NCBI RefSeq assembly: GCF_014836675.1 | Contig: NZ_JACSQK010000008.1 | Coordinates: 1 to 64,000, forward strand | DNA length: 64,000 nt | DNA from: Comamonas avium | GTDB lineage: Bacteria; Pseudomonadota; Gammaproteobacteria; Burkholderiales; Burkholderiaceae_C | Direction of reading: 5' to 3' | Shown here: piece by piece, positions 1-64,000 of the stretch | Layout: each line of letters starts with the position of its first letter | How positions within the stretch are numbered: position 1 is the first letter of the stretch | Position numbers and translations under genes: made by a program | The notes under the pieces: generated by a model | Databases searched by the model: none | Seen by the model: only the letters and a program-made list of their open reading frames with translations | Told to the model about the DNA's origin: nothing

Positions 1-177
1 GGTATCCGCGTGGGTACACCGGCCATGACCACCCGTGGTTTCAAGGAAGAAGAGACCCGCATTACCGCCAACTTGGTAGCTGATGTGCTGGAGAACCCCA
101 GCGACGAAGCCAACCTGGCGCGTGTGCGTGAGCAAGTGGCTGCGCTGACAGCGCGCTTTCCTGTTTATGCCGCGTAA
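1..177 (+). CDS. glyA: Serine hydroxymethyltransferase, C-terminal fragment
   Basis: The reading frame is open from base 1 to a TAA at 175-177 and gives the last 58 residues. The sequence begins [14 protein letters not shown], the conserved C-terminal stretch of serine hydroxymethyltransferase, followed by the usual short helical end. The enzyme is PLP-dependent and converts serine plus tetrahydrofolate to glycine and methylene-tetrahydrofolate in the cytoplasm. The N-terminal domains, including the PLP lysine, lie outside the window. It converges on the prpB-like gene, with a hairpin between them. Confidence 0.9.
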
Positions 178-238
178 GCAACGAAGCAATAAAGTGAAGC
201 AATAAATAGCGCTGCCTGTCAGCAGGACGCATGAGACA

Positions 239-281
239 AAGACAAAAGCCGTTGCTTGATTAGCGCAGAGGCTTTTGTCTT
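239..281. terminator. Hairpin between converging glyA and prpB-like gene
   Basis: Two perfect 12-base arms, AAGACAAAAGCC at 239-250 and GGCTTTTGTCTT at 270-281, enclose a 19-base loop. T-rich sequence follows on both strands, so it probably terminates both genes. Confidence 0.7.
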
Positions 282-306
282 GATTGTTTTGCAGGTGGCT
301 CTTTGC

Positions 307-1170
307 TTATTCGTAGCGCTTTTCCAGTGCATCCCAGCTTTCTTTGCGCACCAGATGCTGGCGCGCTTGGAACGTAGCCACCAGGCCGCTGTTTTCATGC
401 AATGCATGCGTGGCCTGCAAATGCTGCAACGCATTTTGAATGCCAACCACAGCGCCTTGCAGCGCAGCGTTGGCATACAGCACGATGCCGTAGCCCATGT
501 CAGCCAGCTCGGTGGTGCTGGTGATGGGGGTTTTGCCTCCAATCACCATGTTCATCAGTTGCGGGGTTTGCAAACGTTGCGGCAGAGCGCGTATGTGTGC
601 GCTGTCTGTGACAGCTTCCACAAACAGGATGTCAGCGCCGGCATCGGCATAAGCCTGTGCGCGCTGCACTGCGGCTTCGAAACCATGAATGGCGGCCGCA
701 TCGGTGCGGGCCATGATCAGTGTTTCGGGGTTACGGCGTGCATCGCAGGCGGCTTTGATCTTGCCAATCATCTCGCTGGTCTCAATGACTTCCTTGCCGC
801 TGAAGTGCCCGCACCGCTTGGGGTTGACCTGGTCTTCCAGCTGAATGCAGTCAGCCCCCGCGCGCTCCAGCGTGCGTACCGTGTGGTAGGTGTTGAGTGC
901 GTTGCCAAAGCCGGTATCGGCATCCACGATCAGTGGCAGCTCGACGGCCTCACGAATGCGGGCTGTGTGCTCGGCAATGTCGGTCAGGCCCATGAAGCCT
1001 TGGTCCGGCAGGCCGAACCACATGTTGGTGACTCCGGCACCCGTTACGTACAGGGCTTCAAAGCCCATGTCAGCCACCAGCCGGGCACTGAGGGCGTTGA
1101 AAACGCCGGGAACGATAGCGCCACGGCGTGCATGGACGAGGGCTTTGAGGGTTTGCTTTGTACATTTCAT
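307..1170 (-). CDS. Isocitrate lyase/PEP mutase family lyase in the prpB position (methylisocitrate or dimethylmalate lyase-like)
   Basis: A 287-residue (beta/alpha)8 protein of the isocitrate lyase/PEP mutase superfamily. It has the metal-binding strand VDADTGFGN at 82-90 and the lyase signature KRCGH at 118-122, whose cysteine is the catalytic acid/base in true lyases and is absent from simple oxaloacetate decarboxylases. In this position 2-methylisocitrate lyase, giving pyruvate and succinate, is expected. However, the signature continues FSGKEVI, as I recall for 2,3-dimethylmalate lyase-like proteins, whereas E. coli PrpB has RPNKAIV. The N-terminus also differs from classical PrpB. The gene lies 20 bases after the GntR gene and is the last of the minus-strand prp cluster. 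Family is certain; substrate is not. Confidence 0.8.
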   Translation of the reverse strand: MKCTKQTLKALVHARRGAIVPGVFNALSARLVADMGFEALYVTGAGVTNMWFGLPDQGFMGLTDIAEHTARIREAVELPLIVDADTGFGNALNTYHTVRTLERAGADCIQLEDQVNPKRCGHFSGKEVIETSEMIGKIKAACDARRNPETLIMARTDAAAIHGFEAAVQRAQAYADAGADILFVEAVTDSAHIRALPQRLQTPQLMNMVIGGKTPITSTTELADMGYGIVLYANAALQGAVVGIQNALQHLQATHALHENSGLVATFQARQHLVRKESWDALEKRYE

Positions 1171-1190
1171 TGTGGTTTGTCTCCAAATAT

Positions 1191-1571
1191 CTAGGCTTTG
1201 GCTTGTGCCAGCTGCAGCCTGCTTTGCGCTATGCGCAGCATGCTGCTGGCTAGGCTGTCGGTGTCTGGCTGTGCCGCTGGGCTGTTGAGGAAGTCGAGCA
1301 GCAGTTCGGTTAAGGCCTGTGCTTCGGCAATTTGTGCTTTAGACAGGGTGGCAATGCGCATGCCACGCCGGGGCAGGGCTTGCAGCAAGCCTTCCTGAGC
1401 GAGCAGTTTCATGGCTTCTCGCACGGGGGTGCGGCTGACGCCATAACCCATGGCAATTTCCCCTTCGTTCAAGTCTGCGCCAGGCAGCCACTCGCGATGC
1501 AAGATGCGTGTGCGCAGTTTGTCGGCAATCGCCGTGCTCAGGGAGCAGGGTTGTAAGGGCAGGCGTTGCAT
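1191..1571 (-). CDS. Short GntR/FadR-type regulator lacking most of the effector domain
   Basis: The 126-residue protein has a complete winged helix-turn-helix of the FadR subfamily over about residues 8-77, with the typical GVSRTPVREAMKLLAQEGLL recognition region. FadR-family proteins usually run to about 220-240 residues with an all-helical FCD ligand domain. Here only a short helical tail of about 45 residues follows before a TAG, and the next gene starts 20 bases later, so no FCD remnant remains. It sits between prpC and the prpB-like lyase, probably in one transcript with the lyase. It may dimerise poorly or act without ligand. A decayed regulator is also possible. Confidence 0.75.
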   Translation of the reverse strand: MQRLPLQPCSLSTAIADKLRTRILHREWLPGADLNEGEIAMGYGVSRTPVREAMKLLAQEGLLQALPRRGMRIATLSKAQIAEAQALTELLLDFLNSPAAQPDTDSLASSMLRIAQSRLQLAQAKA

Positions 1572-1605
1572 GGGCAGAAAAGATCGCTGGATGGTTTTAA
1601 AAATA

Positions 1606-1647
1606 AGAGCTTCTAGTGCTTATTGAGTGAGCAATAGAGCCTATTTG
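1606..1647. repeat. Degenerate copy of the AGCT...GCGCT intergenic palindrome
   Basis: AGAGCTTCTAGTGCTTATTG followed by GAGCAATAGAGCCTATT in the prpC-GntR gap resembles the outer arms of the better copies at 37423-37500 and 45531-45622. The arms are short and imperfect and there is no inner stem. Confidence 0.35.
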
Positions 1648-1658
1648 TGTGGTGATTT

Positions 1659-2837
1659 TTAGGCACGCTCGGCAATCGGCACAAAGGCCTGATCGTCGGG
1701 GCCGATGTAGTTGGCGCTGGGGCGAATGATCTTGTTGTCCATGCGCTGCTCAATGATGTGCGCGGCCCAGCCACTGGTGCGTGCAATCACAAACAGCGGG
1801 GTGAACATGGCCGTGGGCACACCCATCATGTGGTAGCTCACCGCACTGAACCAGTCCAGATTGGGGAACATGTTTTTGACCTCCCACATCACCGACTCCA
1901 GCCGCTCGGCAATGTCATACATCTTGGTGGAGCCAGCATCTTCGGACAGTTGCCGGGCCACGCCTTTGATGACCACGTTGCGAGGGTCGCTGATGGTGTA
2001 GACGGGGTGACCAAAGCCAATCACGACCTCTTTGGCATGCACGCGCTGGCGGATGTCGGCTTCTGCCTCATCGGCACTGTCGTAGCGCTTCTGGATTTCA
2101 AAAGCCACTTCATTGGCGCCCCCGTGCTTGGGACCACGCAGCGCACCAATGGCTCCGGTAATGGCCGAGTACATGTCGCTGCCCGTACCGGCCACCACGC
2201 GGGCGGTGAAGGTCGAAGCATTGAATTCGTGCTCGGCATACAGGTTCAGCGATGTGTGCATGGCGCGTACCCAGCTGGCACTGGGCTTTTGACCGTGCAG
2301 CAGGTGCAGAAAATGCTCGCCGATGGAGTCATCATCGGTTTGCACCTCAATGCGCCGGCCCGAGTTGCTGAAGTGGTACCAGTACAGCAGCATGCTGCCC
2401 AGCGAGGCCATCAGCCTGTCGGCAATATCACGCGCACCGGGCAGGTTGTGGTCGTCTTTTTCTGGCAAGGCGCAGCCCAGTGTGGAGACCCCGGTGCGCA
2501 TTACATCCATGGGGTGGCTGGCGGCAGGTAGTTGTTCGAGCGCAGCCTTGACGCTGCCCGGCAGGCCGCGCAAGGCTTTGAGCTTGGCTTTGTATGCTTT
2601 GAGTTCGGCACTGCTGGGCAGCTTGCCGTGTACCAGCAGGTGAGCAATTTCTTCAAACTCGCAGACCTGGGCAATGTCCAGAATGTCGTAACCGCGGTAG
2701 TGCAAGTCGTTGCCGCTTTTGCCGACGGTGCACAGCGCGGTATTACCTGCGGTCACGCCCGACAGGGCCACTGATTTCTTGGGCTTGAATGCCGAAGCGG
2801 CGGGTGCCATGTTGGCTGCAGATATTGTGGTGGTCAT
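1659..2837 (-). CDS. prpC: 2-Methylcitrate synthase
   Basis: Condenses propionyl-CoA with oxaloacetate to 2-methylcitrate, the entry step of the methylcitrate cycle. The 392-residue protein has the citrate synthase fold with the catalytic-site motifs GPKHGGANE near residue 235 and GFGHPVYT near 276. The shorter length, compared with the roughly 430 residues of TCA citrate synthase, and the early [22 protein letters not shown] segment are typical of PrpC. The start is supported by AAGGAG eight bases before the ATG. It is downstream of prpF, with a gap of about 110 bases that could hold its own promoter. Confidence 0.93.
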
Positions 2838-2949
2838 GGTGCGGTCTCCTTGTGGCGAAAAATGGGCAAAGCAGCGGCTTGGCCCATCGCAATGGGCGTG
2901 AAAAACAGGGGGGAAGGTCAGGTTTGTGCTCAGCGCCGCGTGAAGCGCT

Positions 2950-4185
2950 CTAAGCGGTGGTGGTGGTTTTGGGTGGAGGAGCGGGCTGCAGACAATCTGC
3001 AGGCACGCGCACCCAGCCTTGCATGAGAATGCGGGCGCTACGGCTCATCAGGGCTTTGGTGACTTGCCATTGGCCATTGACGCACTGCGCTTGCGCACCC
3101 ACGCGCAGCGTGCCTGATGGGTGGCCAAAGCGCACGGCGTTGCGCTCTGCCCCGCCGGCGGCCAGATTGACCAGCGTACCGGGCACGGCAGCCGCAGTGC
3201 CAATGGCCACGGCAGCGGTGCCCATCATGGCGTGGTGCAGCTTGCCCATGGACAGGGCGCGCACCAGCAAGTCGATGTCTTGCGCCGCAATCTGTTTGCC
3301 GCTGGATGCGGTGTAGCCGGCTGCGGGGGCCACGAAAGCCACCTTGGGTGTGTGCTGGCGCTGCGCGGCCTCGGCCACGTCAGCAATCAGCCCCATCTTG
3401 ACGGCACCGTGGGCGCGAATGGCTTCAAAGCGTGCCAGCGCTGCAGCATCACCGTTGATGGCGTCTTGCAGTTCGCTACCCGTGTAGCCCAGATCGGCTG
3501 CATTCACAAAGATGGTGGGAATGCCTGCGTTGATCAGGGTGGCAGCAAAGCTGCCAACGCCTGGCACATCCAGCGTATCTACCAGATGTCCCGTGGGGAA
3601 CATGGCGCCGCCATCAGCACCTTCGTGAGAGCCTTCATCGGCAGGGTCGACAAATTCCAGTGCGACTTCGGCGGCGGCAAAGGTCACTCCATCCAGTACG
3701 AAGTCACCGGTTTCCTGCACCTGCCCATCTGTGATTGGCACATGGGCAATGATGGTTTTGCCAATGTTGGCTTGCCAGATGCGCAGGGTGGCAATGCCAT
3801 TGGCAGGAATGCGGTCAGCATCCACCAGCCCCATATGAATAGCGGCGGGGCCAACGGCGGCTGACAGGTTGCCACAGTTGCCGCTCCAGTCCACAAAGTG
3901 CTGATCGATGGAGATCTGGCCGAACAGGTAGTCCACATCGTGATCCGGGCGTGCGCTGCGGCTGAGGATGACGGCCTTGCTGGTGCTCGATGAGGCATTG
4001 CCCATGCCATCGATCTGTTTGCCATAGGGGTCGGGGCTGCCCAGCACGCGCAGCAGCAGCGCATCGCGCACCGGGCCGGACTGCTGTGCGACGGCTGGCA
4101 GCTCGTCCTGGCGAAAGAACACGCCTTTGCTGGTGCCGCCGCGCATGTAGGTGGCTGCAATCTTGATCTGGGGGGCATGACTCAT
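2950..4185 (-). CDS. prpF: 2-Methylaconitate cis-trans isomerase PrpF
   Basis: A 411-residue member of the PrpF family, which has a diaminopimelate-epimerase-like fold. It isomerises the 2-methylaconitate made by AcnD so that the cycle can continue to 2-methylisocitrate. Recognisable segments are the N-terminal [11 protein letters not shown], the [19 protein letters not shown] loop and the [14 protein letters not shown] segment with its catalytic-type cysteine. Its ATG overlaps the acnD stop by four bases (ATGA), so the two are translationally coupled, as expected for enzymes that work as a pair replacing PrpD. Confidence 0.93.
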
Positions 4186-6884
4186 TGCACTGGCTCCTTG
4201 TTTTTTATAGCGGTATGCTTATATGTATCGGGCGATATGGCGTGATTTGTCTGATTTTCTGTTTCCTGGTTCTGTGCCAGAAAATCTTGGGCAAAGCGCT
4301 GCAGTACGCCTCCGGCTTCGTAAATGCTGACTTCTTCTGCTGTATCCAGGCGGCACAGCACGGGCACCTGGGTGCGTGTTCCGGTCGCGGCAACAATGCT
4401 CAGCAGCAGTGTGGCGCGGGGCTGGCACTCGCCCAGTACATCGTAGGTCTCGGTGCCGTCCAGCCCCAGCGTAAGGCGGGTGGTGCCCGGCAAAAACTCC
4501 AGTGGCAGCACGCCCATGCCAATCAGGTTGGTGCGGTGTATGCGCTCAAAGCCCTCTGCCACGATGGCTTCCACCCCCGCCAGACGCACGCCTTTGGCGG
4601 CCCAGTCGCGTGAGCTGCCCTGCCCGTAGTCGGCACCCGCCACAATGATCAGTGGTTGCTTGCGGCCCATATAGGTCTCAATCGCCTCCCACATGCGCAT
4701 GACTTGCCCTTCTGGCTCGACACGCGCCAGTGAGCCTTGGACCACCTGGCCATTTACCACCGCCATTTCGTTGATCAGCTGCGGGTTGGCAAAGGTGGCG
4801 CGCTGGGCGGTCAAATGGTCGCCTCGGTGGGTGGCGTAGGAGTTGAAGTCTTCCTGCGGCACACCCATGTGGGCCAGATACTCGCCCGCCGCAGAATCGG
4901 CCAGGATGGCGTTGGAAGGCGAGAGGTGATCGGTGGTGATGTTGTCTGGCAGCAGGGCCAAGGGGCGCATGCCGCGCAGGGTGCGCTTACGGGCCAGCGC
5001 GCCTTCCCAGTACGGCGGGCGGCGGATATAGGTGGACGTGGCGCGCCAGTCATACAGCGGGCTGGCCGCTTGCTGTACCTCCTGGTGCGCAAACATGGGG
5101 ATATAGACCTTGCGAAACTGCTCAGGCTTGACGCTGGCGGCCACGATGGCGTCGATCTGGGCATCGCTGGGCCACAGGTCTTTGAGGGTAATGGGCTGGC
5201 CAGCCGCGTCGTGTCCCAGCGTGTCGTTCTCAATATCAAAACGCACCGTGCCAGCAATGGCGTAGGCCACCACCAAGGGCGGTGATGCCAGAAATGCTTG
5301 TTTGGCATACGGGTGAATGCGCCCGTCAAAGTTGCGGTTGCCTGAGAGCACGGCGGTGGTGTACAGGTCACGCTCAATAATTTCCTGCTCAATCAGCGGC
5401 TCCAGCGCGCCGCTCATGCCGTTGCAGGTGGTACAGGCATACGCCACGATGCCAAAGCCCAGTTGCTCCAGCTCGCTCAGCAGACCCGCTTCTTCCAGAT
5501 ACAGCTTGGCCACCTTGGAGCCGGGAGCGAACGAGGTTTTGACCCAGGGCTTGCGCACCAAGCCCAGTGCATTGGCTTTTTTGGCCAGCAGGGCAGCGGC
5601 CACTACGTTGCGGGGGTTGCTGGTGTTGGTGCAACTGGTGATGGCGGCAATGATGACGGCGCCATCGGGCATCTGGCCGCTGGCCTCTTGTTGCATTGCT
5701 GAGTGCAGCTTGGCCGCGTCAGCAATGCCGCGCTCTGCCAGTGCCTGCGTGGGCAAGCGGCGGTGGGGGTTGCTGGGGCCAGCCATGTTGCGCACTACGC
5801 TGCCCAGGTCAAAGCGCAGCACCCGCTCGTACTGTGCGGTTTGCAGGGCGTCGGCCCACAGCCCTGTGGTTTTAGCGTAGTGCTCTACCAGCTTGACCTG
5901 TTGTGGCTCCCGGCCTGTCAGCGTCAGGTAGTCAATGGTTTGCTGATCGATATAGAACATGGCTGCAGTGGCACCATATTCCGGGCACATGTTGGAGATG
6001 GTGGCGCGGTCACCAATCGTCAGGCTGTCGGCCCCTTCACCAAAAAACTCCACATACGCACCCACCACCCGTTCATTGCGCAGGAACTCGGTAATGGCCA
6101 GCACCAGGTCGGTGGCGGTAATGCCAGCTCGTCGCAGCCCGGTCAATTGCACGCCCACAATGTCTGGCAGGCGCATCATGCTGGCGCGCCCAAGCATCAC
6201 GGTTTCAGCCTCCAGTCCACCCACGCCAATGGCAATCACCCCCAGGGCATCAACGTGCGGGGTGTGGCTGTCGGTGCCCACGCAGGTGTCGGGAAAGGCA
6301 ATGCCATCTTGCACCTGCACCACGGGGCTCATCTTCTCCAGATTGATCTGGTGCATGATGCCGTTGCCAGCGGGAATTACGTCCACATTGCGAAACGCCG
6401 ACTTGCACCAGTCGATGAAGTCAAAGCGATCGGCGTTGCGACGGTCTTCTACGGCACGGTTCTTGTCAAAAGCCTCAGGGTCAAAACCTGCGTATTCCAC
6501 GGCCAGCGAATGGTCCACGATCAACTGTGTGGGCACCACCGGATTGACCTGCGATGGGTCGCCGCCTTGCTCGGCAATTGCATCACGCAAACCTGCCAGA
6601 TCGACCAGAGCGGTCTGTCCCAGGATGTCATGGCACACCACCCGTGCCGGGTACCAGGGAAAGTCAAGATCACGCTTGCGTTCAATGAGTTGCTTCAAGG
6701 CATCGGTCAGCAGCTCAGGCGCGCAGCGGCGCACCAGATTTTCAGCCAGCACCCGGCTGGTGTAAGGCAAACCGTCATAGGCGTTCGCCTGTAACGCATT
6801 CACGGCAGAGCGTGCGTCGTAGTAACGCAAGGTGGTGCCTGGCAGGTTTTTGCAAAAAACGGTCATGGGGTGCTTGTCTCTCAT
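4182..6884 (-). CDS. acnD: Fe/S-dependent 2-methylcitrate dehydratase AcnD
   Basis: Aconitase-superfamily enzyme that dehydrates 2-methylcitrate to 2-methylaconitate and needs PrpF as partner. The 900 residues include the Fe-S cysteine motifs TSCTNTSNP near 417 and ACTTCNG near 481, and the C-terminal swivel domain with ADYGQGSSRDWAAKGVRLAGV. It is slightly long for the family because of a polar tail after about residue 870. An ATG at 6866 would start closer to the usual LPGT segment; the ATG at 6884 has AAGAG five bases upstream, so I keep it. It is the first gene of the minus-strand prp operon, reading out of the shared operator region. Confidence 0.93.
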   Translation of the reverse strand: MRDKHPMTVFCKNLPGTTLRYYDARSAVNALQANAYDGLPYTSRVLAENLVRRCAPELLTDALKQLIERKRDLDFPWYPARVVCHDILGQTALVDLAGLRDAIAEQGGDPSQVNPVVPTQLIVDHSLAVEYAGFDPEAFDKNRAVEDRRNADRFDFIDWCKSAFRNVDVIPAGNGIMHQINLEKMSPVVQVQDGIAFPDTCVGTDSHTPHVDALGVIAIGVGGLEAETVMLGRASMMRLPDIVGVQLTGLRRAGITATDLVLAITEFLRNERVVGAYVEFFGEGADSLTIGDRATISNMCPEYGATAAMFYIDQQTIDYLTLTGREPQQVKLVEHYAKTTGLWADALQTAQYERVLRFDLGSVVRNMAGPSNPHRRLPTQALAERGIADAAKLHSAMQQEASGQMPDGAVIIAAITSCTNTSNPRNVVAAALLAKKANALGLVRKPWVKTSFAPGSKVAKLYLEEAGLLSELEQLGFGIVAYACTTCNGMSGALEPLIEQEIIERDLYTTAVLSGNRNFDGRIHPYAKQAFLASPPLVVAYAIAGTVRFDIENDTLGHDAAGQPITLKDLWPSDAQIDAIVAASVKPEQFRKVYIPMFAHQEVQQAASPLYDWRATSTYIRRPPYWEGALARKRTLRGMRPLALLPDNITTDHLSPSNAILADSAAGEYLAHMGVPQEDFNSYATHRGDHLTAQRATFANPQLINEMAVVNGQVVQGSLARVEPEGQVMRMWEAIETYMGRKQPLIIVAGADYGQGSSRDWAAKGVRLAGVEAIVAEGFERIHRTNLIGMGVLPLEFLPGTTRLTLGLDGTETYDVLGECQPRATLLLSIVAATGTRTQVPVLCRLDTAEEVSIYEAGGVLQRFAQDFLAQNQETENQTNHAISPDTYKHTAIKNKEPVQ

Positions 6885-6899
6885 CGGTGCTCTTGATAG

Positions 6900-6994
6900 A
6901 TTCGCAATTTACGCAAATGTGCAGGCTGACAGAAGTACTGAATTTGCGAAACATAGCGAATGACAAAGTGTGAGTTTGCAAATTTTGCAAATTT
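6900..6994. promoter_or_regulatory. Divergent acnD/prpR control region with three PrpR/RamB-like sites
   Basis: Three copies of a similar element lie between acnD and the regulator: ATTCGCAATTTACGCAAATG at 6900-6919, its inverse-oriented relative AATTTGCGAAACATAGCGAAT at 6941-6961 (one base over the 20-base limit if written whole; its key parts are TTTGCGAA and AGCGAAT), and TTTGCAAATTTTGCAAATTT at 6975-6994. Each holds two GCAAA-type halves 9 or 10 bases apart. RamB and mycobacterial PrpR, relatives of the adjacent regulator, bind TTTGCAAA-type sequences. Site 3 lies just upstream of the chosen regulator start, consistent with autoregulation. Confidence 0.6.
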
Positions 6995-7016
6995 CACAGA
7001 GCTGGAGACGTGCGGC

Positions 7017-8453
7017 ATGGCAAAAATTTTTATGGGCGTACGCCTGCGTTCCCTGCGGCAAGAGCGCGGCATGACGCAGGTGGCTCTGGCGCAGGCTCTG
7101 GGCCTGTCGCCCAGTTATCTCAATCAGCTGGAGCAAGACCAGCGGCCCTTCACCGTTCCTGTGCTGCTCAAGGTGCACAAGGCGCTGGGGGTAGACATTC
7201 AGCAGTTTTCCGAGGATGAAGAGGCCCGGCGTGTGGCGCAGTTGCGCGATGCGGTAGCGGCGTTGCCAGAGCTGCCGTCAGTGCCCGATGCCGAGTTGCG
7301 CGAGATGGCGCACAAGCTGCCACAGTTGTCAGAAGTTGTGCTGGCACTGCACCGCCGCCACCACGAAGACCAGCAAAGGCTGGAAGCCTTGGTGGATAGG
7401 TTGAGTGACCGTAACGATCTGTCGGAGCGCAACTGGCACACCGCGCCATTGCGGCAAATGCCGTTTGAAGCCGTGCGCGACTTCTTTTTTGCGCACCGCA
7501 ACTATTTTGATGCACTGGACCGCGCTGCCGAGGCCCAGGCGCAGCAAGCCAGCCAAAGTGGCAGGCCGTTGAAAGACTGGCTGGTGGAGCATTTGCGCCA
7601 GCAGCATGGCGTAGAGGTCGTGGTGGATACCACCCGCGCTCCCCATGACCCGGGTGCCCACCGTCAATTCGATCCGGCCAGCCGGCGTTTGCGCTTGCTG
7701 GGCAGCTTGAACACTGGACAGCAGGCGTTTGAGCTGGCCACGCAGCTGGCATTGCTGGAGCTGGCGCCGCTAATGCAACAGGCACTGGCCAGCCATGCCT
7801 GGCAAGATGGAGCTACAGAGCAACTGGCGCGCATTGGTCTGGCCAACTATGTGGCTGGGGCCACGGTGCTGCCTTACGGCGTTTTTTTGCAGGCGGCCGA
7901 GCGCTTGCACTACGACATTGGTGTGCTGGCCACCCAGTTTGGCGTGGGGTTTGAAACGGTCTGCCACAGACTGTCAACACTGCAGCGCGAGGATGCCCCT
8001 GGCATTCCTTTTTTCTTTATCCGCGTGGACCGGGCAGGCAACATCAGCAAGCGCCAGTCGGCCACCCATTTTCACTTTTCCAAAACGGGGGGCACTTGTC
8101 CCCTGTGGAATATTTATGAGGCGTTTGCACAGCCGGGGCGCATCTTGCCGCAGCTGGCCAGCATGCCTGATGGCCGTGTGTACCTGTGGGTGGCAAGGTG
8201 CATCACCCACGAAGGGCGGGGCTGGGGTGAGCCAGGTAAAACGTTCTCGATTGGCCTGGGCTGTGACGTGCAGCATGCGCACAGGCTGGTGTATTCCCAA
8301 GGCCTGGATTTGCGCGGTCTGGCGGCGGCCACACCGATTGGCATGGGCTGCAAAGTGTGTGAACGCAGCGCTTGTCCGCAGCGCGCATTTCCGTTTGTGG
8401 GCAAACCATTGCAGGTCAATGAGAACCTCAGTGGCTTTGTGCCCTACGCATGA
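7017..8453 (+). CDS. prpR: PrpR-type short-chain fatty acyl transcriptional regulator (XRE HTH plus DUF2083)
   Basis: A 478-residue protein with an N-terminal XRE helix-turn-helix (about residues 5-62, MTQVALAQALGLSPSYLNQL), a central IrrE-like region and a C-terminal DUF2083-type segment ending with GCKVCERSACPQRAFPF. This architecture matches actinobacterial RamB and PrpR, which sense propionyl-CoA metabolism. Mycobacterial PrpR, of nearly the same size, carries an Fe-S cluster, and the clustered C-terminal cysteines here could do the same. An in-frame ATG exists at 6960, but GGAG at 7004-7007 sits nine bases before the ATG at 7017, and the extra 57 bases contain operator repeats. It probably activates the divergent acnD operon. 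Confidence 0.88.
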   Translation: MAKIFMGVRLRSLRQERGMTQVALAQALGLSPSYLNQLEQDQRPFTVPVLLKVHKALGVDIQQFSEDEEARRVAQLRDAVAALPELPSVPDAELREMAHKLPQLSEVVLALHRRHHEDQQRLEALVDRLSDRNDLSERNWHTAPLRQMPFEAVRDFFFAHRNYFDALDRAAEAQAQQASQSGRPLKDWLVEHLRQQHGVEVVVDTTRAPHDPGAHRQFDPASRRLRLLGSLNTGQQAFELATQLALLELAPLMQQALASHAWQDGATEQLARIGLANYVAGATVLPYGVFLQAAERLHYDIGVLATQFGVGFETVCHRLSTLQREDAPGIPFFFIRVDRAGNISKRQSATHFHFSKTGGTCPLWNIYEAFAQPGRILPQLASMPDGRVYLWVARCITHEGRGWGEPGKTFSIGLGCDVQHAHRLVYSQGLDLRGLAAATPIGMGCKVCERSACPQRAFPFVGKPLQVNENLSGFVPYA

Positions 8454-8668
8454 CAACTGGGGGCAGTTGGCAGGGCGGTTGGTTGACACCCCCGGGCCAA
8501 TCGGCGCGGGAAGAAAATTTGCAAATACTTGCTGTGTGGGCTGGTGCACGTGCTGCCCGCAGCGATGAGGGCATATAAAAACAATTTAGGATGGCAGCCA
8601 TGCTTTCTCCGCATTTTTTTTGAAATGTATCTGAGGGGGCGAAAAATCAAAACAGGGAGATGACAAGC

Positions 8669-9778
8669 ATGGTGGACAAGGTCGATAGCATCGTCATTGG
8701 TGCGGGGGTTGTGGGGTTGGCGGTAGGGCGCGCACTGGCCATGTCGGGCCGCGAGGTGATTGTTCTGGAGGCTGCGGATGCGATTGGCACCGGCACCAGT
8801 TCACGCAACAGTGAAGTCATTCACGCAGGCATTTATTACCCCGCAGGCTCTTTGAAGGCGCAGTTGTGTGTCAAAGGCAAAGAGCTGCTTTATGACTATT
8901 GTGCGCAAAAGGGTCTGGAGTTTCGCCGCTGTGGCAAGTTGATTGTGGCCACCAGCCCAGCACAGGTGGCGCAGCTCGAGCAGATTAGGAAGAAAGCAGA
9001 AATCAACGGTGTGCACGACATGCAAATGCTCAGCCGCGAGCAGGCCAAAGCGCTGGAGCCTGCACTGGAGTGCCATGCTGCATTGCTGTCGCCCAGCACG
9101 GGCATTGTGGATAGCCATGGCTTGATGCTGGCCCTGCAAGGCGACATGGAAAACGCAGGTGGTGCGCTGGCCTTGATGTCGCCAGTGGATTCTGCGCAGG
9201 TGCAGACAGACGGTATTTTGATCCGCACCCCCGATGGCACCGAACTGCTGGCCAGCGAGGTTGTCAATGCCGCAGGCTTGTACGCCCCCAGCGTGGCCTC
9301 GCGCATGCAGGGGCTGGATGCGCAGTACGTTCCGCAGGCTTACTTTGCCAAAGGCAACTATTTCACTTTGACAGGGCGTGCACCGTTTTCGCACCTGATC
9401 TATCCCGTGCCCGAAGCAGCGGGTCTGGGTGTGCACCTGACGCTGGACATGGGCGGTCAAGCCAAGTTTGGCCCTGATGTGCAGTGGGTGGATGACCCTG
9501 AGCCACTTGCCGTGGACCCCCAGCGCGGCCAGGGCTTTTACGCAGAGGTGCACAAATACTGGCCCGGGCTTCAACCCGGCACTCTGGCACCAGGGTATGC
9601 CGGCATTCGCCCCAAAATTTCTGGCCCCAAAGACGAGGCTGCTGACTTTTGCATTCAGGGGCCTGAAGTCCATGGCATTGCAGGGCTGGTCAACTTATTT
9701 GGGATTGAGTCGCCCGGTCTGACCAGTTGCCTGGCCATTGCGCAGGAAGTTTTGCAAAAATTGCAGCCAAAGACTTGA
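8669..9778 (+). CDS. FAD-dependent oxidoreductase, L-2-hydroxyglutarate oxidase (LhgO)-like
   Basis: A 369-residue DAO-family flavoprotein. It has an N-terminal Rossmann dinucleotide motif ([15 protein letters not shown], about 9-23), an acidic residue ending the second strand (VLEAADAIG), and the segment [14 protein letters not shown] typical of the LhgO/L2HGDH branch. The C-terminus ([25 protein letters not shown]) closes the FAD site. Likely substrate is a 2-hydroxy acid such as L-2-hydroxyglutarate, with electrons passed to the quinone pool; the exact substrate is uncertain. GGGAG at 8655-8659 favours the ATG at 8669, because the earlier ATG at 8660 touches it directly. It follows prpR by 215 bases and ends before the DUF883 gene. 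Confidence 0.8.
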
Positions 9779-9903
9779 TCTTGCGCGGCATCGACTTACT
9801 TGGTAAGCCATGCTGCATTGGCTAAGATGACAACCAGCATCGCGAGTTCGGCAGTTTTTCTGCCGCAAACTATTTCTTCATCGACATAAGAAAGGCTTTC
9901 ATC

Positions 9904-10215
9904 ATGGCATTTTCTGTTTCTGACACCGTTTCTTCTGCGCAAGCCGATCTGGAAAAGCTGGTCACCGACGTGCGCGGTTTGCTGGCCAACAAGGATCTGG
10001 ACGCGATTCCCCAAATCAATGTGCTGCGCCAAAAGCTCGATGACGGTGTGTATCAGGCCCGCGAATCTGCGCTGAACGCGGCGCACGAGGCAGCTCGTCA
10101 GGCCAAGGAAGCTGCCTACGTGGCAGACCGTTATGCACACGATGAGCCATGGCGCGTTGCTGGCGCTGCGTTGGCCGTAGGTGCTTTAGTCGGCTTCTTG
10201 CTGGCTCGTCGCTAA
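9904..10215 (+). CDS. DUF883 (ElaB/YqjD/YgaM) family membrane-anchored protein
   Basis: A 103-residue protein with a long amphipathic, coiled-coil-like helix (about residues 5-75, rich in alanine, glutamate and lysine) and one C-terminal membrane segment (VAGAALAVGALVGFLLARR) ending in two arginines. This is the arrangement of E. coli YqjD and ElaB, inner-membrane tail-anchored proteins that associate with ribosomes in stationary phase. It begins a three-gene run with the YqjE-like and YqjK-like genes, the same order as E. coli yqjD-yqjE-yqjK. Confidence 0.87.
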   Translation: MAFSVSDTVSSAQADLEKLVTDVRGLLANKDLDAIPQINVLRQKLDDGVYQARESALNAAHEAARQAKEAAYVADRYAHDEPWRVAGAALAVGALVGFLLARR

Positions 10216-10268
10216 ACGACGATTTACCTTCCCCCCTTCAGCAACGTGCCCAGCAAAGGAAATCTGCC

Positions 10269-10664
10269 GTGAATTGGATGTCAGCCCTTGGGTTGGAAAA
10301 CGTGTCTGCTCGCATGCGGGCCAATCTCAATGAAGGCGCCATGGCGGCAGAGGACCGCATGGAGCTCGCCCGCCTGGAATGGAGCGCGCAGAAAAAACGC
10401 CTGCAAACCATTTTGGTACTGGGCATTGTGATGGGTGGACTGACGATTGTTGCCCTGGTGCTGCTGTCGCTGGCCATCTTGATCCACTTCTGGGATTCTC
10501 CCGAACGCTCGGTGGTGGCCTGGGTAATTGCTGGCGTGTGGGTGGTGGCCTGGGCAAGTGCGCTGGTGGTCTTGCTGGCAGCGCTGCGCAAATCCAGCCA
10601 TCCATTTGCATTGACACGTGCTGAACTGGCCCGCGACTGGGCTTTCATCAAGGAGAAGCTGTGA
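10269..10664 (+). CDS. Phage holin superfamily / YqjE-like membrane protein
   Basis: The 131-residue protein has two strong membrane segments (about residues 46-70 and 82-104) between a charged N-terminus and a basic C-terminus. This is the actinobacterial holin-X/YqjE family, which is chromosomal and unrelated to lysis here. I take the GTG at 10269 because AAAGGA lies about nine bases upstream; the ATG at 10278 is an alternative. Its TGA overlaps the GTG start of the next gene, so the two are translationally coupled. Role unknown; stress-related membrane function is inferred from the YqjD neighbour. Confidence 0.78.
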   Translation: MNWMSALGLENVSARMRANLNEGAMAAEDRMELARLEWSAQKKRLQTILVLGIVMGGLTIVALVLLSLAILIHFWDSPERSVVAWVIAGVWVVAWASALVVLLAALRKSSHPFALTRAELARDWAFIKEKL

Positions 10665-11035
10665 ACACTTCTGCAGCACCTCAATCTGTGCGCAGCTCAG
10701 AGACGCCGTTGCCAGTGACTGCACTGGCTGCACTGGAGCAAGATGGGCGCTGGCTCACGGCCGGTGATGCCGAGCGTGCGGTGATGAAGCGCATTGCCAT
10801 GCAGCGTGACCGCTTGGCTGCTGCCAAACTGGCCAGACACCAGTCGCAGGCCTTGCATGCCGCGCCCCAGGCGGTGCCCGCTGACGCGCCACTGCTCGAG
10901 CGTCTGGCCGTGTTTGCCAGATTGCACCCTGTGGCCACAGCGGCAGTGGCAGGCTTGGCGCTGATGATAGGGCCGCGCAAACTGCTGCGTTATGGCGGCA
11001 TGGCGCTGCCGTTGATTGCCAAGTTCAAGCGCTAG
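10661..11035 (+). CDS. YqjK-like hypothetical protein
   Basis: A 124-residue basic protein. An alanine-rich N-terminal half carries several arginine and lysine residues (AERAVMKRIAMQRDRLAAAKL). It is followed by one hydrophobic segment (HPVATAAVAGLALMIGPRKLL, about 92-112) and a basic tail. The GTG start overlaps the previous stop and has AAGGAG at 10650-10655. Position and shape match the third gene of the yqjD-yqjE-yqjK cluster; sequence conservation in this family is weak, so the family call is by context. Confidence 0.65.
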   Translation: MNTSAAPQSVRSSETPLPVTALAALEQDGRWLTAGDAERAVMKRIAMQRDRLAAAKLARHQSQALHAAPQAVPADAPLLERLAVFARLHPVATAAVAGLALMIGPRKLLRYGGMALPLIAKFKR

Positions 11036-11055
11036 CGCGGTAAACACGTGCAACA

Positions 11056-11086
11056 CAAAAAAGCCCGGCATGCCGGGCTTTTTTTT
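11056..11086 (+). terminator. Rho-independent terminator of the yqjDEK-like operon
   Basis: The perfect palindrome AAGCCCGGCATGCCGGGCTT at 11061-11080 is preceded by an A-run and followed by a T-run to 11086. Confidence 0.9.
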
Positions 11087-11164
11087 ATAGCTGTTAACGC
11101 AAGCTGGGTAACACTTTCAAAGTGAAAACATGCTGAAAGTGAGATGTGGTAAGCGCTGATAGCT
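11087..11164. repeat. Nested double-stem intergenic repeat, imperfect copy
   Basis: Outer arms start ATAGCTGTTAACGC and end AAGCGCTGATAGCT. Inside lies a separate 8-base stem, CACTTTCA at 11112-11119 with TGAAAGTG at 11134-11141. The layout matches the better copies at 37423-37500 and 45531-45622. It occupies much of the gap between the yqjK-like and pyrD ends. Confidence 0.55.
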
Positions 11165-11334
11165 CATTTTATTGAATATGCTGCAGCTTTGAAGCCGTTA
11201 GCAGCCTGCCGTGCAGCCCATCGAGGATGCGCGATATTGATACTGGACGCGCACCAGCCAAGCCGCTGCCATTGCAGCGCGTGCACCCAGCAAGGCCGGG
11301 CTTGTCGCGTATCAAAGGTGATGCTTGCCGGTGG

Positions 11335-12381
11335 TTAGCGCAGGGCCTTGATGGCCTTGGCTGCAGCGCTGACCAGGCCGGGGCCTTCATAGATCAAGCC
11401 ACTGTAAATCTGCACCACATCAGCGCCAGCGCGAATTTTGGCCGCTGCGTCTGCACCGCTCATGATGCCGCCTACGCCAATGATGGGGTAGCCTGCGCCC
11501 AGCGCTGCACGCAGTTGTGTGATGACGCGGTTGCTGGCTGCAAAGGCGGGGGCGCCACTGAGGCCGCCGGCCTCTTCGGCGTGGGGCATGCCCTGAACGG
11601 CATCGCGGTTGAGCGTGGTGTTGGTGGCAATTACGCCGTCCATGCCGTGGCGCTGCAAGGTGGCGGCAATGACGTTGACCTGTGCTTCATCCAGATCTGG
11701 GGCAATCTTGACAAAGATGGGCACGCGGCGGCCTTGCTGCGTGGCCAGTTGTTCACGGCGCTGCGCAATGGCACCGAGCAGGCTGTCCAGCGCCTCGTCG
11801 CTTTGCAGGGCGCGCAGGTTTTTGGTGTTGGGCGAGCTGATGTTCACCGTCACGTAGTCAGCGTGCGGGTACACACCTTCCAGACAGGTCAGGTAGTCGC
11901 TGGTGGCGTCTTCAATGGGGGTGGCTGCGTTCTTGCCAATGTTCAAGCCCAGCAGCATGGGCTTGCCCTGCGCCCGCACGGTCGATTGCCTGACGTTGGC
12001 GATGAAGGCATCGAGCCCGTCGTTGTTAAAGCCCAGCCGGTTGATCAGGCCCTTGGCAGCAGGGATGCGGAACATGCGGGGCTTGGGGTTGCCCGGCTGG
12101 CCCTTGGGGGTGACGGTGCCCACTTCAACAAAACCAAAGCCCATGGCGGCCAGCGCATCAATGCAGCGGGCGTTCTTGTCCAGCCCCGCGGCCATGCCCA
12201 CACGGTTGGGGAACTTCAGGCCCGCCAATATGATGGGGTCGTCCACCAGCGGTGCAGACCAGGCCAGCTGCAGCGGTGTGCCCTGGCCTTTGGCAAGGGT
12301 GTTCATGGTGAAGTCGTGGGCCTTTTCAGGGTCCATACCAAAGAGAAAGGGGCGAACGAGGGCGTAAGGGATAAGCGACAT
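11335..12381 (-). CDS. pyrD: Dihydroorotate dehydrogenase (quinone), class 2
   Basis: Oxidises dihydroorotate to orotate in pyrimidine synthesis, with FMN as cofactor and quinone as acceptor, at the inner membrane. The 348-residue protein has the N-terminal amphipathic membrane helix ([22 protein letters not shown]) that marks class 2, the glycine-rich [10 protein letters not shown] segment, the [14 protein letters not shown] loop that contains the catalytic serine, and the C-terminal FMN phosphate site [21 protein letters not shown]. It is divergent from rpiA with 36 bases between the start codons, so their promoters must overlap. Confidence 0.96.
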
Positions 12382-12417
12382 AAGGAATAATTCGAAGGAT
12401 TAACTGGATTTTCCCCC

Positions 12418-13110
12418 ATGACGACACCTACTGCACCCCTGTCCCAAGATGAACTGAAAACTTTGGTCGGCCAAGCCGCACTGCAATACGTGGTGCCGGG
12501 CGAAATTGTGGGCGTGGGCACGGGCTCCACGGTCAACAAGTTCATTGATGCACTGGCCTCGATGAAAGACCAGATCAAGGGCGCGGTGTCCAGCTCGGTG
12601 GCAAGCACCGAGCGCTTGAAGGCGCTGGGCATTACCGTGTTTGATGCCAACGAAGTCAACGCCCTTGCTGTCTACATTGATGGTGCGGATGAAATTGATG
12701 GACAAGGCCACATGGTCAAGGGTGGTGGCGCAGCACTGACGCGCGAGAAAATTGTGGCGGCGCTGGCCAAGCAGTTTGTCTGCATTGCCGATGCGTCCAA
12801 GCTGGTCGATGCGCTGGGCCACTTTCCGCTGCCCGTGGAGGTGATTCCCATGGCCGCTGGCCAGATTGCGCGCCGCTTTGAAGCCATGGGTGCTACGGCG
12901 TCCCTGCGTTTGAAGGATGGCCAGCCTTTGGTGACAGACAATGGCCAGCACATTCTGGATGTGCGTGGTTTGACGATCAGCGCGCCCCTGGCATTTGAAA
13001 GCGAAGTGAACCAGTGGCCCGGCGTGGTCACCGTGGGTGTGTTTGCCCACCAAAAGGCCCATGTCTGCTTGCTGGGTACAGCAGCAGGCGTGAAAACCAT
13101 CACCTACTAA
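12418..13110 (+). CDS. rpiA: Ribose-5-phosphate isomerase A
   Basis: Interconverts ribose 5-phosphate and ribulose 5-phosphate in the pentose phosphate pathway. The 230 residues include the phosphate loop [13 protein letters not shown] near 38-50, the catalytic DGADEID segment near 83-89 and the [12 protein letters not shown] stretch after it, all hallmarks of RpiA. Length is normal. The SpmA-SpmB-like gene begins 20 bases downstream and may be cotranscribed. Confidence 0.96.
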
Positions 13111-13130
13111 TCCTTCTTCGGGCGAACACC

Positions 13131-14360
13131 ATGCTCAACATGCTCTGGTTGAGCTTTTTTCTGGTGGCTGCGGTGGCCGCGCTGGCCCAATGGCTGGTAG
13201 GCGGGCAGCCGCAGGTGTTTGCTGCCATGGTGCAGGCGCTGTTTGCCATGGCCAAGCTGTCGGTCGAGGTGATGGTGCTGCTGTTTGGCACCCTGACTCT
13301 GTGGCTGGGTTTTTTGCGCATTGCCGAAGAGGCGGGCGTGGTGCAGTGGCTGGCCAAAGTGCTGGGGCCACTGTTTGGCAAGCTGATGCCCGGAGTGCCG
13401 CGTGGTCACCCCGCACTGGGTTTGATCACGCTGAACTTTGCGGCCAACGGGCTGGGGCTGGACAACGCAGCCACGCCCATGGGGCTGAAAGCCATGAAGG
13501 CGCTGCAAACCCTCAACCCCCGGCCTGATACCGCAACCAACGCACAAATTCTGTTTCTGGTGCTCAACGCGTCGTCACTGACGCTGCTGCCGGTGACGGT
13601 GTTCATGTACCGCATGCAGCAAGGCGCAGCGGACCCCACGCTGGTGTTTCTGCCCATCTTGCTGGCCACATCGGCATCCACATTGGCGGGATTGCTGGCG
13701 GTGGCCATGGTGCAGCGCCTGCCCATTTTCAGCCCTGTGGTGCTGGCGTATTTGCTGCCTGCGGCTCTGGGGTTAGGGGCTTTCATGGCACTGCTGACCA
13801 CGCTGAGTGCCGCAGCGCTGGCATCACTGTCTGCGCTGCTGGGCAACTTCACCCTGTTTGCCTTGATTGTGCTGTTCGTCAGTCTGGGTGCGTATAAAAA
13901 AGTGCCGGTGTACGACAGCTTTATCAACGGTGCCAAAGAAGGCTTTGATGTCGCCAGGGGCTTGCTGCCCTATCTGGTGGCCATGCTGTGTGCGGTGGGC
14001 GTGTTTCGCGCCTCGGGCGCGCTGGATTATGTGCTGGATGGCATTCGCTGGTGCGTCAGTTTCTGGGGCATGGATGAGCGCTTTGTGGACGCTTTACCCA
14101 CGGCCTTGGTCAAACCATTTTCTGGCAGTGCAGCGCGTGCCATGCTGATTGAGACCATGCAGACACAAGGGGTCGACAGCTTTGCTGCGCTGGCTGCGGC
14201 CACCATTCAGGGCAGTACCGAGACCACCTTTTACGTGCTGGCCGTGTACTTTGGTGCGGTGGGCATTCAACGGGCACGCCATGCTGTAGCGTGCGCCTTG
14301 GTGGCTGAGCTGGCTGGTGTGGTGGCTGCCATTGCGGTGTGTTACTGGTTCTTTGGCTGA
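13131..14360 (+). CDS. Fused SpmA-SpmB-like nucleoside-recognition membrane protein
   Basis: The 409-residue integral membrane protein contains two Gate/nucleoside-recognition-type halves. The first (about 1-200) carries LITLNFAANGLGLDNAATPMG, the SpmA signature. The second (about 240-409) carries GAKEGFDVARGLLPYLVAML and AATIQGSTETTFYVLAVYFG, the SpmB signature. In Bacillus the two are separate spore-maturation proteins; fused forms are common in non-sporulating proteobacteria, where the role is unknown and a transport function is suspected. An in-frame upstream extension lies inside rpiA, so I use the ATG at 13131. Confidence 0.85.
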   Translation: MLNMLWLSFFLVAAVAALAQWLVGGQPQVFAAMVQALFAMAKLSVEVMVLLFGTLTLWLGFLRIAEEAGVVQWLAKVLGPLFGKLMPGVPRGHPALGLITLNFAANGLGLDNAATPMGLKAMKALQTLNPRPDTATNAQILFLVLNASSLTLLPVTVFMYRMQQGAADPTLVFLPILLATSASTLAGLLAVAMVQRLPIFSPVVLAYLLPAALGLGAFMALLTTLSAAALASLSALLGNFTLFALIVLFVSLGAYKKVPVYDSFINGAKEGFDVARGLLPYLVAMLCAVGVFRASGALDYVLDGIRWCVSFWGMDERFVDALPTALVKPFSGSAARAMLIETMQTQGVDSFAALAAATIQGSTETTFYVLAVYFGAVGIQRARHAVACALVAELAGVVAAIAVCYWFFG

Positions 14361-14432
14361 GGCTGACTGACAACGTCACACGGCTGTCATTGGCTATTCA
14401 CACAATGTTGCAGATAAGACAGGTCTGCACAC

Positions 14433-16802
14433 ATGCTTTTTCTAGCCCAGCGCTTGCGCGCACTGATCGCTACCCGGATTCTTGGCCCAGTCAGCTTCAG
14501 CTGGCGCAGTCGCCAGCAGTCATCACATGGGGTCATGCTGCTCATCGTCTTGCTGGGCCTGTGTGCGTCATGGTGGTTCACGGCCAAGCATTTGAGAGTG
14601 CAGCTGGCGCATGTGGAGCAATCGGCACGCATGCAGCAAGCGGGCTGGGCGGCGCTGGTTTCTGAAAATCTGCGTCAGGTGATCGAGAAGGCTCAGCTCA
14701 TGGGCGTGGTGGCTATGCAAGGCGCGCACAGCAACAGCGCCTGGCAGCAACAGCTGACACACATGCTCGAGCGTGATCCGGTTTTTGTGCGCTTTGCCTT
14801 GTTCGACCACAACCTGCAATTGCTGGCTGGGCACGCACAGGCGCAGCAGGAGCTGCAGGAGCTGCTTGTTCACCAGCAGGGTTCCTGCGAAGAGGGCGAG
14901 GGTGCTTTGCTGCTGCACCAGCATGTGCCCGTACCCACACCAGCGAACACCGCAGCGGTGCCCTTGCTGCTTTGTGTCACCGATGGGCGGGGTGCGTCGC
15001 AAGGCTATTTGCTGCTGCACATGGATATGGGCTACTTTTTGCGTTTGCACACTGACATGGATCTGGGGCAAAGCGGCACCTTGCATCTGCTGGCTCCGGA
15101 TGGCAGCCAACTAGCAGCCATGTCCGGGGGAGGCTGGCTGGCATCCAGGCCCCAATATCGGCTGGACGCTTTCAAGCAGGTCAAACAAGGGGCTGGAGCA
15201 GCCAGTTTTTTTCTGGAACCCGGCAGGGAGCGTCTGGGCAGCTACCACCGCGCAAAGTTCATGCCGCTGACGGTGGTGGTCAGCCGTGACTGGCAAGAAA
15301 TCCGCCAGGCCCATGCTGAGCATGCACAGCGCCTGTGGGGGCTGGCAGTGACCGTGTCGGTGCTGATGTTGCTGGCCACGTGGGCACTGTTTCGGAGCAT
15401 GGTGCGCCGCCAGCACTTGCTGGAGGGGCTGACTCTGGCAGATCAAAAGCAGCAGGCGCTGATTGCACAGCTGGAAAGTGAAAAGCAGCGAGCCCTGGAA
15501 CTGGCGGCCAGTGATCCGCTGACAGGGCTGCACAACCGGCGCATGTTTTACGAGCTGGTATCCAGCCATCTGGCGCTGGCCCGCCGCAGTCGCAAGCATT
15601 ACGCCTTGCTGTATCTGGATCTGGACCATTTCAAGCAGATTAACGACACCTTGGGCCACCATGCGGGAGACGCCTTGCTGCAGGCTGTGGCAGATCGTCT
15701 GCGCAGCATGCTGCGGGGCTCGGACATCATTGCCCGCATGGGTGGCGATGAGTTTGCCGTGCTGGTGACCGCCATGGATGACATGCAGGACATGGATGGC
15801 CTGGCGCAAGAGCTGGTGTCAGGGCTGAGCGCCCCTTATGACGGCATTGCTGACCAGGTGGTGCATACCTCCACCAGCATGGGCATTGCTTTTTTCCCCA
15901 GAGATGGGCATGACGTGCAGGTGCTGTGCCGCCACGCGGATACGGCCATGTATGCCTCCAAGAAGTCGGGGCGCAACCGCTTTACCTACTATGACCGCGT
16001 GAACAACGCCGACAACGAACGTCGCTACCGCTTGCTGCGGCAATTGCCACAGGCGATTGCTGATGAGCAGCTGGTGCTGCATTTTCAGCCCAAGGTGCGG
16101 CTGGAAGACTGCGCAATTGTCGGGATGGAGGCGCTGGTGCGCTGGCAGCACCCGGAGTATGGATTGATCTATCCCGGCGATTTCATTGCCATGGCTGAAG
16201 AGCATGGTCATATTCAGGCTCTGGGCGACTGGGTCATGCAAGCTTGCTGCCGGCAGATCGCGGCGTGGCGCATGCAGGGCATGGATGTGGTGCCGCTGGC
16301 ATTCAATGTGTCACCCTTGCAGCTCAAGGACTGTGCTTTCCCAACGCGCATTGCCACCTGTCTGCAGCACTATGGGGTGCGAGCGTCTGACATTGAGGTG
16401 GAAGTCACTGAAAGCTGTCTGGTAGAGCCCGATGGTCTGTCTGCGCGCGTGCTCTATCAGTTGCAGAACATGGGGGTGCATATTGCGCTGGACGACTTTG
16501 GCACGGGCTTTTCCAGCCTGAGCCAAATTCGTGCGCTGCCAATTGGCACCATCAAGCTGGACAAGTCCTTTGTCAATGCACTGCGCAGCAGCCATGAAGC
16601 GGGTGTGCTGGTGACTTCCATCATCACCTTGGCGCACAACCTGAAGATGCAGGTGGTGGCCGAAGGGGTGGAGCTGATGGACCAGCTGGTGTACCTGAAA
16701 ACGGCAGGCTGTGATGTGGTGCAGGGCTACTTTCTCAGCCGCCCGGTGCCCGCGCAGCAGGCAGAGGTTTTGCTCAGGCAAGGCGTGCTGGAGCCTGCTT
16801 GA
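14433..16802 (+). CDS. Membrane sensor with GGDEF and EAL domains (c-di-GMP synthesis and hydrolysis)
   Basis: The 789-residue protein has a membrane segment near 33-51, a periplasmic sensory region to about 300, a second membrane segment near 302-320, a GGDEF domain (about 360-520) and an EAL domain (about 530-785). GGDEF is intact at 437-441 and has an RxxD inhibitory site (RGSD) five residues before it. The EAL domain keeps EAL at 566-568, FNVSP, EVTES, DDFGTG, IKLDKSF, AEGVE and QGYFLSRP, so phosphodiesterase activity should be possible. Both activities thus look intact, and the net output cannot be told from sequence. It stands alone. Confidence 0.92.
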   Translation: MLFLAQRLRALIATRILGPVSFSWRSRQQSSHGVMLLIVLLGLCASWWFTAKHLRVQLAHVEQSARMQQAGWAALVSENLRQVIEKAQLMGVVAMQGAHSNSAWQQQLTHMLERDPVFVRFALFDHNLQLLAGHAQAQQELQELLVHQQGSCEEGEGALLLHQHVPVPTPANTAAVPLLLCVTDGRGASQGYLLLHMDMGYFLRLHTDMDLGQSGTLHLLAPDGSQLAAMSGGGWLASRPQYRLDAFKQVKQGAGAASFFLEPGRERLGSYHRAKFMPLTVVVSRDWQEIRQAHAEHAQRLWGLAVTVSVLMLLATWALFRSMVRRQHLLEGLTLADQKQQALIAQLESEKQRALELAASDPLTGLHNRRMFYELVSSHLALARRSRKHYALLYLDLDHFKQINDTLGHHAGDALLQAVADRLRSMLRGSDIIARMGGDEFAVLVTAMDDMQDMDGLAQELVSGLSAPYDGIADQVVHTSTSMGIAFFPRDGHDVQVLCRHADTAMYASKKSGRNRFTYYDRVNNADNERRYRLLRQLPQAIADEQLVLHFQPKVRLEDCAIVGMEALVRWQHPEYGLIYPGDFIAMAEEHGHIQALGDWVMQACCRQIAAWRMQGMDVVPLAFNVSPLQLKDCAFPTRIATCLQHYGVRASDIEVEVTESCLVEPDGLSARVLYQLQNMGVHIALDDFGTGFSSLSQIRALPIGTIKLDKSFVNALRSSHEAGVLVTSIITLAHNLKMQVVAEGVELMDQLVYLKTAGCDVVQGYFLSRPVPAQQAEVLLRQGVLEPA

Positions 16803-16885
16803 TATGCACAAGGCTTTGCGATGGCTCAGGGCGTAGCCCCGTGATGCAGCCATTAAGCTGCGTCGCTCCATCGCCGGCCTGCAGT

Positions 16886-17995
16886 TTACGGCTGCGTCTT
16901 CAGGCGCAGCAGCTGGCCGTTGCTGCGATCGGTCAGCACGTACAGCCAGCCATCCGGGCCTTGCCGTACATCGCGTACACGCTGGCCTAACTGGGGCAGC
17001 AAGGGTTCAACCCCTGTGACCTTGCCTGCCGCAAGCGTAATGCGCTCCAGCCTTTGTGCCTTGAGTGCGCCCACCACCATGTTCCCTTTCCAGCCAGGGT
17101 AGCGGTCTGAGGTGATGAAGGCCATGCCAGACACGGCAATAGAAGGTGTCCACTGGTGCACCGGCTGCTCCATGCCTTTTTGGTGAGTGATGCCAGCGCC
17201 AATGCGGCCGCCGCCATAGTTTTCACCGTAGGTGATGACCGGCCAGCCATAGTTTTTACCGGGCTCGGGGCGATTGATTTCATCGCCGCCTTGCGGGCCG
17301 TGCTCGTTCATCCAGAAAGTGCCGTCAGGTGCCAGTGCAGCGCCCTGGGGGCTGCGGTGGCCATAGCTCCAGATCTCGGGCAGTGCATCGCGGCGGCCGA
17401 CAAAGGGGTTGTCCTTGGGAACGCTGCCGTCTTTGCCAATGCGCACTATCTTGCCCAGATGGCTTTGCAGGTTCTGCGCTTCTTCCTTGAAGTGAGAGCG
17501 CTCGCCCAGCGTCAAAAGCAGGCTGCCATCAGGCCGCTCCACAATGCGGCAGCCAAAATGCAGCTGGCTGGCTTTCTTGGGCTTTTGGCTGAAGAGCACT
17601 TGCAGATCTTCAAGCTGGCGTTGATCGCTGGAGAGCCGGGCTTTGGCCAGTGCCGTGCTGTTGCTGGCGTTGTTGCCGGGTTCTGAATAGCAAAAGTACA
17701 GCGTGCGGTTTTGTGCAAAATCGCTGTCCAGCACCACATCCAGCAGGCCGCCTTGGCCACCCGCGGCAATCGCAGGCAGACCGGACAAGGGCTGGCCCAG
17801 TGCACCCTTGCTGTCAATCACGCGCATGCGGCCGGGGCGCTCGGTCACCAAAAAAGAGCCGTCTGGCAGGAAAGCGACTGCCCAGGGGTTTTGCAGACCC
17901 TGGGCAACCACTTCGGGCTCAATCTCCAGCGCCGGCGCCGCTGTGGCAAACAAACTAAGCGCCAGTGCAGGGTAGGCAATAGGGTGCAAGCGCAT
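16886..17995 (-). CDS. PQQ-dependent sugar dehydrogenase family protein (YliI/GdhB-like)
   Basis: A secreted or periplasmic six-bladed beta-propeller of 369 residues with a signal peptide of about 22 residues ending at APALE. Typical blade motifs are NPWAVAFLPDGSFLVTERPG, IWSYGHRSPQGAALAPDG and MNEHGPQGGDEINRPEPG, the last holding the PQQ and calcium region, followed by KNYGWPVITYGENY. E. coli YliI/Asd oxidises aldose sugars with PQQ; here the sugar is unknown. No PQQ synthesis genes are in the window. It is a single gene transcribed toward the GGDEF-EAL gene. Confidence 0.88.
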   Translation of the reverse strand: MRLHPIAYPALALSLFATAAPALEIEPEVVAQGLQNPWAVAFLPDGSFLVTERPGRMRVIDSKGALGQPLSGLPAIAAGGQGGLLDVVLDSDFAQNRTLYFCYSEPGNNASNSTALAKARLSSDQRQLEDLQVLFSQKPKKASQLHFGCRIVERPDGSLLLTLGERSHFKEEAQNLQSHLGKIVRIGKDGSVPKDNPFVGRRDALPEIWSYGHRSPQGAALAPDGTFWMNEHGPQGGDEINRPEPGKNYGWPVITYGENYGGGRIGAGITHQKGMEQPVHQWTPSIAVSGMAFITSDRYPGWKGNMVVGALKAQRLERITLAAGKVTGVEPLLPQLGQRVRDVRQGPDGWLYVLTDRSNGQLLRLKTQP

Positions 17996-18166
17996 GGTGG
18001 TGGCTCCTTGTAAGGGGGTTGCATCAACGCCAGCGCAAATCGATGGCAGAAAAAGTTGGCATTGAAGGCGCCGTGGCCTATGCCACAGGTGTATAAAACG
18101 CCTTGATTTATTCTATGCCGGCCTTGTGCGCGGCATTTTTTGTTCTTTTTCGAAGAAAGGCCCCCC

Positions 18167-18871
18167 ATGGGAGCGCAATGGAAAGCCAAGGGCAAGGCCC
18201 TGGCAGCGGACGCCAAAGGCAAGCTGTTCGGCAAGCTGGTCAAGGAAATTACAGTTGCTGCCCGTCTGGGTGGTGGCGATCCGTCGAGCAATGCGCGCCT
18301 GCGCATGGCGGTTGAAGCTGCCCGCAAGGCTTCCATGTCCAAAGAAACATTGGACCGTGCAGTCAAAAAAGGTTCGGGCGTGGGTGCTGATGCCGTCAAC
18401 TACACCAGCGTGATCTATGAAGGCTACGCACCCCACCGCGTGCCAGTGATGGTGGAATGCCTGACCGACAACCCCAACCGCACTGCACCCAATATGCGTG
18501 TGTGCTTTCGCAAGGGCCAGATGAGCGCTGTGGCGTGGGACTTTGACCACGTGGGCATGATCGAAGGCGAAGCCGAAAATGGCGCAGATGTTGAGCTGGC
18601 CGCCATTGAAGCGGGCGCACAAGACTTTGAAGCCGGCGACGAAGAAGGCGTGACCTTGTTCATTACCGACCCTTCTGACCTGGATACCGTGAGCAAGGCG
18701 CTGCCTGCACAAGGCATCAAGGTGCTGTCGGTCAAGCTGGGCTACAAGGCCAAGAACCCGGTGAGCATGTCCAGTCTGACGGCAGAGCAGCAAGAAGAAG
18801 TGCAGGACTTTCTGGCGGGCCTGGACAACGACGACGATGTGCAGCACGTGTTTGCCGGTCTGGTCGATTGA
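18167..18871 (+). CDS. YebC/PmpR family protein, YeeN-like paralogue
   Basis: The 234-residue protein of the YebC family has the conserved core ([20 protein letters not shown] near 26-45, then the [19 protein letters not shown] strand). It lacks the usual N-terminal MAGHSKW and instead begins [19 protein letters not shown], as in the YeeN branch. YebC proteins are DNA-binding regulators, and recent work links them to relief of ribosome stalling at proline stretches. An earlier in-frame start is disfavoured because AAAGG at 18156-18160 is correctly placed for the ATG at 18167. A canonical YebC is encoded at 24871-25590. Confidence 0.9.
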
Positions 18872-18894
18872 TTGCCGCCTCTGCGGTTTTCACC

Positions 18895-18927
18895 AAAAAA
18901 AGGACTGCGCCAGGCAGTCCTTTTTTT
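18895..18927 (+). terminator. Rho-independent terminator after the YeeN-like gene
   Basis: GGACTGC at 18902-18908 pairs with GCAGTCC at 18914-18920, flanked by an A-run and a run of seven T. Confidence 0.9.
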
Positions 18928-19086
18928 ATGCGTGCCTTAAACGCATGGCGTTTGGCGTTGTTCAAGCATGGCTTTGGCTTTGGATATTTCTTAGCCAGAC
19001 CAGGCACATGCTTCAGAGCAAGGCGCAGCGCTGCACCTGCACAGACCTGTCGCAGCAAAGCTGGCGGACAGGGCTGCCTGGTTTTT

Positions 19087-19788
19087 CTAATCGATCAGGC
19101 CATGCTGGCGCGCCATGTGGATGGCGCGGGTGCGTGAGGAGACTGCCATTTTTTGGTAAATCTTCTTGACGTGGCATTCCACCGTGTATTTGGACAGATT
19201 TAAGTGCTCAGCAATTTCCCGGTTGGTCATGCCCTGGGCGACCAGCTGCAAAATTTCTAGCTCACGCCCGCTCAAGGGCTGCGCAGGGGCATCGGTAGCT
19301 TCTGTTGTGGCTGCAGCTCTGGGGGCTGCCGCAAACTCTTGCATGATGCGCTTGGCAATGAACGGATCAATCGGTGCGCCACCACGCAAGGTGCTGGCAA
19401 TGCCCAGCCGCAGCTCCAGATCATCACGCTCCTTGAGCAGATAACCCGTCGCACCGGCGCGCAGCGCACCCAAGATCGCGTCTTCCGTGCTCCAGGCAGA
19501 GATGACCAAAATCATCATCGCCGGATCGCGTGCGCGCAGCTCTTCAATCACCGTGTGGCCGGATCCATCTGGCAAGCCCAGATCAACCAGAGCCAGCGCA
19601 ATCGGCTCATGCGCATAGATTTCGCGCGCCTGGGCCACGCTTTCTGCCCAAAACAAGGCGGTCGTGTCATAACCCATGTCCAGCAAAAGTGCGCGAATGC
19701 GCTGGGTCACACTGGGTTCGTCTTCCACCACCAGTACGGGGGCAGCCAGCAAAAGTGAAGCAGGGGGCGGGGGGGGCAGAGTGTCCAT
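19087..19788 (-). CDS. Response regulator, receiver plus LuxR-type HTH (NarL/FixJ family)
   Basis: A 233-residue two-domain regulator. The receiver (about 15-135) shows the acidic pocket VVEDEP and the phospho-acceptor aspartate in LALVDLGLPDGSG. The LuxR-type HTH (about 165-230) is LSGRELEILQLVAQGMTNRE continuing to IAEHLNLSKYTVECHVKKIY. The longer in-frame extension to 19890 looks non-coding, so I start at the ATG at 19788, which gives a normal N-terminus after a proline-rich MDTLPPPPPAS. No histidine kinase lies beside it, so the partner and target genes are unknown. Confidence 0.85.
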   Translation of the reverse strand: MDTLPPPPPASLLLAAPVLVVEDEPSVTQRIRALLLDMGYDTTALFWAESVAQAREIYAHEPIALALVDLGLPDGSGHTVIEELRARDPAMMILVISAWSTEDAILGALRAGATGYLLKERDDLELRLGIASTLRGGAPIDPFIAKRIMQEFAAAPRAAATTEATDAPAQPLSGRELEILQLVAQGMTNREIAEHLNLSKYTVECHVKKIYQKMAVSSRTRAIHMARQHGLID

Positions 19789-20038
19789 AAAGCGGTATGC
19801 AGCTCCAATAGCATAGGTATACCGTGTATTGCACCGCATAGTTAGCGGTTTGCACATCACTGAAACTAGTGGTTTTGCATGCGCAGTCAAAAAAACTGGT
19901 GGTGTATGGGCCCCAGTCTAGGTGTTTTGCGGGGTGCCAACGGGCACATGCGGCATCTGTTGACGCAATCCACAATATCCTCAGTGCAAAGGGGCTGCGC
20001 AGTGGCAACCCCTTTGTTTGGGCATGCATCTCAATATT
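19789..20038. other. Long intergenic leader with one hairpin, no gene seen
   Basis: Between the response regulator and the repeat at 20042-20122 I see no supported coding frame. One hairpin is present: CAAAGGGG at 19987-19994 with CCCCTTTG at 20009-20016, without a clear T-run. The region upstream of the regulator start is AT-rich and probably holds its promoter. Confidence 0.4.
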
Positions 20039-20041
20039 TTG

Positions 20042-20122
20042 AGAGCTGCTTGCGCTTGCTGTTCAATGCTTTCAGATATAAAAGTATTGAAGAACGTTGT
20101 ATATCAAGCGCTAATAGCTATT
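20042..20122. repeat. Nested double-stem intergenic repeat
   Basis: Outer arms AGAGCTGCTTGCGCTTG at 20042-20058 and CAAGCGCTAATAGCTATT at 20105-20122 pair with few mismatches. An inner stem, TTCAATGCTTT at 20062-20072 with AAAGTATTGAA at 20081-20091, has one mismatch. The loop contains TTTCAGATATAAAA, also found in the copy at 45531-45622. Confidence 0.7.
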
Positions 20123-20187
20123 AAATTTTAAAGAAGGCAGCGTGCACTTCTTTTGCCCTCGGGCCAGAGAGGGCGCGCAGGGCAGAT

Positions 20188-21285
20188 TCAGTCGTGGTAG
20201 CGCTCTGCCAGTGCATTGGCGGCCAGCATGGCGTCGTACACCTCTTGCTCGCTGATGGGACGGCCCATATTGCCCATGGTGTCATTCTTGTCGCAGGCCA
20301 CCTTGGCCACTTCGCGCCATTCGGCTTCAATCCATTCGGTCAGGCCAAAGTCGCGCAGCGCCAGCGGCAGACCCGCGGCCTTGATGATGCGAATGACTTC
20401 TTGCACCTCGGCCAATGGGGCGTTTTCCAGCACCAGCTGGGTCAGCAGGCCAAAGGCTACCTTCTCTCCGTGCTGGGCGCTGTGCAGCGCAGGCACTACG
20501 GCCATGCCATTGTTCACTGCGTGGGCTGCGGCCACGCCGGCTGCTTCAGCGCCCACGCCGCTCAGGTAAATCGTGGCCTCAATGGTTTCTTCCAGTGCTG
20601 GGGTCACGGCCTTGTTGCGTACCGCGTCCATGGTCGCGTCAATGTTCTTGCGCAAAATTTCATAGCACATCTGTCCCAAACCCAGGCCCGTGCGCGAGGG
20701 CTTCTTCAAGATCAGGTTGGTACCGCTGCAGCGCCAGGTGGCACGTGCTTCAAAGTAGGTGGCCAGTGCATCACCCACGCCCGCAGCAAAAAAGCGCGCG
20801 GGGGCCTGGGCAATGATGGCGGTGTCGGCCAGCACGGTGTCGGGGTTGTGGGGCAGGAACAGGTAGTGGTCAAAGGTGCCATCGTCCTTGTAGACGACGG
20901 CCAAAGCGGTGCAGGGCGCATCGGTGGAGGCAATGGTGGGCACCAGCACCAGCGCTGCCTTGCAGTTGTGCGCCACGGCTTTGGCGGCATCCAGTGCCTT
21001 GCCGCCACCTACCCCGATCACCACATTCGCGCCGCTGGCTTTGAAGGCCGCACTCAGGTGTGCAATTTCAGTGGTGGTGCATTCCCCCGAGAACTTTTCC
21101 ACATGGCTGCGAATGCTTTGTGCGGTCAGGCTGGGTACGGTCTGGCTGTGGATGCGGCTCAGGAAGAAAGAGTCAGCCACAAAGAACGCAAAGTCACCAT
21201 GCTCGGCAACGTATTCGCCCACCTGGTCGAACAGGCCTGCGCCGATCAGAAACTTCTTGGGTGAGGAGACGGAGCGTGGAATCAT
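20188..21285 (-). CDS. gldA: Glycerol dehydrogenase (iron-containing alcohol dehydrogenase family)
   Basis: NAD-dependent oxidation of glycerol to dihydroxyacetone. The 365-residue protein has the nucleotide loop VIGVGGGKALDAAKAVA near 92-108, the STDAPCTALAVVY segment near 122-134, the metal ligand region GVGDALATYFEARA near 172-185, and HSAQHGEKVAFG near 269-280, all as in GldA. Metal is usually zinc in this subgroup. No glycerol uptake or dihydroxyacetone kinase genes are nearby, so it appears to be a stand-alone gene. Confidence 0.92.
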   Translation of the reverse strand: MIPRSVSSPKKFLIGAGLFDQVGEYVAEHGDFAFFVADSFFLSRIHSQTVPSLTAQSIRSHVEKFSGECTTTEIAHLSAAFKASGANVVIGVGGGKALDAAKAVAHNCKAALVLVPTIASTDAPCTALAVVYKDDGTFDHYLFLPHNPDTVLADTAIIAQAPARFFAAGVGDALATYFEARATWRCSGTNLILKKPSRTGLGLGQMCYEILRKNIDATMDAVRNKAVTPALEETIEATIYLSGVGAEAAGVAAAHAVNNGMAVVPALHSAQHGEKVAFGLLTQLVLENAPLAEVQEVIRIIKAAGLPLALRDFGLTEWIEAEWREVAKVACDKNDTMGNMGRPISEQEVYDAMLAANALAERYHD

Positions 21286-21427
21286 GGCGTGCCTTACAGA
21301 GGTTTACTAGGGTTTACCATGATGCGCGGCTGCAGAGGCTTTGCGCCGCTGTGCACTGTCAATGCTTGATCTGCATCAAAAAGTCAGAGCAATTGCCAAT
21401 TGATGACATTGCGCTGGCAAAGAGCAC

Positions 21428-21455
21428 AAAAAAAGGCTTCCTGATGGAAGCCTTT
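21428..21455 (-). terminator. Rho-independent terminator of upp
   Basis: Read on the minus strand, AAAGGCTTCC and GGAAGCCTTT form a perfect 10-base stem with a 4-base loop, followed by a run of T. It lies 20 bases after the upp stop. Confidence 0.9.
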
Positions 21456-21474
21456 ACAACGCTGTGCGTGCTGT

Positions 21475-22107
21475 TTACTTGGTGCCGAAGATGCGGTCAC
21501 CTGCATCACCCAGACCGGGCAGGATGTAGCCGTGGCTGTCCAGCTCGCGGTCAATCGCGGCGGTGTAGATGTCTACATCGGGGTGTGCTGCTTGCAGGGT
21601 CTTGATGCCTTCGGGCGCGGCCAGCAGGCACATGAATTTGATGGACTTGGGGTTGCTCTTGGTCTTGAGCTGCTGCACCGCTGCTGCGGCTGAATTGCCG
21701 GTGGCCAGCATGGGGTCGACAACGATCACGTCGCGCTCGCACATGTTTTCAGGCATCTTGTAGTAGTACTCGACGGGCTGCAGTGTTTCGGGGTCGCGGA
21801 ACAGGCCAATGTGACCAATGCGGGCACCCGGTACTACGTTGAGCATGCCGTCCAGAAAGCCATTGCCTGCGCGCAGGATGGAGACCAGAGCGAGCTTTTT
21901 GCCGTCAATCACCTTGCCGACCATTTTTTCCATGGGCGTTTCGATTTCCAGATCTTGCAGCGGGAAATCACGGGTAATTTCGTAGGCCATCAGGGTAGAC
22001 AGCTCGCCGAGCATGCGGCGAAAGCTGTTGGTGCTGGCTTCCTTGCGGCGCATCAGTGTCAGTTTGTGCTGGATCAGGGGGTGGTCGATGAGATGAACAG
22101 TGCTCAT
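21475..22107 (-). CDS. upp: Uracil phosphoribosyltransferase
   Basis: Salvages uracil to UMP with PRPP. The 210 residues include the N-terminal [18 protein letters not shown] and EITRDFPL segments, the [15 protein letters not shown] loop, the PRPP-binding [19 protein letters not shown] near 129-147, and the uracil-binding C-terminus [17 protein letters not shown]. Length and motifs are standard. It is monocistronic, with its own terminator. Confidence 0.97.
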
Positions 22108-22332
22108 GGTCGGGGTCTAGGTTGTGAGTGAAAGTGCAGCCAGCACCCAACGCGTGAAGGTTGTTGCTGTTGTTGCTGTTCCAGGCATTGGAGGTACTGC
22201 TGCACATTGCGATGCCCCGCATTTTCCTTTTTTCTGAATGAATTTGTGGAAAGTCTTTCGCTAGTCTGCATGCGCGAGGGTGTTTTTTGACCCTGCGCAC
22301 ATGCACGCTGGCTTTGGCGCAAGCCAAAGAAC

Positions 22333-23202
22333 TCAATCCAGACCCATTTGCGCGAACGTGCGCTGTGGCGTCAGGCCAGGAAAGTCTCCCGCGCGTTTTT
22401 GCTGCGTGGCTTGCACCGATTCCATGACGTGGTGGTTGCTCCAGATGCCCGCTTGCAGCCAGCCCATTTGGCGCAGGCTGTCCTGCACACTGTGGTCACG
22501 CGCAAAATCGAGCGCCTGTTTGCTGCCCCATATGGCAATCGGTGGCTTGGCTGCAATGTCTTGGGCGCACTGCATGGCGGCTGCCAGCATGGCCTCCTGG
22601 GTGTCAAACACGCCGTTGATAAAACCGTATGCCAGTGCTGCCTGGGCGGGCCAGCGACGGCCTGTGTAGGCCAGCTCTTTGACCAGCCCCATGGGCAGCA
22701 GCTTGGGCAAGCGCTGCAGGCTGCCCAGATCGGCCACCATGCCAATATTGATTTCCTGTACGCAGAAAAACGCATCTTGCGTGGCGTAGCGAATGCAGGC
22801 GCAGCACACCATGTCCAGAGCGCCGCCAATGCAGCCGCCCTGTATGGCGGTGATGACGGGAATGCGCAATTGTTCGATGCGCGTAAAGACTTGCTGCATG
22901 TCCCACAAAAACTCAGACAGCGCAGCGCGGCCTTCCGGGGTTTTGTCTTGCGGTGCCAGATTGGGGTTGGCAAATGTGTCCAGAGCCATGCCAGCGCTGA
23001 AATGCCTGCCACTGCTGCTGATGACCAGTGCCCGTACATCGCCCTGGGTGGTGATGTGCGTGAGGGCCATATCCAGATCACGCCAGAAGGCGGGGTGCAT
23101 GGTGTTCAGGCTCTCGGGCTGGGACAGCTGCAAATGCGCAATGTGGTCTTGCACCTGAAGCTGCATGACCGACAAGATAGGGAGGTGTGTGCTGGTAGAC
23201 AT
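22333..23202 (-). CDS. Enoyl-CoA hydratase/isomerase family, dienoyl-CoA isomerase (ECH1)-like
   Basis: A 289-residue crotonase-fold protein. The oxyanion-hole segment is SSGRHFSAGMALD. The catalytic region GGALDMVCC, FFCVQEINIGMVADLGSLQR keeps acidic residues at the places where delta3,5-delta2,4-dienoyl-CoA isomerase (ECH1) has its Asp, Glu and Asp, including the ADLGSLQRLP signature. That points to isomerisation of dienoyl-CoA intermediates during breakdown of unsaturated fatty acids rather than simple hydration. I choose the ATG at 23202 (MSTSTHLP); a longer in-frame start at 23250 is less likely. No fatty-acid degradation genes adjoin it. Confidence 0.83.
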   Translation of the reverse strand: MSTSTHLPILSVMQLQVQDHIAHLQLSQPESLNTMHPAFWRDLDMALTHITTQGDVRALVISSSGRHFSAGMALDTFANPNLAPQDKTPEGRAALSEFLWDMQQVFTRIEQLRIPVITAIQGGCIGGALDMVCCACIRYATQDAFFCVQEINIGMVADLGSLQRLPKLLPMGLVKELAYTGRRWPAQAALAYGFINGVFDTQEAMLAAAMQCAQDIAAKPPIAIWGSKQALDFARDHSVQDSLRQMGWLQAGIWSNHHVMESVQATQQKRAGDFPGLTPQRTFAQMGLD

Positions 23203-23274
23203 ATGGCACGGCACTCTAGAGAGTGGCCGTGCCTTGGGAAAGCCGCACATTCCCTGATGTGGCAGCTTTGTTTG

Positions 23275-24789
23275 CTATTTCTTGCTGCCAGTCAAGCTGC
23301 CCAGCACGCCGCGCAGCAACTGGCGGCCCAGCTGGTTGCTCATGTTGCGGGCGGTGGACTTGACCAGGCTTTGCACCAGCCCATCTTTCTTGCCACCACG
23401 CGGGCCGGTAGAGCCAAACAGAAAGTCGTTCAATCCCCCCATCAAACCGCTGTCGCCCTGCTGCGCTGTGGCTGAGTTGCCGCTCACGCCGCCTGTGGCT
23501 GTGGGCGCCTCTGCTGCGCGCGCTTGCAATACTTCATAGGCGGATTCACGGTCCACGGTTTTGTCATAAACGCCAGCCACGATCGAGTTGGCAAGCAAGC
23601 TGCGGCGCTGAGCGTCTTCAATGGGGCCGATCTGGCTGCCCGGTGGTATCACATACACGCGCTGGGTAATGCCGGGGCGGCCTTTTTCATCCAGAAAACT
23701 AATCAAAGCCTCGCCGACTGCCAGCTCTGTGATGGCGGCCTCAATGTTGACTTCAGGGTTGGGGCGCATGGTCTGGGCCGTGGCTTTGACGGCCTTTTGG
23801 TCCTTGGGCGTGAAGGCGCGTAGCGCGTGCTGCACCCGGTTGCCCAGCTGCGCCAGCACGCTGTCAGGAATGTCCATGGGGTTTTGCGTCACGAAATACA
23901 CGCCCACGCCTTTGGAGCGCACCAGGCGCACGACCAGTTCAATGCGCTCGATCAGCACTTTGGGAGCATCATTGAACAGCAAATGCGCTTCATCAAAGAA
24001 AAAGGCCAGTTTGGGCTTTTCAGGGTCACCAATTTCAGGCAGCTGCTCAAACAGCTCGGACAGCATCCACAGTAAAAAGGTGGAATACAGGCGCGGTGAC
24101 TGCATGAGCTTGTCAGCCGCCAGGATGTTCATCACGCCACGGCCCTGGGCGTCGGTTTGCATCAAATCTTCAATATTGAGCATGGGCTCGCCAAAAAACT
24201 GCTCACCGCCTTCTGACTCGATTTGCAGCAAGCCCCGCTGGATAGCCCCCACGCTGGCGGCAGAAATGTTGCCGTATTCCGTAGTGAACTGTTTGGCGTT
24301 CTCGCCCACGTTTTGCAGCATGGAGCGCAGGTCCTTGAGATCCAGCAGCAGCATGCCGTTGTCGTCGGCAATCTTGAAGATGATGTTGAGCACACCCATC
24401 TGTGTGTCATTCAAGTTCAGCATGCGGCCAATCAGCAAAGGCCCCATGTCTGAAATCGTTGCGCGCACGGGGTGACCTTGCAGGCCAAACACATCCCACA
24501 GCGTACTTGGGCAGGCAACAGGCTCGGGAATCGCAATCCCGCGCTCTTGCAAAGAGGCCGCCAGCTTGCCTCCCACACTGCCCGCTTGACTGATGCCCGT
24601 TAAATCGCCCTTGATGTCGGCTAAGAATACAGGAATTCCCGCTAAAGAGAAGCTTTCTGCAATCTTTTGCAACGTGACTGTTTTGCCGGTGCCGGTGGCC
24701 CCGGTGATCAAACCATGTCGATTTGCCATGTTGGGCAAGATGGAGCAAACGATCTCACCGCGCTGTGCAATAGGTAATGCTGGGGCCAT
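23275..24789 (-). CDS. HerA-like ATPase / helicase of the DUF853 (YjgR) family
   Basis: A 504-residue P-loop ATPase of the FtsK-HerA superfamily. Walker A is [12 protein letters not shown] near 30-41, Walker B is [12 protein letters not shown] near 267-278, and [20 protein letters not shown] with TQNPMDIP follows as the sensor region. The C-terminus after about 430 is low in complexity and glycine/lysine-rich. E. coli YjgR is the nearest well-known relative; its function is not established, although DNA processing is assumed from HerA. No NurA nuclease partner is present. Single gene, divergent from yebC. Confidence 0.85.
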
Positions 24790-24870
24790 GTTCGGGTTTC
24801 CTCTGTCAAGTTACGCTGTCAAAAGTAGAATCCGTGCCCAGTAGATTAAATCAAGACCAAAGGATTTCCT

Positions 24871-25590
24871 GTGGCAGGACATAGCAAATGGGCCAACATC
24901 CAGCACCGCAAAGGTCGCCAGGATGAAAAGCGTGGCCGTATCTGGACTCGAATCATTCGTGAAATCATGGTGGCAGCCCGCCAAGGCGGCGCTGACCTGA
25001 GTGCCAATCCACGTCTGCGCCTGGCTGTCGACAAGGCCAAGGCTGCCAATATGCCTGCCGACAACATCAAACGCAATATCGACAAGGCCACAGGCAATCT
25101 CGAGGGTGTCACCTACGAAGAAATTCGCTATGAAGGCTATGGCATTGGTGGTGCAGCCATCATTGTCGATACCATGACGGACAACCGGGTGCGTACCGTG
25201 GCGGATGTTCGCCACGCTTTTAACAAGTACGGTGGCAACATGGGCACGGAAGGCTCGGTGGCCTTTCAGTTCAAGCACTGCGGCCAGATCATTTTTGCCC
25301 CGGGTACTTCGGAAGACCTGGTCATGGAAGTTGCGTTGGATGCGGGAGCTGACGACGTGGTGACCGATGATGACGGCGCCATTGAGGTGCTGACCGCACC
25401 CGGGGCTTTTGAAGCCGTAAAGAACGCGTTGGAAGCCGCAGGTCTGAAGCCCGAAGTGGCCGAAGTGACCATGCGTGCTGAAAACACCATTGAGCTGCAA
25501 GGCGACGACGCTGAGCGCATGCAGAAACTGCTGGACGTACTGGAAGATCTGGACGACGTACAAGACGTCTACCACAACGCTGAAATATGA
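24871..25590 (+). CDS. yebC: YebC/PmpR family regulatory protein (canonical)
   Basis: A 239-residue protein with the full YebC signature: [20 protein letters not shown] at the N-terminus, [40 protein letters not shown], and [17 protein letters not shown]. Members bind DNA and, in recent studies, act as translation factors at polyproline stalls. Its stop overlaps the purD ATG by four bases, so it forms the first gene of a yebC-purD-hemF operon. It is distinct from the YeeN-like paralogue at 18167-18871. Confidence 0.95.
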
Positions 25591-26873
25591 AAATTCTTGT
25601 GATTGGCGGCGGTGGCCGTGAACACGCTCTGGCGTGGAAATTGGCCCAGTCGCCCAAGGCGACTAAAGTGTTCGTGGCTCCTGGCAATGGGGGCACTGCG
25701 TTGGCAGGGGGTAAGTTGCAGAACTTACCTATCACGGATGTTGTGAAACTGCGCGAATGGGCGCAGGCGGAAGGTGTTGCGCTGGCTGTAGTCGGGCCTG
25801 AGGCTCCTTTGGCGGCAGGTGTAGTGGATGAATTTCGCGCACATGGCCTGAAGGTGTTTGGCCCCACCAAGGCTGCAGCGCAGCTGGAGTCTTCCAAAGC
25901 CTTTTCTAAGGCGTTTATGCGCCGCCATGGCATTCCTACGGCTGACTACGACACGTTCACGGATCCTGCGGCTGCGCATGATTTTGTGGAGCGCTTGGGC
26001 GCGCCCATCGTGATCAAGGCCGACGGCCTGGCCGCAGGCAAGGGTGTGGTTGTCGCAATGACGCTGCAAGAAGCCCACGACGCGGTGGACTTCATGCTGG
26101 TGGACAACAAATACGGCGTGCAGCACAACGAAGGTGGTGCGCGCGTGGTGATTGAAGAGTTCCTCTCGGGTGAAGAAGCTTCTTTTATTGTGCTGTGCGA
26201 TGGCAAGAACGTGGTGGCCATGGCTACCAGCCAAGATCACAAGCGCCTGAAAGACAATGACGAAGGCCCTAACACGGGTGGCATGGGTGCTTACTCGCCC
26301 GCGCCAGTGGTGACTGCTGACGTGCACGCCCGTGCCATGCGCGAAATCATCTTGCCCACCATCCGTGGCATGGAAAAAGATGGCGTGCCGTTTACAGGCT
26401 TCCTGTACGCAGGGCTGATGATTGATGGCAATGGTCACCCCAAGACGCTGGAGTTCAACACCCGCATGGGAGACCCTGAAACCCAGCCCATCATGATGCG
26501 CTTGAAGAGTGATCTGGTGGACGTCATGCTGGCAGCCGTAGACGGCAAGCTGGAGCATGTAGAGCTGGAGTGGGACCGCCGCACCGCGCTGGGCGTCGTC
26601 ATGGCTGCTGCCGGCTATCCAGAAGACCCGCGCAAGGGCGATGCCATTACCGGCCTGCCTGCTGAAGAAGACGATGCCGTGGTGTTCCATGCTGGCACTC
26701 AGCTCAACGATGCGGGTGTGCCTGTGACTACGGGCGGCCGTGTGCTGTGCGTCACGGTGCTGGCAGACAGCGTGCGCCAAGCCCAGCAGCGTGTGTATGA
26801 CGTCACGCGTGGCATTCACTTTGACGGCATGCAATACCGCCGCGACATTGGTTTTCGCGCCATCAAAAGCTAA
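25587..26873 (+). CDS. purD: Phosphoribosylamine-glycine ligase
   Basis: Second step of de novo purine synthesis: ATP, glycine and phosphoribosylamine give GAR. The 428-residue ATP-grasp enzyme starts [20 protein letters not shown], with the ATP-grasp segment [22 protein letters not shown] near 134-155, the [20 protein letters not shown] loop near 214-234 and [13 protein letters not shown] near 290-302. Translationally coupled to yebC by an ATGA overlap. hemF begins 11 bases downstream. Confidence 0.97.
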
Positions 26874-26884
26874 GGAATCTGCAC

Positions 26885-27826
26885 GTGCAAGAGCAAATAA
26901 CCACAGCCGAAAGCGTGCGAGCCTATTTACTGGGCTTGCAGGCGAGCATTACCCAGTCGCTGGAGGCTGTGGAAGCAGCTGCCGGTGCGGGTGCTGCCAA
27001 GTTCTTGGCAGACCCCTGGAAAAAAGGTGCTGATGAGCGCCTGCAGGGCGATGGCATCACCAAGATTTTGGAAAACGGCGTGGTGTTTGAGCGTGCGGGC
27101 TGTGGTTTTTCGCATGTGAAGGGCTCGCAGCTGCCTCCTTCGGCAACGCAGCACCGGCCTGAGCTGGCGGGTGCTCCGTTTGAAGCCATGGGTGTGTCAC
27201 TGGTGTTTCATCCGCGTAACCCCTATGTACCAACGGTGCACATGAACGTGCGCATGATTGCTGCAGGCCACGAGGGTCAACCCAAGACTTGCTGGTTTGG
27301 TGGTGGCATGGACCTGACGCCTGTCTATGGCTTTGAAGAAGATGCCGTGCATTTCCACCGAACCTGTCGCGATGCGGTGCAGCCTTTTGGCCAAGGCTTG
27401 TACCCGCGCTTCAAGAAGTGGTGTGACGAGTATTTTTATCTCAAGCACCGTGACGAGCAGCGCGGCATTGGCGGCATCTTCTACGACGACTTCAGCGAAC
27501 TGGGCCAGGATCAGGGTTTTGCCCTGATGCGTTCGGTCGGTGATGCATTTTTGACGGCTTATCTGCCTTTGGTAGAGCGCCGCAAGGACACGCATTACGG
27601 ACCCGATCAAGTTGATTTCCAGCGCTACCGACGTGGCCGTTATGTGGAATTTAATCTGGTTTGGGACCGTGGTACGCACTTCGGGCTGCAGTCAGGAGGG
27701 CGTACGGAGTCCATCTTGCTGTCCATGCCACTGCATGCCAGCTGGAGCTACCAGCGCCAAGATGCCGTGGATACGCCTGAAGCAGAGCTCCTGAGCCAAT
27801 ACTTGGTGCGTCGCGACTGGCTTTGA
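26885..27826 (+). CDS. hemF: Oxygen-dependent coproporphyrinogen III oxidase
   Basis: Aerobic decarboxylation of coproporphyrinogen III to protoporphyrinogen IX in haem synthesis. The 313-residue protein shows the family landmarks [60 protein letters not shown] and [20 protein letters not shown]. The start is a GTG. It closes the yebC-purD-hemF operon and is followed by a strong hairpin. Confidence 0.97.
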
Positions 27827-27872
27827 GCCAGGCAAAACGCTATTGGCACAGGAAAACTATAATTTCAATAGC

Positions 27873-27908
27873 TGCCGACGACAGGGCCCCTGTGGTCGGC
27901 ATTCTTTT
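27873..27908 (+). terminator. Terminator of the yebC-purD-hemF operon
   Basis: TGCCGAC at 27873-27879 and GTCGGCA at 27895-27901 flank an inner ACAGGG/CCCTGT pairing, making a long near-perfect stem, followed by TTCTTTTT. Confidence 0.85.
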
Positions 27909-28018
27909 TACAACCATAATAAAAGCCCTGTCAGCGTGGGGCAGCATATGAATGGGCCTTGAAGTCCTTCGTGCCACCGCGCTATATTGACCGGTATTTT
28001 CCAACCAGACATCGCCTG

Positions 28019-28774
28019 ATGAGCACCTCCACACAATCGGATTCCGCAGCCAAGAAAGACGTGACCAAACTCCAGCGTGCCATCGTCGATGGCTTGGAAG
28101 ACGTCAAGGCCCAAGATATTCAGGTTTTCAATACCGAGCACCTGTCACCGCTGTTTGAGCGTGTGATTATTGCTTCTGGTGCCTCCAGCCGCCAAACCAA
28201 GGCTTTGGCTTCCAGCGTGCGTGAAGCCGTCAAAAAGGCCGGTTTTGCTGTGCCTCGCCACGAAGGCGAAGAAAACGGCGAATGGATTATTGTCGATTGT
28301 GGTCAGTGTGTCGTGCACGTCATGCAGCCTACGATTCGCCAGTACTACCGCCTGGAAGAAATCTGGGGCGACAAGCCCGTGCGCTTGAAGCTGGGTGCTG
28401 CCAAGCCATCAAAGATTTTTGCCTCAGAAGACGCATCACAAGAAGCCAAGCCTGCCAAGCGCTCTGCAGCCAAGAAAACTGCAGCCGCGATTGACGGCAA
28501 GGTTGTGGTCAAGAAAGCTGCTTCCAAAAAGGCTGCTACACAGGCTGCCGCAGCAGCAGACAAGCCCGTTGCTGCCAAAAAACCAGCCGCTAAAAAGCCT
28601 GCAGCCAAATCGGCTGCTACGGCCAAGCCGGCTGTGAAGAAACCAGCTGCCAAGAAGGCCGCAGCACCTGCCAAGACAGTGGTTGTCAAGCCTATGAAGG
28701 CACGTGGTGCAGCTGGCCGTACAGCGTCTGCGGACAAGGCTCCCGCCAAGCGCGCTGCGCGGACTGCCAAGTAA
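28019..28774 (+). CDS. rsfS: Ribosome silencing factor RsfS with a long histone-H1-like tail
   Basis: Residues about 17-125 are a typical RsfS/Iojap domain (VDGLEDVKAQDIQVFNTEHL, FERVIIASGASSRQTKALA, GEWIIVDCGQCVVHVMQPTI, YYRLEEIWGDKP). RsfS binds ribosomal protein uL14 and blocks subunit joining when nutrients are short. RsfS is usually 105-130 residues; here 251. Residues about 130-251 are a low-complexity, strongly basic tail of KKPAAK, KSAATAK and AAKKAAAPAK units, like bacterial histone H1-like proteins. I start at ATG 28019; an upstream TTG at 27959 is in frame but unlikely. First gene of the rsfS-rlmH-maf-rng series. Confidence 0.9.
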   Translation: MSTSTQSDSAAKKDVTKLQRAIVDGLEDVKAQDIQVFNTEHLSPLFERVIIASGASSRQTKALASSVREAVKKAGFAVPRHEGEENGEWIIVDCGQCVVHVMQPTIRQYYRLEEIWGDKPVRLKLGAAKPSKIFASEDASQEAKPAKRSAAKKTAAAIDGKVVVKKAASKKAATQAAAAADKPVAAKKPAAKKPAAKSAATAKPAVKKPAAKKAAAPAKTVVVKPMKARGAAGRTASADKAPAKRAARTAK

Positions 28775-28783
28775 GCATCAGCC

Positions 28784-29251
28784 ATGAGACTGCTGATCGT
28801 GGCCGTAGGCCAGCATGTGCCTGACTGGGCACAGACAGCCTACGACGATTACGCCAAGCGGTTCCCGCATGAATTGAAGGTGGAAATCAAAACCGTCAAA
28901 ACGGAGCCTCGCGGCTCCAAGACGGTGGTGACCTTGTACGCCGCTGAGCGCAAACGCATTGAAGCGGCCATTCCACGTGGGACCCGCATTGTGGTGCTTG
29001 ATGAGCGCGGCACCAACTTGACAACCAAGGCCCTTGCGCAGCGTTTGCAGCACTGGCAATTGGAAGGCGATGATGTGGCGCTGGTGATCGGCGGGCCTGA
29101 TGGGTTGGACCCTGAGTTTCGTCAGGCAGCGCATGAGCGAATCCGCCTGTCTGACCTGACACTGCCCCATGCGATGGTGCGTGTGCTGCTGATTGAGCAG
29201 CTCTACCGTGCGTGGTCAGTCAACGCAGGCCACCCTTACCATCGAGAGTAA
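28784..29251 (+). CDS. rlmH: 23S rRNA pseudouridine-1915 N3-methyltransferase
   Basis: A 155-residue SPOUT methyltransferase of exactly the usual length. It begins [20 protein letters not shown] and has the SAM-binding knot [17 protein letters not shown] near 104-120 and the C-terminal [20 protein letters not shown] with GHPYHRE. It methylates N3 of pseudouridine 1915 in 23S rRNA helix 69 on the 70S ribosome. It starts ten bases after rsfS, consistent with a ribosome-maturation operon. Confidence 0.97.
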
Positions 29252-29369
29252 GTTGTACCCTGTTTGAGTCTTCAAAGCCCTGCCATTTTTTGCAGGGCTT
29301 TATTTTTTGATGACGCCTGTGCGCGGTGTGCTGATTGCCCGCATGCATGGCTGCGTGGTACTATTTTTT

Positions 29370-29410
29370 TAATAGCTTCTGGCGCTTGAATTTCGGGTGC
29401 CAGCGTCCAT
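29370..29410. repeat. Single-stem copy of the AGCT...GCGCT palindrome
   Basis: AATAGCTTCTGGCGCTTGAA followed by GGGTGCCAGCGTCC lies in the rlmH-maf gap between AT-rich flanks. It resembles the outer arms of the nested repeats, but the inner stem is missing. Confidence 0.4.
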
Positions 29411-29425
29411 TTTTATTTGAATCTG

Positions 29426-30040
29426 ATGTCTGAATTTATCTATCTTGCCTCCCAAAGTCCGCGTCGCAGTCAACTGCTGCAGCAGCTGAATGTGCGCCAT
29501 GAACTGCTGCTGCCCAACGCAGCGGCAGATGTGGTTGAAGATGCAGAGGCCATCGAGGCGGTGCTGCCCCATGAAGCACCGCACAGCTATGTGCAGCGTG
29601 TCACAGGACTCAAACTGGATGCGGCGGCTGCCCGTCTGGCGCGCCGGGGTTTACCGCTTGCACCGGTGCTCACATCTGACACGACCGTCGCTTTGGGGCA
29701 AGAGATTTTGGGCAAGCCCGCTGATGCGGCCCAGGCGCAAGCCATGCTGCGCAAGCTGTCTGGTCAAACCCATGAAGTGCTGACCGCTGTCGCTTTGCAA
29801 AGCGGCGGGCAGCGTTTGCAGGCGCTGTCGATCTCCAAGGTGCGCTTTATGGCCATGAGCGATGCGCAGATCGACGCCTATGTGGCCTCGGGCGAGCCTT
29901 TTGGCAAAGCTGGCGCTTATGGCATCCAAGGCTTGGCTGCAGCCATGATTGAGCACATCGAAGGCAGCTATTCGGGCATCATGGGTTTGCCCGTATTTGA
30001 AACTGCGCAATTGCTGCGTCAACTCGGCTGGAAGATATAA
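29426..30040 (+). CDS. maf: Maf/YhdE-type nucleoside triphosphate pyrophosphatase
   Basis: The 204-residue protein opens with the Maf signature [16 protein letters not shown] and has [17 protein letters not shown] near 83-99, [18 protein letters not shown] and the [16 protein letters not shown] segment. Maf proteins hydrolyse non-canonical or pyrimidine NTPs (dTTP, UTP and modified bases), a house-cleaning role. I use the ATG at 29426 rather than the in-frame TTG three codons earlier. It stands before rng, the usual order in betaproteobacteria. Confidence 0.93.
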
Positions 30041-30103
30041 GCGCGGCATGCGCTTTGCATGCTTGCCTTATTGCACGCGATTCATCAAAAACAACAGGTA
30101 CAC

Positions 30104-31591
30104 ATGCAGCAAGATATTTTGATCAACTGGTCGCCACAAGAAACACGTGTGGCGGTGGTGGAACTGGGTGCAGTGCAAGAACTACATACCGAACGCACGC
30201 TGGAGCGGGGTTTGGTGGGCAATATCTATCTGGGCAAGGTCTCGCGCGTGCTGCCGGGCATGCAGTCTGCCTTTATTGATATCGGGCTGGAGCGTGCTGC
30301 TTTTTTGCACGTGGCTGACGTATGGCACCGCCATGAAAGTGGCGATGCACCGATGATTGCGCGCAAGAACGAGCCGCCCAAACCCATCGAACACCAGGTG
30401 TTTGAAGGCCAGTCCATCGTGGTGCAGGTCATCAAAGATCCAATTGGTACCAAGGGTGCGCGGCTGTCCACGCAAATCAGCATTGCAGGGCGATTGCTGG
30501 TGCATTTGCCGCAAGACGAACACATTGGTGTTTCGCAAAAAATCACCCCCCAAGAGCGCGATGCCTTGCGTGAGCGCCTGCAGAAACTGGTGGGACTGAA
30601 AGAAAACGGAGGTGGCGGCGGATTCATTTTGCGCACCAACGGTGAAGACGCGTCTGACGAAGAGCTGGCCGAAGATATTGCCTACCTGCGCAAAACCTGG
30701 GCGCGCGTCAAATCTGCTGCCACCAGCTTGCCGCCCATGTCTGTATTGCACCAAGACTTGAATCTGCTGCAACGCGTGCTGCGTGATCTGGTGGGCGAGG
30801 TCACGCAAAGCATTCGCATTGACTCCAAGGAACAGTTCGACAAGTTGGTGGCCTTTGGCAAAGAGTTCATGCCCAGTGCAGTGCCCAAGCTGCAGCTGTA
30901 CAGGGGTGAGCGACCCATTTTTGATCTGTATTCCATTGACGAAGAAATTGCCAAGGCACTGGGCCGGCGGGTGGATCTCAAATCTGGCGGCTATCTCATC
31001 ATTGACCAGACCGAGGCACTGACCACCGTTGACGTCAACACTGGCGGCTACGTAGGGGCTCGCAATTTTGATGACACCATCTTCAAAACCAATCTGGAAG
31101 CCGCGCAGGCCATTGCACGCCAACTGCGCTTGCGCAACCTGGGCGGCATCATCATTGCCGACTTTATCGATATGGCACACGAAGAACACCGCGAGCAGGT
31201 GCTGGCCGAGTTGCGCAAACAACTCGTGCGTGACCGTGTCAAAACCATGTCTGGCACTTTTTCGCAACTGGGGCTGGTGGAGATGACGCGCAAGCGCACG
31301 CGCGAATCGCTGGCCCACATGCTGTGTGAACCATGTCCCGCCTGCCAAGGCAAGGGCAGCGTGAAAACCGTGCGCAGCGTGGCCTATGAAATATTGCGCG
31401 AAATCTTGCGTGAGGCTCGCCAGTTCAACCCCAAAGAATTTCGCGTAGTAGCCAACCCCGACGTGATTGACCTGCTGCTGGACGAAGAAAGTCAGCACTT
31501 GGCAGGCCTGAGCGACTTCATTGGCAAGCCCATCTCACTGAAGGCCGAGGGCGGCCTGGTGCAAGAGCAGTACGACATTGTGTTGCTGTAA
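30104..31591 (+). CDS. rng: Ribonuclease G
   Basis: Endoribonuclease that matures the 16S rRNA 5' end and acts in mRNA decay. The 495-residue protein has an N-terminal S1-type domain (GNIYLGKVSRVLPGMQSAFI), the 5'-sensor and RNase-H-like regions, DVNTGGYVGARNFDDTIFKTN with catalytic acidic residues, the IIIADFIDM segment, and the zinc-link cysteines in CEPCPACQGKGSV near 419-431. It lacks the long C-terminal scaffold of RNase E. The ATG at 30104 is preferred over an upstream in-frame start at 30059, which lacks family similarity. Confidence 0.95.
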   Translation: MQQDILINWSPQETRVAVVELGAVQELHTERTLERGLVGNIYLGKVSRVLPGMQSAFIDIGLERAAFLHVADVWHRHESGDAPMIARKNEPPKPIEHQVFEGQSIVVQVIKDPIGTKGARLSTQISIAGRLLVHLPQDEHIGVSQKITPQERDALRERLQKLVGLKENGGGGGFILRTNGEDASDEELAEDIAYLRKTWARVKSAATSLPPMSVLHQDLNLLQRVLRDLVGEVTQSIRIDSKEQFDKLVAFGKEFMPSAVPKLQLYRGERPIFDLYSIDEEIAKALGRRVDLKSGGYLIIDQTEALTTVDVNTGGYVGARNFDDTIFKTNLEAAQAIARQLRLRNLGGIIIADFIDMAHEEHREQVLAELRKQLVRDRVKTMSGTFSQLGLVEMTRKRTRESLAHMLCEPCPACQGKGSVKTVRSVAYEILREILREARQFNPKEFRVVANPDVIDLLLDEESQHLAGLSDFIGKPISLKAEGGLVQEQYDIVLL

Positions 31592-32117
31592 GCGTGCTTC
31601 AGCGCGGCAATGCAGGCTGGTGCATCAGCTTGCTGTATTGGCGCTGTGGCTCTAACTTCCATGCTTTCAGGCTGATGGCTGCTATGGCTAAGACTGCCTA
31701 GGCACGGCTCATTCCATGCCGCTATCCGCAATCTTGCACGATGTGGCTGCATAAAAAGTCGTGCTTTGAGCAGTTGGTTTGGATCAGAAATCGTCCACTG
31801 CAGTGGTGTGCTGCGGCTCTGCCAGCATGTCTGAACGTATTGAATGCACACAGCGCAAAGTGCGCACAGCCTGCTAAGTCTGTACTCGAAGGTCTGGCTG
31901 GCAAAGGAGGACGGATTGCTGCAGTCGGTGCAGCAACCGTGCCCCCTGGCTGATGTCAGATTGATCCAGCAAACGTCACGTGATTAAACTGTGCTGCCGA
32001 CTTGAATAAGCAGCACAGTTCAGCGTGAACCGAGATGGCTGCATGCACTTGGTGAATGTAATATTCATGATATTGATGGCTGGTCTTGCATGTTTACATT
32101 AAAGATTTTGAGTTGCT
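31592..32117. other. Intergenic region with an inverted repeat, no gene seen
   Basis: I see no credible coding frame. Near its right end AACTGTGCTG at 31987-31996 and CAGCACAGTT at 32011-32020 form a perfect 10-base inverted repeat with a 14-base spacer and no T-run, more like an operator than a terminator. Base composition shifts from GC-rich to AT-rich at about 32030, approaching the AT-rich diguanylate cyclase gene. Confidence 0.5.
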
Positions 32118-33686
32118 GTGCGAAATAAAAATAGAATTTCTGTAGATTTGAGAAAGCTGATTTTGATGCTTTCCATTCTGACTGGGCTCATTGTTGTTGT
32201 CAGTGCATTCTATGCGGCCCACAGCGTTCAGCGCCAGCAACTGGTCAAGGCATCGCTTGGTAATAATTATGTATATGCAGACAAGCTGGCAAAAACAACG
32301 GATGATTTCTTAAATTCGGCACAACAGCAACTAATGTTTTCGGCGGCTGTGCTTGCTGAAAATTTAGACAAGAAAAATATTTTAGAAGCTGAAGTAGACC
32401 GAGTCAGATTGCAAACTGATACATTCAACTCTGTGTTAATCGTTGATGTGAGTACTGAAGTTTTGGCAACCTCACCGGAGGCATTGCAAATCACAGGGCT
32501 GAAGCTGAGTACGCAAGGCGTTTTAGAGTCGATTGCTAAAAAGGCACCTGTTATAAGTGATCCTTATATCTCTACCGTAGGTAATTTGCTTGTATTTATA
32601 TCTCACCCTATTTTTTCTTCAAAAGGAGATTATCAGGGGTTTATAGCTGGGACAATTTATTTAAAACAAGCAAGCGCTCTACATAGGTTGCTGGGTGAGC
32701 ATTATCATAAAGATGGTTCTTATATTTATGTGGTCGACAAGAACAAAAGGCTTCTATACCATCCCAATCAAGCGAGATTGGGTAGCGTGGTTGAGTATAA
32801 TGCGGTAATAAATAGAGTTGTTCAAGGGCAAGAGGGTGAGTCGGTGGTCTTGAACAGCGAGGGCATTGAAATGATTGCAGGTTTTGCAATCTCAAAAAAA
32901 GCTGAATGGGGCATCATTGCGCAACGGCCCATGAGCGCAGCACTGGTGCCTCTGGAAACATTGATGCAGCAAGTCATTTACAAAACCTTGCCTGCAGTGA
33001 TTCTGTGTTTTATTTTTATTTTGTGGTCAGCTAAAAAAATATCAACGCCACTGAAAATGCTGGCTGACAGTGCACACAAGATGAATGAAGATGAGACTGA
33101 GAAAAATATACAAAGCGTCAAGTCCTGGTATTTTGAGTCTCAAGAACTAAAAAAGGCCCTGCTGCTGGGTGTTGGTTTGCTTCACAATAATATTAAAAAA
33201 CTTCGTGAGGATCTTCACAAAGATCCGCTCACGGGACTTGGTAATAGAAGAAACCTGGATGCGACAATTCAAGAGTTTAAAAATCTTGAAATCAAATTCT
33301 CAATTATCACAATTGATATCGATTACTTCAAAAAAATCAACGATACATATGGCCATGACGTTGGTGACAAAGTAATCAAGAATTTAGCCAATATTCTTGC
33401 GAATGTTTGTCGTCTGAATGATGTGCCCTGTCGTATTGGTGGTGAAGAATTTTTAATACTCTTGCCTAATACAAGAAAAGAAGATGCTGCAAAAATTGCT
33501 GAAAGACTGAGAGTGAATGTGGAACAAGCCGAAATGCCAATGGTCGGCAAAATCACCATTTCTCTGGGGATCTCTAGTTACCCGGATGATTCGGTAGATG
33601 TTATCTCTGTCTTGAAGTACGGAGACGAAATGCTTTATAAGGCAAAGCACAATGGCCGTAATCGCGTAGAAGTTTTTGATGTTTGA
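32118..33686 (+). CDS. Membrane diguanylate cyclase with dCache-type sensor
   Basis: The 522-residue protein has a membrane segment at about 13-32, a periplasmic dCache-like sensor (about 40-285, with the FNSVLIVDVSTEVLATSPEA and YIYVVDKNKRLLYHPN strands), a second membrane segment near 293-311, and a GGDEF domain (about 370-520). The active-site motif is GGEEF at 441-445, a competent variant, with an RxxD inhibitory site (RLND at 432-435). Start is a GTG. The gene is clearly more AT-rich than its neighbours, with long A and T runs, suggesting horizontal acquisition. No EAL or effector gene adjoins. Confidence 0.9.
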   Translation: MRNKNRISVDLRKLILMLSILTGLIVVVSAFYAAHSVQRQQLVKASLGNNYVYADKLAKTTDDFLNSAQQQLMFSAAVLAENLDKKNILEAEVDRVRLQTDTFNSVLIVDVSTEVLATSPEALQITGLKLSTQGVLESIAKKAPVISDPYISTVGNLLVFISHPIFSSKGDYQGFIAGTIYLKQASALHRLLGEHYHKDGSYIYVVDKNKRLLYHPNQARLGSVVEYNAVINRVVQGQEGESVVLNSEGIEMIAGFAISKKAEWGIIAQRPMSAALVPLETLMQQVIYKTLPAVILCFIFILWSAKKISTPLKMLADSAHKMNEDETEKNIQSVKSWYFESQELKKALLLGVGLLHNNIKKLREDLHKDPLTGLGNRRNLDATIQEFKNLEIKFSIITIDIDYFKKINDTYGHDVGDKVIKNLANILANVCRLNDVPCRIGGEEFLILLPNTRKEDAAKIAERLRVNVEQAEMPMVGKITISLGISSYPDDSVDVISVLKYGDEMLYKAKHNGRNRVEVFDV

Positions 33687-34003
33687 TCTAGGTGGGCGTA
33701 TTCATTTGTTTAATATGAATTGAGCGCCTGAAAAATATTTTTATATTACAAAAGCAATCCAGAGCGACGATGGATGTCGCAGGATAGAAGCTGCGAAAAG
33801 TCGTTGGCCTAGCGATAACCAAATGCAGATGGATCCACAGGAGCGAAGCGCGTCACATATGCGCGGAGGATGTGCGCCTCCTTAGGCTTCTAGTTTTGGG
33901 CTGCAGCAGGGTTATTCCAGGCTTTTGCTGCTAGCGTGCATGGGTCCGTGCCATCTTCATGCTGGGCATATGCAGCGGGAGCATGGGCAGTGAACGTGTC
34001 ACG
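33687..34003. other. Intergenic region, nothing supported
   Basis: The first part is AT-rich like the upstream gene. A small hairpin, GGAGG/CCTCC around 33865-33882, is present. I find no convincing coding frame or RNA gene. Confidence 0.4.
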
Positions 34004-34165
34004 TCAGGCTTGCGGTTTTGCACGTGGAAGGTTGGCCTTGGCACGTTCCCAGGTTAAGCGCACATCGGTTTGCTCTGCAGTGCGGTAAGTAAAGCTGCGG
34101 CCCATCAGCCCTCCGCTACTGGGTAAAACGGGTTGGCGCGATGTGGAGTTGGGCGTTGTGCTCAT
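34004..34165 (-). CDS. Small hypothetical protein (53 residues)
   Basis: A 53-residue basic protein, MSTTPNSTSRQPVLPSSGGL at the N-terminus and ending in a lysine- and arginine-rich tail. A perfect AGGAGG lies four bases before the ATG at 34165, which strongly supports translation from there and against the longer in-frame start at 34315. No domain, signal peptide or membrane segment is visible. It lies downstream of lexA and the 87-residue gene on the same strand. I do not recognise it. Confidence 0.6.
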   Translation of the reverse strand: MSTTPNSTSRQPVLPSSGGLMGRSFTYRTAEQTDVRLTWERAKANLPRAKPQA

Positions 34166-34339
34166 GAATCCTCCTGCCGGTGCAATGTGGTCTTGTGAAT
34201 CTTGATGACCCATGGATGGCATCGTGCAGCAATTTGATGCCTCTGGATCAGCCTTGTTTGCCATGGTGCATGTCAGGATTTTTCGATCCCTCTGTGGCTG
34301 TTCAAAAACATTCACTTTGTGGCTCGAGCTAGCAGACCA

Positions 34340-34603
34340 TTACTGTGCTGCAATGCGCCAAATGTTGTTCTGCTCTTGAGCGGCGAGCTCATCCAGGGCT
34401 GCGCAGACATCGCCCAGTTTTCCAGACAATACAAAGCGGGAATTGTCGGCATCTTTCATGCGGCGCATTAAGCGCACATTGCCTGTGCACACCTGGCGAT
34501 CAACCATGTGCGCTGGCAGATCAATGAAGCGTGCCTGGTTGGACGCCTTGTGGGCGGCTGGGCTGATACGGGGCAAAGGTAGCTCGCAGTAAAAAAATTG
34601 CAT
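34340..34603 (-). CDS. Small hypothetical protein downstream of lexA (87 residues)
   Basis: The 87-residue protein begins MQFFYCELPLPRISPAAHKA. AGAGGA is about seven bases before the ATG at 34603, so I reject the longer start at 34669. It looks soluble and mixed alpha/beta, with an RLMRRMKDADNSRFVLSGKL segment and an acidic helix near the end. It follows lexA by 103 bases on the same strand and could be cotranscribed and DNA-damage-inducible. I do not recognise a family. Confidence 0.6.
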   Translation of the reverse strand: MQFFYCELPLPRISPAAHKASNQARFIDLPAHMVDRQVCTGNVRLMRRMKDADNSRFVLSGKLGDVCAALDELAAQEQNNIWRIAAQ

Positions 34604-34706
34604 GGCGATTTCCTCTGGTGGGTGGGTGAAGGGAGGCAAAAACAGGCTGCAGCAATCCCTGCGGCACACAACGCCGCATTCGCAAGGATGAAATGGGTAG
34701 AGCGGG

Positions 34707-35378
34707 TTAGAGCTGGAAGGCGTTGCGAATCAAGCCGACAGCCAGTCCTTCAATCGCAAAACTTTCGTTGTCATCTACCTGGATGACCGGGTAGTCTGGG
34801 TTTTCTGGCAGCAGCTCGATGCCGGTGCTTGACTTGCGCAGGCGTTTGACGGTGACTTCATCACCCAGACGGGCCACCACGATTTGGCCGTTGCGTGCTT
34901 CACGGGTTGACTGGACTGCCAGCAAATCTCCATCCAAGATGCCAGCATCGCGCATGGACATGCCGCGTACGCGCAAGAGGTAATCTGGCTTGGTGGCAAA
35001 CATGCTGCTTTCAACGGCAAAGCTCTGGTCGATGTGCTCTTGCGCCAAAATGGGTGATCCGGCTGCCACGCGGCCCACCAGTGGCAGCAGCAACGGTTGC
35101 ATCGCGGCCATAGGCAAGTCAAAGTGTGTGCCACGTGCAGCATTGATGTGGCGCACAGCGTCGCTGACCAGGCGTATGCCGCGTGAAGTTCCGCTGACCA
35201 GTTCTAGAACGCCCTTGCGTGCTAGTGCTTTCAGGTGTTCTTCGGCAGCGTTGGCGGATTTAAATCCCAAGGTGCGTGCAATTTCTGCACGGGTAGGCGG
35301 TGCGCCTGTGCTTGAAATAGCATCTTGGATAAGGTCCAGAATTTGCTGCTGTCTGGGGGTGAGTGTGGTGTGCTCCAT
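34707..35378 (-). CDS. lexA: LexA SOS repressor
   Basis: The 223-residue repressor has an N-terminal winged helix ([20 protein letters not shown], then [20 protein letters not shown]), the self-cleavage site Ala106-Gly107 in GRVAAGSPI, and the catalytic Ser141 (RGMSMRDAG) and Lys178 (VTVKRLRK). RecA filaments trigger self-cleavage and induce the SOS genes. Two SOS boxes lie directly upstream, so it is autoregulated as in E. coli. It diverges from the asparaginase gene. Confidence 0.97.
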
Positions 35379-35399
35379 GCCTGTCCTTGCTTGGGATAA

Positions 35400-35434
35400 C
35401 TGTTTGTTTATCCAGTACCTGTATTTTTAACCAG
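35400..35434. promoter_or_regulatory. Two tandem LexA (SOS) boxes
   Basis: CTGTTTGTTTATCCAG at 35400-35415 and CTGTATTTTTAACCAG at 35419-35434 both fit CTG-N10-CAG with an AT-rich centre, the LexA operator. They lie 21 bases upstream of the lexA start and 17 bases upstream of the divergent asparaginase start, so both genes may be controlled. Confidence 0.85.
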
Positions 35435-35451
35435 TTTTGGGAAGGCTGCAA

Positions 35452-36417
35452 GTGTCTACGAGAAGAAAAATTGTGATCTTGGGTACAGGGGGAACCATTG
35501 CAGGGCTGGGTCATGCCGATGGGGGCAGCGTTGGCTATAAGGCTGCTCAGATTGGTGTTGCACAGCTGCTACAGCCCATTGCACAAGGGTGCCTGCAAGG
35601 ACACTTCGCATTTGAAGTGGCGCAAATCGCGCAGCTCGATAGCAAAGACATGGATATCTGTACCTGGCAGCAACTGGCCACAGCTTGCGCCAGCTGGCTG
35701 GAGCAAGAAGACGTGGCAGGCGTGGTCATTACCCATGGCACAGACACGCTGGAAGAGACCGCCTGGTTCTTGCAGTGCGTACTGCAGTGCTCCAAACCTG
35801 TGGTGCTTACGTGTGCGATGCGCCCGGCAACGGCGCTGTCAGCAGATGGCCCTGCCAATTTGCGTGATGCGCTGGTTTGTGCCGCCCATGGTTTGCCGGG
35901 TGTCTGGGTGGCTGCTGCGGGCGAAGTGCATGCTGCGCAATGTGTGCGCAAGGTGCATCCGTATAGGTTGAATGCTTTTTCCTCTGGTGCGGCAGGGCCT
36001 GCAGGCTGGGTGGAAGAAGGGCGTGTGCGCTGGGGGACTACTGAAGCTCAGCTTGGTGGTGAAAGCTCTGCAGTGCCTGCGCGCGCCTGGAGCAGGGATG
36101 CTGCGCAGTGGCCCTGGGTGGAGATTGTCACCAGCACTGCCTGTGCACGCGCTGAGGCAGTTGACGCATTGGTGGCGGGGGGCGTCAAGGGGCTGGTGGT
36201 GGCTGGCACGGGCAATGGTTCTATCCATGAAGCCTTGCAGCAAGCCCTTCGCAGGGCGGTGAGCCAAGGTGTGCGGGTTTGGCGCAGTACACGTTGTGAG
36301 CAGGGGCAGATCGTGCTGGCCGATGGCGAGTGCGATCCCGGTGTAACGCCACTGAGCCCAGTGAAGGCGCGTATCAGTTTGATGCTGACACTGCTGCAGA
36401 TACAGGTACAGGGGTAG
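35452..36417 (+). CDS. L-asparaginase
   Basis: Hydrolyses asparagine (some members also glutamine) to aspartate and ammonia. The 321-residue protein has the first catalytic threonine in ILGTGGTIAG near 12-21 and the second in THGTDTLEETA near 95-105, then LTCAMRPATALSADGPANL. No signal peptide is seen, so it should be cytoplasmic. The GTG at 35452 has GGGAAGG six bases upstream. It is divergent from lexA and the SOS boxes overlap its promoter region. A bidirectional terminator separates it from adk. Confidence 0.9.
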   Translation: MSTRRKIVILGTGGTIAGLGHADGGSVGYKAAQIGVAQLLQPIAQGCLQGHFAFEVAQIAQLDSKDMDICTWQQLATACASWLEQEDVAGVVITHGTDTLEETAWFLQCVLQCSKPVVLTCAMRPATALSADGPANLRDALVCAAHGLPGVWVAAAGEVHAAQCVRKVHPYRLNAFSSGAAGPAGWVEEGRVRWGTTEAQLGGESSAVPARAWSRDAAQWPWVEIVTSTACARAEAVDALVAGGVKGLVVAGTGNGSIHEALQQALRRAVSQGVRVWRSTRCEQGQIVLADGECDPGVTPLSPVKARISLMLTLLQIQVQG

Positions 36418-36437
36418 TGCAAAGGCGGTGCAGGCAT

Positions 36438-36467
36438 AAAAAAAGCTGCCACAAGGGCAGCTTTTTT
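36438..36467. terminator. Bidirectional terminator between asparaginase and adk
   Basis: AGCTGCC at 36444-36450 and GGCAGCT at 36456-36462 form a stem with a 5-base loop, with an A-run before and a T-run after, serving both converging genes. Confidence 0.9.
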
Positions 36468-36484
36468 GTGGGCAATAGCCGCAA

Positions 36485-37258
<774 letters not shown>

Positions 37259-37422
37259 TTACAAAACGCAGAGATATTCCCGTAGATGCAGTTTCTGAAC
37301 AGCTGTTTTTCGTGCTTGACAGCGGTGTGTAGCGGTGTTTGTCAACTATGCACGGCAGGAATGAATGCCATGGGTTGTCTGCATGTCTTGTAGAAGACTG
37401 GGCGGGTTGTTGTATAAAAAAT

Positions 37423-37500
37423 GAGCAGTTAGCGCTGACGTGACTTTGTTTTGCGTATCAAAGAATTCGCAAAACATGATGGAACCAGCGCTAACTGCTC
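37423..37500. repeat. Nested double-stem intergenic repeat, perfect arms
   Basis: Outer arms GAGCAGTTAGCGCTG at 37423-37437 and CAGCGCTAACTGCTC at 37486-37500 match over 15 of 15 bases. An inner stem, TGTTTTGCG at 37447-37455 with CGCAAAACA at 37468-37476, matches over nine. It is flanked by A-rich and T-rich runs and lies just beyond the kdsB stop, so it may also terminate kdsB transcription. Confidence 0.8.
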
Positions 37501-37543
37501 TTATTTTTCCTTCATATTTCAGAAATTTCAGAAATATGAAGGA

Positions 37544-38314
37544 TCAGGCGTGCTGCAACAACGCGCGAACACGCTCAAGGTCTTCGGGTGTATCCACGCC
37601 AGCGCCCGGGGCGCTGTGTGTGATGTACACCGCAATCGAGTGGCCGTGCCACAGGGCTCGCAGCTGTTCCAGCGACTCAACGGCCTCGGTGGGCGCGGGC
37701 TGGAGCTGCGGAAAGCCGCGCAAAAACCCTGCGCGGTATGCGTATATGCCAACGTGGCGCAAGGGGGTGAAAGTGCTGTTTTCATCCCACCATTGCGCGC
37801 TGGCTTGGTCGCGGTGCAATGGAATGGGGGCTCGGCTGAAGTAGTGGGCCAAGCCTTGTGCGTTGCAGACAACTTTGACGACGTTGGGGTTCACGTAATC
37901 TTCAAGGCTGGCAATGGGGTGGGCAGCTGTGCCCATGCTGGCGGTGGGCGCTGCGGCCAGCACCTGTGCGACTGCATCAATCAGGGCCGGGTCAATCAGC
38001 GGCTCGTCGCCTTGCACGTTGACCACCATGTCGTCGCTATCGAGGCCCAGTTGTGTGCAGGCCTCGGCCAGACGATCGCTGCCGCTGGGGTGGTCGCCGC
38101 GCGTGAGGATGGCGTCAATGCCATGGGCCAGGCAGGCTTGCACGATGGATGGGCTGTCGGCTGCAACGACCACGCGGGTTGCAGCGCTTTTGCGCGCCTG
38201 CAGGGCTACGCGCACCACCATGGGCACGCCTGCAATATCGGCAAGTGGCTTGTTGGGCAGACGGCTGGAGGCCAGACGCGCTGGAATCAGAACAGTGAAG
38301 CTCACGGTGCTCAC
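37544..38314 (-). CDS. kdsB: 3-Deoxy-manno-octulosonate cytidylyltransferase
   Basis: Activates KDO as CMP-KDO for lipopolysaccharide core synthesis. The 256-residue protein has the N-terminal nucleotide site [20 protein letters not shown] near 8-27, [12 protein letters not shown], the [12 protein letters not shown] segment near 98-109 and the [12 protein letters not shown] motif near 132-143. Its ATG overlaps the stop of the Trm112-like gene by four bases. It is part of the exbB-exbD-lpxK-trm112-kdsB envelope operon. Confidence 0.96.
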
Positions 38315-38493
38315 GCTTGCAGTTCGCTGTCGTCCAGAGTGCGGGCTTCGTTTTCCAGCAAGATGGGCATGCCATCACGCACGGGATAGGCAAGGCGCGC
38401 GCTTTGCGAGATCAATTCTTGGCGCTCCTTGTCAAAGCGAAGTGGGCCTTTTGTGACGGGGCAGACCAGAAGTTCAAGCAGTTTGGGATCCAT
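38311..38493 (-). CDS. Trm112 family protein
   Basis: A 60-residue protein of the Trm112/YcaR family: [20 protein letters not shown], then [20 protein letters not shown]. Eukaryotic Trm112 activates methyltransferases; the bacterial role is unknown but the gene is almost always between lpxK and kdsB, as here. Only one of the zinc-type cysteines remains. The ATG at 38493 is preferred over an upstream in-frame start at 38538. It is translationally coupled to kdsB. Confidence 0.92.
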
Positions 38494-38516
38494 AGCGGTG
38501 TACCGGTGGGTGTTCT

Positions 38517-39539
38517 TTAATGGGGTGATGATAGGCACGGCTGGGCATCCAGCAGATCAAAATAGCCTTGATCCACTTGCAAATGCAGGGGCACAGCCAG
38601 TGCCTGCGGCATGGTTTGCCAGATTTTGGCAGCGTCTTTTTCAGTGCACACAACGAGCAAATGCTCATCCGTTGGGCGTTGCCAGCTTTCAAAATTGTAG
38701 TGATCGGGTAAGCCTTCGGTGCTGACCACGTTCAGAGACTGGGCGCGCAGCATGGCAAAAAACTCTTCAGGCCGGGCAATGGCGGCCAAGGCGTGCAGCG
38801 CTTGATCTTGCAAGTCAGACAGTGCCACGCGGGTGCCATCGCTGCGTACAGCAAAGGGTGCCAGCTGGCGCTGCAGCAGAAAACTGGGGGTGCTTGCAGG
38901 CGTGCCCTGCGGCGGTTGCGGCGCTGAATGCAGTACAGCGGTTACTGGGCGCGGCCAGGGCTCGCGCAAAGGACCGGCAGGCAGCAGCCAGCCGTTGCCA
39001 ATGCCTTCGCTGTTGAATACACACACCTGTACATCGCGTGCCAAGGCATGGTGCTGCAGGCCATCGTCGCATACGAGGACGTTAGTTGCCGGGTAAGCCG
39101 CCAGCAAGGCACGGGCGGCGGCGATGCGCTGGCGAGCCACAAACACGGGCACGCCACTGGTGCGGGCCATCAGCAGGGGTTCGTCGCCCACGTCTTGCGG
39201 CGCAGATTGGGCCGTGGCCTCACGGCAGTCATCGGTGCTGCGGCCGTAGCCGCGCGAGATGATGCCGGGCGTAAGGCCCCGTGCCTGCAGGTGTGCCACG
39301 GTGGCCAGAGTGACGGGCGTTTTGCCGGCGCCGCCTGCAATCACGTTGCCAATGACGATGACAGGCACGCCTGGATGCTGTGCCTTTTTCAAACCCCATT
39401 GATACAGTTTGCGCTGCATCCCAGAGAGCGCGCCGTACAAGGCCGCAGCGGGCAACAAAGCCCATGCCGCCAGGCTGCGGCTGCGCCAGATCGTGCGAAG
39501 CCTGTCTGAGCCTGTGCCCTGATGGGCTGGGGTGCGCAT
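38517..39539 (-). CDS. lpxK: Tetraacyldisaccharide 4'-kinase
   Basis: Phosphorylates the 4' position of the lipid A precursor at the inner membrane. The 340-residue protein has an N-terminal membrane-associating helix ([18 protein letters not shown]), the P-loop [17 protein letters not shown]-type segment near 60-75 and the GIISRGYGR motif. The later [12 protein letters not shown] segment near 150-161 holds catalytic-type residues. I choose the ATG at 39539, which follows exbD closely, over one 48 bases earlier. It lies in the envelope operon. Confidence 0.95.
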
Positions 39540-39549
39540 GCTGTGCGTC

Positions 39550-39984
39550 TTATTTTTTGCCAGCCGCGGCGGCGGATTGCGTGGCAAAGGTGATTTGCGT
39601 TAACCCCGCACGCCGGGCGGCTTCCATGGCAGAAACCACGGACTGGTGGGGCGCGGCTGCGTCGGCGCTGATGATGACAATGCTATCGCCACCTGCGGGG
39701 GCTGCACCAGCCAAAGCGCTGGCGATGGCATCTACGGAGCGGTCTTCCAGCGCATTTTTGTCAATGGCGTAGCGGCCATCGGCAGCAATCGAGATGACGA
39801 CTTCCTTGGGACGATCGCGCATCTTCTCAGTGTCAGCCGTGGGCAGCGTAAGCTGCAGCTCGGTGAACTTGCTGTAGGTGGTGCTCAGCATCAGGAAGAT
39901 AAGCACCACCAGCAGCACGTCAATGAACGGAATCAAATTGATCTCTGGTTCTTCCGTGCGGCGGGGGCGAAAATTCATGGCCAT
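39550..39984 (-). CDS. exbD: ExbD/TolR family biopolymer transport protein
   Basis: A 144-residue protein with a short basic cytoplasmic N-terminus (MAMNFRPRRTEEPEINLIPF), one membrane helix (about 20-40) carrying the conserved aspartate of the proton path (PFIDVLLVVLIFLML), and a periplasmic domain. With ExbB it forms a proton-driven motor that energises TonB-type or other outer-membrane processes. No tonB gene is nearby. The stop is 10 bases before lpxK, a linkage common in betaproteobacteria. Confidence 0.92.
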   Translation of the reverse strand: MAMNFRPRRTEEPEINLIPFIDVLLVVLIFLMLSTTYSKFTELQLTLPTADTEKMRDRPKEVVISIAADGRYAIDKNALEDRSVDAIASALAGAAPAGGDSIVIISADAAAPHQSVVSAMEAARRAGLTQITFATQSAAAAGKK

Positions 39985-39996
39985 GGTGCGCTTCGC

Positions 39997-40671
39997 TTAC
40001 TTTGTACGCAGATGGTTGAGGTGGCGCACAAACTGCTCGCTGGCCAGCTCCAGCTGCAGCAGGTAGGCATCGACCCGTGCGCGGAAGTACTTCCAGAAGA
40101 TCAGCGCAGGGATCGCCACGATCAAGCCAAACGCGGTGTTGTACAGCGCAATAGAGATGCCGTGCGCCAATTGGCCAGGGTTGCCTGTACCCATTGCGCC
40201 AGAGCCGGACTGCGAGCCAAAAATTTCAATCATGCCAATGACCGTGCCCAGCAAGCCCAGCAAGGGGGCTGCAGAGGCAATGGTGGCCAGCGCGCCCAGA
40301 TACTTTTCCAGGCGGTGAGCGACGGCCCGGCCCGTTGATTCCATGCGCATGCGCAGATCTTGTTCACTGCTTTTTGGGTGGGCGTTGAGCTGCTGCATGC
40401 CACTGGCCAGCACTTCGCCCAGCGCACTGTTTTGCGCCAGTTGCTGAATCACGTCGTTGGAGGGCAGGCGGTCCTTAGAGACGGCGATGGCCTCATCGAG
40501 CAACTTGGCAGGGGCGACACGTGCGGTTTTCAGGGAGACAAAGCGCTCAAAAATCAGCGCCAAGGCAAAGATGGAACATGCAATAAGAGGCCAGATGGGC
40601 CAGCCAGCGGCCTGTATGATCGACAGCAACTTTATTTCTCCCGTGCTTGTGTGTTGTTTGCTTGCAGCCAT
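39997..40671 (-). CDS. exbB: MotA/TolQ/ExbB proton channel family protein
   Basis: A 224-residue membrane protein with three predicted helices (about 18-40, 118-145 and 172-195). The conserved segment APLLGLLGTVIGMIEIF near 134-150 and ALYNTAFGLIVAIPALIFWK near 176-195 are the channel-forming helices of ExbB/TolQ. It partners the ExbD encoded 12 bases downstream and starts the envelope operon. Confidence 0.93.
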   Translation of the reverse strand: MAASKQHTSTGEIKLLSIIQAAGWPIWPLIACSIFALALIFERFVSLKTARVAPAKLLDEAIAVSKDRLPSNDVIQQLAQNSALGEVLASGMQQLNAHPKSSEQDLRMRMESTGRAVAHRLEKYLGALATIASAAPLLGLLGTVIGMIEIFGSQSGSGAMGTGNPGQLAHGISIALYNTAFGLIVAIPALIFWKYFRARVDAYLLQLELASEQFVRHLNHLRTK

Positions 40672-40805
40672 GCATTATCACGCAGCGTCTGCGCCGTGCC
40701 TGGCTTGCCAGCCTTGATTTGCGCGCATTTGGCTGGCATCAAAGCTTAAGCGCATGCCTGTGGGTTGCGCTGTTGTTTTCTGTGTCCGCCTGAGAGTCTT
40801 TCCTA

Positions 40806-42122
40806 ATGTCTTTCTTTGATCACGCATCCGCCCTTGCTCAACCCCGTGTCTGGGACGTCGGCGCGCTGTGCCGCGCGATTGCCGACAGCCTGGAGGCGCG
40901 CTTTAACCCCGTGACGGTGCGCGGTGAAATTACGGGCTTTTCACGCGCAGGCAGTGGGCACTGCTACTTCAGCATCAAAGATGCGGCGGGGCAGTTGCGT
41001 TGTGCCATGTTTCGCCGCGCCGCCATGGCGATGGACTTCACACCGCGCGACGGCGAGCTGGTGGAAGTGCGTGGCAAGCTGGGTGTGTATGAGCAGCGTG
41101 GTGATCTGCAGCTGATTGTGGACAGCCTGCAGCGCGCCGGGCAGGGCGCTTTGTTTGAGCAGTTTCTGCGCGTCAAAGCCCAGCTTGAGGCACAAGGGCT
41201 GTTTGATGCAGCCCGCAAGCGCCCTTTGCCTGTCATGCCACGCGGCATTGGGGTGGTGACCTCGCTGGGGGCTGCTGCCCTGCACGATGTAGCCACTGCT
41301 TTGCGCCGCCGGGTGCCGCATATCCCTGTGCTGATTGCACCGTCTTTGGTGCAGGGGGGGGAGGCGCCAGCATCCATTGTTCAGGCTTTGACGCAGCTTT
41401 ACGCACTGGCGCAGCGCCAAGGCCAAGCTGGTGTGCCGCCGGTGGACGTGATTTTGCTGGTGCGTGGCGGAGGCTCCATGGAGGACCTGTGGGCGTTTAA
41501 TGACGAGCAAGTCGCGCGCACGATCGTGCAAAGCCCGGTGCCTGTGATTTGTGGGGTTGGTCACGAAACTGATTTCACCATTGCCGACTTTTGCGCCGAC
41601 TTGCGCGCTCCTACGCCCACTGCGGCTGCAGAGCTGGTAGCGCTGCCACGCCAGAACTGGCTGGATGGGTTGACCTTGATGGAGCAGCGCATTCAGTCTG
41701 GTGTGCTGCGCCAAATTGATAAAAATGCCCAGCGTCTGGATGCCACCGCAGTGCGTCTGGGGCGGCCCAGCCAGCAAATGGCACATCAGCGTCTGCATCT
41801 GTCGCAGCTCAAGCAGCGTGCACACCATGGGCTGCTGATGAAGATGCAGCAACACCTGCACAGGCATCAAGCATTACAGACAGGTTTTGCTCAAAAAACG
41901 GTGCAACATTTAAAGGCGCAGCGGCAATGGGTGGCGCAAATGCAGCAGCGCATGGAGCTGCTCAATCCCCTGCGGGTGCTGGAGCGTGGCTACAGTGTGC
42001 TGACTACGCAAAGCGGGCAAGTCATCAGCCGGGTAGAGCAGGCTGCGGTCGGCGCGCCTCTGAAAGCGGTGCTGGCCGATGGCGTTTTGGATGTGACAGT
42101 CACTCAGCCCAAGCTTCTATAA
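40806..42122 (+). CDS. xseA: Exodeoxyribonuclease VII large subunit
   Basis: The catalytic subunit of exonuclease VII, which degrades single-stranded DNA from both ends. The 438-residue protein has an N-terminal OB domain (TVRGEITGFSRAGSGHCYFS), the catalytic core with GIGVVTSLGAAALHDVATAL near 147-166, LVRGGGSMEDLWAFNDE near 218-234 and GVGHETDFTIADFCADLRAP near 250-269, and a helical C-terminus. The small subunit gene xseB is not in the window. Divergent from exbB. Confidence 0.96.
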   Translation: MSFFDHASALAQPRVWDVGALCRAIADSLEARFNPVTVRGEITGFSRAGSGHCYFSIKDAAGQLRCAMFRRAAMAMDFTPRDGELVEVRGKLGVYEQRGDLQLIVDSLQRAGQGALFEQFLRVKAQLEAQGLFDAARKRPLPVMPRGIGVVTSLGAAALHDVATALRRRVPHIPVLIAPSLVQGGEAPASIVQALTQLYALAQRQGQAGVPPVDVILLVRGGGSMEDLWAFNDEQVARTIVQSPVPVICGVGHETDFTIADFCADLRAPTPTAAAELVALPRQNWLDGLTLMEQRIQSGVLRQIDKNAQRLDATAVRLGRPSQQMAHQRLHLSQLKQRAHHGLLMKMQQHLHRHQALQTGFAQKTVQHLKAQRQWVAQMQQRMELLNPLRVLERGYSVLTTQSGQVISRVEQAAVGAPLKAVLADGVLDVTVTQPKLL

Positions 42123-42327
42123 GGCCTGACATAGCCAGGTGCTTTCGCTTTAATAGCTAAAACGCTTAACTTGTAGCTGCAATACACTTAGGTTCTTCCT
42201 ACAATGGCTGACAAGGCGTGTTGTTTGCGCCAAGTCAAAATGCATGCTCAGGCCTGCTGCATTGCAGGTGGCGCTACCGCGCACTGTGCTGGACTTCTAA
42301 TTATTTAAACCACGACGAGGATTCAAG

Positions 42328-42912
42328 ATGGAACATACCTTGCCCCAGTTGCCTTACGCTATTGACGCGCTGGCTCCCCACTACAGCAAAGAAACTTTTG
42401 AATACCACCACGGCAAGCACCACAACACGTATGTGGTGAACCTGAACAACCTGATCAAGGGCACAGAGTTCGAGGCCTTGTCGCTGGAAGAAATCGTTAA
42501 GAAGGCCAGCGGTGGCATCTATAACAATGCAGCCCAGCACTGGAACCACAGCTTTTTCTGGAAGTGCATGACCCCCAATGGCGGCGCAGCACCAACAGGC
42601 AAGCTGGCGGATGCCATCAACGCCAAGTTCGGCAGCTTTGACAAGTTCAAGGAAGAGTTCGCCAAGTCGGCAGCAGGCAATTTTGGTTCGGGCTGGACAT
42701 GGCTGGTCAAGAACGCCGACGGTTCCGTTGAAATCGTGAACACCGGCGCTGCTGGCAACCCCATTGTTGACGGCAAGACACCGCTGATCACGGTGGACGT
42801 GTGGGAACACGCGTACTACATCGACTACCGCAACGCGCGCCCCAAGTTCCTGGAAGTGTTCCTGAACAATCTGGCCAACTGGAAGTTCGCGGAAGAAAAT
42901 TACGCAGCCTGA
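42328..42912 (+). CDS. sodB: Iron superoxide dismutase
   Basis: Converts superoxide to oxygen and peroxide in the cytoplasm. The 194 residues include the metal ligands in [13 protein letters not shown] (His27), [10 protein letters not shown] near 70-79, and [16 protein letters not shown] near 157-172. The absence of a signal peptide and the overall pattern fit the Fe type (SodB), although cambialistic use of Mn cannot be excluded. GAGG sits before the ATG. A terminator follows. Confidence 0.94.
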
Positions 42913-42946
42913 CACTTCGCTGTCATCGCAGACCGTGAGGTTCGTC

Positions 42947-42981
42947 AAGCCCGCTGGTGAAAGCCCGCGGGCTTTTCTTTT
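42947..42981 (+). terminator. Rho-independent terminator of sodB
   Basis: AAGCCCGC at 42947-42954 pairs with GCGGGCTT at 42967-42974, followed by TTTTCTTTT. Confidence 0.85.
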
Positions 42982-43044
42982 GCTGCGCTGTTAGATTGCA
43001 CAAAGCAAACACTAAACAATGCTTGCGTCAATCAAGTCTTATAG

Positions 43045-43076
43045 AAGAGTTTTTAAATAACTCTTGTACAAGAGTT
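43045..43076. promoter_or_regulatory. Palindromic operator candidate before monomeric IDH
   Basis: The perfect 18-base palindrome AACTCTTGTACAAGAGTT lies at 43059-43076, with a third copy of the half-site (AAGAGTT, 43045-43051) spaced to pair with the left half. The TTGTACAA core suggests a dimeric repressor, possibly GntR-like. It lies 180 bases upstream of the IDH start, and the rest of the gap between 42982 and 43255 contains no gene that I can see. Confidence 0.5.
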
Positions 43077-43255
43077 GGTAAAAAGCGCAGATCAACGGTT
43101 AGAATTTTGCATCATGGGAGTCTGCTTCACGCATGCGAAATCTGTGGCTGCTTTTTGCGCAGTCCAGATGGCAGCACTGCAGCGGGCAACCCGGTCGGGA
43201 GCAGGTCATAAGTGCCTATCCACATCCCAGCAATCCATTGAGCCAAAAGCAAGAG

Positions 43256-45490
43256 ATGACAACACAGCAATCCACCATCATCTACACCCTGACGGATGAA
43301 GCTCCCCGTCTGGCGACCAGCGCGTTTTTGCCCGTCGTGCAAGCTTTCGCTTCCACTGCTGGCGTGAATGTAGAGACCAGCGACATCTCCGTTGCTGCCC
43401 GTATCCTGAGCGAATTCAACGACGTGCTGCCAGAAGCGCAGCGCGTACCTAACACCTTGGCAGAGCTGGGCAAGCTGACTTTGACGCCCGATGCCAACAT
43501 CATCAAGTTGCCCAACATCTCCGCATCGGTGGCGCAGCTGATGGCCGCCATCAAGGAGCTGCAGGGCAAGGGCTACGCACTGCCTGACTACCCTGAAGAC
43601 CCCAAGACTGACGAAGACAAAGCCATTTTGGCGCGCTACTCCAAGTGCATTGGCTCGTCTGTGAACCCCGTGCTGCGCGAAGGCAACTCTGACCGCCGCG
43701 CACCTGCTGCGGTCAAGAATTACGCCAAGAAGCACCCCCATTCGATGGGTGAGTGGAAGCAATGGTCGCGTACCCATGTTTCGCACATGCACGAAGGCGA
43801 CTTCTACCACGGTGAAAAGTCCATGACGCTGGACAAGGCCCGTGATGTGAAGATGGTGCTGGAGACTGCGTCGGGCAAGTCCATCGTGCTCAAGGAAAAG
43901 GTAGCGCTGAAAGACGGCGAAATCATCGACTCCATGTTCATGAGCAAGAAGGCGCTGTGCGACTTCTATGAAAAAGAGCTGGACGACTGCAAGGAAGCGG
44001 GCATCTTGTTCTCGCTGCACGTCAAAGCCACCATGATGAAGGTCTCGCACCCCATCGTGTTTGGTCACTGCGTGAAGATCTATTACAAGGACGCGTTTGC
44101 CAAGCATGGCAAGCTGTTTGACGAGCTGGGCGTGAACGTGAACAACGGCATGTCGACGCTCTACGAAAAGATCGAGACCCTGCCCACTTCGCAGCGCGAA
44201 GAAATCATTCGTGATTTGCACGCCTGTCACGCTGGCCGCCCCGAGCTGGCCATGGTGGACTCGGCCAAGGGCATCACCAACTTCCATTCGCCCAACGACA
44301 TCATTGTGGATGCATCCATGCCCGCCATGATTCGCCAGGGTGGCCAGATGTGGGGTGCTGACGGCAAGCCTTACGAGTGCAAGGCCGTGATGCCGGAGTC
44401 GACTTTTGCCCGTATCTATCAGGAGATGATCAACTTCTGCAAGTGGCACGGCAACTTTGACCCCCGCACCATGGGCACAGTGCCCAACGTGGGCCTGATG
44501 GCGCAAAAAGCCGAAGAGTACGGCTCGCACGACAAGACGTTCGAGATCTCTGAAGCCGGTGTGGCCAACATTGTGGACATCGCCACTGGCGAAGTGCTGT
44601 TGACCCAGAACGTGCAAGAGGGCGACATCTGGCGCATGTGCCAGGTCAAGGACGCGCCTATCCGCGACTGGGTGAAGCTGGCCGTCACACGTGCCCGCAA
44701 CTCTGGCATGCCTGCAATTTTCTGGCTGGATGCTTACCGTCCCCACGAAGCCGAGCTGATCAAGAAGGTGCGTACGTACCTGAAGGACCACAACACGGAA
44801 GGTCTGGACATCCAGATCATGAGCCAGGTGCGCGCCATGCGTTTCACCCTGGAGCGTGTCGCCCGTGGCCTGGATACCATCTCGGTGACCGGCAACATTT
44901 TGCGCGACTACCTGACCGACCTGTTCCCGATCATGGAGCTGGGCACCTCGGCCAAGATGCTGTCCATCGTGCCTTTGATGGCCGGTGGCGGCATGTACGA
45001 AACAGGTGCGGGCGGCTCTGCTCCCAAGCACGTTCAGCAACTGGTGGAAGAGAACTTCCTGCGCTGGGATTCGCTGGGTGAATTCCTGGCGCTGGCCGTG
45101 TCGCTGGAAGACATGGGCATCAAGTACAACAACGCCCAAGCCAAGCTGCTGGCCAAGACGCTGGATCAGGCAACCGGCAAGTTGCTGGACGAGAACAAGT
45201 CACCAGCGCGCAAGGTCGGGCAGATCGACAACCGTGGCAGCCAGTTCTATCTGTCGCTGTACTGGGCGCAAGCTTTGGCAGCGCAAACGGAAGACGCAAG
45301 CCTGGCTGCCAAGTTCGCGCCTTTGGCCAAGACGTTGACCGAAAACGAAGCCAAGATCGTGGCCGAGCTGGGCGCCGTGCAAGGCAAGCCCGTGGACATT
45401 GGCGGTTACTACCAGCCTGACCTGTCCAAGCTGGATACGGTCATGCGCCCCAGCGCAACGTTCAACGCTGCGATTGCATCGCTGGCTTAA
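43256..45490 (+). CDS. icd: Isocitrate dehydrogenase (NADP), monomeric type
   Basis: The 744-residue monomeric IDH (IDH-II family) oxidises isocitrate to 2-oxoglutarate with NADP. Recognisable segments are [20 protein letters not shown] at the N-terminus, [20 protein letters not shown] near 136-155, [18 protein letters not shown], and [18 protein letters not shown] in the C-terminal half. Length matches the usual 740 residues. The in-frame extension upstream of the ATG at 43256 has no family similarity. The structurally unrelated dimeric IDH is encoded at 56819-58078. Confidence 0.95.
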
Positions 45491-45502
45491 AGCGAAAGAA
45501 AG

Positions 45503-45530
45503 CCAGCACTCCGTTTAGGGTGCTGGTTTG
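45503..45530 (+). terminator. Hairpin after monomeric IDH
   Basis: CCAGCAC at 45503-45509 and GTGCTGG at 45520-45526 form a stem; the following T-run is weak. The adjoining repeat probably provides the firm stop. Confidence 0.55.
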
Positions 45531-45622
45531 AAAAAGAGAGCTGCTAACGCCCTGTCAGCTTAGTTTTCAGATATAAAACTATCTGAAAACTAAGTCCAGT
45601 AAGCGTTAGCAGCTCTCTTTTT
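45531..45622. repeat. Nested double-stem intergenic repeat, best copy
   Basis: Outer arms AAAAAGAGAGCTGCTAACGC (45531-45550) and GCGTTAGCAGCTCTCTTTTT (45603-45622) match over 20 of 20 bases. An independent inner stem, CTTAGTTTTCAGATA (45559-45573) with TATCTGAAAACTAAG (45580-45594), matches over 15 of 15. The rest of the gap to 45900 shows no supported gene. Confidence 0.85.
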
Positions 45623-45900
45623 TGTTTATGGGCAAAACCAAGATCATCCAGTGGAATGGTTTTGCTTTGAATATCAGGTGAATCCAGTGGCGCTTGCCGA
45701 AATTGAGTAAGACATGCAGCTGCATCAGATGACGGTCTGTTGTGCAGTGCGGCTTCAATCGCTTGATGCCCTGCAAGATCGCCGTTGAAATGTGGTGGCG
45801 CTGCCATGCACGGATCATGGCTGGATGTGCTGGTGCGTGACTGGCTGGCTGGCCTTTGAACAATGCGGGCAGGCTTGCCCCGTGCCTACGGGCTGGTTGC

Positions 45901-47322
45901 TCAGTTGCTGCCAGTCTGCGCCGCCACCAGCGCCCGGTATTGGGGAATAGCCGTGCGCAAGATAGTTTGCAGTTTCTCGCTGGCCACAACCCCTGTGTTC
46001 AGACGCATGGTGGCGCAAGGGGTGTTGGTGTGGGGGCAGAAAATTTTGCCGGGAGCCACGGTCACGTTGTGCTGGCCCAGCCATTGGGCCAGATGTGTGG
46101 AGTCCGGGATACCGGCAAAGCTGGCCCACATGTACAGGCTTTCAGGAGGGCGGCAGAAAAACGTGGCGTCCAGCTCTTCGAGAAAATGGTAGGCGCTGGC
46201 CGTGGCCTCCCTGAGCTTGAGCTGCAGGTTGAGCAAATGCTTGTCGTAAGAGCGCTCTCGTAAAATCGCATCAACCGTACGCTCGGAGTACTCTGAGGTG
46301 CTGACATGGATGATGGATTTGAGGTCGGCCAGCTCGGATGCTAAATCTGCGCTGCAGGCAATAAAGCCCACGCGCAAGGCCGCCGAAAGTGATTTGGAAA
46401 ACGTGCCGATATAGATGGTGCGCTGCAGCTGGTCTATGGTGGAAAGACGCAGCTTGTGACTGGGTTTGAGGTCAGCCAATGGGTCCATCTCCACCAGCAG
46501 CAGATTGTATTTTTCTGCCAGCTTGACCAGTTTGGCTGCCGTGTCGGGCGACAGGTCTGAACCCGTGGGGTTGTGGCCCACTGACTGAGTAAAGAAGATG
46601 CGCGGGCGGGTGCGGATGATGGCCTGCTCCAGCGCATCCAGATCGGGGCCCGTGGCTGTGCGGGGAATGCCCACAATGGTGGCGCCATGCACCTTGAGCT
46701 TGCCAAACAAGAAGTAATAGCCGGGGTCATCCACCAGCACCGTGGCGCCTGGCGGCACAAAGTAGCGCATGACCAGATCCATGGCCTGGTTGGCACCATG
46801 GGTGAGCACAATCTGCTGCAAATCAGCTGCGATCTCCAGGCGGCCCAGCTTGCGTACCAATTGCTGGCGCAGGGGCAAATAACCAAAGCGGTTGCCGTAG
46901 TTGAACAGCGTGCCCAGGCCGCTGCGAGCGACCTTGTGGTGTACCTTGTCCAGGCGAGCTCCAGCCAGCCAGTCAGCGGGCGGAAAACCATCGGCTGCGG
47001 GAATGGAGCTGGGGTCGCTCTTGAGCTGCTCCCGGATCAACCATGCGGTGTCGCGTGCCCTGCCCAGGGAATGGTTGGAGGTGTCCAGCTCCACGCGGAT
47101 GGGCCGTTCCTTGACGTAAAAACCCGAACCACGCACCGGCTCCACCAGGCCGCGTGCCACCAGCAGCTCAAAGGCTACGACCACGGTGTTCTTGGCGCAT
47201 TTGCGCAGCCTGGCCAGCTCGCGTATGGAGGGCAGCTTCTCACCCGCCTTGTAGGCTCCATGGCGTATTTCGCGCTCTATGGATTGCGCCAAAGATTCAA
47301 AGCCCGGCATGGGGTTGCTCAT
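45901..47322 (-). CDS. MocR-type regulator (GntR winged helix fused to aminotransferase-like domain)
   Basis: The 473-residue protein has a GntR-type winged helix (about 5-72: AGEKLPSIRELARLRKCAKN) and an aminotransferase fold-I domain (about 100-470) with VLVDDPGYYFLFGKLKVHGA, QSVGHNPTGSDLSP and the PLP-lysine segment YIGTFSKSLSAALRVGF. Retention of the lysine suggests PLP binding for effector sensing. It is divergent from the HMG-CoA reductase gene, and CTGTACC-N10-GGTACAG lies 18 bases before its ATG and also upstream of the importer operon. It is the likely local regulator. The ATG at 47322 is chosen over a start at 47418 lying beyond the operator. Confidence 0.9.
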   Translation of the reverse strand: MSNPMPGFESLAQSIEREIRHGAYKAGEKLPSIRELARLRKCAKNTVVVAFELLVARGLVEPVRGSGFYVKERPIRVELDTSNHSLGRARDTAWLIREQLKSDPSSIPAADGFPPADWLAGARLDKVHHKVARSGLGTLFNYGNRFGYLPLRQQLVRKLGRLEIAADLQQIVLTHGANQAMDLVMRYFVPPGATVLVDDPGYYFLFGKLKVHGATIVGIPRTATGPDLDALEQAIIRTRPRIFFTQSVGHNPTGSDLSPDTAAKLVKLAEKYNLLLVEMDPLADLKPSHKLRLSTIDQLQRTIYIGTFSKSLSAALRVGFIACSADLASELADLKSIIHVSTSEYSERTVDAILRERSYDKHLLNLQLKLREATASAYHFLEELDATFFCRPPESLYMWASFAGIPDSTHLAQWLGQHNVTVAPGKIFCPHTNTPCATMRLNTGVVASEKLQTILRTAIPQYRALVAAQTGSN

Positions 47323-47340
47323 GTTTTCTGTTTCGTTGAA

Positions 47341-47364
47341 CTGTACCTGTCTTAAAGGGTACAG
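47341..47364. promoter_or_regulatory. Operator CTGTACC-N10-GGTACAG in the MocR/HMGR promoter region
   Basis: CTGTACC at 47341-47347 and GGTACAG at 47358-47364 form a perfect 7-base inverted repeat with a 10-base spacer, between the divergent regulator and HMG-CoA reductase genes. The same arms and spacing occur at 55477-55500 upstream of the importer operon. Confidence 0.75.
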
Positions 47365-47457
47365 CACGCCTAAAGTCATGGCTAGCGTGACAACACCAAC
47401 ATGACGGGGCCGGGCCACCGGTCTTCGCAGTCAGAGAAAACTCCAAGGAGCACAAAA

Positions 47458-48729
47458 ATGGATTCCAGAGTCAGTGGCATGCGCGACATGCAGCCGGCAG
47501 AGCGTTTGGCCGTGCTGGCCCGTGTGGCCGAGATGGACAGCGCCGATAGGCAACTGCTGGCCGGGCCAGGGGCCCTGCCGCTGGGCACGGCCGACGGCAT
47601 GATCGAAAACGTAGTGGGCACATTTGAGCTGCCCATGGGCGTGGCCACCAATTTTCAGGTCAATGGCCGCGATGTGCTGGTGCCCATGGTGGTGGAAGAG
47701 CCATCGGTGGTGGCTGCGGCATCGTTCATGGCCAAGCTGGTGCGCAGTAGTGGCGGTTTCCTTACCTCCTCTACCAAGCCATTGATGCGTGCACAGGTGC
47801 AGATGGTGGGCATGACAGATCCTCACGGGGTACGCCATGCAGTGCTGACCCACCGTGAGGAGATCATCGCTATGGCTAACTCCAAGGACAAGGTGCTGGT
47901 GGGCCTGGGCGGCGGCTGCCAGGACCTGGAGGTGCACGTGTTCGAGCACACGCCGCGCGGCCCCATGGTGGTGGTGCACCTGATTGTGGATGTGCGCGAC
48001 GCCATGGGTGCCAATACGGTCAACACCATGGCCGAAATGGTGGCGCCCCTGCTGGAGCGCATCAGCGGGGCCAGCGTGCGTTTGCGTATCCTGTCCAATC
48101 TGGCGGATTTGCGGCTGGCGCGGGCCGCCGTCACCTTGAGCCCGGAGCAGCTGAGCACGGCGCAGTACCGGGGTGAAGAGGTCATCGAGGGCATTCTGGA
48201 TGCCTATACCTTTGCTGCCGTCGATCCTTATCGGGCGGCCACCCACAACAAGGGCATCATGAATGGGATTGATCCGGTGATCGTGGCCACCGGCAACGAC
48301 TGGCGTGCGGTGGAGGCCGGGGCCCATGCTTATGCGGCCCGATCGGGGCGCTACACCTCGCTCACGCATTGGGAAAAGAACCGTGCAGGCCACCTGGTGG
48401 GCACCATCGAGCTGCCCATGCCCGTGGGTTTGGTGGGGGGCGCCACCAAGACCCATCCGCTGGCCCGCTGGGCATTGCGCCTGATGCAGGTGGGTAGTGC
48501 GCAGGAGCTGGGGGAAATCGTGGCGGCCGTGGGGCTGGCGCAAAACCTGGCCGCGATGCGTGCACTGTCCACAGAAGGTATTCAGCGCGGCCACATGGCC
48601 TTGCATGCCCGCAATATTGCCCTGCTGGCCGGCGCTGAGGGCGAGCAGGTGCAGCGTGTGGCCCAAGCACTGGTGGCTGAGCGCAATGTCAGCGTGGATC
48701 GCGCCAAGGAGCTGCTGCAGGCAGCTTGA
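47458..48729 (+). CDS. mvaA: Hydroxymethylglutaryl-CoA reductase, class II (degradative type)
   Basis: The 423-residue enzyme interconverts mevalonate plus CoA and HMG-CoA. Class II members such as Pseudomonas mevalonii HMGR work in the oxidative direction with NAD during mevalonate breakdown. The catalytic set is intact: Glu81 ([10 protein letters not shown]), Lys265 ([10 protein letters not shown]), Asp281 ([10 protein letters not shown]) and His379 (ALHARN), matching Glu83, Lys267, Asp283 and His381 of that enzyme. The dinucleotide segment [11 protein letters not shown] is near 178-188. AAGGAG lies seven bases before the ATG at 47458. Divergent from the MocR-type gene. An HMG-CoA lyase gene is not beside it. 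Confidence 0.94.
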
Positions 48730-48791
48730 TGCCAAGCCCGGCCAGCCACCACCCGTGCAAGCCGGGGCTGGCCGGGATTGTTGCAAGGCTT

Positions 48792-50492
48792 TTAGTTGCG
48801 CTTTTTGCGCTTGCGCAGATCGATCATGCCGGGCAGCAGGCGCGGGTCGCTGTGCTGGGGGAAGATGGCGTGCTTCTGGATCTTCTGCGTGCCTGTCGTG
48901 GGAATCTGCTGGGCAAACCAGAGCCAGCCGGGAGTCTTGTAATAAGCCATGTTCTGGTTGCAGAAGTCGAACAATGCCTGGGCGATCTGATCGTGGTCTT
49001 GGCCCGTGGCCTCGGTCGAGGGCTTGAGCACCACGCAGGCCAGCACCTCTTCGTCGCGTATCTCGTCCTGCACCGCCATGACGGCGGCGTTTTCCACCCA
49101 CGGATGGGTGACCAGCAGTGCCTCGATTTCAGCAGCCGCAATGTTTTCACCGGACCTGCGGATGATGTTTTTGCGCCGGTCCATGAAATGGAACATGCCC
49201 GTGGCGTCGCGCACCACCATGTCGCCGGTATGGAACCAGCCACTGCGCCAGGCCTGCTCGGTGGCCTCCGGATCGTTGTAGTAGCCAGAGAAAAAATCCT
49301 GCCGGGGGCTGTGTGCGCTGTGGCGTATGACCAGCTCACCCGCACTGCCGTCGGGCACTGTCTGGTCCAGCTCATCAACGGCTCGGGCTTGCAGTCCTTG
49401 GCTGGGTCGATCTCGGCCAAAAGCGCGCGTGCCCACTTGGCGCGGGGCCTGGCAGTCCATCATGACCCTCACCATCTCAGTCATGCCCCACAGCTCCAGA
49501 AGCGGTACGCCAAACCGTTCTTCAAACGCGGCATGCAGTTGCGGCTCCACGCCGGCCCCGGCGGCAAAACGTAGCTGGTGGGCACGGTCCAGCTCGGAAG
49601 GCGGCTGTACGAACAGCATCTGCATGATGACGCCCAGATAGTGCGCAATGGTGGCGCGGGTCTGCACCACCTCCCTCCAAAAGCGGGTGGGCTGGAAACG
49701 GTCGCTCTGAATCTGGCAGCCGCCCGTGAGTAGCATGCAATAAAAGGACAGGATGGAGGCGTTGACGTGAAACAGCGGCAGTGGGTTGTACAGCCGGTCC
49801 TGCTTGCCAATGGTGGCCAAACCCCCCAGCCTGGCATAGTCCTGCCCTGCAGCCAGCTCGTAGCGGTGGGAGAGCACACAGCCCTTGGGTCTGCCTGTCG
49901 TGCCTGAGGTGTACAGAATGCTGGCGGGTGTGTCTGCGCAGACTGCGCCAGCTTCTGCACTGCGTGGGCATGGCGGCAGGGCGGCGGTGAATGCCTCAAG
50001 AGCAACCACGGGAGGCTGGTTGCCGCTGTGTAGCAGCGCGGCCTGTGTGTGTTCGATTCGGTCTTGCAAGACCACCAGCAGATCGACCTGGGCGTGATCG
50101 ATCAAGTAGGCGTACTCACGCGGGCGGTAGTCCGGGTTGACGGGAACACAGCACACGCCCAGCGCATTCAGTGCCAGCTTGTGCAGCATGTGCTCAGGGC
50201 GGCTGTCCAGCAGCAAACCTACGCGGTGGCCCAGGCCGTAGCCGGCGGCCGTGTAGTGCTGCATCAGCTCGCGAATGGCATCGGCTGCTTGCTGGTAGGT
50301 GATTTCGCAGCCCGCGGGCAGGTAGTTGCGGGCTGGGTTTTCAGGGATGCACAGCAGGCTGTGGTGGCCATAGCGCTGTGCAGCGGAGAAAAGGACTTCT
50401 CCGATTGTGCTGTCGGCGTGGATGTCGATCACGGGAACTCCCAAGCACCGCAAGGGTGTCTTGTCTGCAAAAAGAGGAGGCGAGCCATGCAC
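48792..50492 (-). CDS. AMP-binding acyl-CoA ligase
   Basis: The 566-residue ANL-superfamily enzyme adenylates a carboxylic acid and transfers it to CoA. Motifs are ILYTSGTTGRPKGC near 192-205, ELWGMTEM, GWFHTGDMV, DRRKNIIRRSGENIAAAEIE and the terminal catalytic lysine segment GTQKIQKHAIF. The overall pattern is closest to crotonobetaine/carnitine-CoA ligases. The substrate is unknown; context suggests a small branched or hydroxylated acid linked to mevalonate, HMG or acetoacetate. A GTG at 50432 with GGGAG five bases upstream is an alternative start. It is last in the livK-livH-livMG-livF operon. Confidence 0.87.
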   Translation of the reverse strand: MHGSPPLFADKTPLRCLGVPVIDIHADSTIGEVLFSAAQRYGHHSLLCIPENPARNYLPAGCEITYQQAADAIRELMQHYTAAGYGLGHRVGLLLDSRPEHMLHKLALNALGVCCVPVNPDYRPREYAYLIDHAQVDLLVVLQDRIEHTQAALLHSGNQPPVVALEAFTAALPPCPRSAEAGAVCADTPASILYTSGTTGRPKGCVLSHRYELAAGQDYARLGGLATIGKQDRLYNPLPLFHVNASILSFYCMLLTGGCQIQSDRFQPTRFWREVVQTRATIAHYLGVIMQMLFVQPPSELDRAHQLRFAAGAGVEPQLHAAFEERFGVPLLELWGMTEMVRVMMDCQAPRQVGTRAFGRDRPSQGLQARAVDELDQTVPDGSAGELVIRHSAHSPRQDFFSGYYNDPEATEQAWRSGWFHTGDMVVRDATGMFHFMDRRKNIIRRSGENIAAAEIEALLVTHPWVENAAVMAVQDEIRDEEVLACVVLKPSTEATGQDHDQIAQALFDFCNQNMAYYKTPGWLWFAQQIPTTGTQKIQKHAIFPQHSDPRLLPGMIDLRKRKKRN

Positions 50493-50549
50493 AGCGGCCG
50501 GGCCGCCCTGTGAAAGAAACGGGGGCTAAAAGAGGAGGGCGTGCTGTTT

Positions 50550-51275
50550 TCAGTGGCTGCCGAGATAGGCCGCACGCACCTTGTCGTCGCTGCGCAGGGC
50601 CGTGCTGGAGCCTTCCAGTATGATTTTTCCGGTCTCCAGCACATAGCCGCGGTCGGCAACACTCAGGGCCTGGTTGGCCATTTGCTCCACCAGCAAGATG
50701 GTGATGTCACGCTGCTTGAGGCTGCGCACAATGGAGAAAATCTCTTTGACGATCAATGGCGCCAGACCCAGCGAGGGTTCGTCGAGCAGCAGCAACTGGG
50801 GTCTGGCCATCAGGGCGCGGGCAATGGCCAGCATCTGCTGCTCGCCGCCGGACATGGTGCCGGCCATTTGGTGCTGACGTTCCTTGAGCCGAGGGAAGGC
50901 CAGGAACTGTGCCTCAATGTCGTGCTCCAGTTCGGCCCGGGTAGCCTTGCGGTGGTAGGCACCCAGCATCAGATTGTCACGCACGCTCTGGTCCGCAAAG
51001 ACCTGGCGGCCCTCGGGCGACTGGGCAATACCCAGCGCCACCCGCAGGTGGCCAGGCATGCGGGTGATGTCCTGGCCCTTGAACAAGACGCTGCCCGAAT
51101 GTGCCGGCTCCAGGCCCGAGATCACCTTCATCAGTGTGCTTTTTCCGGCACCATTTCCACCAATCATCGTGACGACCTCGCCGGGATAGACCTCCAGCGA
51201 AATGCCTTTGAGCGCCTCCACTGCACCGTAGCGGGCCTGCAAGTCTTTCACTTGCAAAACAGGTGTGTCATGCAT
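50550..51275 (-). CDS. livF: ABC transporter ATP-binding protein, LivF type
   Basis: A 241-residue ATPase of the branched-chain amino acid/urea family. Walker A is GGNGAGKSTLMK near 36-47, the signature is MSGGEQQMLAIARALM near 133-148, Walker B is LLLLDEPSLGLAP near 153-165, and ILLVEQMANQAL holds the switch region. It pairs with the ATPase domain of the fused LivM-LivG protein, whose stop it overlaps by eight bases. The transported solute may be a branched carboxylate rather than an amino acid. Confidence 0.93.
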   Translation of the reverse strand: MHDTPVLQVKDLQARYGAVEALKGISLEVYPGEVVTMIGGNGAGKSTLMKVISGLEPAHSGSVLFKGQDITRMPGHLRVALGIAQSPEGRQVFADQSVRDNLMLGAYHRKATRAELEHDIEAQFLAFPRLKERQHQMAGTMSGGEQQMLAIARALMARPQLLLLDEPSLGLAPLIVKEIFSIVRSLKQRDITILLVEQMANQALSVADRGYVLETGKIILEGSSTALRSDDKVRAAYLGSH

Positions 51276-53097
51276 GCTTGTTTTCCAATGAAGTTGCGAA
51301 GGTGGCAGGAGCGAGCTGCGCGTCATCGTCCGGTGCACCGAGGTAGGCGGTGATCACGCGTGGGTTTTTCTGTACCTGTGTGGGTGTGCCTTCAGCGATC
51401 TTTTCGCCGTAGTCGAGCACGATTACGTGGTCGGAAATGGCCATCACCAGGTCCATGTGGTGCTCGATCAGCAGCACAGTGATGCCCAGCTCCTTGATGC
51501 TTCGGATCACGCCTGTCAGCTCCTGTGTTTCCTGGGGGTTCAGGCCTGCCGCAGGCTCATCGAGCAGCAGCAAACTGGGCCGGGTGGCCAGCGCGCGAGC
51601 CAGCTCTACCCGACGTTGCAGGCCGTAGGGCAGGCTGCCCGCAGTTTCATAGGCCTTGGTGTCCAGCCCCAGGAACTGCAACACCTGCATGGCCTGTGCA
51701 GTGGCCTCGCGCTCTTGCCTTTTTGCAGCAGGAAGTGCAAAGAGATAAGCACCAAATCCTGCGCGGATATGCTGGTGCAACCCCACTTTGACGTTGTCGA
51801 TCACGCTCATGTCGGCAAAGAGCTTCAGGTTCTGGAAGGTGCGACCCAGGCCCATGGCGCAGATCTGATTGGCAGGCTTGGCCAGAATGCTCTCACCGCA
51901 AAAACGTATAGCACCCTTGGTTGGCGGGATGATGCCTGAGAGGATGTTGAGCAGCGTGGTCTTGCCCGCACCATTGGGGCCAATCAGCGAATGCACATGA
52001 CCGGGCTGAAGGTCGATACTGATGTTGTTGGTGGGCACCACGCCGCCATAGGCCTTGTACAGCCCCTCGGTTTGCAGCAACGGGCCCTTGACATCGATTG
52101 CACGTGCACCAGCCAGCTCGCGCAGACTGACTGATGGCAGCGGTATGTCCCGGTTGCTCAAGGCTGGCTTGCGCTTGGTGAAGAACCTGGACACCGTACC
52201 TGACAGCCCATCGGGCATGACATACAGACCAAACAGCAGCAAAGCGCCATAGGTGAAGTGCTGCACACCGGGCCAGCGTGCCAAAAAAGCGTCCAGCAGT
52301 GTAAGGACCAGGGCACCTAGCAATGGCCCATAAACCGACTTGCCTCCGAGCAGCACGATCAGCAAAAAGAAGATGGACAGATTGAACGTGATGAAGTCGG
52401 AGTTGATGTACTGGTTTTGCTGTGCCACCAAGGCACCAGCTACACCGCAGGTGACGGCACTGATCACAAATGCCAGCACCTTGAACTTGTACACGCTGAC
52501 CCCCACGCTTTCGGCAGCCACTTCTGCCGTGTTCACTGCCATAAAGGCCCGGCCGAACTTGCCGCTGAGCAGCGAGCGCATCATCAGATGGGTTGCCACG
52601 CCCAGTGCCAGAACCAGCCACACCCATTCGCGCATGTCGAAGATATGTCCGTTGATGGACAGGGGCAGCACACCGTAGATGCCTTGCTGGCCGGCAAAAA
52701 CGTCCTGCCATTCAGAGACCACTTTTTCGACCACAACGCCAAAACCTATGGTCACCATCGCCAGGGCCGGGCCTTTGACGCGCAAGGCGGGTAGTGCAAT
52801 CAGCACGCCAAAGATACCGGCCACGACACCCGCTGCCAGCAAAGCCAGCCAGGGGTTCCACTCCATGCGGGCAGTCAGCAAGGCGGCCGTGTAGGCGCCC
52901 ACCGCAAACAGGCCAGCATGGCCCAGCGACTTCTGCCCGGTATAACCCACCAGCACATTGAGACCGGCGGCAGCCAGATAGTTGATGCCGACCATGAAAA
53001 CGACCTTCAGGTAAAAGCCGTTGTCCGTAATCAGTGGCAGCAGGGCGGCAATGGCGGCAAACAGGGCCACGCCAGCAAGATGTTTGTATTGCCCCAT
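51268..53097 (-). CDS. Fused ABC permease-ATPase, LivM-LivG
   Basis: A single 609-residue frame. Residues 1 to about 320 are a LivM-type permease with about nine membrane helices (LNVLVGYTGQKSLGHAGLFA is the conserved early segment). After a linker, residues about 355-609 are a LivG-type ATPase with Walker A GPNGAGKTTLLN, signature-region LPYGLQRRVELARALAT and Walker B LLLLDEPAAGLNP. In most LivFGHMK systems these are two genes. No internal stop or frameshift is seen. The start at 53097 overlaps the livH stop by one base; an in-frame extension to 53688 lies inside livH and is not coding. Confidence 0.93.
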   Translation of the reverse strand: MGQYKHLAGVALFAAIAALLPLITDNGFYLKVVFMVGINYLAAAGLNVLVGYTGQKSLGHAGLFAVGAYTAALLTARMEWNPWLALLAAGVVAGIFGVLIALPALRVKGPALAMVTIGFGVVVEKVVSEWQDVFAGQQGIYGVLPLSINGHIFDMREWVWLVLALGVATHLMMRSLLSGKFGRAFMAVNTAEVAAESVGVSVYKFKVLAFVISAVTCGVAGALVAQQNQYINSDFITFNLSIFFLLIVLLGGKSVYGPLLGALVLTLLDAFLARWPGVQHFTYGALLLFGLYVMPDGLSGTVSRFFTKRKPALSNRDIPLPSVSLRELAGARAIDVKGPLLQTEGLYKAYGGVVPTNNISIDLQPGHVHSLIGPNGAGKTTLLNILSGIIPPTKGAIRFCGESILAKPANQICAMGLGRTFQNLKLFADMSVIDNVKVGLHQHIRAGFGAYLFALPAAKRQEREATAQAMQVLQFLGLDTKAYETAGSLPYGLQRRVELARALATRPSLLLLDEPAAGLNPQETQELTGVIRSIKELGITVLLIEHHMDLVMAISDHVIVLDYGEKIAEGTPTQVQKNPRVITAYLGAPDDDAQLAPATFATSLENKHA

Positions 53098-54017
53098 CAG
53101 ACTTTCTCCACCAGACGCTGCCCCAGCAGACCTTCTGGCTTGAGCACCAGAACAAAAATAATCAGCAGGAAGATACTGATTTCTCGCAGTTCGGCCTGCC
53201 ACAGACCGACCATGGCCTCCAGAAGCCCCAGCAGGAAACCGCCCAGCATGCAGCCGCGCGGGTTGCTCAGTCCGCCGACGATGGCGGCTGAGAACGCCTT
53301 CAGAGCCAAGGTCAGGCCCATGAAGACCGAGGCCGTGGTGATGGGGGCAATCAGCAGGCCGGCAATGCCTGCCAGGCTGGAGCTGACAATGAATGCCAGC
53401 ACGATGATGGCGGTGACATTGATGCCCATCAGCACAGCAGCCGGGCCACTTTGTGCCACGGCGCGCACGGCCTTGCCCAAACGGGTTTTGCGCATGATGA
53501 CATCCAGGCACAGCATCAGGGACACGCTGATGCACAGCACCAGAATTTCTTGCGGCAGTACGCCGGCACCGCCGATGCGAATGACGTCGTTGCCCAGCGG
53601 AGAGGGCATCACCATGGGGGAAGGGCCCCAGATGGCGAGCGCAATGTTCTGAACAATGATGCCAAAACCGATGGTGCTCATCACCCATGCCAGGCCGGGC
53701 TTGCCGAAGAAAGGGCGCACGGCGGTGTAGTACAGGAGCACGCCCAGCGCACCCATGAGCAAAAAGGTGGTGACCATGCTCAGGCCGTAGCGCGCGAGGG
53801 TGACTTCGGCAATTTCCAGTGAGCCTTGCAAATCGTGACCGGCCAGCAGCAGCAGCACGGAAACGCCTATAAAAGCCCCAGCGACCAGGAATTCTCCCTG
53901 GCCGAAGTTGAACGTCTTGGTGGTGTTGTAGGTAATGTTGAAGCCCAGGGCAACCAGCGAGTAAATGCTGCCCAAGGCTAAGCCACTGAAAATGGCCTGA
54001 AGAATGCTGGCTTGCAT
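53097..54017 (-). CDS. livH: ABC transporter permease, LivH type
   Basis: A 306-residue permease with about eight membrane helices. The early LALGSIYSLVALGFNITYNT segment and NFGQGEFLVAGAFIG are hallmarks of LivH, and the GLTLALKAFSAAIVGGLSNPRG loop near 223-244 is the EAA-like coupling region. With LivM it makes the membrane channel. Its stop overlaps the LivM-LivG start. A hairpin lies between it and the binding protein gene upstream. Confidence 0.94.
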   Translation of the reverse strand: MQASILQAIFSGLALGSIYSLVALGFNITYNTTKTFNFGQGEFLVAGAFIGVSVLLLLAGHDLQGSLEIAEVTLARYGLSMVTTFLLMGALGVLLYYTAVRPFFGKPGLAWVMSTIGFGIIVQNIALAIWGPSPMVMPSPLGNDVIRIGGAGVLPQEILVLCISVSLMLCLDVIMRKTRLGKAVRAVAQSGPAAVLMGINVTAIIVLAFIVSSSLAGIAGLLIAPITTASVFMGLTLALKAFSAAIVGGLSNPRGCMLGGFLLGLLEAMVGLWQAELREISIFLLIIFVLVLKPEGLLGQRLVEKV

Positions 54018-54108
54018 TTGAGAGATTCCTATCAGCCTGAAAAATGCAGATGTGCTGCCGCGTGGCAGCGGTCAGTACCGGTCTTTATGCATGGATGCCA
54101 TGTCATGA

Positions 54109-54136
54109 AAGCGAGCGACACCGCTGCCGCTCGCTT
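54109..54136. terminator. Intercistronic hairpin between livK and livH
   Basis: AAGCGAGCG at 54109-54117 and CGCTCGCTT at 54128-54136 form a perfect 9-base stem. On the minus strand only a short T-rich sequence follows, so it is probably a partial attenuator or an mRNA-stabilising hairpin that lets the binding protein be made in excess. Confidence 0.6.
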
Positions 54137-54192
54137 GGGTCACCGCCAAAAGCTGCCAGGCGCGCACGCCCAGCGGCGGTGACATGATCCGT

Positions 54193-55383
54193 TTACTTTT
54201 TCAGGTCAGAAGGCTGCAGGCTCTTGGTGATGTCGTCCTCGTACTTGGTGACCTCACTGCCTTTCCAGCGAGCCAGATAGAAGTCCTGTACGCCCAGACC
54301 TTCGTGGTTGGCCTTGGAGAAAGGCTTGCTGTAGGTCTTGATGACACCGGGTACAGAGTCCAGATTTTCCAGCGCGGCAGCAACCTTGGGGCCATCGGTG
54401 CTGTTGGCCTGCTTCATCGCAGCGGCAATCAGCATCACCGAGTCGTAGGCCTGGGCGGCGGCAGGGAATGTGGTCAGCGTGGGAAAGTTCTTGCGAATCC
54501 GTTCGCCCAGAGCCTTGGTCTTTGCACTGGTGTCCTCCGTCGTGGAGGCCGCCATGATCAGGTTCGGAGCCAGCGCGGGGCCCGTCATTTTGGGGAACAG
54601 CGAGCTCAGATTGCCCCAGGCACCCAGTGTGGTGGGCTGGTAGTTGATCTTTTCCATGCTGCGCACGACCTGGGCTGTGCCGTCCGCCAAGCCATAGACG
54701 ATCACGGTGTCGGCGCCAGCAGCCTTGATCTTGGACAGCTGCGAGGTGATGTCCGTGTCTTTGGGACCGAATTTTTCCACAGCCACCGGCTTGATGCCGT
54801 GCAATGCCAGTATGTCGGTGGCATCCTTGGTGCCGCCTTGTCCGTAGCCGGTGGAGTCGGCAATGATGGCAACCTTCTGGGTCTTGGTGCTCTTTGCTGC
54901 ATAGGCACCCAGCAATGCGGTTTGTTCGCGGTCAACCATGGAGACGCGGAAAAGGTAGTTCTGGGCTTCCTTGGCGTAACGGGTTGTGATCTCCGTGCCG
55001 GTGGCAATCGGCACCACTACCGGAATTTTCTTTTGCTGCGGGATGTGCAGCCAGGCCAGGGCGTTGCCGGAGTTGGCAGGCCCGACCACAGCAGCTACCT
55101 TTTCGTTGTCGATCAGCTCTGTCATGTTCTGGATGGACTTGGGTGGCGTACCCAGATCGTCACGGATGACGCCCACCACCTTGCGGCCAAGAATACCGCC
55201 CGCTTTGTTGACATCTTCAATGGCAGCCTCAAAAGCCCAGCGTCCGGAAATTCCCAGCTCGGCCACACCGCTGCCGGACAGATCGGCGTTGTAGCCAATC
55301 TTGATGTCCTGGGCGAAGGCGCCTGCACCAGTGAACAAAGCTGCTGCCATCATGCTGTAGCCGAATTTCTTGCTTGTCTTCAT
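54193..55383 (-). CDS. livK: ABC transporter substrate-binding protein, LivK type
   Basis: The 396-residue periplasmic protein has a signal peptide of about 24 residues (KKFGYSMMAAALFTGAGAFA cleaved before QDIKIG) and a type I periplasmic-binding fold. Landmarks are IKIGYNADLSGSGVAELG, NKAGGILGRKVVGVIRDD, VVGPANSGNALAWLHIPQ and the C-terminal ALENLDSVPGVIKTYSKPFS. AAGGAG precedes the ATG at 55383. It is the first gene of the importer operon and has the CTGTACC-N10-GGTACAG operator about 95 bases upstream. The solute cannot be told from sequence. Confidence 0.92.
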   Translation of the reverse strand: MKTSKKFGYSMMAAALFTGAGAFAQDIKIGYNADLSGSGVAELGISGRWAFEAAIEDVNKAGGILGRKVVGVIRDDLGTPPKSIQNMTELIDNEKVAAVVGPANSGNALAWLHIPQQKKIPVVVPIATGTEITTRYAKEAQNYLFRVSMVDREQTALLGAYAAKSTKTQKVAIIADSTGYGQGGTKDATDILALHGIKPVAVEKFGPKDTDITSQLSKIKAAGADTVIVYGLADGTAQVVRSMEKINYQPTTLGAWGNLSSLFPKMTGPALAPNLIMAASTTEDTSAKTKALGERIRKNFPTLTTFPAAAQAYDSVMLIAAAMKQANSTDGPKVAAALENLDSVPGVIKTYSKPFSKANHEGLGVQDFYLARWKGSEVTKYEDDITKSLQPSDLKK

Positions 55384-55476
55384 GCTTGTCTCCTTGTATG
55401 TCATGCAGGGAATAAGGCTGTGCGTTTTCCTGCAATGTGTTCGGCTCTGTATGGCCGACGGTGCACTGTAAATTCA

Positions 55477-55513
55477 CTGTACCCACGTGAGTAGGTACAG
55501 TTCGTCGGTACAG
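55477..55513. promoter_or_regulatory. Operator of the livK operon, same motif as the MocR/HMGR operator
   Basis: CTGTACC at 55477-55483 and GGTACAG at 55494-55500 are separated by ten bases, exactly as at 47341-47364. A further GGTACAG half-site follows at 55507-55513, and CACTGTA is directly repeated at 55464-55470 and 55475-55481. Confidence 0.75.
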
Positions 55514-56205
55514 CCCTTGCCTGTGGTTAACCCTAGCCTGCAGTGAATACAGGTAGGGACCGTTTTGCTGCCGTATTCAGGGTGGCGGGGGCATCAGTGC
55601 GGCGAGTGCTGCTGCTCATGAGGGCAGGGCAGTCGCCTTGCTCGAACTCAAGGCAGGCTTCCTTAATTCCAGTCGTGGCTCCGCCAAGAGCTACTGCCTG
55701 AGGGCCGCGCAATTCAGGCAATTGATTCAATGGCTGCCCGGATCGCAGCTCGTAGACTTCGTGCTCAAAAGTGCTGGTCAGCAGCGTTCAACCGGCCTGT
55801 TGATGCAATGGATTGTGGTGGCCGCCAAACTTCGCTGGTGGTAACCACTGGACTTCTTTCACGCATGGCTTCCTGAACGAAGACATGTGGCGATCGCCGG
55901 ATTGCGATGTGTAAACGAATTGCCTTGGTGTATTCACGCGTTCTTGCAAGGGCGGGCAGCTGAGATGGAGTCTGCGGCAATCACAGCTTCATAGACTGGC
56001 TAAGCCTTGTGCGCATCAGCGCCAGTAAGGCAGCTCTAGCACTTGGTCACAAGCAACAGCTGCAGCAATTGGGTGTCGGTTGCAGTTGCGGTTGCGCAGC
56101 TTGTTCCATAGCCCATCTTGAATGGGCTTTGTGGGGTAACCGCAGGCAGGTGCCTGGGTTCTTGCATGCATCAAGCATGGCGGCGAAGGTCGTGCCGCCC
56201 AGGAT
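55514..56205. other. Long gap without a supported gene
   Basis: About 690 bases between the livK operator and the DUF192 gene. Several open frames of 65-72 codons exist on both strands, but none has a good ribosome site or recognisable motif. A small hairpin, AGCCCAT/ATGGGCT near 56108-56126, ends in TTTG. The coding-like composition suggests a decayed gene or spacer. Confidence 0.4.
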
Positions 56206-56709
56206 TTAAGGCGCTGGTGCCTTGAAAGGCGCGCCGGTGAGCTTGGCTCCCGCCTTGATGCCTTTTGCTGCAAACCAGCCCTGGTTCATCTCCAGCACGT
56301 ACCGCACAGGCTTGGCGGAGCAGTGGGAGTTTTCATCCAGCGGCTGCATATCAGCCAGATTGACAATGGTTCCGTCATCAGCCACGAATGCCGCCGTCAG
56401 TGGCAACAAGGTGTTTTTCATCCAGAAGCATTGCACGCCGGGGCTTTCAAACACAAACAGCATGCCTTCGTGTTGGGGCATCGAGGTGCGGTGCATCAAG
56501 CCTGTCTGGCGCTCATGAAAGCGCGCTGCAACTTGCGTATCAATGCGGAACATGCCTGCTCGCAATTCAATACGAGGCAGGTTCAGTTGTGGCTCGCCCG
56601 CAGGCGCTTGGGCATGGGCGGCAAAGCCCGTGGCCAGCAGGGCAGCCAGTGCCAGGCGGGCGCTTAATCGGAGTGGCAGCAGGTTCATGGCGCTATTGTG
56701 CAATGTCAT
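56206..56709 (-). CDS. DUF192 family secreted protein
   Basis: The 167-residue protein has an N-terminal signal peptide (RLALAALLATGFAAHAQA) and a DUF192 domain (about 45-160): ARFHERQTGLMHRTSMPQHE, GMLFVFESPGVQCFWMKNTL, then VRYVLEMNQGWFAAKGIKAG. The family is widespread and of unknown function; a small beta-barrel fold is known. An ATG at 56688 is possible, but AGG seven bases before 56709 favours the longer start. It diverges from icd with about 110 bases between. Confidence 0.87.
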   Translation of the reverse strand: MTLHNSAMNLLPLRLSARLALAALLATGFAAHAQAPAGEPQLNLPRIELRAGMFRIDTQVAARFHERQTGLMHRTSMPQHEGMLFVFESPGVQCFWMKNTLLPLTAAFVADDGTIVNLADMQPLDENSHCSAKPVRYVLEMNQGWFAAKGIKAGAKLTGAPFKAPAP

Positions 56710-56728
56710 GCAGGTGCCTGTGTATGTC

Positions 56729-56756
56729 TTGGACGACTTACAAGCTCACCTAGAAT
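56729..56756 (+). promoter_or_regulatory. Sigma-70-type promoter candidate for icd
   Basis: TTGGAC at 56729-56734 and TAGAAT at 56751-56756 are separated by 16 bases and lie 62 bases upstream of the icd ATG. Confidence 0.5.
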
Positions 56757-56818
56757 GATTGTCCAACGCTGTATACACACGGCATTGGTTTTGAGTTGGA
56801 GTCAGGAGACCGCGTTTC

Positions 56819-58078
56819 ATGAGCAAATACACCCATATTCAAATCCCCGCGCAAGGCCAGAAGATCACTGTCAATGCGGACATGACCCTGAACGTGCCCC
56901 TGCAACCCATCATTCCCTTTATTGAGGGCGATGGCGTGGGCCGCGACGTGACCCCGGTGATGCGCAAGGTGGTGGATGCCGCTGTGGCCAAGGCCTATGG
57001 CGGGGCGCGCCAGATTCAGTGGATGGAGGTGTATGCCGGTCAAAAATCCACCCAAATCTACGGCCCCGATGTGTGGCTGTCTGACGAGACCATGGATGCC
57101 GTGCGTGAGTACGCTGTGTCCATCAAAGGCCCGCTGAACACGCCTGTGGGCGGGGGCATTCGCTCGCTGAACGTTGCATTGCGTCAGGAGCTGGATCTGT
57201 ATGTCTGTCTGCGCCCCATGCGTTACTTCGAGGGCGTGCCCTCGCCGGTGCGCGAGCCCGAGAAGACCGACATGGTGATCTTTCGCGAAAACTCGGAAGA
57301 CATTTATGCGGGTATCGAATTTGCCGCCGGCAGCGACAAGGCCAAAAAGCTGATTGCCTTTTTGCGCGACGAGCTGGGTATCGACAAGATCCGTTTTCCT
57401 GAAACCTCGGGGCTGGGCATCAAGCCGGTGTCCAAAGAGGGCACAGAGCGCTTGGTGCGCAAAGCCATTCAGTACGCAATCGACCATGACAAGCCTTCAG
57501 TCACCTTGGTGCACAAGGGCAACATCATGAAGTTCACGGAAGGCAGCTTTCGCGACTGGGGCTATGACCTGGCCGTCAAAGAGTTTGGTGGCGAGCTGAT
57601 TGATGGTGGCCCGTGGGTGGAAGTGCTCAGCCCCAAGACAGGCAAACGCATCACCATCAAAGACAGCATCACCGATGCGTTCTTGCAGCAGGTGCTGCTG
57701 CGCCCGGCCGAGTACAGCGTGATTGCCACGATGAACTTGAATGGCGACTACATCTCGGACGCGGTGGCCGCACAAATTGGCGGCATTGGAATTGCTCCGG
57801 GGGCCAATATGTCCAACGCCGTGGCAGTGTTTGAAGCCACGCATGGAACAGCCCCCAAATATGCAGGCAAAGACTATGTGAACCCCGGCTCCATGATCCT
57901 TTCCGGCGAGATGATGCTGCGGCACCTGGGCTGGTCAGAGGCGGCAGATTTGCTCATCAGTGGCATGGAAAAAGCCATTCAAAGCAAGAAGGTGACGTAT
58001 GACTTTGCGCGCCTGATGGAGGGCGCAACCCAGGTGTCCTGCTCAGGCTTTGGGCAAGTAGTGATCCAGCATCTGTAA
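56819..58078 (+). CDS. icd: Isocitrate dehydrogenase (NADP), dimeric type
   Basis: The 419-residue E. coli-type IDH. Features are [17 protein letters not shown] near 32-48, the phosphorylatable-serine loop [20 protein letters not shown] near 100-119, [16 protein letters not shown] near 152-167, and [20 protein letters not shown] near 304-323 with the metal-binding aspartates. The [16 protein letters not shown] region fits NADP rather than NAD use. It acts in the TCA cycle alongside the unrelated monomeric enzyme encoded at 43256-45490. No IDH kinase/phosphatase gene is in the window. Confidence 0.96.
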
Positions 58079-58096
58079 GCGTTCTGCGCTCAACCA

Positions 58097-58122
58097 CCCC
58101 GCAAGGCTTTGCGGGGTTTTTT
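58097..58122 (+). terminator. Rho-independent terminator of icd
   Basis: CCCCGCAA at 58097-58104 and TTGCGGGG at 58109-58116 form a stem, followed by six T. Confidence 0.9.
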
Positions 58123-58175
58123 GTGCCCAAACAGGGCATCGGCGTTGATTTAGCCAGCGCCAGTAGCTATCGAAT

Positions 58176-59600
58176 ATGAGTATTTTGCTTTCTTCCGCCA
58201 CCCCCGTGCCTGAACCTGTAGACGGCATGCAGGGGCGTGCGCGCAAGCTGGCCATGGCGGTCATCGTCTGTGGCTTGATGATTTGTGTGCTCGATAGCAC
58301 CATGCTGAATCTGGCCTTGCCGCAAATGGCACGCCAGTGGCAGATTGACCCGTCCTACACCCTGTGGGTGGTCAATGCCAACCAGATCGCTTCACTGGTG
58401 TTGCTGCTGCCACTGGCGGCGCTGGGTGACAGGCTGGGTTACAAGCGCGTGTACCTGTGGGGCATGCTGGTATTTGGCTTGGCCAGCATCATGGCGGCGC
58501 TGGCGCCTTCACTGCCCTGGTTGATTGCTGCGCGTGCCCTGCAAGGGATGGGCATGGCAGGTGCCTTGAGCGTCAATGGTGCGCTGGTGCGTCAGATTTA
58601 TCCGCGAGGCATGCTGGGGCAGGGCATGGCCTTGAACTCCATGGTAGTGGCGCTGAGCACGGTGATGGGCCCTGTGCTGGCGGCTTTGGTGCTGTCGCAA
58701 CTGAACTGGCGCTGGCTGTTCAGCTTGCACCTGCCTTTGGCGCTGTGGGTGTGTTGGCTGGGTATGCAGGCGCTGCCCAAGCCTCGCCAAGGGTCTGACG
58801 CACGCGGCCTGTCGTGGTGGGACGTGGGCCTGAACGTAGTCATGTTTGGCTCAATTTTCTTGGCGCTGGATCGTGTCAGCCATTCGCAGGGCGGGCAAGG
58901 CTTGCAGTGGGCGGCCCTGTGGCTGGGTATTGGCCTGATAGCAGGCGTTTTTTATGTGCGACGCCAAAAACGCGAAACGCAGCCCATGCTGCCGCTGGAT
59001 TTGCTGCGCATTCCTGTGTTTGCCCTGTCTATGGGCGCATCGATCAGCGCTTTCAGCGCGCAGACCATTGCCTTTTTGGCAGTGCCGTTCTTGTTGATTG
59101 AAACCCATGGCGTCAGCATTGGCCGGGCAGGGTTGCTGATCAGTGCCTGGCCTCTGGCGCTGGCCGTTGTGGCCCCGATGGTGGGGCGCAAAATTGGCCG
59201 TATTCCAGCGGGGCGGCTGGGGGCTATGGGCATGTCGCTGTTTGCCGCAGGCCTGTGCGCACTGGCTTTGCTGCCCGTGGGCGCTGCGGCTTGCGATATT
59301 GCATGGCGTCTGGCGCTGTGTGGCGCAGGTTTTGCCATGTTTCAGTCGCCCAACAATCACACGATTGTGACGACAGCCCCTGTGCACCGCAGTGGGGCTG
59401 CCAGTGGCATGCTGGGCTCAGCGCGGCACACCGGGCAGGGTCTGGGTGCCGTGTGTCTGGCCGGGGCGTTCGTGCTGTGGCCGGGCACTGAAGGTGTGGC
59501 TGAGCAACGTGCCATGTGGCTGGCTGTTGCGTTTGCGGTGCTGGCGGCCTGCTTTAGCGGCTTGCGCTATACGCCAGTTGCTGCAGCTTCAAAAAACTGA
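58176..59600 (+). CDS. MFS transporter, DHA2 (EmrB/QacA-like) drug exporter family
   Basis: A 474-residue inner-membrane protein with about 14 predicted helices, the number typical of DHA2 proton antiporters. The motif in helix 1 is VCGLMICVLDSTMLNLALPQ, motif A is ALGDRLGYKRVYLWG near 88-102, and motif C-like residues are in ALSTVMGPVLAALVL. This family exports drugs, dyes or metabolites; the substrate is unknown. The lack of a neighbouring EmrA-type adaptor suggests it works alone. It follows icd after a terminator. Confidence 0.87.
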   Translation: MSILLSSATPVPEPVDGMQGRARKLAMAVIVCGLMICVLDSTMLNLALPQMARQWQIDPSYTLWVVNANQIASLVLLLPLAALGDRLGYKRVYLWGMLVFGLASIMAALAPSLPWLIAARALQGMGMAGALSVNGALVRQIYPRGMLGQGMALNSMVVALSTVMGPVLAALVLSQLNWRWLFSLHLPLALWVCWLGMQALPKPRQGSDARGLSWWDVGLNVVMFGSIFLALDRVSHSQGGQGLQWAALWLGIGLIAGVFYVRRQKRETQPMLPLDLLRIPVFALSMGASISAFSAQTIAFLAVPFLLIETHGVSIGRAGLLISAWPLALAVVAPMVGRKIGRIPAGRLGAMGMSLFAAGLCALALLPVGAAACDIAWRLALCGAGFAMFQSPNNHTIVTTAPVHRSGAASGMLGSARHTGQGLGAVCLAGAFVLWPGTEGVAEQRAMWLAVAFAVLAACFSGLRYTPVAAASKN

Positions 59601-59666
59601 ACGCACTTCGATGCATGCCGTGCCAAGTCTTCGAGGGCATGGCTTGAACGCTGGCACGGGCTGCAC

Positions 59667-60080
59667 TTACTCCTTTGGCGAGGCTGCAGGTACAAATTCA
59701 TCCCATGGGGCTTTAGACGATATATGTGTGTGCTTTTGCTTTTGCGGCGTGAAAGGCGTATCCAGCGTACCCAAGGCGATGCAGACCCAGTCAGACCAAT
59801 CCCCCTCGGGCTGTGACCAAAATAGCGATGAGCCGCAGTGCGCACAGAACTGACGCACCGCAAATTCAGACGAAGCATAGGAGTGAATGTCCGCAGAACC
59901 GGTCACGATACGCAGGGCACTGTGCGGTACAGCACCATAGGTCGAAAATGCAGCGCCATGGCTTTTTTGGCACTGCCTGCAATGGCAGTGCGTCACGGCC
60001 TTGGGTGGTGTCAGCAGTTCATAGCGTACCTTTGCGCAAAGGCAGCTTCCGTGATAAATCTTTGGCACGCTCTGGGGCAT
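59667..60080 (-). CDS. GFA family (glutathione-dependent formaldehyde-activating-like) protein
   Basis: A 137-residue zinc protein. The two metal sites are visible as GSCLCAKVRYEL near 11-22, HCHCRQCQKSHGAAFSTY near 31-48 and FCAHCGSSLFW near 78-88. Gfa in Paracoccus was proposed to speed formation of S-hydroxymethylglutathione from formaldehyde, but most members are uncharacterised. No formaldehyde oxidation genes lie nearby, so only the family is certain. Confidence 0.88.
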   Translation of the reverse strand: MPQSVPKIYHGSCLCAKVRYELLTPPKAVTHCHCRQCQKSHGAAFSTYGAVPHSALRIVTGSADIHSYASSEFAVRQFCAHCGSSLFWSQPEGDWSDWVCIALGTLDTPFTPQKQKHTHISSKAPWDEFVPAASPKE

Positions 60081-60237
60081 AGGTACGCAGTAACGTTAAC
60101 AAAAGCGTGATCCTACCTTGTGCTGGCTGCCGATTTGTCGCGGCAGCAAACTTGAAACTCTGGCTGTGACCTGATCGCTGAAACCTGGCAATGCGATGCG
60201 TTAATCACAAGCATTCAAGACTGCGTCTGGCGCGTTA

Positions 60238-60753
60238 TCAGGCTTGCGATCTGGGCTCCAGCCGCAGCTCCAGCGTCAGGGATTCAAGGTGAGAGCCTTC
60301 ACGCAGGGGCTCCACTTTCCCAACCTGAATAAAGCCATATTTTTGGTACAGGCTCATGGCTGGGCTTTGGGCAAAAGTAACGCCCAGGCGAACACGTTGT
60401 GCGGCCATTTTTTTGGCCCACCTAACGGCGAAATCCAGCAACGCGTGGCCTGCCCCTGATCCTCGGCAGGCAGGGTCTACCCACATGTGGTAGATGTGTG
60501 CGGTGTCTGGCTCAGCAGCAGACAGCTTGCACCAGACCAAGCCACACACATCTTCTTGGGAGTAAGCAAATAAAGGGCAGTCACTGCCGGAGGAAAGGGC
60601 TGTCTCTATCTGACGCTGCCAGGCCGCATCCGTTTTTACGCTTTCGATTGCGTAAGTGCTTCCAAAGGCGTCCGGTGCATCGCGCAGCGCACGCAGTCGT
60701 ACGTCACGGTATTTTTGCCATTCGCTGGCTTGAATCTGGCGGATATGAATCAA
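60238..60753 (-). CDS. GNAT family N-acetyltransferase
   Basis: The 171-residue single-domain GNAT protein begins MIHIRQIQASEWQKYRDVRL and has the acetyl-CoA-binding motif A IYHMWVDPACRGSGAGHALL near 87-106 (pattern RGxGxGxxL), then the motif B segment NPAM-like SPAMSLYQKYGFIQVG near 129-144. Acceptor unknown. It stands alone between the GFA and DUF3079 genes. Confidence 0.88.
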   Translation of the reverse strand: MIHIRQIQASEWQKYRDVRLRALRDAPDAFGSTYAIESVKTDAAWQRQIETALSSGSDCPLFAYSQEDVCGLVWCKLSAAEPDTAHIYHMWVDPACRGSGAGHALLDFAVRWAKKMAAQRVRLGVTFAQSPAMSLYQKYGFIQVGKVEPLREGSHLESLTLELRLEPRSQA

Positions 60754-61004
60754 GATAGCTCCTTGAAAAGGTGTGCCATTTTTTGTTTACCAAGAACGCA
60801 GCTGGATACGGGTGAAGCAATATGCTGGCACCCGCACAATGAAAAGCCCCAGCGTATCTGGTCAAGGCATATGGTTTGGGGTGGCTGGTGAGCAGTTGGC
60901 AAAAATCCTCATCGATTGATGCGACTCAAGTACAGTGGCCCAGTTCATGCGGTAACTTGGATACCTTCACTCTTGCGCAGTGACAAGGAAAAGAGACAAG
61001 CACC

Positions 61005-61208
61005 ATGGCCAAAAAATTTCCAGTAGTTCCAGCCCATCCCGAGCGATTGTGCTGGGGTTGCGATCAGTATTGCCCAGCAGACGATCTGCGCTGCGGCAAT
61101 GGCTCGGACCGCACGCCGCACCCCTGTGAACTCTGGGGTGACGATTGGGAGCAACCCCTTACCCCGCAACCGCAGCCACAGGAAGCCAGCAAACGTTTGC
61201 AGCGCTGA
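61005..61208 (+). CDS. DUF3079 domain small protein
   Basis: A 67-residue protein MAKKFPVVPAHPERLCWGCD, followed by cysteines at YCPADDLRCGNG and HPCELWGDDW. The four to five cysteines look like a zinc or Fe-S site. It matches the DUF3079 family as I know it, found mainly in beta- and gammaproteobacteria, without assigned function. AAGGA precedes the start at some distance. Confidence 0.8.
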   Translation: MAKKFPVVPAHPERLCWGCDQYCPADDLRCGNGSDRTPHPCELWGDDWEQPLTPQPQPQEASKRLQR

Positions 61209-61354
61209 TCGCTTGCACGTGCAGTGGGGCGCATGACTCTGTACTGCATAAGCGTCATGCAACAGGTGGCCAGCACAAACAGGCAGCAGTAAGCAACAGC
61301 AAACAGCAGTACCTTATGGCGCGCATTGGTCTATAGGCGTTGTAGATTCGAAGC

Positions 61355-62161
61355 ATGAAGACACTGCTTGCAGAACATCTGGCCAACTGGTCGTTAGCGA
61401 TTGACGGCCAACCGATTCAGACGCCTGCAGCCTTGCTGCAACCCGTGATCTGGCAGGGGCAGGCCCCGATGCTGAAAATTTCAACGGCCAGTGAGGAGAT
61501 TGAAGGCTATGCGTTGCTGCGGTGGTGGGCTGGCGATGGCGCTGCCAGAGTTTTTGAACAATCCGGCCCAGCCATCGTGATGGAACGATCGGTAGGGTCA
61601 CGTTCCCTCGCTGCGCTCAGCCGAGAGGAAAACGATGACGAAGCCTGTCGCATTATTTGTGCCGTGGTTGCGAGGCTGCATTCGCCTCGAGCGGTGCCAA
61701 CGCCTGCGCTGACGCCATTGAATGTCAGCTTCAGAGCGCTAGAAACATCTGCGCTGGGAGGGCATGGTGTTTTGCACCCATCACGGCAGGCTATGACGGA
61801 GCTTTTGGCGCATCCGCAAGATGTCAGGTGTCTGCACGGAGATATTCACCATCACAATATTCTCGATTTTGAAGCAAGAGGCTGGCTTGCCATTGACCCG
61901 AAGGGGCTGTGGGGTGAGCGTGCTTTTGACTATGCCAACCTATTTTGTAATCCAGCGCTTGAAGTTGCTGGCAATACGGCGCGGTTTTTGTCACGTGTGA
62001 GCTTGGTGGCCGAACATGCCCATCTGGACAGGCAAAGGCTTTTGAAGTGGATTCTTGCGTGGGCTGGCCTGTCGGCAGCATGGCATTTTGAGGATGGAAC
62101 GTCTGCCGAGATCGCTTTGCAGGTTGCCCAGATGGCGGATGCTGCATTGAACAGCGTGTGA
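61355..62161 (+). CDS. Aminoglycoside/hydroxyurea phosphotransferase family protein (APH(6)-like)
   Basis: A 268-residue kinase-fold protein. The catalytic loop is CLHGDIHHHNIL near 152-163 and the metal-binding segment AIDPKGLWGERAFDYANLFC near 171-190, which is characteristic of the streptomycin 6-phosphotransferase/hydroxyurea kinase subgroup. Whether it confers resistance cannot be said; many chromosomal members do not. It is 75 bases before the class D beta-lactamase on the same strand, so the two could share a transcript. Confidence 0.85.
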   Translation: MKTLLAEHLANWSLAIDGQPIQTPAALLQPVIWQGQAPMLKISTASEEIEGYALLRWWAGDGAARVFEQSGPAIVMERSVGSRSLAALSREENDDEACRIICAVVARLHSPRAVPTPALTPLNVSFRALETSALGGHGVLHPSRQAMTELLAHPQDVRCLHGDIHHHNILDFEARGWLAIDPKGLWGERAFDYANLFCNPALEVAGNTARFLSRVSLVAEHAHLDRQRLLKWILAWAGLSAAWHFEDGTSAEIALQVAQMADAALNSV

Positions 62162-62236
62162 TGTGCAACGGGGGCCATGTTGCGTGGCCTGCGCCATGCG
62201 CCGGGCTGAAACTGCCATTTAAAATTGGCGTCATCT

Positions 62237-63037
62237 ATGAAAAAGATCAAACGATTGCTTGTAATGGTGGCGCTGGGCGCCGTCTCTTCTGTATTTGCCG
62301 CACCTTCCGCTCAGGAGAGACCTGAGTGGGCAGGCTGGTTTGCAAAGGCACCTGCCGTTGGCACCATGGTGGTGCTGGATGCCAGAGCACCAAAGGAGCA
62401 GCTGTGGGTGCACAATCCCCAGCGGGCCGCCCAGAGGTTTTCGCCTGCATCGACCTTCAAAATTCCTCACGCACTGTTTGCGCTGGAGGCGGGGGCGATC
62501 AAGGATGAATTTGAAGTCATCCCCTGGGATGGGGTGCACCGTGGCAATAGAGCCTGGGATAAAGACCAGGACTTGCGCTCATCCATGCGCAACTCCACGG
62601 TGTGGGTGTATGAGCGCTTTGCAAAGCAGCTGGGTCTGAAGCAGGAAACTGCATTCATGGAAAAAATCGGGTACGGCAATGCCTTATCCACTGGAGCCGA
62701 GCCATTCTGGGTCGAAGGAGACCTGGCAATCTCTGCCTTTGAAAAGCTTGATTTTCTCCAGCAGCTCTACCGCAACCATCTGCCCTTCAAGCTTGAGCAT
62801 CAGCGGCTGGTTAAAGACTTGATGATCAATGAGGCAGGTGCTGACTGGATTTTGAGAGTCAAGACCGGATGGTCAGGAACGATTGGCTGGTGGGCCGGCT
62901 GGGTTGAATGGCCAACGGGTCCCGTCTTTTTTGTGATGAATATCGACACACCAAACAGACTGGGCGATCTGGCAAAACGCCAAGGCATCACACGGCAGGT
63001 ATTGCGTTCGATACAGGCCTTGCCCGCTGTTCCCTAG
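62237..63037 (+). CDS. Class D (OXA-type) beta-lactamase
   Basis: A 266-residue secreted serine beta-lactamase with a signal peptide (MKKIKRLLVMVALGAVSSVF, cleaved after about FA). The active-site motifs are all present: STFK at 72-75 (nucleophile serine and carbamylatable lysine), STV at 120-122, YGN at 146-148, a tryptophan in FWVEGDLAIS, and KTGW at 209-212. It hydrolyses penicillins; spectrum and OXA group cannot be told here. The ATG at 62237 is preferred to an in-frame TTG at 62225. It is probably chromosomal, since no integron or IS is visible. Confidence 0.93.
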   Translation: MKKIKRLLVMVALGAVSSVFAAPSAQERPEWAGWFAKAPAVGTMVVLDARAPKEQLWVHNPQRAAQRFSPASTFKIPHALFALEAGAIKDEFEVIPWDGVHRGNRAWDKDQDLRSSMRNSTVWVYERFAKQLGLKQETAFMEKIGYGNALSTGAEPFWVEGDLAISAFEKLDFLQQLYRNHLPFKLEHQRLVKDLMINEAGADWILRVKTGWSGTIGWWAGWVEWPTGPVFFVMNIDTPNRLGDLAKRQGITRQVLRSIQALPAVP

Positions 63038-63186
63038 AGATGATCGTCTCGTGGTCGGGAAAGCGGGCTGTACTGATGGCTGCAGGCAACCCTGCAGCTC
63101 GATAGGCCTGCTCTTTTTCTTTGAGCACTTGCTCTTTGGGTGGACGGCTAGATCACGGCCAACGGCATGACTGCCGTTGCAGTGCA

Positions 63187-64000
63187 TCAGCTTTTTTCTG
63201 TTTGCATCATGGATGTGGCCTGCGAAGGGTTGTAGTGCAGCGCATTGAGCAAGCCCTGCGGGTCAAGGCATTGCACCAGCAGCGAACCTTGGTTGGCTTT
63301 GATCAGTTCATTGACCAGTGACTGCGCGCCCCCAGCCATGCGGGGCGAGGCAATGATTTTGTCGTGTGTGAAGTGGTTCACGCCATGCAGTGCGTCAACC
63401 AGCACGCCCAGCTTGCGGTCATCGTGCTCCAGTACCACCACCTGGCTTTGGTCTGTCATACGGGTTGGCTTGCCGGTCAGCAGCTGTGCCAGGTCAAACA
63501 CCCAGACATAGCCTGTCACATGGCCTTGAGAGTGGCGTGCCAGGGTGCCCCGGCAATAGCGCAGGCGACCCGCAGAGACAGGGTTCACGGCTGAGGCAGG
63601 CAATGCCTCCAATACCGATTGAGCACGCAGAGCAAATAATTGCTGGCCTATGTAAAAGGTGGCCATTTCAACGCCGTGCATGTTGTTTCCCGTTGCCTCT
63701 ATGGCGTGGTGAGACGGGTCGGGCGCATTGCTGTCGCTGGCCACCTGACCAAAAGACTCAATGGAAATGGCCAGCACGTCGTCCCGATAGCCATCGGTGA
63801 TTTTGAATTCACGATAGCCACGCGAGACGCCTGCACCGACGATGCAGTACTGGTTGTGATACACCGAGATAACGGCATTGCTGGTGCCGTTTTGCAGTTG
63901 CAGCAAATGCGCGGCGGGCAATTGCACGGTGCTGCCAGGCGGTGAAAGCGGGTCGGTGCTTGCCAGCACGAGGCCCGCACGGTTCACGTACAACGCGCGT
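63187..64000 (-). CDS. CheW-domain protein with N-terminal sensor region, partial
   Basis: The frame stays open to the right edge of the window, so the N-terminus is missing; about 270 residues are seen. The first part (YHNQYCIVGAGVSRGYREFK, then VLAISIESFG) looks like the end of a Cache-type sensor. The C-terminal CheW domain (about the last 160 residues) has MATFYIGQQLFALRAQSVLE, RLRYCRGTLA, YVWVFDLAQLLTG and LGVLVDALHGVNHF. CheW couples receptors to CheA in chemotaxis; fusion to a sensor region is unusual and suggests a specialised signalling role. Confidence 0.82.
   Translation of the reverse strand, partial: RALYVNRAGLVLASTDPLSPPGSTVQLPAAHLLQLQNGTSNAVISVYHNQYCIVGAGVSRGYREFKITDGYRDDVLAISIESFGQVASDSNAPDPSHHAIEATGNNMHGVEMATFYIGQQLFALRAQSVLEALPASAVNPVSAGRLRYCRGTLARHSQGHVTGYVWVFDLAQLLTGKPTRMTDQSQVVVLEHDDRKLGVLVDALHGVNHFTHDKIIASPRMAGGAQSLVNELIKANQGSLLVQCLDPQGLLNALHYNPSQATSMMQTEKS

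Follow-up and report, generated by a model that had tools for sequence, protein, structure and literature searches.

The window, a 64,000-base stretch of Comamonas avium (GCF_014836675.1, contig NZ_JACSQK010000008.1, positions 1-64,000), carries two perfect copies of a 49-bp element, one pointing to a gene for HMG-CoA reductase (HMGR) and the other to livK, the first gene of an importer and ligase operon. The element is conserved across related genomes, is confined to these two places in the assembly of 3,926,881 bases (3.93 Mb), and is linked to the adjacent MocR gene and to these target genes. Both sites very likely represent one operator for this MocR, which would coordinate mevalonate uptake and oxidation in one small regulon.

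The preliminary description reported CTGTACC-N10-GGTACAG at 47341-47364 and 55477-55500 and an additional arm, GGTACAG, at 55507-55513, and all three were recovered. The two palindromes were the only exact matches in the window and in the whole assembly. By chance, approximately 0.017 exact sites were expected in the genome, and the probability of two or more was approximately 1.4e-4 at the window's base composition, a value that excludes the extra fact that both sites fall within 8.2 kb at promoters. When up to 3 mismatches were allowed, the window contained 6 motif matches, compared to a mean of 1.66 in shuffled sequences (0 of 100 reached 6); the remaining four, with 2-3 mismatches, lay outside the pattern.

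The extent of the operator had been given as 24 bp and the single arm as an add-on, and both points were revised. The supposedly extra arm corresponds to box 1 at site 2; the counterpart at site 1, CTGTTTC, had been missed and keeps the same 13-bp register. The palindrome was rejected as the entire operator, as the positions of box 1 and of a -10-like hexamer are also fixed. The 49-bp element consists of a CTGT box, N6, CTGTACC, N10, GGTACAG, N6, and TAnAnT. The starts of box 1 (CTGTnnn) and box 2 (CTGTACC) are 13 bp apart, those of box 2 and the inverted box 3 (GGTACAG) are 17 bp apart, and 6 bp separate the end of box 3 from the hexamer (Table 1). At up to 3 mismatches, a search of the whole assembly for a wider regulon with the full pattern yielded nothing beyond the two sites. 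Of the 20 matches that the half pattern (boxes 1-2, at most 1 mismatch) gave in the assembly, 18 lay elsewhere, and no CTGTACC-N10-GGTACAG match coincided with any of those.

Table 1. Operator elements and genes of the regulated block (window coordinates)
Feature	Position	Strand	Basis
MocR/GabR-type regulator, 473 aa, GntR wHTH + aminotransferase fold	45901..47322	-	Pfam GntR, Aminotran_1_2
Operator/promoter element, HMGR side (site 1)	47328..47376	+	49-bp element, architecture conserved across genomes
Site 1 box 1, CTGTTTC	47328-47334	+	sequence
Site 1 box 2, CTGTACC	47341-47347	+	sequence
Site 1 box 3, GGTACAG (inverted)	47358-47364	+	sequence
Site 1 -10-like, TAAAGT	47371-47376	+	sequence
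HMG-CoA reductase, degradative type, 423 aa	47458..48729	+	TIGR00532, 414 bits (cut-off 259.95)
Acyl-CoA ligase, last gene of livK-led operon	48792..50492 (longest ORF; true start probably lower)	-	Pfam AMP-binding, AMP-binding_C
LivF-like ABC ATPase	50550..51338 (longest ORF)	-	profile matches
LivM-LivG fusion (permease + ATPase), 609 aa from ATG at 53097	51268..53097	-	profile matches
LivH-like permease	53097..54017	-	profile matches
LivK-like periplasmic binding protein	54193..55404	-	Pfam Peripla_BP_6
Operator/promoter element, livK side (site 2)	55465..55513	-	49-bp element, architecture conserved across genomes
Site 2 box 1, CTGTACC	55513-55507	-	sequence
Site 2 box 2, CTGTACC	55500-55494	-	sequence
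Site 2 box 3, GGTACAG (inverted)	55483-55477	-	sequence
Site 2 -10-like, TACAGT	55470-55465	-	sequence

Conservation was assessed in an alignment of 41 sites, which leaves out one HMGR-side site (L038, Rhizobium) because its box 1 is not in register. The TGT of box 1 and an AA ahead of box 2 were kept in all 41 sites, and TAnAnT stood at exactly +6 in 32, with about 0.05-0.5 bit in the outer flanking columns. TACAGT, 6 bp past box 3, was considered as a fourth box and set aside, since the GG is missing and the C is present in only 24 of 41 sites; its conserved T, A and final T (36, 40 and 40 of 41) are the letters expected of a -10 element. The AA ahead of box 2 was likewise set aside as a mocR -10, because it is equally fixed at 8 livK sites, where mocR does not face the gene.

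The element was then compared across 299 genomes of the family, in which MocR orthologues were defined by a threshold of 55% identity, placed at a gap in the scores (five candidates scored per genome). It occurred in 28 genomes at 33 sites, all with 0-1 mismatch though 3 were allowed, and the reversed-pattern control matched in none of the 299. All sites lay between MocR and HMGR (22), at livK (10) or at the ligase gene (1). The full element was present in 28 of the 29 genomes with a MocR orthologue and in 0 of the 270 others, counts of which the presences are partly circular, because some of these genomes also supplied sites for deriving the pattern, while the absences are not; as related genomes are not independent, Fisher values overstate this linkage. 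The exact 24-bp motif was found in 24 of the 29 and 1 of the 270. The full element was absent from all four HMGR-positive genomes lacking a MocR orthologue (G047, G294, G116 and G090, the HMGR of G090 being a 35-bit match only). The element therefore tracks MocR more closely than HMGR. The preliminary description had suggested checking whether the motif tracks with both genes, and it does, more tightly with MocR; an outcome it named as contrary, a motif common in the genome or unlinked to these genes, was looked for, and two sites in the assembly with the above linkage were found instead. Its attribution of both operons to one regulator, most simply MocR, gains support from the same linkage and remains a predicted assignment.

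The layout with one operator between MocR and HMGR and another at livK is found again, in a rearranged gene order, in G289, G175 and G069. In G129, a MocR of 58% identity faces a TRAP transporter, confirmed by Pfam, and a 55%-identical HMGR, and the same three boxes are found there. Five further MocR genomes (G003, G072, G136, G142 and G295) have a single CTGTACC without GGTACAG in the MocR-HMGR gap and the operator only at livK. Among 19 named loci with a MocR of at least 45% identity beside HMGR, the N10 operator (at most 1 mismatch) was present in 11, or 14 when exact arms at N8, N9, N11 or N12 were also counted; the corresponding numbers for 12 named loci with a MocR of 30-45% were 2 and 3. 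Related operators beside HMGR were also found in Pseudomonas and some Alphaproteobacteria. Exact 24-bp matches in G064, where the match sits within an open reading frame, and in G219 (its second match) were judged to be chance occurrences, both being without box 1. Because neighbor gene calls (longest ORF in high-GC DNA) included some antisense frames, only families confirmed by Pfam or tblastn were used.

The MocR protein combines an N-terminal GntR winged helix (PF00392, residues 10-70, 44.5 bits against a cut-off of 27) with a C-terminal fold-type I aminotransferase domain (PF00155, 97.8 bits). Its PLP lysine, K310, is conserved in all 63 aligned rows, of which 60 are distinct, and box 1 of site 1 starts 5 bases upstream of its ATG. 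The operator, with two direct boxes and an inverted third, agrees with the two to four direct or inverted boxes of MocR/GabR operators (compare Table 2 of PMC5320631). Among the best 25 of 71 NCBIfam families, no curated cut-off for a named MocR regulator was reached (bits/cut-off: PdxR 209/320, YczR 165/487, EhuR 143/480, PtsJ 92/573, GabR 81/600). The Tyr of the VEDDxY stretch, seen in 8 of 12 other fetched MocRs, is Leu, Phe or Met in the 63 aligned HMGR-linked rows.

HMGR passes the TIGR00532 cut-off and is of the degradative (class II) type; its structure matches were PDB 6dio (672 bits) and 1qax (626 bits). In a search of the genome for two marker families, DXP reductoisomerase (PF02670) was present and HMG-CoA synthase (PF01154) gave 0 matches, which makes a biosynthetic role of HMGR unlikely. 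The importer has the Liv/HAAT composition of a Peripla_BP_6 binding protein, two BPD_transp_2 permeases and two ABC ATPases, with a likely livK start at ATG 55383, after AAGGAG. All Liv-named NCBIfam models among those listed were under cut-off for the importer genes, as was PRK06155, the best NCBIfam match of the ligase. HMGR neighborhoods in other genomes contain an HMG-CoA lyase gene together with a transporter of the Liv, TRAP or TctA type; here the lyase gene lies outside the window's block. This gene context suggests that the importer substrate is a hydroxy-acid.

In the proposed mechanism, MocR would bind the direct CTGTnnn, the direct CTGTACC and the inverted GGTACAG, and a promoter behind box 3 would read into HMGR at site 1 or the livKHMGF-ligase operon at site 2, with predicted transcription starts around 47383 (+) and 55458 (-). 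Judging from gene context, the ABC importer would take up mevalonate, HMGR would oxidize it with CoA to HMG-CoA, and HMG-CoA lyase would cleave this to acetoacetate and acetyl-CoA. The inducer may be mevalonate or a pathway product. The site 1 operator lies over the mocR leader, through which mocR is probably repressed. We infer that MocR probably activates both operons and represses itself: a convincing -35 hexamer is missing from both promoter sets, and the stretch where it would lie is covered by boxes 2-3, which makes activation with an inducer the likelier mode.

On the same operator, MocR could instead repress both operons until a pathway metabolite relieves the repression, in the way that EnuR represses ectoine genes, which we regard as somewhat unlikely. 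Box 3 lies directly ahead of the -10 hexamer, where a bound protein could block polymerase, and PMC8739950 describes EnuR, which belongs to MocR/GabR, as a repressor. Against repression, a sigma-70 consensus scan found no promoter at either window site, and among 31 sites no -35 hexamer matched at 5-6 of 6 positions and 4 matched at 4 of 6 (about 3 expected). However, 25 of the 31 had at least 3 of 6, compared to about 14 in shuffles; a poor -35 may thus exist, which weakens this argument. The introduction of PMC5320631 presents characterized MocR regulators as activators of their targets that often repress themselves. Whichever the mode, the importer and ligase might serve another hydroxy-acid, or a precursor of mevalonate or HMG-CoA, and the regulon with them. 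The Liv/HAAT family is broad, the plain route from mevalonate to HMG-CoA needs no ligase, and the G080 block also holds two GMC oxidoreductases. Elsewhere, however, the HMGR-adjacent transporter is of TRAP or TctA type, and in G099 HMGR, livKHMGF and HMG-CoA lyase are consecutive and no ligase match accompanies them; another substrate is rather unlikely, a little more so than repression.

It is far less probable that an unlinked transcription factor binds the operator and MocR is a mere neighbor. The element follows the MocR orthologue and is missing from the four HMGR-positive genomes without one, G129 keeps the three boxes beside MocR despite a changed importer type and HMGR class, and the box structure matches MocR regulators. 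Stray matches such as those in G064 and G219 suggest that chance can produce the 24-bp arms, but for the window's repeat this origin is practically negligible given the expected number of exact sites, the restriction of the 49-bp element to two sites and the cross-genome linkage.

The proposed regulon suggests a probable role for a group of MocR proteins whose orthologues occur in 29 of the 299 sampled family genomes. It also predicts mevalonate importers from three transporter families, and provides the exact operator sequence of a possible mevalonate sensor, of use to isoprenoid metabolic engineers. We tentatively propose that the aminotransferase-like domain senses an amine-free compound (mevalonate or a CoA-pathway product) in a remodeled PLP pocket, and that MocR controls a dedicated mevalonate ABC importer, replaced elsewhere by TRAP or TctA-type transporters. 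This raises the question of how a regulator with a PLP fold would recognize a ligand unable to form an aldimine. By title and start of abstract, no literature report of a natural mevalonate-responsive switch or of mevalonate importers was found.

Pseudomonas mevalonii catabolizes mevalonate through degradative HMGR (structure 1qax) and HMG-CoA lyase, encoded by mvaAB, and the regulator described for it, MvaT, is not known to be of the MocR type. In C. avium, by comparison, the importer and ligase, rather than the lyase, share the operator. The arrangement resembles the MocR-subfamily regulons described in PMC5320631: a GntR wHTH and aminotransferase-fold regulator, a divergent target, and two direct boxes with one inverted box, given there as the commonest motif structure (245 of 761 regulons). 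According to the same text, MocR genes frequently lie divergent to targets under positive control and repress their own expression, and 48 of the 86 groups of Suvorova and Rodionov (2016) have no assigned role. Its main text does not contain the terms hydroxymethylglutaryl, HMG, mevalon or branched-chain, and its supplementary tables or RegPrecise may list the regulon unnamed. As described in PMC8739950, EnuR/EhuR is similarly a MocR/GabR member over catabolic genes for one nutrient; it differs in its pathway, in inducers with a primary amine and in being described as a repressor. GabR of Bacillus subtilis (PDB 4n0b) shares with the C. avium MocR the subfamily, the domain plan, the PLP lysine and, as predicted here, the logic of a divergent activator and auto-repressor. 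The GabR ligand, GABA, is an amine that reacts with PLP, whereas the presumed pathway substrate of the C. avium MocR is amine-free.

The preliminary description had placed CTGTACC-N10-GGTACAG at 47341-47364, between the MocR and HMG-CoA reductase (HMGR) genes, and at 55477-55500, before livK of the importer operon. Both positions were confirmed, and an assembly-wide search of 3,926,881 bases found the exact motif only at these two sites, compared to about 0.017 expected from base composition. The shared operator is a real finding, but its extent as a 24-bp palindrome did not hold, since three further parts are also fixed: a CTGT box (box 1) starting 13 bp before box 2, an AA immediately 5' of box 2, and, 6 bp downstream of box 3, a TAnAnT hexamer. 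The additional GGTACAG at 55507-55513 is present as described; it is box 1 of site 2 and not an extra copy, and site 1 has its own box 1. The 49-bp full pattern, searched with up to 3 mismatches, occurred twice in the assembly, each time with 0 mismatches.

Positions of the boxes and hexamers of the two operator sites
Site	Box 1	Box 2	Box 3	Hexamer	Strand
Site 1, MocR-HMGR gap	47328-47334	47341-47347	47358-47364	TAAAGT 47371-47376	+
Site 2, before livK	55513-55507	55500-55494	55483-55477	TACAGT 55470-55465	-

The element was recognised from a side-by-side comparison of the MocR-HMGR gap in relatives and from an alignment of 41 sites (31 upstream of HMGR, 8 upstream of livK, and one each upstream of the ligase gene and the TRAP operon in genome G129). 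Both matches of locus L038, of which the HMGR-side one lacked an in-register box 1, and stray matches at L100 and L108 were excluded. Because the sites were collected by boxes 2 and 3, the conservation of these boxes is no evidence; that of box 1, AA, and the hexamer counts. The TGT of box 1 and the AA were each conserved in 41/41 sites, and TAnAnT was located at +6 in 32/41, at +5 in 1/41, and at the remaining offsets from 0 to 29 in none. Prior to dropping any row, CTGT was present at -13 in 29/32 HMGR sites and 8/8 livK sites.

Among 299 family genomes, the full pattern was searched with up to 3 mismatches and occurred in 28 genomes at 33 sites, none of which had more than 1 mismatch; as a control, the reversed pattern gave 0 matches. 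The exact 24-bp motif was present in 25 genomes, and the degradative HMGR (TIGR00532) in 33, with 31 above the curated cut-off; the HMGR of G003 was split into two pieces, and that of G090 was a 35-bit match. A MocR orthologue was assigned to 29 genomes at a cut-off of at least 55% identity, which was our choice, with five candidates scored per genome; the next candidates showed 44%, 40%, and 39%. The exact motif occurred in 24/29 MocR carriers and 1/270 others, and the five remaining carriers had it with 1 mismatch. The full element was found in 28/29 MocR carriers and 0/270 others (Fisher value 1.6e-38, which ignores shared ancestry and is descriptive only), and in 28/33 HMGR carriers and 0/266 others. 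Within the 33 HMGR-positive genomes, it was present in 28/29 with the MocR orthologue and 0/4 without. The proposed linkage to both genes was borne out in these relatives. The reading that the MocR/HMGR pair and the importer operon stand under one regulator, most simply MocR, is supported with the corrected operator as the predicted binding site.

The 33 sites were located in the MocR-HMGR gap (22), before livK (10), and before the ligase gene (1). Two sites were present in five genomes: the window's own, G289, G175, G069, and G080. The operators were kept in G080, where MocR and HMGR lie apart, as well as in G175 and G069, where the MocR-HMGR pair is inverted with respect to the liv operon. 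In G003, G072, G136, G142, and G295, the operator was found at livK only, with a single CTGTACC in the MocR-HMGR gap. G129, the MocR carrier without the full element, has the same three boxes with the hexamer at +5; its MocR gene lies opposite a DctP-DctQ-DctM transporter, and the HMGR encoded after this transporter shows only 55% identity. G116 (L201, C59:10000-20000) carries a 75% identical HMGR without MocR orthologue or element, suggesting that HMGR can also be regulated in another way. At L252 (G003:C1:3663500-3678000), HMGR reads as two overlapping pieces adjoining MocR and the liv block, which may reflect either a disrupted gene or an error in sequencing. At L198 (G080:C1:2357000-2376500), HMGR and livF are separated by two GMC oxidoreductase paralogues encoded on the same strand (7757-11106), which might add steps ahead of mevalonate to the pathway.

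The comparison outside the family used named loci taken from GTDB genomes. The operator was present at Pseudomonas loci L027, L028, L029, and L032 with one change, in box 3, and at L042 of a Hyphomicrobiales genome. Four alphaproteobacterial loci with HMGR-linked MocRs of 35-38% identity (L035, L037, L046, and L047; two Rhizobium, Brucella endophytica, and Tistrella) had CTGTCCC/GGGACAG-type boxes in its place, a natural variant usable for studying protein-DNA co-variation. Where a MocR of at least 45% identity adjoined HMGR (19 loci), 11 had the N10 operator with at most 1 mismatch, and 14 when exact arms at N8, N9, N11, and N12 were included; at 30-45% identity (12 loci), the counts were 2 and 3 including other spacings. 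The operator occurred in 0/49 HMGR loci without adjacent MocR, most of them from distant organisms. At L205 (G188:C45:171000-179000), a 44%-identical MocR heads a DctP-DctQ-DctM transporter, with boxes 1 and 2 upstream and a degenerate box 3; G188 had no HMGR match, and the locus looks like a sister regulon with a different target.

The MocR protein, encoded at 45904-47322, combines a GntR winged helix with an aminotransferase domain and scored under the cut-off of every MocR-type NCBIfam model in the best 25 of 71 families. The PLP lysine was conserved in 63/63 aligned rows (60 distinct). The recognition helix read KNT in 60/63 rows (KNI 2, INT 1) and in 0/12 other MocRs compared, of which the 44% relative in G188 came closest with KNS. 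At the Tyr of the VEDDxY stretch, present in 8/12 other MocRs, the HMGR-linked proteins have Leu (43), Phe (15), or Met (5). We take this residue, placed by eye, to be the PLP-contacting Tyr of aminotransferases. The loss of this Tyr, alongside conservation of the PLP lysine, is possibly relevant to sensing of a non-amine ligand, and the regulator's ligand is the most interesting question about this regulon.

The box order found here (-> -> <-) is the commonest in the main text of PMC5320631 (245/761 regulons), where 48/86 groups have no assigned role. The terms hydroxymethylglutaryl, HMG, mevalon, and CTGTAC are all absent from that main text, and the regulon may be an unnamed entry in the supplements. 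Full-text searches gave no relevant report by title for MocR with mevalonate or for GntR with hydroxymethylglutaryl-CoA reductase and regulon, and no report for MocR with HMG-CoA and operator.

The HMGR is of the degradative type (TIGR00532) and matches structure 1qax, that of the P. mevalonii enzyme. A role in making isoprenoids is unlikely because the genome contains DXP reductoisomerase and a profile search gave no match for HMG-CoA synthase. Two HMG-CoA lyase genes above the NCBIfam cut-off lie elsewhere in the genome, one of them two genes downstream of a biotin-carrying carboxylase subunit gene, a neighbourhood that we read as that of leucine degradation. In L032, L038, and L202, the lyase is inside the HMGR block, and the transporter near HMGR in relatives is Liv-type, TRAP, or TctA-type. 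Mevalonate uptake and oxidation would be the simplest common denominator.

Boxes 2 and 3 occupy the -35 region. At a spacing of 16-18 bp, the best -35 match in the 31 hexamer-bearing sites was 4/6 in 4, 3/6 in 21, 2/6 in 5, and 1/6 in 1, compared to about 3 sites with 4/6 expected from shuffles; at least 3/6 was seen in 25 versus about 14 expected. Thus, there is no good -35, and a poor one may be kept. Together with the divergent layout, this leans toward target activation and mocR repression; repression of the targets by MocR is the less likely alternative. GabR and PdxR are described in the main text of PMC5320631 as activating their targets and repressing their own genes, and the regulon reported here would, by prediction, resemble them in both an activated target and a repressed regulator gene.
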